Positions 1-34,210 of a stretch of 34,210 nt of DNA are shown here, piece after piece. The stretch is from Kiritimatiellia bacterium (GTDB taxonomy: Bacteria > Verrucomicrobiota > Kiritimatiellia > RFP12 > UBA1067): NCBI GenBank assembly GCA_017544725.1, contig JAFYDR010000338.1, forward strand, positions 1-34,210, in the 5' to 3' direction. The position numbers and the translations under genes are program-made. The notes under the pieces were generated by a model, which made no database searches, was not told the DNA's origin, and saw only the letters and a list, made by a program, of their open reading frames with translations. Position 1 is the stretch's first letter, and every line of letters starts with the position of its first letter.

Positions 1-3000
1 ATAATCTCGCGGACAAGAGCGGTGACGCCCTCGTCGAGAACCAGTTCAGGTGAGCGCGACGATCCGGCATCCGTGTTGAAACCGATTGATCCGGTCGTGG
101 TCGTCATCGTCAGGATCGTCTTGGTGGGGTTGGCGAAACAGTTGTTGTGAGTCAGGCGAAGGCTCGGATGCCGGTTACTCGTATCGGTTCCGATTTGCAC
201 ATCCGTTCCCTGCCAGACCCCGGTCTCACCGATGATCGTCCGCCCGGCGAAGGCTATGAGCGCACCCGTCGTGGTATTCGTCCCGTTGATGGTCATCGGC
301 TTCGGTCCGCTCTTCTTGAAACTGGCGGCTCCGTCCACACCGCTGTTCGCGCCCCAAGTGATTCCATCCGCTTCATAGAAGGCGAGGAATGTCGCGGGCG
401 TATCGCTCCGTATGTGACCGGCGCTTCCGGTCTGCACGTCACCGAACTGCTGATCGAACCCGTGGAGATCAAGCGTGCTTCCGTAGCCGAGGATGATATC
501 GCACGTGTAATTCAGGACATCGTTCGTCCAGCAATGCAATGAACTACCCCTACCGGCTTGTGCTCCGCCCAATTCGATGTACATCCGATTCCCTTGGTTC
601 TTCAGGTGCAGTTCGGTCTTCCCGTGGAAATTGAAAGCCTTGTTCCTGTCACCCAGCTTTGACTGAATGATCGGATCGCCCTCGATCACCAGTTTTCGGA
701 GAGTCGTATTTTCGGGGTAGAACGCCACCGGTCCCGCAAAGGTACCGCCACCGCTGATCGTCAGCATCGTACCGGGATCATGATAGATCGCAAAACGATC
801 GCCACCGGACTGGTAGATCGGCGCGGTGATCGCGCAATCACCGTAGATGGGTCTAGCACAGAATGCCCCGGAATTGGCAGTTGCCGAACTGGTGATGCGG
901 ATCGGCTTGTCAATCACGGCACCCCACATCTCCAACGACGCACCCTTCGACTGGTCGATGATGATCTCTCCGCCTTCTGCTCCAGAACCGAATGGACGTT
1001 CTTTCGAGAATACCTTCATCACGCCACCTGCCAACTCCACGTTACCCGCGAAGTCGTTGGTGGAGTAGATCGAGAGGCATCCGTTCCCCGTCACCGTGAG
1101 CGTACGGGCTGCATCTCCCTGAAGATTTCCCAACAGGCGGATGCGCTGCGTCGATTCCGTCGAAAGTTGCCACGTCTGGTCGGCAACTAGCGTGACCGGC
1201 AGATCCAGATCGTGCAGGCGCCAGCTTCCAGAAGAGAGAGCACGATCAGCCAACACAACACCCCCTCCCCCGAGAGAAAGAGTCCCGCCTGGAGCGGCCG
1301 TGATCGCAAAGTCATTCGCCGTGTCGAAACAGATGCCGCCGACATAGGCACCGGAGGACGGTATCTGCGCAGCCGCCCCACCTGTGGCGAAGGTCAGCAT
1401 CGAAGTTCCGTTGGTGAAATCAGGAAGCGTGTCTCCGTCCCAGTTTTCCGGCGTCGCGAAGGAGGTGTCCGCACCGCCCCCACCGTCCCACGTAACGGAG
1501 GCGGAAGTCGTATTGAATGCGTCAGACCAGATGACGACTTCATCGTCCGCGACATTCACTACGGTCTCGCCCGGCTCGAACGGGGTGGCAGATTGGTTCG
1601 GGAGAAATGCGCGATGCACGCGGTCATACATGTATGCCACATTGTTGGAAACGCACGGTACGAAATCGCACACCAACCGACCGTCCTCCCAAACCTTCGC
1701 CCACTTGACCCAGGCACTGCCTGTTTTCGTGAGCCAGCCGTTACCGTAATCGCGCCTATAGAATACCGGGCAACCATATTTCATTTTCGAGTAGGTTGTC
1801 GCCCGTCCTGAAAAATCAACTATCTGCGTTCCATCAATCTCTACACCGCCCGGTCCCATCGTGTAGGTACGGAACGCGGTCTCAGGATTATAATTGCCCA
1901 TCGCGAAATTCCCCGAAATCCCGAAGAAACCGTAATAATACTTGTAGTCACCGTTGGGGAAGAAGTAAAAATACTGTGTCAGACCGAAGAGGCAGACGTC
2001 TATCAGTGACTTGCCGCACACTGAAAATTTCGTGTATTCGTTCGGGATTACATCGCTGTTGATCCACGCCGAATTGGCGGAGTAAAGCCATTCGACTTCG
2101 TGGTCATACGGGAAGTCCGCCGCCGAACGCCAGAAGACGCGCATCTGGTATCCGTTGGCGAGCCAGTCACCCGGCACCGGCCCCGTAACCGATGTCGCAC
2201 TTGCCGCTACCTTTCCGATGAATCCGCTGTGTGCCCAGTCGGAGATCGACGTTCCACGATCCACCGTGTCAGCCACTACATAGAGAACGCCCTCGTCATG
2301 TGTCCCCGTCAGCGACACCGTGATCTCTGCCGCACCGATGTTGATGGCGGTGACCGCGAGTTCTGGACCAAACACGAGCGCATCCGAAACAGACTCCACA
2401 CCGCCGCAGTCCTCCGCATCGGGACCGATCTCGTCGCCCATTGTAAAAGCACCGCTACCTGCGTTCGCGCAGAAGGTGCCGTACTTGCGGTCGTAAAGCG
2501 TCGCCACATTGTTCTTCAGGCAAGGCACGTAGTCGCGCTCAATCACGCCGTTTTCGAAAATCTGCGCCGAGTACATCGTGCAACCGCCCATGCGACCAGT
2601 CTGAATCGCACCATCCACAATACGCCCAAAGAGCGAAACTCTGTACGGGGTATCGAGAGTAACTTCGGAGGGATCGAAAGCGTAGTAGCAGATGCCGTCG
2701 ATATACGCACCCTTCGCACAGATGCGGAGTTCGTGCTTTCCGGTACCGGCGGGTGCGACGGCGGTCGATACTCCGTTCACAGAACCTGGTCCCATAAAGC
2801 CGCAAAAGTACGAATTCCTCTCCTTGAGTTCTGTTGTGAAAAGATAACAACGGGAACCGATGCCGAACGGCACGAGCTGTTTGTTCGAGGTTGCGAGCGT
2901 CACGCGTACGTCGCTATTCGTGGTCGGCACGAACGCCGTGTCGATCCACGGACCGTTCGAGTCGGAACGGATGTAGGTGAGCCGCGCGTCGTAGGGCGGC

Positions 3001-3335
3001 ACGTCCGCCATGAGGAAGAAGCGCACGAAGCCCGCCTTATTCTGCCAAGCTGCTGGAATCAAAAACGTCTTTGTCGTCTCGGCAGCGGCGACCACACCGA
3101 CGTAAATCGTCTCGCGTGCGTTCGTCACCGCGTTCCCGATGTCGGACGGAGACCACGCGGCAACCAAAGCCTTCGCGCCATCTTCCGGTTCCGCCTCGGA
3201 GAACTCCAACGAAGCGGCCCCCGTCTCACTGTCAAAAGACGCGACAGAGACCGTTCGCGCATGCGTCGAACGCACGGACGCGAAGAAAAAAACGACAACA
3301 AACAATGTCACATAATTCCAAACACAACCCTTCAT
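1..3335 (-). CDS. Giant exported surface protein, LamG-like domains plus beta-strand repeats (C-terminus beyond window)
   Basis: An uninterrupted reading frame runs from an ATG at 3335 off the left edge: 1111 complete codons and no stop. The start has an AAAGGAG ribosome site at 3343-3349. Residues 1-26 form a signal peptide (hydrophobic FVVVFFF, cleavage likely after STHA). Two LamG-like (concanavalin A-like) segments lie at about 115-300 and 412-590. Each ends with the same motif, D(Y/F)VPC..NNVA..YDR, so they are an internal duplication. From about residue 612 the sequence becomes Gly/Thr/Ser-rich with the TWDGGG...NW motif typical of autotransporter-associated beta-strand repeats, suggesting a long beta-helix. 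It is probably a cell-surface or secreted adhesin or glycan-binding protein. The anchoring domain (autotransporter barrel, sorting tag) is not visible because the 3' end lies outside. Exact ligand unknown. Confidence 0.85.
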   Translation of the reverse strand, partial: MKGCVWNYVTLFVVVFFFASVRSTHARTVSVASFDSETGAASLEFSEAEPEDGAKALVAAWSPSDIGNAVTNARETIYVGVVAAAETTKTFLIPAAWQNKAGFVRFFLMADVPPYDARLTYIRSDSNGPWIDTAFVPTTNSDVRVTLATSNKQLVPFGIGSRCYLFTTELKERNSYFCGFMGPGSVNGVSTAVAPAGTGKHELRICAKGAYIDGICYYAFDPSEVTLDTPYRVSLFGRIVDGAIQTGRMGGCTMYSAQIFENGVIERDYVPCLKNNVATLYDRKYGTFCANAGSGAFTMGDEIGPDAEDCGGVESVSDALVFGPELAVTAINIGAAEITVSLTGTHDEGVLYVVADTVDRGTSISDWAHSGFIGKVAASATSVTGPVPGDWLANGYQMRVFWRSAADFPYDHEVEWLYSANSAWINSDVIPNEYTKFSVCGKSLIDVCLFGLTQYFYFFPNGDYKYYYGFFGISGNFAMGNYNPETAFRTYTMGPGGVEIDGTQIVDFSGRATTYSKMKYGCPVFYRRDYGNGWLTKTGSAWVKWAKVWEDGRLVCDFVPCVSNNVAYMYDRVHRAFLPNQSATPFEPGETVVNVADDEVVIWSDAFNTTSASVTWDGGGGADTSFATPENWDGDTLPDFTNGTSMLTFATGGAAAQIPSSGAYVGGICFDTANDFAITAAPGGTLSLGGGGVVLADRALSSGSWRLHDLDLPVTLVADQTWQLSTESTQRIRLLGNLQGDAARTLTVTGNGCLSIYSTNDFAGNVELAGGVMKVFSKERPFGSGAEGGEIIIDQSKGASLEMWGAVIDKPIRITSSATANSGAFCARPIYGDCAITAPIYQSGGDRFAIYHDPGTMLTISGGGTFAGPVAFYPENTTLRKLVIEGDPIIQSKLGDRNKAFNFHGKTELHLKNQGNRMYIELGGAQAGRGSSLHCWTNDVLNYTCDIILGYGSTLDLHGFDQQFGDVQTGSAGHIRSDTPATFLAFYEADGITWGANSGVDGAASFKKSGPKPMTINGTNTTTGALIAFAGRTIIGETGVWQGTDVQIGTDTSNRHPSLRLTHNNCFANPTKTILTMTTTTGSIGFNTDAGSSRSPELVLDEGVTALVREI

Positions 3336-3342
3336 TTTCAGA

Positions 3343-3349
3343 CTCCTTT
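3343..3349 (-). promoter_or_regulatory. Ribosome binding site of the giant surface protein
   Basis: AAAGGAG on the minus strand, 7 bases before the ATG at 3335. It fixes this start although the frame has no stop inside the window. Confidence 0.7.
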
Positions 3350-3377
3350 CCACCATTTCGTGAATCAAAGTAATACT

Positions 3378-3438
3378 ACTATAACATATTTTGAATTTTC
3401 CCGCTGGTAAAATCTGCAAAAAAATAGGTAAAATCTGC
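3378..3438 (-). promoter_or_regulatory. Candidate promoter with tandem 12-bp direct repeat (activator site)
   Basis: On the minus strand an extended -10 (TGT-TATAGT, 3386-3378) lies 43 bases before the giant surface gene. There is no good -35 hexamer. Instead, GCAGATTTTACC occurs twice, perfectly, at 3438-3427 and 3417-3406, repeat-to-repeat distance 21 bp (two helical turns). The proximal copy ends about 22 bp upstream of the -10, abutting the -35 position. A missing -35 plus helically phased direct repeats is the usual layout of an activator-dependent promoter. The regulator is unknown; the nearby NarL-type regulator is one candidate only. Confidence 0.5.
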
Positions 3439-3836
3439 TCACTCGTAATGAAGAGAGAAGATTGAAGATAAAACAGTGTCAGTAGGAAGTAGACAGTAGG
3501 CAAGTACCCCACCCTCGCCGCGCGCAGGAATACTCACGGGAATAACTTTCGATTGCATTCGATAGCTACCGATGACATGCGACAAACGACACGCGACACG
3601 CAGCATTGGAGTGGCGAGACTGGCACAATACATCCGTCGCCGCTACTGCCTACTCCCTACTGCCTTCTTCTCAGCCTCTCAGCTTCCCCGCTTCTCAGCT
3701 GGCGGCTTCGCTGCTTGTCATTCGTCATTTCTTCATTTTTATCTCTTCATTTTTCATTGCCGCCTCCGGCGGCTCGCTTCTCAGCTGGCGGCTTTGCCGC
3801 CTTCGAAGCTACTAGCTAACAGCTGAAAGCTAGAAG
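3439..3836. other. Gene-free region built of short-period repeats
   Basis: Short open frames here do not resemble proteins and are translations of repeats. Contents in order: 7-bp-period AGTAGGN units (about 3479-3512); a GC hairpin with the GGAATACTCACGGGAATAACTT motif (3525-3551) shared with 13689 and 34050; a module with GCGACAC heptamers and GAGTGGCGA-type nonamers (3549-3631); CTACTGC heptamers (3643-3663); CTCAGCTT octamers (about 3668-3700); GGCGGC-N-GCCGCC hairpins; and the AGCTNNN array at 3807-3845. Confidence 0.75.
3549..3631. repeat. CGACACG-heptamer / GGCGAGACT module, copy 1
   Basis: The stretch CGATAGCTACCGATGACA, followed by ACAAACG-ACACGCG-ACACGC, GCATTGGA and GAGTGGCGA-GACTGGCAC, recurs in the same order around 23557-23586 and 23814-23882, and in part at 26983-27005. 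The inner units have exact 7-bp then 9-bp periods. Confidence 0.65.
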
Positions 3837-3845
3837 CTAAAAGCT
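3807..3845. repeat. AGCTNNN heptamer array (six units) supplying a stop codon
   Basis: AGCT occurs at 3807, 3814, 3821, 3828, 3835 and 3842, exactly every 7 bases, with variable three-base fillers. The array overlaps the 3' end of the neighbouring minus-strand oxidoreductase: its last residues and its TAG stop (3839-3837) are inside the array. Confidence 0.9.
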
Positions 3846-5033
3846 ACCGGGCGTGAGCCTCTTATTCTCGCGGATGAGTTCGTCTAGCGTTGTCTCGCGT
3901 CGGCGGGCGGCAGCTTCGCGTCCCAACACTGCCGTGAAATTGCTCTCGATCACGCGGGAGAGAATCTCGTTGGAAAAATCGCCACCCACGATGTTCTGGT
4001 AGAAATCATCGATGTTCTTGCGGACGCTCGCCTCTGGATTCGGTACACCCCCGGGGAAATGCCGTGTGCCGCCGCGCACGTAGGATTTGCCGGCGTAGGA
4101 GAGGCATCCCGATGCTTGCGTTCCTTGGAAGGAGGCGGTCAGACGTCCTGCCTTAATCCAGTCGTGGTACGATCCCAGAATGCCCTGATGGCACCACAGG
4201 GTACCATCCTCAAACTGGTAAATCACCGTGGCGGAGTCCTTGGCATCGCCGTGTACAGAAGGGCGGAACGCGGCAGACGCGCCCATCGCGCTGACGGGAC
4301 GCTTGCCCATCGCCCACACCACAGCATCGAGAATATGGACATCGTAGTGAACGATATAATCACCGCCGAGCGACACGTCGTTACACCAGACCAAATCCTT
4401 GAGACGGGAGGCTGCGCCTTTTTCCTTCGGAGGATCCTGATAACCGTTCCCGCCAGCCCAGCCGGAGGAGAAGATCATCTGGATTTTTCCCAACGCCCCT
4501 GCCTGAATCCGCTTGGCAACCTCTTGGTTCACGGGATCGCGCGGCAACTGATAGTCCGCCAAAAAAACTTTTTTCTCCGCTGTCGCACGCGCTTTCAAAC
4601 GCTGAATTTGAAGCGTACCGTAGATATCAATCGCGACGGGCTTCGCCATGTAGATATGGAGTCCACGATCCAACGCGTTCTCGGCGAGGTCTGGGAAGAA
4701 GTAAGGCGGCACCTGCAACACGACGGCATCGACACCCGAATCCATCAAGCGCTTTCCGCTGTCCAGTCCGGAAAAGCGGCAGGATTCGGGAACGCCCAGC
4801 GCATTCCCCGCCCTCGCCGCACGATCGGGAAAGTAATCCGCGACCGCCGAAAAGACGAAACCGCCATGTGCCTTGAAGAGATTGCTGATCCATGTTCCGC
4901 GACCACCGCAACCGACCAATCCCAGCTTGATTTGCGGGTCGGCGGGCTTTGCTTCCTGCGCCATCGACAGAACAGGCAGTGCGAACATTCCCGCATGAGC
5001 CAATCGTAAAAAGTCGCGTCGATCCAGATTCAT
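3837..5033 (-). CDS. Tat-exported Gfo/Idh/MocA family oxidoreductase
   Basis: 398 residues from the ATG at 5033. The frame is open back to 5135, but the upstream part is translated from a repeat element. The chosen start has an AAGGGGAG ribosome site and gives a Tat signal (MNLDRRDFLR, then a hydrophobic stretch ending near SMAQA-like SMAQE). A Rossmann NAD(P)-binding motif GLVGCGGRG is at about 38-46, an AKP motif in place of the usual EKP at about 128-130, and GGDYIVHYDVHILD carries the family's substrate-side histidine and aspartate. It is probably a periplasmic sugar or glycoside oxidoreductase acting with a cofactor bound before export; substrate unknown. Its stop codon lies in an AGCTNNN array, so the last residues (GSF) may be repeat-derived. 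The response regulator gene lies 129 bp upstream on the same strand. Confidence 0.88.
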   Translation of the reverse strand: MNLDRRDFLRLAHAGMFALPVLSMAQEAKPADPQIKLGLVGCGGRGTWISNLFKAHGGFVFSAVADYFPDRAARAGNALGVPESCRFSGLDSGKRLMDSGVDAVVLQVPPYFFPDLAENALDRGLHIYMAKPVAIDIYGTLQIQRLKARATAEKKVFLADYQLPRDPVNQEVAKRIQAGALGKIQMIFSSGWAGGNGYQDPPKEKGAASRLKDLVWCNDVSLGGDYIVHYDVHILDAVVWAMGKRPVSAMGASAAFRPSVHGDAKDSATVIYQFEDGTLWCHQGILGSYHDWIKAGRLTASFQGTQASGCLSYAGKSYVRGGTRHFPGGVPNPEASVRKNIDDFYQNIVGGDFSNEILSRVIESNFTAVLGREAAARRRETTLDELIRENKRLTPGSF

Positions 5034-5053
5034 CGTGTTCTCCCCTTGCTTAT

Positions 5054-5136
5054 AACTTCGCTTCGCGAAGCCGCTAGACGCGGCAATGACGAGTGAAGAG
5101 TGACGAGTGACGGTACTTTTCCAAGTTATTCCCATA
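5054..5136 (-). repeat. Dispersed approximately 125-bp element, copy 3 (diverged), in the oxidoreductase leader
   Basis: Read on the minus strand: GGGAATAACTTGG, a TACCGTC block, CTCGTCA-type heptamers, then the CTTCGC-TTC-GCGAAG hairpin and AAGTT. The same order is seen at 13689-13813 (+) and 31447-31314 (-). The element ends just before the ribosome site of the gene starting at 5033. Confidence 0.75.
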
Positions 5137-5162
5137 AACGTTTTCGTAACGCGGACGGCGGA

Positions 5163-5834
5163 CTACTTTGCCTTGTACCCCAGCCAGCGAGCCACCGCCG
5201 CGTTCTTTGAGCGTACGTGGAGCTTCTTGTAGATGCGCAACACGTAGGTATGGACGGTCGCGTAACCGATGTTCAAACGATCGGCAATCTCCTTGTACGA
5301 ATAGCCCTGCGCAAGGAGATCGAGAACCTCCTTCTCGCGAGGAGCCAACTCGTCCGACTCGTCGAGCCTGCCACCTTCCGCGACTGACCGTTGGGCGGAC
5401 GATGCCAGAGAGGTTCCGGAACGGAAGGCATCCACCACCTTCCGCGCCAACGCACTGGTCATCGGCGCACCTCCTTGGTGAATGTCGCGAATCGCCGCCA
5501 ACAGGTCACGCGCTCGTGCGGGTTTGACGAGATAGCCGTGCGCACCGGCGGCCAATGCGCGGAAGAGGTTGTCCGTATCCTGATAGACCGTCAACATGAC
5601 GATCTGGAGATCCGGCAGTTTTTCGGAGAGGCGGTGCACGCATTCGATTCCGTCCATGCCCGGCAGATTGATGTCCATCACCGCAACGTTCGGCTGGAGT
5701 TCTGCAGCCTTTTCGACCGCCTCCTCGCCCGTTCCGAACGTACCGACACACGTGCAGGAGGAATCGCTGTCGATCATTTCCTGAATTCCCTTGCGCAGTA
5801 GTCCTTCGTCTTCCACTACGATCACACGTATCAT
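5163..5834 (-). CDS. NarL/FixJ-type response regulator (orphan)
   Basis: 223 residues, a normal length for the family. The receiver domain (1-120) has the acidic pair E8-D9, phospho-acceptor D54 in VMDINLPGMDG, T82, Y101 and K104 (KPA), all as expected for an active receiver. A linker follows, then a LuxR-type helix-turn-helix at about 161-215 (LAPREKEVLDLLAQGYSYKEIADRL, then VHTYVLRIYKKL). GAGAGG precedes the ATG at 5834. It should bind DNA as a phosphorylated dimer. No histidine kinase is present in the window, so the partner is elsewhere. It sits between two Tat oxidoreductase genes on the same strand, separated from the upstream one by a strong hairpin, so it may have its own promoter or depend on read-through. 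The target genes cannot be told from sequence alone. Confidence 0.95.
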   Translation of the reverse strand: MIRVIVVEDEGLLRKGIQEMIDSDSSCTCVGTFGTGEEAVEKAAELQPNVAVMDINLPGMDGIECVHRLSEKLPDLQIVMLTVYQDTDNLFRALAAGAHGYLVKPARARDLLAAIRDIHQGGAPMTSALARKVVDAFRSGTSLASSAQRSVAEGGRLDESDELAPREKEVLDLLAQGYSYKEIADRLNIGYATVHTYVLRIYKKLHVRSKNAAVARWLGYKAK

Positions 5835-5872
5835 ATCGGTACCCTCTCCATTCTTGCAAACCTTGGTGTGAT

Positions 5873-5928
5873 AAACAAACGGATTTGCTCAGGCTGAACG
5901 GCCTTCACGCGAACAAATCCGTTTGTTT
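5873..5928 (-). terminator. Perfect 15-bp stem hairpin between GH109-like gene and response regulator
   Basis: AAACAAACGGATTTG (5873-5887) pairs without mismatch with CAAATCCGTTTGTTT (5914-5928). The loop holds a smaller AGGC...GCCT pairing. It begins 25 bp past the stop of the minus-strand GH109-like gene. The A/T-rich foot gives a GTTTGTTTAT tract on the minus strand, so it is a plausible intrinsic terminator or attenuator limiting read-through into the response regulator gene. Confidence 0.75.
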
Positions 5929-5952
5929 TTCATACGTGGCATCCGACACAGC

Positions 5953-7377
5953 CTACACCGACTGCGCGTCCTTGCTCTTCGCGATCTGGTCGAAGCGGAA
6001 CTTCCCGATGTCGATCTCATCGACCGTGAACGGCTTTGCCGTCTTCCATCCACCGCGCGTGTAGTCGGGGAAGTCGATCGCCGCCGAGCGAGAATTCACC
6101 GACTTTTCGGACAACTCCACAATCGAGCTGTAGGTTGCGAGATCATAGACATCCGTATCGAGCGGAAGCCCGTTCTGCAGACAGTACGCCCAGCGCAGAT
6201 CCATGATGAAGTCCATTCCGCCGTGACCGCCCACCTTCTTCGCGATCTCGCCCGCAACCTTCCAGAAGGGGTGCTTGTACTCCTCGCGAATCTGCTCCGC
6301 CTTTTCCGCTGGGAAATAGTCGTGCGCGGTTCCGTCGCCCACTTTCGTCTCGAATGTGACGCGGTATTCGGGATAGGCGCGGAAGATGCCACGCGTACCC
6401 ATCAGCAGGTCGCCGCGAGAATACGGACGCGGCGTACAGACATTGTGCGTGAGCTGGATCGTGCGACCGCCAACCGTACGAATCAGGCTGACATTGACGT
6501 CCCCACGCACCATCTTCGCCGAATGACGCCAGTCCGACTCCGGGAAGTTCTCCTTGCCGAACAGTTCGAAGGATGCGCTCTTCGTCTCCATCGAAACGAG
6601 ATAGTCGAAACGATCACCCCGGTTGATGTCCATGCACTTGCCGGCGGGAACCAGTCCGTGCGTCGGATAGTAATTCCCGTGGTGTGTCTTGTGACGCTCG
6701 ATCCGCCAAAAAACGCCGTCATGTGGATTGTACTGCAAACTGCGCTGGTCATGCGAGTAACCGACCTCTGACTGGATGATCTCGCCGAGCATTCCCTTCT
6801 TCACCAGATTGAACGCCAGCATCTCGTACTCACCGTACGCACAGTTCTCCAGCATCATGCAGTGACGACGATTCCGTTCCGCCGCTTCGACCGTCTGCCA
6901 GCACTCGTCCAGATTAAAGACACCAGGGACCTCCTGCATGACATGCTTGCCGTGATCCATCGCATAAACGTTGATCGGACAGTGGAGCGGACGCGGCGTC
7001 GCCGAATAGACGACATCGAAATCCTGCGTATCACACATGCGCTTCCAGTCATCTTCCGTCTTACCGTACTCCTTGGCGGGAGGCTTTCCCTGTTCCTTCA
7101 GCCAGTTCCGCGCCAGTTCCAGCCGTGCGGGGTTGATGTCGCAGATTGCCGAGACCTCGCAACCGGGAATCTGCGAGATGCGCTGAACCGCAGGCAAGCC
7201 ACGTCCGCCGATTCCGATAAAGCCGATTCGGATCGTCTTCATTGGCGGGACGGTAAACCCATGCATCGGCGCACCGGTCGCGGCGGCAACTCCTCCCTGC
7301 GCAAATGAACCTGCCGCCATCGCGGCAACACCCATCCACGCAGTTCCCTTTAGAAAATCACGTCTGCTTTGAGCCAT
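5953..7377 (-). CDS. GH109-like Tat-exported NAD-dependent glycosidase / oxidoreductase
   Basis: 474 residues, ACGGAGG ribosome site before the ATG at 7377. The N-terminus is a Tat signal (AQSRRDFLKG, hydrophobic to about residue 35). The NAD-binding motif IGFIGIGGRG is at 51-60, QEVPG at 148-152, ENCAYGEYEM at 177-186, and HGNYYPTHGLVP with the following CMDINRGDRFDYLVSM at 233-263. This last block is the signature of glycoside hydrolase family 109 (alpha-N-acetylgalactosaminidases that use NAD in a redox-assisted, retaining mechanism); the tyrosine/histidine of YPTHG belong to the active site in that family. A role in removing terminal GalNAc from mucin or other glycans in the periplasm is likely but not proven; relatives with other activities exist. 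It has its own promoter (7445-7474) and is followed by a strong hairpin. Confidence 0.88.
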   Translation of the reverse strand: MAQSRRDFLKGTAWMGVAAMAAGSFAQGGVAAATGAPMHGFTVPPMKTIRIGFIGIGGRGLPAVQRISQIPGCEVSAICDINPARLELARNWLKEQGKPPAKEYGKTEDDWKRMCDTQDFDVVYSATPRPLHCPINVYAMDHGKHVMQEVPGVFNLDECWQTVEAAERNRRHCMMLENCAYGEYEMLAFNLVKKGMLGEIIQSEVGYSHDQRSLQYNPHDGVFWRIERHKTHHGNYYPTHGLVPAGKCMDINRGDRFDYLVSMETKSASFELFGKENFPESDWRHSAKMVRGDVNVSLIRTVGGRTIQLTHNVCTPRPYSRGDLLMGTRGIFRAYPEYRVTFETKVGDGTAHDYFPAEKAEQIREEYKHPFWKVAGEIAKKVGGHGGMDFIMDLRWAYCLQNGLPLDTDVYDLATYSSIVELSEKSVNSRSAAIDFPDYTRGGWKTAKPFTVDEIDIGKFRFDQIAKSKDAQSV

Positions 7378-7444
7378 TTGTCAATCCTCCGTAATTCGTA
7401 AAAACCCTTTCCCTCCTTACATAACCGTAACGGGAAACGAAACC

Positions 7445-7474
7445 ATTATACCGTACCCGACAAGCCACAATCAA
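7445..7474 (-). promoter_or_regulatory. Sigma-70-type promoter of the GH109-like gene
   Basis: On the minus strand TTGATT (7474-7469) and a perfect TATAAT (7450-7445) are separated by 18 bp, 67 bp upstream of the ATG at 7377. The -35 box directly abuts (and shares its last base with) an AGCTNNN array (7474-7491). Confidence 0.6.
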
Positions 7475-7491
7475 GCTTTTAGCTTTCAGCT
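7474..7491. repeat. AGCTNNN heptamer array (three units)
   Basis: AGCT at 7474, 7481 and 7488, exact 7-bp period. It lies immediately upstream of the -35 box of the GH109-like gene, so unit number could affect promoter context. Confidence 0.8.
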
Positions 7492-7551
7492 TGTTGCACA
7501 ACCGACGGAATGTCAGGGCAAAAAATACCCGCACGCTGAACCGAAGACGCA

Positions 7552-7590
7552 CACCTTGTTCTGCGCCGCGCTGGGAACGGCGCGGATGCC
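7552..7590. repeat. CACCTTGTTC + GC hairpin element
   Basis: CACCTTGTTCTGCGCC followed by a GC-rich inverted repeat matches 16083-16115 (CATCTTGTTCCTCGCCC then hairpin) and 17630-17664 (CACCTTGTTCCGCGCCC then hairpin). Always found just downstream of, or between, gene ends; here it follows the 3' end of the nucleoside phosphorylase gene. Confidence 0.6.
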
Positions 7591-7602
7591 GCCACCGTCC
7601 AA

Positions 7603-8433
7603 CTACCTCGCTGGCGCGAAACGCGCCAGAAAAGCGTCGATGAGGATTGCCATGCGGGGCGTCGCTTTCTGCGTTGCGTCCAGCACTTCCTGATGGTTCA
7701 AGGCTTCGGATTTGATTCCAGCCGCCGGATTGGCGATGCAACTGAGACCGGCGGTCGGGATACCGATGGCACAGGCCAATGTACATTCCGGGACAGTGGA
7801 CATGCCGACCGCATCCGCTCCCATACCCGCATACGCGCGGACTTCAGCTGGAGTCTCAAAAACCGGTCCGGCGGTGAATGCATAAACCCCATCCCAAAGG
7901 GAGACGCCGATCTCCGCCGCAGCCGCGTGCAACTCGTTACTCAGCGTCGGATCGTACACGTGGCTGAGATCCGGAAAGCGGACACCCCAATTCGGATTCA
8001 CAGGGCCGATCAGCGGGTTGATTCCGACCGTGTTCAGGTGATCGGTAATCACCATCAGATCGCCTGCCTTGAATTTCGGATTGATACCGCCCGAAGCGTT
8101 CGTCACCAATAGACGATGTCCGTTCATGCGACGCAACAGTTCGACCGGCATCACGACGGGTTCCATCCCCGCTCCCTCGTAGTAGTGCCGCCGTCCCATA
8201 AACGCGGCAATCCGCAAGCCGTGACGGAGGTACAGGCGCAGTTCCCCCGCGTGTCCAATAACGGAAGTCTGTCCGAGTCCCGGAATCCGATCATACGCGA
8301 CAGAGGCCAGCACCTCGTCGCATGTCAGAACGCTCCCCCATCCCGATCCGAGAATCAACCCGCAGTCCACCGGATTTTCCCAAAAGACCTTTGGCAGAGA
8401 ATTCGCCGCCTCGTTGAAAATTTCCCAGTTCAT
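7603..8433 (-). CDS. punA: Purine-nucleoside phosphorylase
   Basis: 276 residues from the ATG at 8433, with AGGAGAGG just upstream. A longer open frame to 8511 is rejected because it lies inside pyrC and lacks a ribosome site. The ATG overlaps the pyrC stop as ATGA, so translation is probably coupled. Family motifs: phosphate-binding ILGSGWGSVL near 24-33, GHAGEL, TNASGGINPKFKAGDLMVITDHLN, GPVFETPAEVRAY, and GADAVGMSTVPE with the purine-site region following. This is the trimeric type (PNP/MTAP superfamily), which cleaves inosine/guanosine with phosphate to base plus ribose-1-phosphate for purine salvage. A preference for another 6-oxopurine nucleoside or methylthioinosine cannot be excluded from sequence. 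Last gene of the six-gene run beginning with tolQ. Confidence 0.93.
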   Translation of the reverse strand: MNWEIFNEAANSLPKVFWENPVDCGLILGSGWGSVLTCDEVLASVAYDRIPGLGQTSVIGHAGELRLYLRHGLRIAAFMGRRHYYEGAGMEPVVMPVELLRRMNGHRLLVTNASGGINPKFKAGDLMVITDHLNTVGINPLIGPVNPNWGVRFPDLSHVYDPTLSNELHAAAAEIGVSLWDGVYAFTAGPVFETPAEVRAYAGMGADAVGMSTVPECTLACAIGIPTAGLSCIANPAAGIKSEALNHQEVLDATQKATPRMAILIDAFLARFAPAR

Positions 8434-9710
8434 CTTCCCTCTCCTGTTCTTTCGCGAAATGTCTCGCGTCCCTCGCAAACCGTCAGCAACGGTCGAACGG
8501 GCAACGTCCATCCCGTGTACGGCTGATTCCGCGATTTCGACCGGAAACGCGACGGATCAACCGTCCACGGATTCTGCGTGTCAATCAGTACGAAATCAGC
8601 CAACCTTCCCGCATTCAGTCCCATCGGTGCCACGCCCAACAATTGCGCAGGACCGACCACCCATCTGTTGAAAAAGTCCAGCAGGGACATCCGCATTCCA
8701 TCCACCATCACGCGCCACGTCACGCCCAGTGCCGTTTCGAGTCCGATAATCCCGAAAGGCGCACTCGCAAAACCGGCGGCTTTCGATTCCGCCGTGTGCG
8801 GCGCGTGATCGGTAGCGAAAAGTGACAACGTGCCGTCCAACGCGCCTTGGCGAATCACTGCGACATCCTCGCGTGTTCCCAACGGCGGATTCATCTTGTA
8901 GCCGGCGTCATCGTCCGGAATATCCTCGACGGCAATCGAGAGATGGTGCGGCGTTGCCTCGCCCGTCACGGGAATACCACGCGCACGGGCTTCGCGAATC
9001 AGGCGCACCGTCTCGCCGCATGAGATGTGCTGGATGTCCGTACGGCAACCAGTCTGCTCACAAAGACGGATGTCGCGTTTCGCCGCTTCCACTTCGGCTT
9101 CCGGCGGAAAGATTCGCCATCCGTGATCCCGCGCCAACGGACAGTCGCGAATCACGCCGCCCTGCGCAATCGACGGTACGACCGCGTGATCCATCACGGG
9201 CTTACCGACCGACTGCGCAAAGGTCATCGCACGAAACATCAGTTCGTCGGAGACAACCATGTTACCGTCATCGGTAAACGAGGAGACCCCCGCCGCTGAA
9301 AGCAACGCGAGATCTGCCAGTTCTCCCCCTGCACGCCCCCTCGTGACAGAGGCAGAGGGAAGAATTCGAACCGGAAGCGAGGGATCGAGCTGAGCGCGAA
9401 TCTGTTCCGCGTTATCGCAAGCGGGCGAGGTGTTCGGCATCGTAACCACATGTGTAAAACCGCCAGCGGCGGCAGCTACCGCACCGGTCTGCGTCGTCTC
9501 CGCAGCCGGATTTCCCGGATCGCGAAAATGCACGTGGACATCCCACAATCCCGGTGCAACTACGCAACCCTCGCCGTCCCGCGACTCCAGTCCCGCGCCA
9601 TCGGTACCCGGAGACTGAATCACGCCGTCGCGGACAACGAAGTCCGTAACCTCGTCGCGCCCGCTGACTGGATCGACCAGCCGAACATTGCGTATCGCCA
9701 AATTCACCAT
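8430..9710 (-). CDS. pyrC: Dihydroorotase (class I)
   Basis: 426 residues, AAGGTGA ribosome site 7 bases before the ATG at 9710. An amidohydrolase with the zinc ligands of bacterial class I dihydroorotase: H59 and H61 in DVHVHFRDPG, SFTDDGN near 145-150, H175 (MDHA), H228 (IQHIS) and the catalytic D301 in ATDHAPHT. It interconverts carbamoyl-aspartate and dihydroorotate, the third step of pyrimidine synthesis, in the cytosol. All metal-site residues are present, so it is probably active rather than the inactive PyrC' partner seen in some bacteria. It begins 16 bp after the SGNH gene and overlaps punA by 4 bp, an operon with mixed exported and nucleotide-metabolism functions. Confidence 0.95.
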   Translation of the reverse strand: MVNLAIRNVRLVDPVSGRDEVTDFVVRDGVIQSPGTDGAGLESRDGEGCVVAPGLWDVHVHFRDPGNPAAETTQTGAVAAAAGGFTHVVTMPNTSPACDNAEQIRAQLDPSLPVRILPSASVTRGRAGGELADLALLSAAGVSSFTDDGNMVVSDELMFRAMTFAQSVGKPVMDHAVVPSIAQGGVIRDCPLARDHGWRIFPPEAEVEAAKRDIRLCEQTGCRTDIQHISCGETVRLIREARARGIPVTGEATPHHLSIAVEDIPDDDAGYKMNPPLGTREDVAVIRQGALDGTLSLFATDHAPHTAESKAAGFASAPFGIIGLETALGVTWRVMVDGMRMSLLDFFNRWVVGPAQLLGVAPMGLNAGRLADFVLIDTQNPWTVDPSRFRSKSRNQPYTGWTLPVRPLLTVCEGRETFRERTGEGR

Positions 9711-9726
9711 ACGCCGTCACCTTTGC

Positions 9727-11103
9727 CTACTTACCGATCACCTTCTGGAAGTACGGTAGCATCGCCTTTGCCCAAATCTCGCTACCTTTGGGGCAGGGAT
9801 GCAGAAGGTCTGGCATGATGTCCCGCGTCAGCGTACCGTCCTCCTGGAGGAAATCCTTGTTGAAATCGACCCACAGAATTTTCTGTCCGTCGGCGTAGCC
9901 CTTGATAATCGCGTTCACCTTCTCATTTGCGACGCGCAACGGATCGTCCGGCTTCGCGCCACGCGGGAAGATCGGGTTCAGCAGAATCACGGCATCAGGC
10001 TGTTTCTCGCGAATGGCATCGAGAATCTTACGGATACCGAGCGCAACCTCTTCCGGCTTGTCGGAGCGGCAGTTGTTCGTGCCGATCCTCAGCGGAATGC
10101 ATTTGGCTTTGAAGCCTGCGAGCGCACCGTTCTGTACGCGCCACAACACGTGCTGCGTCCGTTCACCGGAATTGCCGAGGTTCAGGAAGGAGTATTGGCT
10201 GAAGTACTTTTGGATCACGGGAGCCTTGTCACGGCTGTCCCAGCCGTGAGTAATCGAGTCGCCGATCGCCACCACGTCGAAGGTACGGTCAGCCTTGGCG
10301 AGAACCTGCCGACGCTTTTCCCCCATGCGACCGAGCCAGCCCATTGCGGGTGCGGGCGTGGCGGCAACGGGATCCAGCTTCTCCGTCAGGCAACGGTTGA
10401 TCACAGGTATCACGCTCTTTGCCCAAATCTCGTATCCGACCGGACCGGGATGCAGACGATCCTTCATCATCTCGACAGTCAGAATACCGTCGGTAGTCAG
10501 CAGCTGGTCGTTGAAGTCGCACCAAATGATCGCACGGTCATCGGCGAACTTGCGGATTTCCTTGTTCACAATCTCGTTGCGGACACGGAAGCCGTCATCC
10601 GGTTTCTCCCCGCGCGGGAAAATCGGGTGGAGGATAATCCGAGCCTTCGGCGCCTTCTGGCGAATCTTGTCCAGCACCGCCTTGATTCCGATCACGGTGT
10701 CCATCGGCGGTTCGTCATCGACCTTGTGATGTCCCGTGTTGTTCGTGCCGATCATCAGGATGATCACCTCGGGCGAGTAACCGTCCAACTCGCCGTGATC
10801 CAAGCGCCACAGCACATGTTCCGTGCGGTCCGCGCTATACCCCAGATTCAAGGCATGGTACGGTTCGCCCGCAAAATACTTTTCCCACTGCGCCTTGCCG
10901 TTGCCTTCCCAGAAGTGCGTGATGGAGTCGCCGATGAACACGACCTTGGAGCCACCGGCCTTGATCAACTCGTGCTTCTGCGCGAACCGTTTCTGCCACC
11001 AGCTGTTCGCGTCAGCCGACTGCGGAACCGGTGTCACGGAATTTTGCGCGAAGGCACTCAGGCACAACGCGGAGACGAGAGAGAGAAATCCAACCTTTTT
11101 CAT
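9727..11103 (-). CDS. Exported protein with two tandem SGNH/GDSL hydrolase domains
   Basis: 458 residues with signal peptide 1-19 (cleavage after AFA). Two homologous domains: domain 1 (about 48-240) has S60 in FIGDSIT, GTNN at 119-122 and D215/H218 in DRLHP; domain 2 (about 270-458) has S283 in AIGDSIT, GTNN at 341-344 and D432/H435 in DLLHP. Both therefore keep the full Ser-Asn-Asp-His set of SGNH hydrolases and resemble the platelet-activating-factor acetylhydrolase-like branch. Shared phrases (LHPIFPRGEKPDD versus LNPIFPRGAKPDD) show a fairly recent internal duplication. It is likely a periplasmic esterase removing acetyl or other acyl groups from sugars; substrate unknown. It starts 30 bp after the tonB-like gene and is followed 16 bp later by pyrC, same operon. 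Confidence 0.92.
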   Translation of the reverse strand: MKKVGFLSLVSALCLSAFAQNSVTPVPQSADANSWWQKRFAQKHELIKAGGSKVVFIGDSITHFWEGNGKAQWEKYFAGEPYHALNLGYSADRTEHVLWRLDHGELDGYSPEVIILMIGTNNTGHHKVDDEPPMDTVIGIKAVLDKIRQKAPKARIILHPIFPRGEKPDDGFRVRNEIVNKEIRKFADDRAIIWCDFNDQLLTTDGILTVEMMKDRLHPGPVGYEIWAKSVIPVINRCLTEKLDPVAATPAPAMGWLGRMGEKRRQVLAKADRTFDVVAIGDSITHGWDSRDKAPVIQKYFSQYSFLNLGNSGERTQHVLWRVQNGALAGFKAKCIPLRIGTNNCRSDKPEEVALGIRKILDAIREKQPDAVILLNPIFPRGAKPDDPLRVANEKVNAIIKGYADGQKILWVDFNKDFLQEDGTLTRDIMPDLLHPCPKGSEIWAKAMLPYFQKVIGK

Positions 11104-11133
11104 TTCGCTTACCCTTTCTTGTTTGTGAAGAAA

Positions 11134-11949
11134 TCACTCTTGTAACTTGAACTCGACCGTCAAGCGCTCGAACTGTTTCAAGAACTCGGTGGAAAGTCCA
11201 CGAATCGGTTCCGTGTTCAACGCTGCCTTCAGCACGCTCTGGTCGAAGAAGGCGTTACCGGAAGACTGCACGATCCGATAGCTGGTGATCCGTCCCGACA
11301 GATCCAGACGGATCTCCAAATGCGCGGGCTGTCGTCCCGCATCGGAGACGGAGGGCTGCTCCCATGCCTCATAGAGCGCATTGCGAACCAACCCAACGCA
11401 ACGCCCCATTTCCGTCTCGGGAATCTGGTTACGCGTACCGATACGCGCACCCGCCTGAAGAGCCTTGCGAATCTCCGCCGCGCTCAACGGTTTCTCCTTC
11501 GACTCCATCGTAGTCACGCGCTTGAACTTGCTGAAATCGACCTTCGGCTTCTGGGGGGCTTCGACTCGCTTCCCTTTCTGGAACGGTTTTTTCTCCGGCG
11601 GCTTCGGTTTGGGTTTTGGTTTCTCCACGGGTTTGGGCTTCGGTTTCGGTTTTTCAACCGGTTTCGGCTTCGGCTTTTCCGGCGGCTTCGGTTTCGGCTT
11701 TTCGATCTGAATCGCATCCTTCACCGGCGTCTCCACGATCTCTTCCGGTTTCTCCTCCGGCGTGTCATCCTCTGTCTGCGGATCCGCAGGCGGCAGCACG
11801 ATTGTGAAATCGAGCGGTTCAGGCGGCGGATGTTTACGGAAAAACTGATTGTAATACGTGTATCCAATCAACATGAGAACGACCGCGCAATGGAAAATCA
11901 GCGAGGCTCGCATCGCAGGAGAATGAAGACTGTACGGGGTGTCCCTCAT
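11134..11949 (-). CDS. TonB/TolA-like energy transducer
   Basis: 271 residues. A single membrane helix at about 15-32 follows a short cytoplasmic start. The periplasmic part begins with an acidic stretch, then a long Pro/Lys repeat (about 84-122, units of KPKP with PEKP or VEKP) that would span the periplasm, then a C-terminal domain (about 180-271) with the TonB/TolA fold pattern (LEIRLDLSGRITSYRIVQSSGNAFFDQSVLKAA). Together with the ExbB and ExbD homologues just upstream (5 bp gap) it forms a proton-motive-force-driven cell-envelope complex. Whether it serves TonB-type outer-membrane transport or Tol-type envelope integrity is unclear; no TolB, Pal or TonB-dependent receptor gene is in the window. 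The start at 11949 has only a weak GGCGG site, and translation may be coupled to the gene before it. Confidence 0.88.
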   Translation of the reverse strand: MRDTPYSLHSPAMRASLIFHCAVVLMLIGYTYYNQFFRKHPPPEPLDFTIVLPPADPQTEDDTPEEKPEEIVETPVKDAIQIEKPKPKPPEKPKPKPVEKPKPKPKPVEKPKPKPKPPEKKPFQKGKRVEAPQKPKVDFSKFKRVTTMESKEKPLSAAEIRKALQAGARIGTRNQIPETEMGRCVGLVRNALYEAWEQPSVSDAGRQPAHLEIRLDLSGRITSYRIVQSSGNAFFDQSVLKAALNTEPIRGLSTEFLKQFERLTVEFKLQE

Positions 11950-11954
11950 CGTGT

Positions 11955-12353
11955 TTATTCCGCCAGCGTCACCAACGCCATGCGCGTAATTTTCACCTTG
12001 TAGAGGATCTTCATCACGCGCATCACCTTTCCATAGTCAAGACGTTCATCGGCGCGCACCAGCACCGCCGTGTTCGGATCTTCCGCAGCCATCGTCCCCA
12101 GTTCTTTCTCCAACGCATCGATCGTCAGGGGGCGATTGTTCAGGAACATGTTGCCTTCCGAGTCTAGGGTAACGACATTCGACTTCTTATTCGGAAGAAT
12201 GTCCGAGTTCCCCTGCGGCAATTTAATCGAGATCCCCTGCTCCATCGCCGGCATCGTAATGATGAAAGTGATCAGCAACAGGAAGGTCATATCCATCAAC
12301 GGCGTCATGTTGATCTCACAAAAGCGCCGCTTCTCCCGTCTTCTGCGAGACAT
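11955..12353 (-). CDS. ExbD/TolR family biopolymer transport protein
   Basis: 132 residues, usual family length. After a basic N-terminus (SRRRREKRR) comes INMTPLMDMTFLLLITFIIT, a single membrane helix with the conserved proton-path aspartate D21. The periplasmic domain follows (about 45-132), including the pattern ALEKELGTMAAEDPNTAVLVRADERLDYGKVM typical of ExbD/TolR. GGGGAGGG precedes the start, and the ATG overlaps the stop of the ExbB/TolQ gene as TGATG, so the two are co-translated. It should work with the upstream channel protein and the downstream TonB-like protein. Confidence 0.94.
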   Translation of the reverse strand: MSRRRREKRRFCEINMTPLMDMTFLLLITFIITMPAMEQGISIKLPQGNSDILPNKKSNVVTLDSEGNMFLNNRPLTIDALEKELGTMAAEDPNTAVLVRADERLDYGKVMRVMKILYKVKITRMALVTLAE

Positions 12354-13093
12354 CAGTCATCCCTCCCCTGGTACTCGCGGGCGATCCTGCCCAGCAGTTC
12401 GTCGATGAACCCGTCCATGTCCGACGTAATCTCGCGCATCTTACCTGAAAGCCAGTTGTAACCGCCGGATGCGGGAATCGCGACCATCAGACCGACCACC
12501 GTCGTCACCAACGCAGAGGAAATCGCAGGCGCGATCTCCGACAGCAAGACCGTCCCCTTCCCACCCATCAGATCGAAGGCATCCAATACGCCCCACACGG
12601 TACCGAGCAGACCAAGCATCGGAGCCGTGGTCACGATGAAGGCGAGCATGGTCATTCCCTTGTCGAGGCGAATCTCCTCGTCCTCAGCGATATGCTCGCA
12701 GTTGCCGCGAAGCAGCGCAATCTCCTTTCCTGTCAACGCTACGGCATCGCGCGCATCCGCGTCCTTGATTGCCCGGCTACGCGTCAGCGGGTCGATGAGC
12801 TTGACCATACGCTCGCAGGTTTTGACGTACATCAATTCCAGCGACACGCTCTGACGCTGCGTTTTACGGTTCAGATAATACTCCAGCACATCGCGCCCGT
12901 TCGTGAATTCGCGCATGAACCGTTTATTGCCGCGCCCCACCGTATTCAGTTCCTTGAACTTCCCGATGATGATCGCACCTGCCACCACCGATAACGCCAC
13001 CTGGATCACCACGATGACGATACCGACCAAGTTAGAGTCAAGAAATCCCTTCCAAAGCCCCGCCAAGGGCAAATTCAAAAATGATTCAACCAT
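12353..13093 (-). CDS. MotA/TolQ/ExbB family proton channel protein
   Basis: 246 residues with three membrane helices at about 21-44, 147-172 and 188-210 and a cytoplasmic loop between the first two, as in ExbB/TolQ. The family signature is clear: TTAPMLGLLGTVWGVLDAF in helix 2 and ALVTTVVGLMVAIPA in helix 3. It forms the pentameric stator around the ExbD/TolR dimer. First gene of the six-gene minus-strand run. A GGGAG ribosome site lies 13 bases before the ATG, a little further than usual. The upstream 885 bp hold repeats rather than a clear promoter, though TTGACT (minus strand, near 13157-13152) with a TGAC-T6-GTCA inverted repeat (13142-13155) may be part of one. Confidence 0.94.
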   Translation of the reverse strand: MVESFLNLPLAGLWKGFLDSNLVGIVIVVIQVALSVVAGAIIIGKFKELNTVGRGNKRFMREFTNGRDVLEYYLNRKTQRQSVSLELMYVKTCERMVKLIDPLTRSRAIKDADARDAVALTGKEIALLRGNCEHIAEDEEIRLDKGMTMLAFIVTTAPMLGLLGTVWGVLDAFDLMGGKGTVLLSEIAPAISSALVTTVVGLMVAIPASGGYNWLSGKMREITSDMDGFIDELLGRIAREYQGRDD

Positions 13094-13173
13094 AGCAATT
13101 ACGCTCTCCCTTCAATCTGAAAGCACTAGCTTGCGACAGGATGACAAAAAAGTCAAGAAAGAAGTCTGTGGGG

Positions 13174-13198
13174 AGCTAGTAGCTATTAGCTTTCAGCT
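13174..13198. repeat. AGCTNNN heptamer array (four units)
   Basis: AGCT at 13174, 13181, 13188 and 13195, exact 7-bp period, 81 bp upstream of the tolQ-like start codon. Confidence 0.85.
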
Positions 13199-13371
13199 GT
13201 TAGAAACGCACCCGTGGAAGGGGGACGCTTGTTTCCCCTTTTGCGGCACCTTATTCTATACCGCGCGCACGAGAGGATTTTGGAAACAAGCAGAACAACT
13301 TGGAGACAGGCGGCGAAGCCGCCCTGCTGGATAAGCGTGTTAAGCTGAGTCGTTTCGCGCAGTGACGAAAA

Positions 13372-13460
13372 GCCCTGAAAGGGCGTCACCTATACAGACG
13401 GGGGTGAGCGAAGCGTAACCCCCGGTGGTACAGACAGTATCCACCAAGCCCTGAAGGGGC
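13372..13460 (-). repeat. Triple-hairpin element, copy 1
   Basis: Three GC hairpins in fixed order: GCCCTGAAAGGGC (13372-13384), GGGGGT...AACCCCC with GCGAAGCGT loop (13400-13423), and GCCCTGAAGGGGC (13448-13460). Copies 2 and 3 are in the opposite orientation. REPIN-like in architecture, but no associated transposase is in the window. Confidence 0.8.
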
Positions 13461-13506
13461 GGCAGAACAATCTAACGCCACTCGCCATGCCGCGTCGCTT
13501 TCCGTC

Positions 13507-13592
13507 GCCCTTTCAGGGCTAACGTGCCTTTACTTGATTCCGGGGGCGGCGCTACGCTTGCCCCCGTCTGTGTACCTTCGCCCCTTCGGGGC
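13507..13592 (+). repeat. Triple-hairpin element, copy 2 (inverted relative to copy 1)
   Basis: GCCCTTTCAGGGC (13507-13519), GGGGGCGGCGCTACGCTTGCCCCC region (13542-13565) and GCCCCTTCGGGGC (13580-13592). With copy 1 it makes a large inverted pair separated by 46 bp. Confidence 0.8.
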
Positions 13593-13688
13593 TTGTCGAA
13601 AGTTATCCCCGTGAACATTCCAGTGTGCTACGCGGGCGAGTTAGCCCGCGCTCTAAAGACAAGTGCCTCGCCCGCGCCCTGCGCGGGA

Positions 13689-13813
13689 ATATTCATGTGG
13701 AATAACTTGGGAAACTACCGTCTCTCGTCACTCGTCACTACTTCGCGTAGCGAAGTTGTTGTTTCTGGTGTTTTCATTTTCAAAAGACAACGGTGAAATA
13801 CTCAGATGCGCCC
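13689..13813 (+). repeat. Dispersed approximately 125-bp element, copy 1
   Basis: Contains TATTCATGTGGAATAACTTGG, a CTACCG block, two CTCGTCA heptamers, the hairpin ACTTCGC-GTA-GCGAAGT, TTGTTGTTTCTG, TTTTCATTTTCAAAAGAC and GGTGAAATAC...GATGCGCCC. Nearly identical to 31447-31314 read on the minus strand, except that the other copy has three heptamers. It lies 165 bp upstream of the gene starting at 13979 and points toward it. Confidence 0.85.
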
Positions 13814-13978
13814 CATACGAACCCGTGCGGAAAAATAAGGTGGACTCGAAAGATGGATTATTGATAGAATGCTGGGCGTGGTAAGGTTAGGCGTGACGCG
13901 GATGAGGTTGTAACCTTTTCCGTGTCCGTGTGTAAGCTAGTTGTTACGGAACAACAACCACTTTCATGGAGCAAACTA

Positions 13979-16042
13979 ATGGCACTGTCAATCAATTCGA
14001 TACGCAATTACACTGGTACAGAAAGCATCATGCTCGACCAGCAACGAACTGGTATTGAGGGATCCAAGCTCCAGCGGTTCAGGAGCTTCTTCAACATCGG
14101 CAACGCGCGCCAAAAGAATGCTGAGACGCTAACTGTCATCCACCATGCGATCTTAAACGACCCAAGCTTTGCGGCACCAGAGGTTCAGGCTGAGGCGGCA
14201 CGTCTCCTCTCCCAGGTGCGCACCGATCGCGCGATCGGCGCGACCCAAATCAAGAGTATCGTTCAGTCCCTTGACAACCTGATGCAGAATACACAAGCGT
14301 CTGTGGAAAATCGCGTGAAATTACGCCTAGCATCCACGATGCCGCCGTGGGCGGCAGGATACGAGGAGAAAGTCATCAAGGTTGCCTCCATCCATGTCCT
14401 CAAGGGGCTTTCAACCGCCGGAAGCTACACCGCGATCGACGTAGCCGGACGTACGCAGGAAGCGCTCGCGCGTATCCACGCCGCGCTTACGTACGCCGGA
14501 GACAATCCCGATCTGCGGGAAATCGTCCTCTCCACGCTTGACCGCACCATGATTGGCCTAGGTGCCACACTTGCCACTGATCAGAAGATACAACAACGTA
14601 TCGACACATTCCGTACCGATTTGGAACGCATCGATGCCCGTGCGCAGCGGAGTGCGAATCCCGCCGAAGTCAAGAAGCTCGGCGTAGCTTTCCTCATATC
14701 GCTCGGCAAGCCCGTGCACCCAGATGTGATCGACACCCTCGATACCTTCTCGCAAAGCCTCCCCACCAAGGCTCTCGCTACGCTTAAGCCGACATCCACA
14801 GCCAGCGAAATCATTCGAGCTATCCACCGTTTCGCCGAAACCATCCGCACCGTCATGATCCAGTATCCCGAAGGTGTCGAGCCGCTCAACGGTGGCGACG
14901 AAATCGCCCCCACGCAAGAGTTCGTAATCAAGCGCGCCATCGCCGAACTGCCTGCTGCCGCCCAAGACAACCTACTGCATCTTCTTGAGTCGGAGGTGGG
15001 AATTGATGCCTGCGCTTATATTTCGAGCCAGACCAGCAGCGGTAGAGCTATCGGCGACTTCAACGCGGTCTCCTACACCGTCGAATATCTCCAGCAGCGC
15101 GCTGGCAAGCCGACGGGCTATCCAGGTGGTTATGATGCGGTTGCGAAAGTCTATGACTACTCTCCGCTCGCGCGTTGCGCGTTCACTCCCGAACACGCCT
15201 TCTCCGGCAGTGCATCGGAACCCATCAAGACCGCGCTCTTGAGACCGCACCACTTCGGTCGTTTCAATTTCCCGGCGGCCGCGATGCATGACAAGATTGA
15301 CGCGGCAGCGAAGTCGATGGTCACCTGCACCTTCGCCGCCGAAATGAAGAAACTGGCAACAGGCGTGAACGAGGTCATCTTCGACAAGGACATCAAGCGT
15401 AATACTGTTGTCACCTTGCCAGACGGTACGCAAGTCTCCAATGACCCCGCAGTTGCTCGCGACCAGTTCGCACGTCTCGTCACCGGCAACGATCAGGCGA
15501 CATACGATACGCTTCTTCCCGCAGAGAAGGCTAAAGCGAATGCATTCATGGCACTCCTCTCGCAAGAGACGGAGAAGGCTGTGGAAAAGGGTATTCCAAC
15601 AGCCCTCTCCCGCACTGGCAGCACCGCAGCATTCAGCTGTGCGACGGACGCACGTACCGATGCGCCCCAGCCCGTACGATCCTTCGACATTTCCGGTTCG
15701 CCTCTCGAAGGTTTCACGATCCACTACCGGGGCGACTTCCCTACCCTGTTCATGATGTACGATGACGAAAACGGCGTGCAACAGCAGACGGAGATGGGAC
15801 AGAAGATTGTCTGCAAGTACGAGATGGAGATGCACATCTCTCAGGCGTCACTCAACCAAATGTCGCTGACGGACTGGGCAACGTATGACCCTACAGTAAG
15901 CGACGGGATCCTGAACGAACTTGATCATCCCAATCGCCTAGCCGACAGCTACAACGCGATTCCACCGAACTTCCGTCTGGATGTGGACGTCACCGCCGGA
16001 TTCATCATCCATGCGGATGCGGCCCCGAAAAGACGGCACTAG
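13979..16042 (+). CDS. Protein of unknown family, 687 residues
   Basis: The frame is open from a GTG at 13922, but the ATG at 13979 has a GGAG site 7 bases before it and is the better start (MALSINSIRNYTG). No signal peptide, no membrane helix, and no motif I recognise. The first half (to about 340) is helix-rich with regular Leu/Ala/Ile heptad-like spacing (for example QAEAARLLSQVR, QIKSIVQSLDNLM, IDTFRTDLERIDARAQ). The middle and C-terminal parts are more mixed, with a possible beta-rich segment near 580-625 (GFTIHYRGDFPTLFMMYDDENG). Codon use and GC content look like its neighbours. It is monocistronic, flanked by repeats. A secreted effector lacking an N-terminal Sec signal, or a large cytosolic scaffold, are both possible; there is no direct support for either. 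Confidence 0.85.
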   Translation: MALSINSIRNYTGTESIMLDQQRTGIEGSKLQRFRSFFNIGNARQKNAETLTVIHHAILNDPSFAAPEVQAEAARLLSQVRTDRAIGATQIKSIVQSLDNLMQNTQASVENRVKLRLASTMPPWAAGYEEKVIKVASIHVLKGLSTAGSYTAIDVAGRTQEALARIHAALTYAGDNPDLREIVLSTLDRTMIGLGATLATDQKIQQRIDTFRTDLERIDARAQRSANPAEVKKLGVAFLISLGKPVHPDVIDTLDTFSQSLPTKALATLKPTSTASEIIRAIHRFAETIRTVMIQYPEGVEPLNGGDEIAPTQEFVIKRAIAELPAAAQDNLLHLLESEVGIDACAYISSQTSSGRAIGDFNAVSYTVEYLQQRAGKPTGYPGGYDAVAKVYDYSPLARCAFTPEHAFSGSASEPIKTALLRPHHFGRFNFPAAAMHDKIDAAAKSMVTCTFAAEMKKLATGVNEVIFDKDIKRNTVVTLPDGTQVSNDPAVARDQFARLVTGNDQATYDTLLPAEKAKANAFMALLSQETEKAVEKGIPTALSRTGSTAAFSCATDARTDAPQPVRSFDISGSPLEGFTIHYRGDFPTLFMMYDDENGVQQQTEMGQKIVCKYEMEMHISQASLNQMSLTDWATYDPTVSDGILNELDHPNRLADSYNAIPPNFRLDVDVTAGFIIHADAAPKRRH

Positions 16043-16195
16043 TGCTTCATGATCAGTCGCAACAAGCGTGTCCCTCTTGTCGCATCTTGTTCCTCGCCCG
16101 CGCATTCTTGCGCGGACCTAAAAGCTAACAGCTAGTAGCTAAAAGCTCCTACTTAAAACCTCACCTACCCGCTTCCACCCAACGGGTTTTCGTGG
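16043..16195. other. Repeat-containing intergenic region
   Basis: Holds the CATCTTGTTC element with the hairpin CCGCGC-ATTCTT-GCGCGG (16098-16115), a possible terminator without a clear T tract for the upstream gene, then an AGCTNNN array at 16123-16147. Confidence 0.65.
16123..16147. repeat. AGCTNNN heptamer array (four units)
   Basis: AGCT at 16123, 16130, 16137 and 16144, exact 7-bp period, between the unknown 687-residue gene and the promoter of the next gene. Confidence 0.85.
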
Positions 16196-16201
16196 TATGA
16201 T
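16173..16201 (+). promoter_or_regulatory. Candidate extended -10 promoter
   Basis: TGG-TATGAT (16193-16201) is an extended -10 element 42 bp before the ATG at 16244. A poor -35 (TTCCAC, 16173-16178) is 17 bp upstream, consistent with reliance on the TGN extension. Confidence 0.4.
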
Positions 16202-16243
16202 GATTTTGTTTCGCGTGATGAAGCGATGAAAGGGGAAGTGGTT

Positions 16244-17557
16244 ATGGTGAGAAGTTTGTGGTTGATTTTGGCGTGTTGTGCTGGAACGCTGTACGCGGCG
16301 GCAGCTCCGCAGGATTTGGAGTTCCAGCGTGTCTGGACGGGCAGGATGGTGCTTGACGGGGAACTGCCGTTTCCCGCTGGAATCTCCTTCCTTCCCGCAG
16401 CCCACTACGCAGCGGAGGTGAAATCGTTGCCCGCAGAACTACGCGTGGAAGATGCGAGTGGAAACGTGCTCGCACGTTTCGATGCACCGACGAATGTCAC
16501 ACCCCCGTATGTGATGCATCTCGCGCTTTCCGGTCGCCTCAAACCGGCGGTCTTCACAACCCGTGACGGCAAAACGCGCGTGAGCTACATCGGCTCGCTC
16601 CCGGCAGAATTCAATCCGTGCCGCAAGGAGTACATTTCCACCCTTGCGGTACGTCCTTCGGGAGGGGCGGGAAGAGTCACCGCCACGATGTCGGCTGGCG
16701 TTGGACAAGCGGATGTGCGGTTTGTGACACGCTCACGTGGTCTCACGCCGTACATCTCGAACGGGCGTCTCTTCTTCACATTCTCGGCACGCTTCTTCAA
16801 TTCCGCACTCGGTGTCGGCAGCCTCGATCCCGCGCATCCGGAAGCGGGCGTCCGCTACGAGGGACTGATCCTTTTCGATTATGGTGACGGAATGCTGCGC
16901 AACGACCTTGCCTCACACCTTTTCTTCGATGAAGAGAGCGGTGAGTGGCGCGGATGGTCGAGCAACTTCTCGACCGGTCAGGACAACACGGGCGGTCGCG
17001 CCCAAGGTGGCATCAACGCCATCTGGTCAAAGGAATGCCCGCTACAAGGATTCCATGTGATGAAGGCGAAGAATCTCGGTCTTGCCGGCATGAACGAAGA
17101 TCCCTGCGGATTCTGGGATGCAAACGCGAAGAAGTGGCGGCTCTTCCTTTCGGAATTCACCAAGAAGGGAATTCGGGCGCGAATGCTGGAGAGCGACCGG
17201 TGGGATGGTGGATTCACGCCGATTGCGGGTCCCGTGACGGAGGATTCCACCGGCACGACCATCGCCCGGATGAACGGTATCCCCTACTGTCTTTCCGGCA
17301 GCGTTGACCGCGCCTACTACGTGTACGCCTATCCCGATTTGGCGAAACTGGGCACGATGAAACTCTCACCCACCCCGTGGGGCGAAGCGAAGGGATGGCC
17401 GCATGGACGCGGCTGGCCTGCGTTCATCGAATTGCCCGAAGGCTCTCCGCACCGATACCTGCTGCTCACGATGGATCGTATCAACTTTCCCGGAATGCCC
17501 AAACCCAACTGGACCTACGGTGCGCTTTCATTGTATGTGGGGGCGGCTATGCCGTGA
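16244..17557 (+). CDS. Exported beta-propeller glycosidase-like protein
   Basis: 437 residues from the ATG at 16244 (GGGGA site upstream); the in-frame ATG at 16226 has no ribosome site. Signal peptide 1-20 (VRSLWLILACCAGTLYAAA). An N-terminal beta-rich region (about 25-150) is followed by a region whose repeated Trp/Tyr/Asp-rich strands resemble five-bladed beta-propeller glycosidases of the GH43/GH32 type: NEDPCGFWDANAKKWRLFLSEF at about 284-305 is the classic blade motif (acidic residue at the cavity, then comparison of the ware with its display), and GIPYCLSGS and YYVYAYPDL follow. Family assignment is uncertain, and the catalytic acids cannot be fixed without a structure model. It is monocistronic, with a GC hairpin after the stop. 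Likely role: hydrolysis or binding of glycans outside the cytoplasm. Confidence 0.72.
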   Translation: MVRSLWLILACCAGTLYAAAAPQDLEFQRVWTGRMVLDGELPFPAGISFLPAAHYAAEVKSLPAELRVEDASGNVLARFDAPTNVTPPYVMHLALSGRLKPAVFTTRDGKTRVSYIGSLPAEFNPCRKEYISTLAVRPSGGAGRVTATMSAGVGQADVRFVTRSRGLTPYISNGRLFFTFSARFFNSALGVGSLDPAHPEAGVRYEGLILFDYGDGMLRNDLASHLFFDEESGEWRGWSSNFSTGQDNTGGRAQGGINAIWSKECPLQGFHVMKAKNLGLAGMNEDPCGFWDANAKKWRLFLSEFTKKGIRARMLESDRWDGGFTPIAGPVTEDSTGTTIARMNGIPYCLSGSVDRAYYVYAYPDLAKLGTMKLSPTPWGEAKGWPHGRGWPAFIELPEGSPHRYLLLTMDRINFPGMPKPNWTYGALSLYVGAAMP

Positions 17558-17559
17558 CA

Positions 17560-17664
17560 GGCGGCTACGCCGCCAGCTGAGAGGCGGGGAAGCTGAGAGG
17601 CTGAAAAGCGGGGGGGCCGTTTGGATGCCGCACCTTGTTCCGCGCCCGCGCATTCTTGCGCGGG
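17560..17664. terminator. Hairpins between convergent genes
   Basis: GGCGGC-TAC-GCCGCC (17560-17574) begins 3 bp after the plus-strand stop, and CCCGCGC-ATTCTT-GCGCGGG (17645-17664) lies 14 bp past the stop of minus-strand rfbB. Neither has a T tract, so they are probable 3' structures rather than textbook terminators. AGCTGAGAGGC repeats lie between them. The same GGCGGC-N-GCCGCC plus AGCTGAGA arrangement follows the genes ending at 3837, 24171 and 27096. Confidence 0.5.
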
Positions 17665-17677
17665 TTCCACCTAACTG

Positions 17678-18727
17678 CTACAAACTGCCGAGGCGACGGC
17701 CAGCGTACTTTTTCTCGCGGATGGGGCGCCACCACCACTCGTTGTCAAGATACCAGCGGACAGTGCGAGCCAGGCCGGTGTCGAAGTTTTCGCTTGGTTT
17801 CCATCCCAGCTCCGTCTCAATCTTGGTCGGATCGATCGCGTAGCGGAGATCGTGTCCCGGACGATCCGTGACAAACGTAATGAGCGATTCGTAGGGCTTC
17901 TCCCACGGCGCCAGCTCGTCGAGGATACGGCAGATCGACTGCACCACTTGCAGGTTCGTGCGTTCGTTGTGCCCGCCGATGTTGTAGGTCTCGCCGGGTC
18001 TCCCCTTCTCGTTCACCAGACACAGGGCGGTGACATGGTCATAGACGTAGAGCCAGTCGCGCACGTTCGCGCCTTTCCCGTAAACGGGCAGTGCCTTGTG
18101 ATCCAGCGCATTTAGGATGGTCAACGGGATGAGCTTTTCGGGGAAATGGTAAGGGCCGTAGTTGTTCGAGCAATTCGTAATCAAAGTCGGTAGTCCGAAG
18201 GTGTCGTGCCACGCACGCACGAAATGATCGGACGAGGCCTTGCTCGCGGAGTATGGGGAATGCGGCGCGTAAGGGGTCTTCTCCGTAAAGAAACCTTCTT
18301 CGCCCAGCGCACCGTACACCTCATCGGTCGAGATGTGCTGGAAGCGGAAGGTCTCCTGCTTGTCAGGCGGGAGCCGTTTCCAGTAGTCGAGTGCGACCTG
18401 CAACAGCGTCGCCGTTCCAAGCACGTTGGTACGAACGAATTCGGCGGGACTGTCAATGGAACGATCGACGTGGGACTCCGCAGCCAGATGCAGAATGGAA
18501 TCGGGCTTGAAGGTACGGAACGCCTTTTCCACCGCCTGCAGATCGCAGATGTCGCCATACGCAAAATGATAAAGGGGATCCGAATCGACCTCTTTCAGCG
18601 AAGAGGAGTTGCCCGCGTAGGTGATCTTGTCATAATTCAACACCTCGGCAAGTTTATTCCGAACCAAGTAGCGCACCAGCGCAGAGCCGATAAACCCGGC
18701 ACCGCCCGTAACCAATATCCGTTTCAT
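17678..18727 (-). CDS. rfbB: dTDP-glucose 4,6-dehydratase
   Basis: 349 residues, AAGGAG site before the ATG at 18727. Short-chain dehydrogenase fold: NAD-binding GGAGFIG at 8-14, catalytic T134-D135-E136 (the TDE triad special to this enzyme), Y159 and K163 (YSASK), plus [18 protein letters not shown] and [14 protein letters not shown] motifs characteristic of RfbB/RmlB. It converts dTDP-glucose to dTDP-4-keto-6-deoxyglucose, the entry to rhamnose and other deoxysugars of surface polysaccharides. The usual partners rfbA, rfbC and rfbD are not in the window. It is the last gene of the rpoN-aroA-NYN run, 27 bp after the gene before it. Confidence 0.96.
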
Positions 18728-18754
18728 CCCATGTCTCCTTTCCGTTTCCAGCCG

Positions 18755-20512
18755 TCAAAGTGTCGAAGGCAGATAATCTCCAAATTCCACCACACCGACG
18801 GTTTCCGCCCCGAGTTTCTGCACTTGGGCGCAGAGATCCTTGTCGTCGCTCACGAGTAGAACAACCAGTTCCGGCTCGTCCGTCCGGAAGAAACGAATCG
18901 TATCCACCAAGACACGATCCGCCCGATGTTCACCCAATCCACCTGAATAAAGGACGCGCAAATTGTCGCCGACTGTAGATTCCGCCGCGTCCGCTCCGTC
19001 AAAAACGATCCACGACCGCAGGGTGGGCGTCATGGAAATCAACTGCTCTACGTCGCGAATCAGAAGCCCTCTCCGCTGCGTGTTACTCATCGACTGACCG
19101 CGTTTCGGGTTGTACCGAACCGCGAGCGTCAACAGGACATTGTGTCCATCCAGCATCAGGATGGCGGGAATCTCGCCGCACAGCGCCTTTTCCAGCGTGG
19201 TCTTGCGGCGCGGAGCAGTCTCGGGAACGCCGATCGCGTGGAAGGCCGCCTTTCGTTTTTCGTACTCCCGACGTATCCGTTCCAGCGACTCCTTTCCGAC
19301 AAGCTGGAAGGATTCGAGCGAATCCGACAAACGACGCAACGATTCCCATTCGATTCCGTTTTCCTTCGCCGCATGAATGCGGTCGATGATGCGCTCCTCC
19401 AACAGCGGCGCATGCTCTCCCGGATAGAGGATTGTCGCGAGGCGTTCCTCCTCCTTCCGCAACTCCCCTTCGATCTCCTTCAGCGCCGGCGACTGACGGA
19501 TGGCGTTCGCAAGCGTGTCCTCCACCTCTTTCAGCTTCGCGGTCACCTCTTCCAACCGTTTCCGCAACGTCACGCGATTCCCCGCGTTACGGTCGATCTC
19601 CGCCTGTTTCGCCAACGCCGCATCGGTGCGCGCCAGCAAGTCGCAGACGCTTTCGTCGCGAACAGTCTGCTCCACCTCGCGCGCAGCGGAAAGCCAGCCG
19701 AAGAACTCCTGTGCCATCCTCCGATCCACATCGGCAAGTACGCGCTGTTCGCGGTGCACGATTTCCCGATGCAGTTCCACGCGATACGATTCCGCCTCTT
19801 CCCGTTTCGACTTCAATTCGGTCTCACGAAGAGCGGCGATCTCCTTCTGTTTCGCCAGCTCGATTTCCGTATCGCCGAGTTTTTTCCGGGTCTGCTCCGC
19901 CTGCGTTTCGACACCGCGCAACCTACGGTTCTCGTTCTGCAGTTCCTTGATCTTCAACTCCAGGCGTTCCCGCTGTTCCTGCCATTTCTCGACCGTCATG
20001 GGGGCGCCCCCCCCCTCCGCAGGGGCAGACGTGACACCCATCAGCTCCTGCAACTCACCGAAAACGGAACGGAGTTGATCGACCGCCTGTTTCGCGTCGC
20101 AGGGAGAGAATGAGGTGAGCGGATTCTGTAGCCACTGTTCCGCATTCTCGCGCACACCGCGTCGACCATCAAGCAGACAGGAAACGAGAAAGACGGGCGT
20201 TCCCAGCAAAGTGGCGAAGGCATGACGGAGATCAACCAGCGTGCTTTCCTCCAACCGCCCCGTCAGCGTACAGGCGCGCGACCGTTTGGCAATGGTCTGA
20301 CGCAACGAATCGGAGATAACGGCACCGCCGCAGACGATCTGTTCCAAGCGGGGAAGCAAGACCGACCGCTTCGCACCGGGACGGAATCCCCCCGTGCGGA
20401 AGGCGGGTTCGGTACGGATGGCGGCATCCAAATCCGCATCGGAAATCCGCTGCAGAATCCGCTTCAGTTCCTTCTGGCAATCGGGTGGCAGAGGTGTTAC
20501 GCAGAGAGACAT
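18755..20512 (-). CDS. Coiled-coil protein with C-terminal NYN (YacP/Rae1-like) nuclease domain
   Basis: 585 residues. Three parts: an N-terminal helical domain (1-160) of no recognised family; a long Glu/Arg/Lys/Gln-rich coiled coil (about 172-345, with a second shorter helical stretch to about 425); and a C-terminal NYN/PIN-like domain (about 448-585). The NYN part shows the acidic residues of the metal site: D455 in LMLDGHNVL, D505 in IVFDG, D532 in HRADRVLVD and D556-D557 in VSDDKDL. YacP/Rae1 relatives are ribosome-associated or free endoribonucleases of about 170 residues, so this protein carries more than 400 extra residues. The start overlaps the end of aroA by 16 bp with GGAGG 6 bases before the ATG. 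A run of eight G on the coding strand (20015-20008) codes for the Gly-rich hinge just before the coiled coil. An RNA-cleaving role is likely by family; its target is unknown. Confidence 0.85.
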   Translation of the reverse strand: MSLCVTPLPPDCQKELKRILQRISDADLDAAIRTEPAFRTGGFRPGAKRSVLLPRLEQIVCGGAVISDSLRQTIAKRSRACTLTGRLEESTLVDLRHAFATLLGTPVFLVSCLLDGRRGVRENAEQWLQNPLTSFSPCDAKQAVDQLRSVFGELQELMGVTSAPAEGGGAPMTVEKWQEQRERLELKIKELQNENRRLRGVETQAEQTRKKLGDTEIELAKQKEIAALRETELKSKREEAESYRVELHREIVHREQRVLADVDRRMAQEFFGWLSAAREVEQTVRDESVCDLLARTDAALAKQAEIDRNAGNRVTLRKRLEEVTAKLKEVEDTLANAIRQSPALKEIEGELRKEEERLATILYPGEHAPLLEERIIDRIHAAKENGIEWESLRRLSDSLESFQLVGKESLERIRREYEKRKAAFHAIGVPETAPRRKTTLEKALCGEIPAILMLDGHNVLLTLAVRYNPKRGQSMSNTQRRGLLIRDVEQLISMTPTLRSWIVFDGADAAESTVGDNLRVLYSGGLGEHRADRVLVDTIRFFRTDEPELVVLLVSDDKDLCAQVQKLGAETVGVVEFGDYLPSTL

Positions 20513-21807
20513 ACCTCACCTCCAATCTGTTGCAAATCGGTTAAAAATTCGGGGAAGGACTCGTTGAGGATTTCCGCATGACGGACAACGACGGGTTCCG
20601 GTGAAATCAACCCCAGCAGGGCGAGCGACATGGCAATCCGGTGATCGCCGTGTGCATCGACCTCACCGCCCCGACATGTTCCGCCGACGAGGTCAAAGCC
20701 GTCCTCAAACTCCTTCACCGTCACGCCAATGCGCTTCAGTTCCTCGCACAGAATCGCAATCCGATCGCTCTCCTTGTAACGCAACTCCTTCGCGCCACGC
20801 ACGCGAGTCACGCCGTTCGCGCCGCAAGCAAGCGCGGCGAAAACGGGGAATTCGTCGATCATGCGGACAACCAGATCGCCCGAAACTTCCGTTGCGGACA
20901 ACGGCGATGCGGTCAGGCGGATATCGCCCACCGGCTCGCCACAGACCTCGCGTTCGTTCTCGACCGAGAAGCTGCCGCCCATCGAACGCAATGCGTCCAG
21001 AAAACCCGTTCGCGTCGGATTCACGCCCACCGAGGGAATCCGGATGAAGGACCCCGGAACCAGAGCTGCCGCCGTCAGCAGAAAGGCGGCGGAGGAAATG
21101 TCGCCCGGCAGATCAATCCGCAACGGGTGGAGGGGCGCACGACTGCCCACGATCTGCACTCGGTTCCCAGCACAGGAAATGACCTGTGCACCCATCGAGC
21201 GCAACATCCGTTCCGTGTGGTCACGCGAAGGACCGGGTTCGTCAATGACGCTCTCCCCGTCCGCATAGAGCGCGGCAATTGTCAGGCACGACTTAACCTG
21301 TGCGCTCGCGACAGGTAACGTCGTATGGATCGGGCGTAACGGACACTCGCGCGAACGCGGCAGGAATCGGGCGGGAGCGCGTCCGTTATCGGACTCGATC
21401 CCCACGCCCATTTGGCGCAACGGCTGGAAGATGCGCTCCATCGGACGCGCACGAAGTCCCTCGCTGCCGTCTAGCGTACAGGCGAGACCGGAAGCTGCCA
21501 CCGCGCCCGCCAGCAGACGGTATGTCGTTGCAGAATTTCCGCAAAAGACGGGATTCTGGGGTTGCTGCCAACCGTCGAGTCCGTGACCGAAAACAGTCAG
21601 GTGCCGTCCGTTCAACTCGTACTGGACACCAAAGGCTGAAAGAGCCTGCAACATGGCACGGGTGACCCCCGCGTCGAGAAAATTGTCGATTTCGCTCACG
21701 CCATCCGCCAACGCCGCAAAGAGTGCGGCACGATGCGAGAGCGACTTGTCGCCGGGCAGGGAGACCTCCCCCGCCAGTTTCTGTTTCGTGTGCAGTTTCA
21801 GTTCCAT
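20497..21807 (-). CDS. aroA: 3-phosphoshikimate 1-carboxyvinyltransferase (EPSP synthase)
   Basis: 436 residues from the ATG at 21807 (GGGGAG just upstream). The frame extends to 21882, but that part lies inside rpoN. Motifs: LPGDKSLSHRA near the start (phosphate and PEP site lysine), GNSATTYRLL, RPMERIFQPLRQMG, QVKSCLTIAALYA, SRDHTERMLRSMG, GDISSAAF, a DEFPVFAALA segment with the catalytic Asp/Glu, KESDRI and DHRIAMSLALLGL. All active-site regions are present. It joins PEP to shikimate-3-phosphate in aromatic amino acid synthesis. It overlaps the rpoN stop by 10 bp and the NYN gene start by 16 bp, so it is co-translated in that operon. Confidence 0.95.
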   Translation of the reverse strand: MELKLHTKQKLAGEVSLPGDKSLSHRAALFAALADGVSEIDNFLDAGVTRAMLQALSAFGVQYELNGRHLTVFGHGLDGWQQPQNPVFCGNSATTYRLLAGAVAASGLACTLDGSEGLRARPMERIFQPLRQMGVGIESDNGRAPARFLPRSRECPLRPIHTTLPVASAQVKSCLTIAALYADGESVIDEPGPSRDHTERMLRSMGAQVISCAGNRVQIVGSRAPLHPLRIDLPGDISSAAFLLTAAALVPGSFIRIPSVGVNPTRTGFLDALRSMGGSFSVENEREVCGEPVGDIRLTASPLSATEVSGDLVVRMIDEFPVFAALACGANGVTRVRGAKELRYKESDRIAILCEELKRIGVTVKEFEDGFDLVGGTCRGGEVDAHGDHRIAMSLALLGLISPEPVVVRHAEILNESFPEFLTDLQQIGGEVCLSA

Positions 21808-23348
21808 CCCACTCCCCGGCGTTTCGAAGAGGACGGGATCTTGAGAATGTCGCGGTACTTGGCGACCGTGCGGCGAGCGCACGTGATCCCCTTCTCCTTC
21901 AACTTTTCCGCGATGTCCAAGTCGGACAGCGGATTGTCGTGGTCTTCCGCCCGGACTAGCGAGGCAACCATGTCCTGCACCGACTTGTTGGAGACCGTCC
22001 CGCCACTGGACGCCTTCAACCCAGTGCTGAAAAAGAACCGCATCAGGAACACGCCCCTTGGCGTACGCATGTATTTGTTCGCGACGGTACGGCTCACGGT
22101 CGTCTCGTGTACACCGACCTGCTTCGCGACATCCACCATCGTCATCGGACGAAGCCCCGAAACACCCTTCAACCAGAAGTCATTCTGCGTATCGACGATC
22201 GTCTGCGCGATCTTGCGGATCGTCTCCTGACGCTGCTCGATGCTTTGAATCAGGAACTGCGCTGCCCGCAGACGATCGCGGACATATCCCTTCGTCTCCG
22301 CGCTGGTCTCGGGGTTGGCAAGAAGCTTTCGATACTTCTCGCTAATATGAATCTGCGGAATCAGTTCGTTTTCCACGTGCGCCACGTACCGCCCGTTCGG
22401 TTCGCGCACCACGGTCACTTCCGGCTCCACGTAAACCGTCCCTGAGGACGAGAACTGGAAGCCGGGGCGCGGATCCAGCGAACGGATCAACTCCACGATC
22501 TTGTCCAGCTCCGTCCGCCCCACCTTCAGTTCGGAACAGAGCGCGAAAGTATCATGGCGCGCCAGCAACTCCAAGTGACTGTCAACCAACCGAATCGCGC
22601 AATCGCGCAAGGGCGACGGATCCCGTGCGCGGAGCTGGAGCAACAGGCACTCGCGTAACGTACGCGCACCTACGCCCGGCGGATCGAATTCCTGAATGAT
22701 CGAAAGGACGCGAAGAACCTCCTTCTCGCTCTTCTCGGTCACCATCTCGATGTCTGGAAGCGAACCTGTGAAATAACCGTCGTCATTGATGTTCTCAACC
22801 AGCATCAACGCCAGCTTGTAGTCCTCTTCGGACAACGAGAGGTAGGAAAGTTGGGAGAGAAGGTGTTCCTGAAGGGAGACAGGCTGCCGCAAGGAGTCAA
22901 AGAGATACTGGCGCTTCTCGTTCTGATCCTCCAGATCAACCCCGTTCTCCATCCCCTGCAAGGCGTAGTCGAGCATCTCGTCGTCCTGCCGCAACACCGT
23001 ATCCACATCGGGATCTAAATTCAACTCTTGGTTCTGGTTCTCGGCCTCTTCCAGACTCATCCCGTGCTGAAGCTCGTACGGGTCCTCGTGTCCGTCAATC
23101 TCCTGGTCGTAATTCTGCCCGTAATCGGAGAAAGACTGCTCGTCTTCGTGGTACCGATCATCCGACTCCCGCGTTTCCGCAGGATCCACCATTTCTTCCA
23201 GCAAGGGGTTCCGCGCCATCTCATTGTAAACAGACTGGCGCAACTCTAGAATCGGCTTCTGGAGCATCTCAAGCGACTGCCGCAACTGCGGGGCAATCGT
23301 CTGAATCTGACGCTGCTGTTGAGCTAAAGTAAAACCGGGCGCAGACAT
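21798..23348 (-). CDS. rpoN: RNA polymerase sigma-54 factor
   Basis: 516 residues. Region I (1-50) is Gln/Leu-rich (LAQQQRQIQTIAPQLRQSLEMLQ), binding activators. Region II (50-130) is strongly acidic and longer than usual. The core-binding domain holds DDGYFTG and FDPPGVGARTLRECLLLQL (221-239). The helix-turn-helix (406-426, VDVAKQVGVHETTVSRTVANKY) and the RpoN box ARRTVAKYR (491-499) contact the -12 and -24 elements. It directs transcription from promoters that need AAA+ activators; none is in the window. The start at 23348 has no strong ribosome site. It heads an operon with aroA, the NYN protein and rfbB, an unusual set of partners (the more common neighbours are lptB and hpf). Confidence 0.96.
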   Translation of the reverse strand: MSAPGFTLAQQQRQIQTIAPQLRQSLEMLQKPILELRQSVYNEMARNPLLEEMVDPAETRESDDRYHEDEQSFSDYGQNYDQEIDGHEDPYELQHGMSLEEAENQNQELNLDPDVDTVLRQDDEMLDYALQGMENGVDLEDQNEKRQYLFDSLRQPVSLQEHLLSQLSYLSLSEEDYKLALMLVENINDDGYFTGSLPDIEMVTEKSEKEVLRVLSIIQEFDPPGVGARTLRECLLLQLRARDPSPLRDCAIRLVDSHLELLARHDTFALCSELKVGRTELDKIVELIRSLDPRPGFQFSSSGTVYVEPEVTVVREPNGRYVAHVENELIPQIHISEKYRKLLANPETSAETKGYVRDRLRAAQFLIQSIEQRQETIRKIAQTIVDTQNDFWLKGVSGLRPMTMVDVAKQVGVHETTVSRTVANKYMRTPRGVFLMRFFFSTGLKASSGGTVSNKSVQDMVASLVRAEDHDNPLSDLDIAEKLKEKGITCARRTVAKYRDILKIPSSSKRRGVGWN

Positions 23349-23521
23349 AGGTTTTCAGTCTTCGGCGTGACTCCATCCATACGCACAACGAACATCCACG
23401 CCGACACAAAATATCCCTTGCGCTACCACAAAAAACCACCTTTAAGCACTTTTCGTACCAACTGCGGCTTTCGAGACGCCACTATACGCCAAAATGCTGG
23501 CAATGGCAAGCAAAAAGAGAT

Positions 23522-23546
23522 AGCTTCTAGCTTTCAGCTATTAGCT
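23522..23546. repeat. AGCTNNN heptamer array (four units)
   Basis: AGCT at 23522, 23529, 23536 and 23543, exact 7-bp period. Confidence 0.85.
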
Positions 23547-23690
23547 TTTAGGCAATCGATAGCTACCGATGACAAGCGACAAATAACTCGCGACACGCTT
23601 CTCAGCTTAACTCGCTTAACCGGCTGGCGGCTTTGCCGCCTATCACTACTTTGCGAAGCGAAGTTATGGGTAAGGCGGTTAGATTGTGTC

Positions 23691-23777
23691 GCCCTTTCAG
23701 GGCTTTATTGTTTTGGTCGGTGTATCGGGGGTTACGCTTCGCTCACCCCCGTCTGCGTACTGTCGCCCCTACGGGGC
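23691..23777 (+). repeat. Triple-hairpin element, copy 3
   Basis: GCCCTTTCAGGGC (23691-23703), GGGGGTTACGCTTCGCTCACCCCC centre (about 23727-23750) and GCCCCTACGGGGC (23765-23777); same order and spacing as copy 2. Confidence 0.8.
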
Positions 23778-23787
23778 TTGAGGGAGG

Positions 23788-23805
23788 GGCAACGTCTCCG
23801 TTGCC
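23788..23805. repeat. GGCAACG-N4-CGTTGCC hairpin, copy 1
   Basis: Perfect 7-bp stem with TCTC loop, next to triple-hairpin copy 3. A second copy with AGGA loop is at 34131-34148. Confidence 0.7.
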
Positions 23806-23945
23806 CGCATCAGACACGCGACAAACGACACGCGACACGCTGCATTGGACTGGCAGGGCTGGCGAGACTGGCGGCTAAACACCCGTCACCATTGTCCCCA
23901 TCGTCTCCATCGTCCCCGCTTCTCAGCTGGCAGCTTGCCGCCCTT

Positions 23946-23975
23946 CATTCGTCACTCGTCACTCGTCATTCGTCA
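23946..23975. repeat. CTCGTCA heptamer array
   Basis: Four 7-bp units (ATTCGTC-ACTCGTC-ACTCGTC-ATTCGTC). The same family occurs in the dispersed elements at 5088, 13723 and 31390. Confidence 0.8.
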
Positions 23976-24170
23976 CTGCCGCCTTTGGCGGCTCGTCTCT
24001 CAGCTTCCCCACTTCTCAGCTTCCCCGTCTAACCAGCTTAACCGGCTTAACCGGCTGGCGCGAAGCGCTCAGCTGGCGGCGTAGCCGCCTACTCCCTATT
24101 GCCTACTGCCTTCTTCTTAGCCTCTCAGCTTTTCAGCTTCTCAGCTGGCGGCGTCAGCCGCCGCCTCCGC

Positions 24171-25343
24171 CTACTTCCATCCTTCGACGACGGCACCGCC
24201 TTTGTTCCCCGCCGTCTTGTTTACGCGCTCTAGCGCCTTCAGGTATGCGGACTTGCAGTCCACCAGTGCCACGCGCACGCGCCGCGTGTAACCGGGGCAG
24301 CCGTTGGCCTGGGTTGCGCCGGACGCCAGAAACGCCTTGTGCGTCGAAAACCCGGTGTTCGTCCTGAGTTTACCGGTCTCACTCGACTTGTCCTCCACCT
24401 TTTTGAACAGCTCGCGGCACTGCGGGATGTATTCGTTCGCGTGATTCAGCAGATTTGCGTAGTTTCGCAAGAGCATTTCAACCTGTACGCGGGCAACTGG
24501 AGGGAGGCTGAGGCCATGATCCTTGAAGTACTCCCAGTCTCCGTTTATCGCGGTCACCGCCTCGTTGTAGTATTTCTCGAATTGCTCAAGATTCTCCTTG
24601 TGCACCTGATAAGACTCGTTCCGGATCGTGTAGAGGTAATTGTCGATCGTCCGGAGATCGCGGTCGAAAAACGCCTCCTTGTGGCATTGGCTGTCGGCGA
24701 ACTTGTCGAGTCCGGACGCGGCGAGCAACTCCGTTCCGGTGACGCCAACGGCCTTGTCCCGCTCCATCTTTTCGACGAGCCGCATAAACTCGCCGAATGA
24801 CTTGTCGAACTGCTCAAATGTCTTTGTGTGTTTCCATGCGTTAAACCGTTCGATGATCCGGTCCCAGTTCGTGTAACGCTGCGGGAGTTTCGTGGTCACA
24901 CTCCAGTCAACGAGCGAGGAAACCTTTCGGCGCGTGTTTTGATCGATATGCCGAAGCATCAGCGTCAGCGAGTCAAGTGTCTTCAAGCCCTTATCCTGAG
25001 AATCGTTACCGGTAGATTTCTCGGGCGGCGACTCAGCCCGCTTCACGTTCTTGACAAGCGGCTTCACGATGAACGCGAAAAACGTCTGCATCGTCTCGTC
25101 CGCCTCGGCACGTTGGAACACCTTCTCCTTTGCCGCTTTGTCCACCAGTACGACTGCCTGTTTGAGCGACGACCACAGTTCGTTATACTCGCGCAATTCC
25201 TTGCCGGTTAACGACATGCCACCTCCCCAAGTGGCATCGTCTATCGCCTTGATTTCCTCCTGCGACATCGTCTTGAAGTCTTTTGCCGTCGCAACCGCAA
25301 CCGCGAGTAACGAAACCGTCATCACCAGAATGTTCCTCATCAT
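24171..25343 (-). CDS. Exported helical protein of unknown function
   Basis: 390 residues from the ATG at 25343, which has GGAGG 6 bases before it; the longer frame to 25394 runs into the gene upstream. Signal peptide about 1-20 (MRNILVMTVSLLAVAVATAK). The mature protein is almost wholly alpha-helical and charged (many Lys/Glu/Asp, patterns such as FEQFDKSFGEFMRLVEKMERDK), with a Cys-containing C-terminus (CPGYTRRVRVALVDCKSAYLKAL). No known domain recognised. It begins 17 bp after the stop of the preceding exported protein, so the two form an operon and may work together in the periplasm or on the surface. Confidence 0.8.
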   Translation of the reverse strand: MMRNILVMTVSLLAVAVATAKDFKTMSQEEIKAIDDATWGGGMSLTGKELREYNELWSSLKQAVVLVDKAAKEKVFQRAEADETMQTFFAFIVKPLVKNVKRAESPPEKSTGNDSQDKGLKTLDSLTLMLRHIDQNTRRKVSSLVDWSVTTKLPQRYTNWDRIIERFNAWKHTKTFEQFDKSFGEFMRLVEKMERDKAVGVTGTELLAASGLDKFADSQCHKEAFFDRDLRTIDNYLYTIRNESYQVHKENLEQFEKYYNEAVTAINGDWEYFKDHGLSLPPVARVQVEMLLRNYANLLNHANEYIPQCRELFKKVEDKSSETGKLRTNTGFSTHKAFLASGATQANGCPGYTRRVRVALVDCKSAYLKALERVNKTAGNKGGAVVEGWK

Positions 25344-25360
25344 CGTATCCCTCCATTCTC

Positions 25361-26695
25361 CTAAAACCGAGGCGCGTAATCTTCCACATACCATCTGCCG
25401 CCGCCCTTGCGGATCAAGGTGTGCGGGTGCGGCGAACCGAGTTGCTTGCCGTTCGCATCATACGCCTTCGACTCCACCGTCGCCTCCTCAATCTTCTCGC
25501 CGCTGATCTTTTTCAGCGTCGCCTTCTGTTCATCGGTCAGGAAAAAGTTCTCGTCGTCGTTCTTCTCGTCGAACCCTTGCTGCACCGAGATTTTCGCCTT
25601 GCCGAAGGTGGCGTGGATGTACTCTTTGTGGAACCGCTCCTGGTGCAAGTCCCAGTGATAGCGAAGCAGATCTTCGCCCGCCGGAGTTTTCTGCCGTTCG
25701 GGATCGATGCACGCGCAGTAGAGCTTGTAGTTTTTCTCTTTGATCGCCGTCATGAAAATTTCCATCAGCCTTTCGGGCGTCACATTTTCGGGGATCTCCT
25801 TGACCGTGTACCAGCCATTCTTGATTTCCTCGACCTTTTCCTCACCGATGAATCGTCCTGTCTCCGCACCTTCCTTGTCGCGGATAGCCAGTACGCATCC
25901 GGGCACGTAGAGCGCGACCGGCTGCACGACCCATCCGTAATAGGCGTTGCCAACCCCGTCTTCGTTCGGACGCGGATTTTCCATCGTCACATCCACGATC
26001 TTGCCAAGCACCGTCCATTTCTCCACGTCTTGCAATCCGCTGTCCACATTCCGGCGGTAACGTTTTACGGCTTCGTAAGGCCCCAACCAGTCACGGGATG
26101 AAATCTGGAGAAAGTAAAAACCCGCAGACGGTCTGCCCGTGTGGATATATTCCCCGGACACCCCGTAAAACTGGTTCATCGGATACCGGATGTCATCGAG
26201 TACCACATACGTCCCATCTAGGGCATCGACGGTCACCTTCGCGGAGTCCGGTGTCGGGAACGCCTTCTCCAACACCTTTCCCGCATGTTCATCGAGCAGA
26301 CGTTTCCACTCCGTCTCGCCCAGTTTCGCAACGGTCTTGCGCAAGGCTTCCTCGTTTCGCTTGTACGCTGTCCACTCCGAGGCAACCTCCGTGTAGTCGC
26401 CCTTGGACTTCATCAACGCCGTGCGGACGCGCAGAAAGAGTTTCTCCACAGTCGGATCGTCGGGATACGCCTCTTTCAGACGACGCACACGAGAGACCGC
26501 GTCCTGCTTCGAGCGCCAGACTCTCTTCTCCCCGCCCTTCTGCAATTCAACCTCTTTCTCAAATTCACGGACATGATACTCAGCCTGTAGAATCTGCCGC
26601 TGTATCGTGCCGGACTCCACCGCCTGCTGCGCATGCACATAAAGACCAATCATCGCAACAGCTACCCACAATCCAAATGACTTGCACCAATTCAT
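25361..26695 (-). CDS. Exported protein of unknown function, helical N-terminus and SH3-like middle
   Basis: 444 residues with signal peptide 1-22 (cleavage after VHA). Residues about 30-150 are a charged helical stretch (REFEKEVELQKGGEKRVWRSKQDAVSRVRRLKEAYPDD). The middle, about 155-300, has strand-rich segments including TYVVLDDIRYPMNQFYGVSGEYIHTG, GFYFLQIS and YGWVVQPVALYVPGCVLAI. The C-terminal part (about 320-444) resembles small ligand-binding or NTF2-like folds (LMEIFMTAIKEKNYKLYCACIDP, then a final HTLIRKGGGRWYVEDYAPRF). That last resemblance is weak. First gene of a two-gene operon; AAAGGA site upstream of the ATG at 26695. Confidence 0.8.
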   Translation of the reverse strand: MNWCKSFGLWVAVAMIGLYVHAQQAVESGTIQRQILQAEYHVREFEKEVELQKGGEKRVWRSKQDAVSRVRRLKEAYPDDPTVEKLFLRVRTALMKSKGDYTEVASEWTAYKRNEEALRKTVAKLGETEWKRLLDEHAGKVLEKAFPTPDSAKVTVDALDGTYVVLDDIRYPMNQFYGVSGEYIHTGRPSAGFYFLQISSRDWLGPYEAVKRYRRNVDSGLQDVEKWTVLGKIVDVTMENPRPNEDGVGNAYYGWVVQPVALYVPGCVLAIRDKEGAETGRFIGEEKVEEIKNGWYTVKEIPENVTPERLMEIFMTAIKEKNYKLYCACIDPERQKTPAGEDLLRYHWDLHQERFHKEYIHATFGKAKISVQQGFDEKNDDENFFLTDEQKATLKKISGEKIEEATVESKAYDANGKQLGSPHPHTLIRKGGGRWYVEDYAPRF

Positions 26696-27095
26696 TCCGA
26701 ATCCTTTCCATTTGATGTTTGAATGATTAGTTTATCACAACACCTTCCAACAGGAAAGATGAAAAGTTCGGAAAGGCTGGGCGGCAAAGCCGCCCAGCGT
26801 GATAAGCGTGTTAAGCTGGTGAAGCGTGTTAAGCTAGCCACCAAGGAAGTTACCGGTTCGCTTCGCTCACAGTTCGGTAGTTGGGTGGTTGGGTAGTTTG
26901 GTAGTTGGGTGGTTCGGTGGTTAGGTGGTTAGCCCGCCGAGACGGCGGCTCTCCATAGCGGCTCGCGCAATGCGATATCTAGGGCTGGCAAGACTGGCGG
27001 CTAAACACCTGTCCCAATTGTCTCCATCGTCCCCATTGTCCCCGCTTTTCAGCCTCTCAGCTGGGCGGCTTCGCCGCCCTAGCCCCAGCCGCCAA
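26696..27095. other. Gene-free region with octamer array and nonamer repeats
   Basis: Contains AAGCGTGTT nonamers (26804-26837), the seven-unit GGTRGTTN array (26876-26931), a GGCTGGCAA/GACTGGCGG nonamer pair with CTAAACACC (26983-27005, shared with 23858-23882), ATTGTCCCC nonamers (about 27016-27042), and a GGCGGC-TTC-GCCGCC hairpin just past the stop of the next gene. No gene seen. Confidence 0.75.
26876..26931. repeat. Seven-unit GGTRGTTN octamer array
   Basis: Seven consecutive 8-bp units: GGTAGTTG, GGTGGTTG, GGTAGTTT, GGTAGTTG, GGTGGTTC, GGTGGTTA, GGTGGTTA. The + strand is G/T only, apart from sparse A/C, with many GG runs. Confidence 0.92.
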
Positions 27096-28313
27096 CTACC
27101 TCACCACATGCACGATGCGGAAGCCGCGAGAGCCTTGACTGCGGTTGTCATAGTTCGCACCGCCGCGCCTTCCCAGGCGCATGTCGCCAGCGCTGTTATA
27201 GAAGCAACCGCCGCGCACGACCTGCTGCTTGCCGTTTTGCTGGGTGCAGACCTCTCCATAGAAGTTGGTGGCGAGACGCTTATCAGCCCATTTCCAGTCA
27301 AGGCACCACTCCCAAACGTTGCCCGCCATGTCGTAGAGTCCCCAGTCATTCGGACGTTTGCTGCCGACCACGGCAGTATGATTATTGCTATTGTCAGAGT
27401 ACACCGCCAGCTGAAGAAGATTGGTGGCTGCATACCACGTACCATCGTTACAACGGTCGCCGAAGTGGTTGGCGCGCGCGGCGTATCCCCATTGCGCCTC
27501 GCTCGGCAGATCAAAAAAGCCGGATTCCTTACCCACAGCATCGCATATCTTACCGAGCCAAGAATCGGAGGCTGGCATGTTCGGCCAATAGACGCCCGCC
27601 CCGCGCATGTCGATGTAACAGACATTCTCCGCAGGATGCAGATCACGGTCGGCGTCGGTATAGAGGGTATTTGGATAGGAGCCGGTTATCTTCTTCCACT
27701 GTCCCTGGGTCACTTCGTAGATGCCGACGTAGTAGTTGTTGGTCAGCATCACGTTATGCGCCGGATTTCCGTCATTGTCGGTATTGTCATACGTCGCGCT
27801 GCCCATAGTCCAAACGACACCGGCAGCATCGATGAGACGCAACACCATGTAATCGGTACGGTAGATGTCGTTGGTGACGGGACCGTAGGGCAGATCGTCG
27901 GCGGAGACGTGGTAGCTGATGCCGTTCGTGCCGGAGAGATCGACCAGCATGTAGAGCGGCGGACGGTCAAGCGACCAAGCCGTGACTTTCACCGTCACGG
28001 AGTTGTCGCGAATCCGCTGGTCCGGCCAGGACTTCTCCACGTCCCAGCGAATGGTCTTGAGGTTCTGCGCGTCCGGCTGGACGGTGCAGTTGACATCGCC
28101 GGAGAGGTAACGGATGTTGGTGCTACCGATAGAAGTGCCGTTGGTCAGCACGTCCATCGTGATGACAGCGGGTGCTCCCGTGAGCCGATACCGGACCGTG
28201 ACCTCGCGGCTGAGCGGAGTGATCTGCGAGAAGGTAGTCTCCGAAACCTGCGGCGTGGCGGCAAAGGCGAGCGCGGGCAGGATGGAAAGGAAGGCGAGAG
28301 AAATGCGTTTCAT
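27096..28313 (-). CDS. Exported Ig-like plus FGE-like (SUMF1 family) protein, paralogue 1
   Basis: 405 residues. Signal peptide 1-18 (cleavage near AFA). A beta-sandwich domain (about 22-115) ends with DRPPLYMLVDLSG, a block shared with paralogue 2. The FGE-like domain (about 165-405) has NNYYVGIYEVTQGQW, LPSEAQWGYAARA (269-281), GLYDMAGNVWEW (326-337) and VVRGGCFYN (365-373), ending GSRGFRIVHVV. In true formylglycine-generating enzyme two cysteines lie 3 and 8 residues after the GGS serine; here those positions are Asn373 and Met378, so copper-dependent sulfatase activation is unlikely. The C-type-lectin-like fold is then more likely used for ligand binding. AAAGGAG upstream of the ATG. Last gene of a three-gene operon. 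Confidence 0.88.
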   Translation of the reverse strand: MKRISLAFLSILPALAFAATPQVSETTFSQITPLSREVTVRYRLTGAPAVITMDVLTNGTSIGSTNIRYLSGDVNCTVQPDAQNLKTIRWDVEKSWPDQRIRDNSVTVKVTAWSLDRPPLYMLVDLSGTNGISYHVSADDLPYGPVTNDIYRTDYMVLRLIDAAGVVWTMGSATYDNTDNDGNPAHNVMLTNNYYVGIYEVTQGQWKKITGSYPNTLYTDADRDLHPAENVCYIDMRGAGVYWPNMPASDSWLGKICDAVGKESGFFDLPSEAQWGYAARANHFGDRCNDGTWYAATNLLQLAVYSDNSNNHTAVVGSKRPNDWGLYDMAGNVWEWCLDWKWADKRLATNFYGEVCTQQNGKQQVVRGGCFYNSAGDMRLGRRGGANYDNRSQGSRGFRIVHVVR

Positions 28314-28339
28314 AGCTGTGTTTCTCCTTTCAAAGTCGG

Positions 28340-29686
28340 TTATTCATTCGGCAGGGTGAGCGCCACGCGGAAACCGCGCGAACCGTTCCAGTTTGTATTG
28401 GGAGCAGCCGTACCACGGAATGCGGGACGGATGTCGCGGTTGCCGGTGTAGTAGCAACCTCCGCGAACGACGATGTGATTGCCGCCACTCAAGTCCGCCT
28501 CGGAAATGCCGGGTATCTCGCCGTGCGTATTAGCGGAGATGTCGGTTTTCCCGGGGTCGAGTACCCACTCCCAGACATTGCCGATGGTATCGTAGAGATC
28601 CCAGTCGTTCGGCTTATAGCTACCGACCACGGCGGTACCGCGGTTCACGCCATACCCCTCGGCGTTTTCCACCTTGTTCGTTTTATCTCCATCGATAACC
28701 TGGATTGTCGGCGTTCCGCTGCACCCACTGTTACCGTTATACCGGACGTATGTATTATAGGCATTACCGAGCAGCAGCATTCCGTTCCCCGTACGGTTCC
28801 CGTAATGCCCGGCACGCGCGGCGTATTCCCACTGCGCCTCGCTCGGCAAATCCAGCTTTACACCGGTAAAGGCGCGCGCCTTGCCGAGGAAAGAACCCGC
28901 GGCGGGATCGGCGGGCCAGTAGCAACCGCTACCGCGAATATCGTTGAACATAACGTTCTCCACGGGACGGTAGGTGCGCTCATCGGTGAACAGTCCCTTC
29001 CACCCCCTTGCAATGTTCCACCACTGTTGCTGCGTCACCTCGAAGACCCCAATGTAGTAGTTATTGGTCAGCGTCACCTCGTGCAGCTTTTCCCTTGGAA
29101 ACTGGTAAAGCCGATCGCTGGCGTTGTTGGGACTGGCTGGCGCGTTGGTCGCCGTCCCCATCTGCCAGGTGACGCCACGCGCATCAATGCGCCGCATCAC
29201 GAGGCGGTCGGCGCGATAGACGTCGGACGAGAGTCCGCCAAAGGGGAGGAACTCCGTATCAGTGTAGTATGTCACGTTCGACTTGGTGCAGAGATCGACC
29301 ACCATGTACAGCGGCGGACGGTCTTGAGGCAGGGCGGTAAGGCGGTAGGTCACCTCGCCCGCACCGGTCTGGTGTCCCGGCCAGTCGAGTCCGGGATACC
29401 AGCGGACGGTGCGGTTCTCGCCCGGCTGGACGAGGCGGTTGACGTCGCCGGAGACGCGTTGGATGTTGGCACCACCGATGGAGACGCCGTTGGTCAGCAC
29501 GTCGAAGAGGACGATGCCGGGCGCGTCGTCAAGCGTGTAGGTCAGAACGACGCTGGAGGGCGGACCGTCCAGCTCCTGCGTACCGGTGACGGTCAGGACG
29601 GGCGACACGGCGGCGAGGCAGAACGCGGGGAACGCCAGCACCAGCGCGGATGCCCGGAGATTCGAGAGAAACGGATACAGCTTCAT
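28340..29686 (-). CDS. Exported Ig-like plus FGE-like protein, paralogue 2
   Basis: 448 residues, GAAAGGAAA site before the ATG at 29686. Signal peptide about 1-25 (PAFCLAA). Ig-like region (about 30-120) with LTNGVSIGGANIQRVSGDVN, matching the same phrase in paralogue 1 (LTNGTSIGSTNIRYLSGDVN), then DRPPLYMVVDLC. FGE-like domain with NNYYIGVFEVTQQQW, LPSEAQWEYAARA (280-292), LYDTIGNVWEW (364-374) and VVRGGCYYTGNRDIRP (407-422). The FGE catalytic cysteine positions hold Thr414 and Ile419. C-terminus GSRGFRVALTLPNE. It begins 22 bp after paralogue 3 and is followed 26 bp later by paralogue 1. Confidence 0.88.
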   Translation of the reverse strand: MKLYPFLSNLRASALVLAFPAFCLAAVSPVLTVTGTQELDGPPSSVVLTYTLDDAPGIVLFDVLTNGVSIGGANIQRVSGDVNRLVQPGENRTVRWYPGLDWPGHQTGAGEVTYRLTALPQDRPPLYMVVDLCTKSNVTYYTDTEFLPFGGLSSDVYRADRLVMRRIDARGVTWQMGTATNAPASPNNASDRLYQFPREKLHEVTLTNNYYIGVFEVTQQQWWNIARGWKGLFTDERTYRPVENVMFNDIRGSGCYWPADPAAGSFLGKARAFTGVKLDLPSEAQWEYAARAGHYGNRTGNGMLLLGNAYNTYVRYNGNSGCSGTPTIQVIDGDKTNKVENAEGYGVNRGTAVVGSYKPNDWDLYDTIGNVWEWVLDPGKTDISANTHGEIPGISEADLSGGNHIVVRGGCYYTGNRDIRPAFRGTAAPNTNWNGSRGFRVALTLPNE

Positions 29687-29708
29687 AGTCAGGTTTCCTT
29701 TCTTCCGG

Positions 29709-31214
29709 TTACTTGATCATCAGGATCGAACCTTGCCACTTGATCGAAATCAGCGGTCCGCCGGGCGAGACCCCCTCTGCGGAAAGCAGCGTGTCGAGTG
29801 TCGTTTCGTCGGAAAGCATCGAGGAGGACGACGCCACGTCGAACAGCTCCGGATCGGTCGTGAACGAGGAAGCGGGCGTGAACGGACGCGCCTCGGTGTA
29901 GGGCGTCGCCAGCACCTCCTGGCCCGGCAACATCAGGCAGATGCGGAATCCGCACTTGCCGTTGGCGTTTTTGTCGTTGGCGGAATTTGTACCGCGCTGC
30001 GCGGGACGGCAACCGCCACCGGTCGTGTAGTAGCAGCCGCCGCGCACGATCATGCTGTTGTTGGCGTTACGGTTCGACGGCTCGACCACCTGCCCGTAGG
30101 CGTTACCGGTGATGTTGTTCTGGTTCACGTCCAACGTCCATTCCCAAACGTTACCCGCCATGTCGTAGAGTCCCCAGTCGTTCGGCTTCTTGCCCCCGAC
30201 GTTTGTTGCGGGTCCTACCATATTCCGCCACCAGGCCATTTGGTCGAGATTGGGATCTTGGTTTTTGCCGAGCGTGGAGGCGATCGGGGAACCGTCGCCC
30301 CAATACCCGCTGTAGTGTCCGGCACGTGCGGCGAACTCCCACTGCGACTCGCTCGGCAGATCGAAGTCGAAGCCGGTGTACGCACGGAGCTTCCCGAGGA
30401 ACGAATCGGCCAGTGGCGCGTCTGGCCAGTAGCAATGGTACCCGCGAATCTCATCGTGGGAGATGGATGCGATCGGCAGCGGGTCGCAGGCAATCCATCC
30501 AGGATCTGGACGGATGAAGATGTTCGTCCCGTCGATGAAAAGCCACTGGTATTTCGTCAACTCGAAAACACCCATGTAGTAGTCGTTCGTCATCGTGACG
30601 TAGTGGCTCGCTTCGCGCGAACTGTCCCGCGCCGGCTCGTCCGAAAGGGAACCCATCAGCCAACGGACATTCGCCGCGTTGATGCGGCGGAGCAACAGAT
30701 GGTGTTCGACGTAGAGTCCCCCATACGGACCGCTCACCGCGCAGCCACCGGGAAGGGCGTTGGACGAAGTGTAGTATCGGACCTCCTTGTTCTCCAGATC
30801 GTAGTCCATGTAGGCCGGAGGATCGTTCGTCTTCCACGCATTGACGATGAGACGGAGGTTGGAGAGGTCGCCCGGATCCGTTCCCAAGTCATCACGCGCC
30901 CACCACGTCGCCGTGTGGGTGGTACCGCCCGCCTCGATGATGCGGTTGACGTCACCCTCGACGCGACGCACGTAAAGCCCGCTCTCGCCGATCAAGGTGC
31001 CACCAAGCGAGGCGTCCAGCGTAACAACCGCCGGCTCATCGCCGTCCAGCGTGTACGTCACCGTCACGCTCCCGTCCCCGTTCGGGACGAACGACGCTGC
31101 CGTGACCGACGGGTCAACGGCGAAAACCTCAAAGCCTGTGAAGGCAAGCAGGGAGAGAATGAATACCCCCCCCTGCACCCCACGCCAAAGGGCGCATCTG
31201 GCAGGATTGCTCAT
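29709..31214 (-). CDS. Exported Ig-like plus FGE-like protein, paralogue 3, with extra C-terminal tail
   Basis: 501 residues, TAGGAG site 8 bases before the ATG at 31214. Signal peptide about 1-32 (VFILSLLAFTGFEVFA). Ig-like region (about 35-128), then FGE-like domain with NDYYMGVFELTKYQW, LPSESQWEFAARA (286-298), GLYDMAGNVWEW (348-359) and VRGGCYYTTGGGCRP (390-404). Position +3 from Cys394 is Thr397, but Cys402 aligns with the second FGE cysteine, so only one of the pair remains. After CGFRICLMLPG (421-431) comes a 70-residue Ser/Thr/Leu-rich tail ending QGSILMIK that the two paralogues lack. First gene of the operon, so the others may have arisen from it, or it may have gained the tail for attachment. 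Confidence 0.88.
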   Translation of the reverse strand: MSNPARCALWRGVQGGVFILSLLAFTGFEVFAVDPSVTAASFVPNGDGSVTVTYTLDGDEPAVVTLDASLGGTLIGESGLYVRRVEGDVNRIIEAGGTTHTATWWARDDLGTDPGDLSNLRLIVNAWKTNDPPAYMDYDLENKEVRYYTSSNALPGGCAVSGPYGGLYVEHHLLLRRINAANVRWLMGSLSDEPARDSSREASHYVTMTNDYYMGVFELTKYQWLFIDGTNIFIRPDPGWIACDPLPIASISHDEIRGYHCYWPDAPLADSFLGKLRAYTGFDFDLPSESQWEFAARAGHYSGYWGDGSPIASTLGKNQDPNLDQMAWWRNMVGPATNVGGKKPNDWGLYDMAGNVWEWTLDVNQNNITGNAYGQVVEPSNRNANNSMIVRGGCYYTTGGGCRPAQRGTNSANDKNANGKCGFRICLMLPGQEVLATPYTEARPFTPASSFTTDPELFDVASSSSMLSDETTLDTLLSAEGVSPGGPLISIKWQGSILMIK

Positions 31215-31231
31215 AACAAACTCCTATCGTT

Positions 31232-31247
31232 AGAATACTAGCATTCT
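31232..31247. promoter_or_regulatory. Near-perfect 16-bp palindrome in the leader of the FGE-like operon
   Basis: AGAATACTAGCATTCT is an inverted repeat with a single unpaired central position pair. It lies between the presumed transcription start (about 31251) and the ribosome site, a typical place for a repressor operator. Confidence 0.45.
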
Positions 31248-31257
31248 TACGGGGACT

Positions 31258-31286
31258 AGCGTAGGTTTTCTACCACCGCTTGTCAA
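31258..31286 (-). promoter_or_regulatory. Promoter of the FGE-like operon
   Basis: A perfect TTGACA -35 (31286-31281), a 17-bp spacer and a weaker TACGCT -10 (31263-31258) on the minus strand, 43 bp upstream of the ATG at 31214. Confidence 0.55.
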
Positions 31287-31313
31287 GCCTGATTTTCCGC
31301 GTCCCTGACATCC

Positions 31314-31447
31314 GGGCGCATCTGCGTATTTCACCGTCGTCTTTTGAAAATGAAAACAACAGAAACAACAACTTCGCTGCGCGAAGTAGTGACGAGTGAC
31401 GAATGACGAGTGACGAGAGGCGGTAGTTTCCAAAGTTATCCTCATGG
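31314..31447 (-). repeat. Dispersed approximately 125-bp element, copy 2
   Basis: Read on the minus strand it matches 13689-13813 nearly base for base over about 125 bp, with three instead of two CTCGTCA-type heptamers and the hairpin ACTTCGC-GCA-GCGAAGT. It ends about 28 bp upstream of the TTGACA of the FGE-like operon and points toward that operon. Confidence 0.88.
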
Positions 31448-31563
31448 ACGTTCCTGCGCTCAATAGATGATCCCATAAAGGCAACGGGACAATGATACCA
31501 AATGATTGTCGCGGTAAAGGCAAAGGAGAGGTGATGCGCGGACCGGTTGGTCCACCACCTAAA

Positions 31564-31581
31564 AGCCAGTAGCTGAAAGCT
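31564..31581. repeat. AGCTNNN heptamer array (three units, one AGCC)
   Basis: AGCC at 31564 and AGCT at 31571 and 31578, exact 7-bp period, about 70 bp upstream of the U32 gene. Confidence 0.75.
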
Positions 31582-31633
31582 ACTTCCTCTAAAAAGCCTT
31601 CTCTTCATGCTGGTTTCCTATCCGCCGAACCGC

Positions 31634-31639
31634 TATACT
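31634..31639 (+). promoter_or_regulatory. Candidate -10 element immediately before the U32 gene
   Basis: TATACT 11 bases before the ATG at 31651, with no clear -35 and no ribosome site between it and the ATG. If used, the transcript would have only about 5 leader bases. Confidence 0.3.
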
Positions 31640-31650
31640 ATTCAGCCGTT

Positions 31651-33996
31651 ATGGCTATCGAACTGTTATCTCCCGCTGGCGGGTTTGACGCGGCACTAGC
31701 CGCCTTCCAATACGGCGCAGACGCCGTTTATCTGGGTATGTCGAGGTTTTCTGCGCGCGCGGACGCGGACAACCTCACGACGGATCGTCTGCGCGTGCTC
31801 CTTGCCTACGCGCGAACATTCTCTCCCGCGAAAAAAATCTACGTCACATTCAACACGGTCGTGCAGGAGAACGAACTGTCCGAGGCGATGGATTCGCTGG
31901 CGGAACTGAACGAACTGCAACCGGACGGGTTGATCGTGCAGGACTTGGGTATTGCCGCCCTGATTCGGAAACATTTTCCGAAGCTGGCGTTACACGCAAG
32001 TACGCAACTCGCCGTCCATTCATTGGCTGGCGTCACCGCCCTTCGGCAACTTGGTTTTTCCCGCGTGGTGTTGGCGCGCGAGATGACCTTGTCGGAAATC
32101 CGCGAAATCTGCCAGCGCGGCGGCACGGAGATCGAAATCTTTGTCCACGGTGCCCTGTGCTACAGCATCAGCGGACTTTGCCTGTTTTCCTCGCACACGT
32201 TCGGGCGGAGCGGGAACCGGGGGCGTTGCGCCTACTGCTGCCGCCAGCCCTTCGACGGACGTTTCCCCTTCTCGATGAAAGACCTGTCGCTTGCACCGAT
32301 TTTGGACGAAGTAGCGGCGACAGGTGCCGCTTCGCTGAAGATCGAAGGTCGCATGAAGTCTCCGCTGTACGTGGCGTGTGTCACGGACTATTACCGAAAG
32401 AAGCTGGACCATCGGCTTTCGCCGGAGGAAGACGTGGCGATGGTACAGGATTTGCAAACGGTTTTCAGTCGCCCATGGACGAAACTCTATGCGGAAGGCT
32501 GCGAGGTGCCGCCATCCTCGGTTATCGACCCGATCGGCATGGGACATCGCGGTGCGCCCATTGGAGTCGCAGAACGTACACGGCGCAGTCTCCTGCGAGT
32601 CTCAACCAACCGAACGCTGGAAAAACACGACGGCATTCAGGTTGAGTTGCCGCAGGGTGGACGCCCCTACGGTTTCGCCATCCAAGAATTGCGTCGTGCG
32701 GGAAATCCACGCCCGACACTATCAGTCCCAGCGGGAGAGACAGCGGAAATCGCCCTACCCGATGACGCGCCAGCCATCCCCGTCGGATCACCCGTTTTCT
32801 GCTCCTCCTCGCAAGCTGTGAAACGGCGGTACGAGATCCGTTCCATACGCGAAACCGAACTTCCGCTCGGCACACCGCTCATCGTCGCGGTACACATCCA
32901 CCGCGACGGCGTGGAGGCAGTTGCCAGCACACAGAATGGGATGCGTGCGGAAGCGAGCTGCGAGGTGTCCGCATCCCCCGCTAAACAACCGGGGCGAACG
33001 CACGAAGCCGTACTCAAGGCATTTGAACGAATGGGAGGAAGCGGCTGGCGATTGGGAGAACTGGCGGTACATGACTCGGATGGACTGTACGTGCCGCCTT
33101 CCCGACTGAACGAACTGCGTCGCCAGCTCGTGGAACGGATGAACGAGGCCGACAACTGCCGGCGGGAAAGGGCGCACACCTGGTTTCAAGAATCGCTCGC
33201 GGTGGAACACGTCACGCGCATCGAAACGCCTATGCGGATTCTCAAATTCCGCCTCGACAGAAGACCGCCTGTGACGGAACGGTTAACCGCCGACGAAGTC
33301 GTGCTGATGATCGGTCACTACGATGCGGACGCGATCCGGGCGGAACTGGACAACTGGAAAAGCACGCTCGCGGACGGAACGGCTATCCGTCTCGCTTTGC
33401 CAGTCTGGACGCGGGACTCGGATGCGGAAAAACTGGAAGGAACCATTTCGCAACTGGTGAACGCGGGATGGCGCAGTTGGGAGGTTGCCGACCTATCGGG
33501 ATGCGCCAGACTACGAGAACGCGGCGTGGAGGACATTACGGGCGATTGGTCATGCTACGCATTCAACCACGTAGCGATGGAAGCGTGGAAAGACATGGGT
33601 ATCCGCCGACTGGTGCTTTCCGCAGAGAACGGACGCGAGAACTGGGACGCACTGTTGTCCCTTCCCTTCCCTACCGAACTTCTCGTCTATCAGCACACAC
33701 CGCTCTTTCTCGCTGTGACGAAACCGATGGTTCCTGCACTCGACGAAACAACGGCATGCAAGATCTCATCCCGCTCCGACCAGTTCTTTGTAGAACGCTT
33801 GGACGACCTTTGGGTGACGGTACGACGCGAACCGTACTGCATTATGGAACGAACAACGGAGCTGCCGACGGCGGCAGCCTGGCGTTACGATTTCTCGTGG
33901 ACACCGCAATCAGAACTCGTCCGAGCAATCGTTGCACTGGAAAAAGACCGCCTATCATCCAACAACGAAGCCAACTACGTGCGCGGTTTGCAGTAG
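31651..33996 (+). CDS. Peptidase U32 family protein (large, RlhA/YhbU-type)
   Basis: 781 residues. N-terminal U32 domain (about 1-290): LLSPAGGFDAALAAFQYGADAVYLG, the family signature EIFVHGALCYSISGLC (162-177), then GRSGNRGRCAYCCR (185-198) and SLKIEGRMKSPLYVA. C170, C177, C193 and C197 match the cysteines that hold the iron-sulfur cluster in U32 proteins. The C-terminal half (about 330-780) contains the region found in long collagenase-like members (DUF3656-like) and a further barrel-like part. Despite the name, characterised relatives (TrhP, RlhA, UbiU/V) are hydroxylation enzymes for tRNA, 23S rRNA or ubiquinone; the long two-part architecture points to the rRNA-type RlhA, but this is inference. 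Monocistronic, no ribosome site before the ATG. Confidence 0.93.
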   Translation: MAIELLSPAGGFDAALAAFQYGADAVYLGMSRFSARADADNLTTDRLRVLLAYARTFSPAKKIYVTFNTVVQENELSEAMDSLAELNELQPDGLIVQDLGIAALIRKHFPKLALHASTQLAVHSLAGVTALRQLGFSRVVLAREMTLSEIREICQRGGTEIEIFVHGALCYSISGLCLFSSHTFGRSGNRGRCAYCCRQPFDGRFPFSMKDLSLAPILDEVAATGAASLKIEGRMKSPLYVACVTDYYRKKLDHRLSPEEDVAMVQDLQTVFSRPWTKLYAEGCEVPPSSVIDPIGMGHRGAPIGVAERTRRSLLRVSTNRTLEKHDGIQVELPQGGRPYGFAIQELRRAGNPRPTLSVPAGETAEIALPDDAPAIPVGSPVFCSSSQAVKRRYEIRSIRETELPLGTPLIVAVHIHRDGVEAVASTQNGMRAEASCEVSASPAKQPGRTHEAVLKAFERMGGSGWRLGELAVHDSDGLYVPPSRLNELRRQLVERMNEADNCRRERAHTWFQESLAVEHVTRIETPMRILKFRLDRRPPVTERLTADEVVLMIGHYDADAIRAELDNWKSTLADGTAIRLALPVWTRDSDAEKLEGTISQLVNAGWRSWEVADLSGCARLRERGVEDITGDWSCYAFNHVAMEAWKDMGIRRLVLSAENGRENWDALLSLPFPTELLVYQHTPLFLAVTKPMVPALDETTACKISSRSDQFFVERLDDLWVTVRREPYCIMERTTELPTAAAWRYDFSWTPQSELVRAIVALEKDRLSSNNEANYVRGLQ

Positions 33997-34210
33997 GCGT
34001 GGCATCTCGTAGTGGCCACGCTGGCGGCAAGTGCCCCGCCCGCGCCGCGCGCGGGAACATTCATGAGGATAACTTTCGACAAGGTTAGAAGGACCAAACG
34101 GTCACGACAAGCGCACCCCTCCCCATTTCAGGCAACGAGGACGTTGCCCCTCCCCATTCTCTGCGGCCTCATGCGAACCTCTGCGTCTCCGCGTGAAATT
34201 TCTCTCGTCA
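33997..34210. other. Gene-free right edge with repeat modules
   Basis: Contains a GC hairpin with GGGAACATTCATGAGGATAACTTTCG (about 34035-34078), matching motifs at 3525-3551 and 13680-13708 and inverted at 13595-13622; the GGCAACG-AGGA-CGTTGCC hairpin (34131-34148); and a CTCTGCGTCTCCGCGTGAA stretch. No gene seen up to the window end. Confidence 0.65.
34131..34148. repeat. GGCAACG-N4-CGTTGCC hairpin, copy 2
   Basis: Perfect 7-bp stem, AGGA loop, flanked by CCCCTCCCC as copy 1 (23788-23805) is flanked by GGGAGGGG in the opposite orientation. Confidence 0.7.

Follow-up and report, generated by a model that had tools for sequence, protein, structure and literature searches.

A 585-residue YacP/Rae1-type NYN protein with a coiled-coil rod and an unrecognised head domain in Kiritimatiellae, most likely a ribosome-linked endoribonuclease

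The stretch of DNA analysed here (the window, 34,210 nucleotides of a Kiritimatiellia bacterium) encodes a protein of 585 amino acids on the reverse strand at positions 18755..20512 (ATG at 20512, stop at 18755), which its fold and its acidic residues place in the NYN_YacP superfamily, yet which is distinct from Rae1 itself. From its homology and its gene neighbours it is most likely a ribosome-linked endoribonuclease, a phylum-old variant of NYN_YacP in which the nuclease is mounted on a rod behind an unrecognised head. The open reading frame is considered to be a real gene, as a sister genome (a goat-rumen Kiritimatiellae MAG, the nearest named record) encodes a protein that is 84% identical, with a dN/dS of 0.15 over the whole gene, and homologues were found in 56 of 60 related genomes, usually in single copy. 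Taken by part, dN/dS against the sister was 0.14 for residues 1–160, 0.11 for residues 174–285 and 0.11 for residues 445–585, indicating purifying selection on the head, rod and nuclease alike. It was approximately 1 in the short linker between head and rod (residues 161–173, positions 19994..20032, reverse strand), which is variable and modelled with low confidence (pLDDT below 50 over residues 163–173). The reading frame, coordinates, 585-residue length and overall architecture given in the original prediction, which had been made from the sequence alone, were all borne out.

The C-terminal ~140 residues form an NYN domain of the YacP/Rae1 type (residues 442–585 by the limits of alignment A3, positions 18758..19189, reverse strand), and the earlier assignment of this region is supported by Pfam, profile and fold matches. 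The Pfam family NYN_YacP (PF05991) was matched by 43 of 47 family members at E ≤ 0.1, the best at 8.2e-11, with the isolated domain of the window protein scoring 18.9 bits against a gathering cut-off of 24.6 bits. It was only by using the isolated domain and a family profile that NYN could be recovered. Searches of the full window protein against Pfam, NCBIfam and the PDB gave weak coiled-coil and chance matches only, no solved structure was matched in the PDB by the full protein as a single sequence, and a PF05991 scan of the window's own genome gave zero matches, which reflects the sensitivity limit of that scan. The best natural relative of the family profile in the PDB was Rae1/YacP of Bacillus subtilis (5mq8/5mq9, E 2.8e-5), the sole chain to score above it being a designed TIM-barrel repeat that matched over a short stretch only. 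Rae1 was also the top fold match of the full-length AlphaFold2 model, with a probability of 1.00.

It had also been claimed that the acids of the metal site are intact. This holds for D455 (codon at 19148..19150), D505 (18998..19000), D532 of the RAD motif (18917..18919) and D557 (18842..18844), all on the reverse strand, which are invariant in 39 full-length homologues and align with Rae1 D7, D53, D81 and D104, respectively (Rae1 residue numbers hand-counted from the profile alignment). It does not hold for D556, which varies among these homologues and is no conserved metal acid. Residues H457, N458, R481, S523, G524, R530 and A531 were likewise invariant in the 39 sequences.

Rae1 of B. subtilis has been described as an endoribonuclease of the ribosomal A-site acting on mRNA (PMC6613710), and the CRISPR-associated NYN protein of Bacteroides fragilis is a Mn-dependent RNase whose activity is abolished by altering the aspartate of its first motif (PMC11346440). 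By homology to such proteins, the 585-residue protein would be expected to possess RNase activity. The gene for the B. fragilis protein belongs to a type III CRISPR locus, whereas none was seen at the Kiritimatiellae gene. The likeness to Rae1 comprises the NYN fold, the four aligned acids and the placement of the gene beside that of an rRNA methyltransferase homologue. Rae1, however, is a stand-alone protein of ~170 residues, to which the window protein adds a head and a coiled coil, and the DGYN motif of Rae1 is replaced by DGHN in the Kiritimatiellae protein, which also has an SGG-x-GEHRAD motif.

The long coiled coil of the original prediction was recovered as a single continuous predicted helix (residues 174–285, positions 19658..19993, reverse strand), followed by more predicted helices over residues 286–362, with heptad periodicity and a hydrophobic period of 3.45–3.55. 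Dimerisation of the protein is predicted from this coiled coil. A second helical section (residues 286–436, positions 19205..19657, reverse strand) carries the motif Q-x4-DR-x2-GNR at 302–313 (Q302, D307-R308 and G311-N312-R313, hand-counted), which was found again, in part, in distant relatives. This section is missing from the proteins of two sister species of the window's genus, which are 406–409 residues long and lack approximately residues 273–434 (L137:3611-4831 and L138:504-1733), and from that of another genus of the window's family (430 residues).

The N-terminal head (residues 1–160, positions 20033..20512, reverse strand) had been described as an unrecognised domain whose structure should be predicted, and the resulting model is that of a confident helical domain (pLDDT 93.3, pTM 0.87) with conserved residues at GGFR (41–44), D115 and R117. 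The window's head domain gave zero family matches in Pfam, while the heads of three other family members gave isolated weak matches to unrelated families. Fold searches of the PDB and BFVD, which are weak for small helical domains, returned nothing convincing (best E 0.68 and 0.97, respectively), and the domain thus retains its unrecognised status. It is possible that the head represents a new protein fold. A HEAT-like reading of the sequence LLLDxRxEVR in the head was dropped, having no structural support. A membrane-linked enzyme had been raised as one option for this protein, and an N-terminal membrane segment was sought using hydropathy and the structure model, with none convincing. The most hydrophobic 19-residue stretch (mean 1.63, from residue 98) sits within the confidently folded head, which disfavours that option.

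To determine how widely the architecture is distributed, as the original prediction had proposed, relatives were sought beyond the genus. An NYN match was present in 108 of 289 sampled Verrucomicrobiota genomes, those outside the order being mostly short reading frames, with long forms bearing the same head occurring outside the order in genomes G089, G159 and G299. A set of long NYN proteins of ~600 residues from other Verrucomicrobiota families (set A6) was found to be collinear with the family of the Kiritimatiellae across 556 columns, which take in the head, rod and NYN domain (full-length profile E 8e-38), and the heads of the two groups matched when compared alone (E 1.9e-9). The A6 proteins differ from the Kiritimatiellae family in having a DGYN-type motif and other gene neighbours, and share only 23–26% identity with the protein that comes first in the set. 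The recurrence of the same layout in such distant Verrucomicrobiota indicates that the head-rod-NYN architecture is old within the phylum. A similar layout was also found in an actinobacterial protein of Nonomuraea gerenzanensis (L063, 440 residues), in which an N-terminal region is followed by a long middle matching coiled-coil families and a C-terminal NYN_YacP domain (2.5e-17). Its rod is shorter than the Kiritimatiellae rod, and similarity between its N-terminus and the Kiritimatiellae head was undetected in a single-sequence comparison of low power. The general plan of an NYN domain on a rod therefore exists outside the Verrucomicrobiota.

Several genera of the window's GTDB-style family have short forms only, of ~170–200 residues and lacking the head, which by eye start with a short heptad-like stretch. 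As these genera manage without it, the head is inessential to the function shared by the long and short forms, and the occurrence of head-bearing and short-form-only genera in one order amounts to a natural experiment on the role of the added head and rod. Gene splitting was rejected as the origin of the short forms, since a search of the genomes with short NYN proteins turned up no gene for the head on its own. In a tree of NYN domains, long forms grouped largely by host family, with the short forms set apart. This tree was built on 148 columns, too few to decide between loss of the head and an older short form, and its entries include two fragments at contig edges (L021 and L037) and one reading frame that extends too far (L105). 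One genome (G038) has tandem full-length head-rod-NYN genes with an 8-base overlap (L034:4309-7831), which suggests a duplication inside one genus.

In the window, the gene directly upstream is aroA (EPSP synthase, 20497..21882, reverse strand), which overlaps the NYN gene by 16 bases, and upstream of this lies rpoN (sigma-54, 21798..23348, reverse strand). The operon with sigma-54 that had been predicted is real at this locus but peculiar to the genus: the order rpoN-aroA-NYN is limited to the four genomes of the window's genus, although one genome of family f6 likewise has an aroA-like gene upstream. Being genus-specific, the sigma-54 link was rejected as a clue to function. All-against-all clustering of the neighbouring reading frames was also undertaken, from which clusters 1, 2 and 4 were set aside as mostly antisense shadow ORFs. 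In two other Verrucomicrobiota genomes (L099:6037-8814 and L101:4871-7474), a gene for a fusion of a protein kinase with an FGE-sulfatase domain occurs directly downstream of the long NYN gene.

A gene for an RsmC/RlmG-like methyltransferase is next downstream of the NYN gene, on the same strand and within 150 bp, sometimes overlapping it, in 17 of 36 genomes of family f1. These 17 genomes represent 10 genera and include 10 long and 7 short NYN forms; an 18th has one gene between the two. The methyltransferase is non-adjoining in about half of the family, and in the window's own genus it is encoded elsewhere in the genome (G000 C352 in that of the window). It matches Pfam MTS (5e-30) and the RsmC-type structure 2zul (1.7e-12) and scores under the NCBIfam equivalog cut-offs for RsmC and RlmG, so that its putative rRNA substrate is taken from its family. 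In two genomes of family f4, the NYN gene is instead located 3–10 bp behind obg. Obg is a GTPase that binds the 50S subunit. These independent pairings lend support to a ribosome-linked role, which was one of the options originally put forward. In B. subtilis, rae1 lies next to yacO, the gene of a 23S rRNA methyltransferase homologue. The two are co-transcribed and part of one genetic pathway, and loss of yacO, rae1 or both suppresses the swarming defect of efp non-additively (PMC6613710). Bacillus YacO is SpoU-type, unlike the RsmC/RlmG-like neighbour in Kiritimatiellae. That nucleases of the Rae1 type are repeatedly paired with rRNA methyltransferases, and with unrelated families of these in Bacillus and in Kiritimatiellae, suggests a functional link that is testable.

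On balance, we think it probable that the protein is a YacP/Rae1-type endoribonuclease that depends on metal and has a housekeeping role, paired through its rod and docked by its head. The C-terminal NYN domain would cut RNA using D455, D505, D532 and D557, and the coiled coil would pair at least two copies while keeping the nuclease at a distance from the head. Docking would be the task of the head, with the ribosome or a subunit under assembly as the likeliest partner, and would make cleavage of mRNA or rRNA depend on the state of the ribosome. Docking on the ribosome is proposed from the gene neighbours and the analogy to Rae1. A more elaborate version, in which the head is a new fold that recognises ribosomes in one particular state and the rod determines how far the paired Rae1-type nuclease can reach, the whole being a dedicated ribosome-surveillance RNase of Verrucomicrobiota that acts together with an adjacent rRNA methyltransferase, is speculative and rather unlikely.

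It is rather unlikely that the protein is a general RNA-decay endonuclease acting off ribosomes, with the coiled coil and head gathering decay partners or self-assembling. Such a plan would resemble that of RNase Y, an endoribonuclease that is anchored in the membrane, carries a long coiled coil and has a catalytic domain unrelated to NYN, and it would fit both the union of a nuclease, long coiled coil and helical head in one protein and the lack of similarity of the head to a known ribosome-binding domain. However, genes for RNase Y and RNase E/G are both present in the window's genome, the neighbouring methyltransferase and Obg genes speak for a link to ribosomes, and none of the protein's segments is a convincing membrane span. 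The idea that the NYN protein replaces RNase Y or RNase E was rejected, as both enzymes are present, and their presence indicates that the NYN protein is an extra, specialised nuclease and not the main one of RNA decay. The same RsmC/RlmG-like methyltransferase and Obg neighbours would also suit a nuclease of rRNA processing or ribosome quality control that acts with them on precursor rRNA or defective subunits and not on mRNA. This is distinctly unlikely, given that Rae1, described as a cutter of mRNA at the A-site (PMC6613710), is the closest characterised relative, although gene neighbourhood cannot tell mRNA from rRNA substrates.

A defence protein was among the options suggested earlier, and defence systems commonly contain PIN-like nucleases mounted on sensor domains. 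It is nonetheless highly improbable that the protein is an RNase of defence or abortive infection that phage or stress would trigger, as it is near-universal among the relatives, its NYN tree largely tracks host families and its neighbours are housekeeping genes. In addition, a PADLOC scan gave no defence-nuclease match, with only weak coiled-coil matches to JetC, and a single-protein search of viral contigs found no relative.

A number of other genes in the window were also recorded. Three similar secreted-looking proteins are encoded in a row at 27096-31214, with an FGE-sulfatase domain in the first (27096-28313), the second and third being similar by eye. The reading frame at 13922-16042 (706 residues) had zero Pfam matches, and a single protein encoded at 9727-11103 contains a tandem pair of GDSL lipase/acylhydrolase domains. 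A Peptidase U32/DUF3656 protein is encoded at 31651-33996; U32 proteins include rRNA-modification factors.
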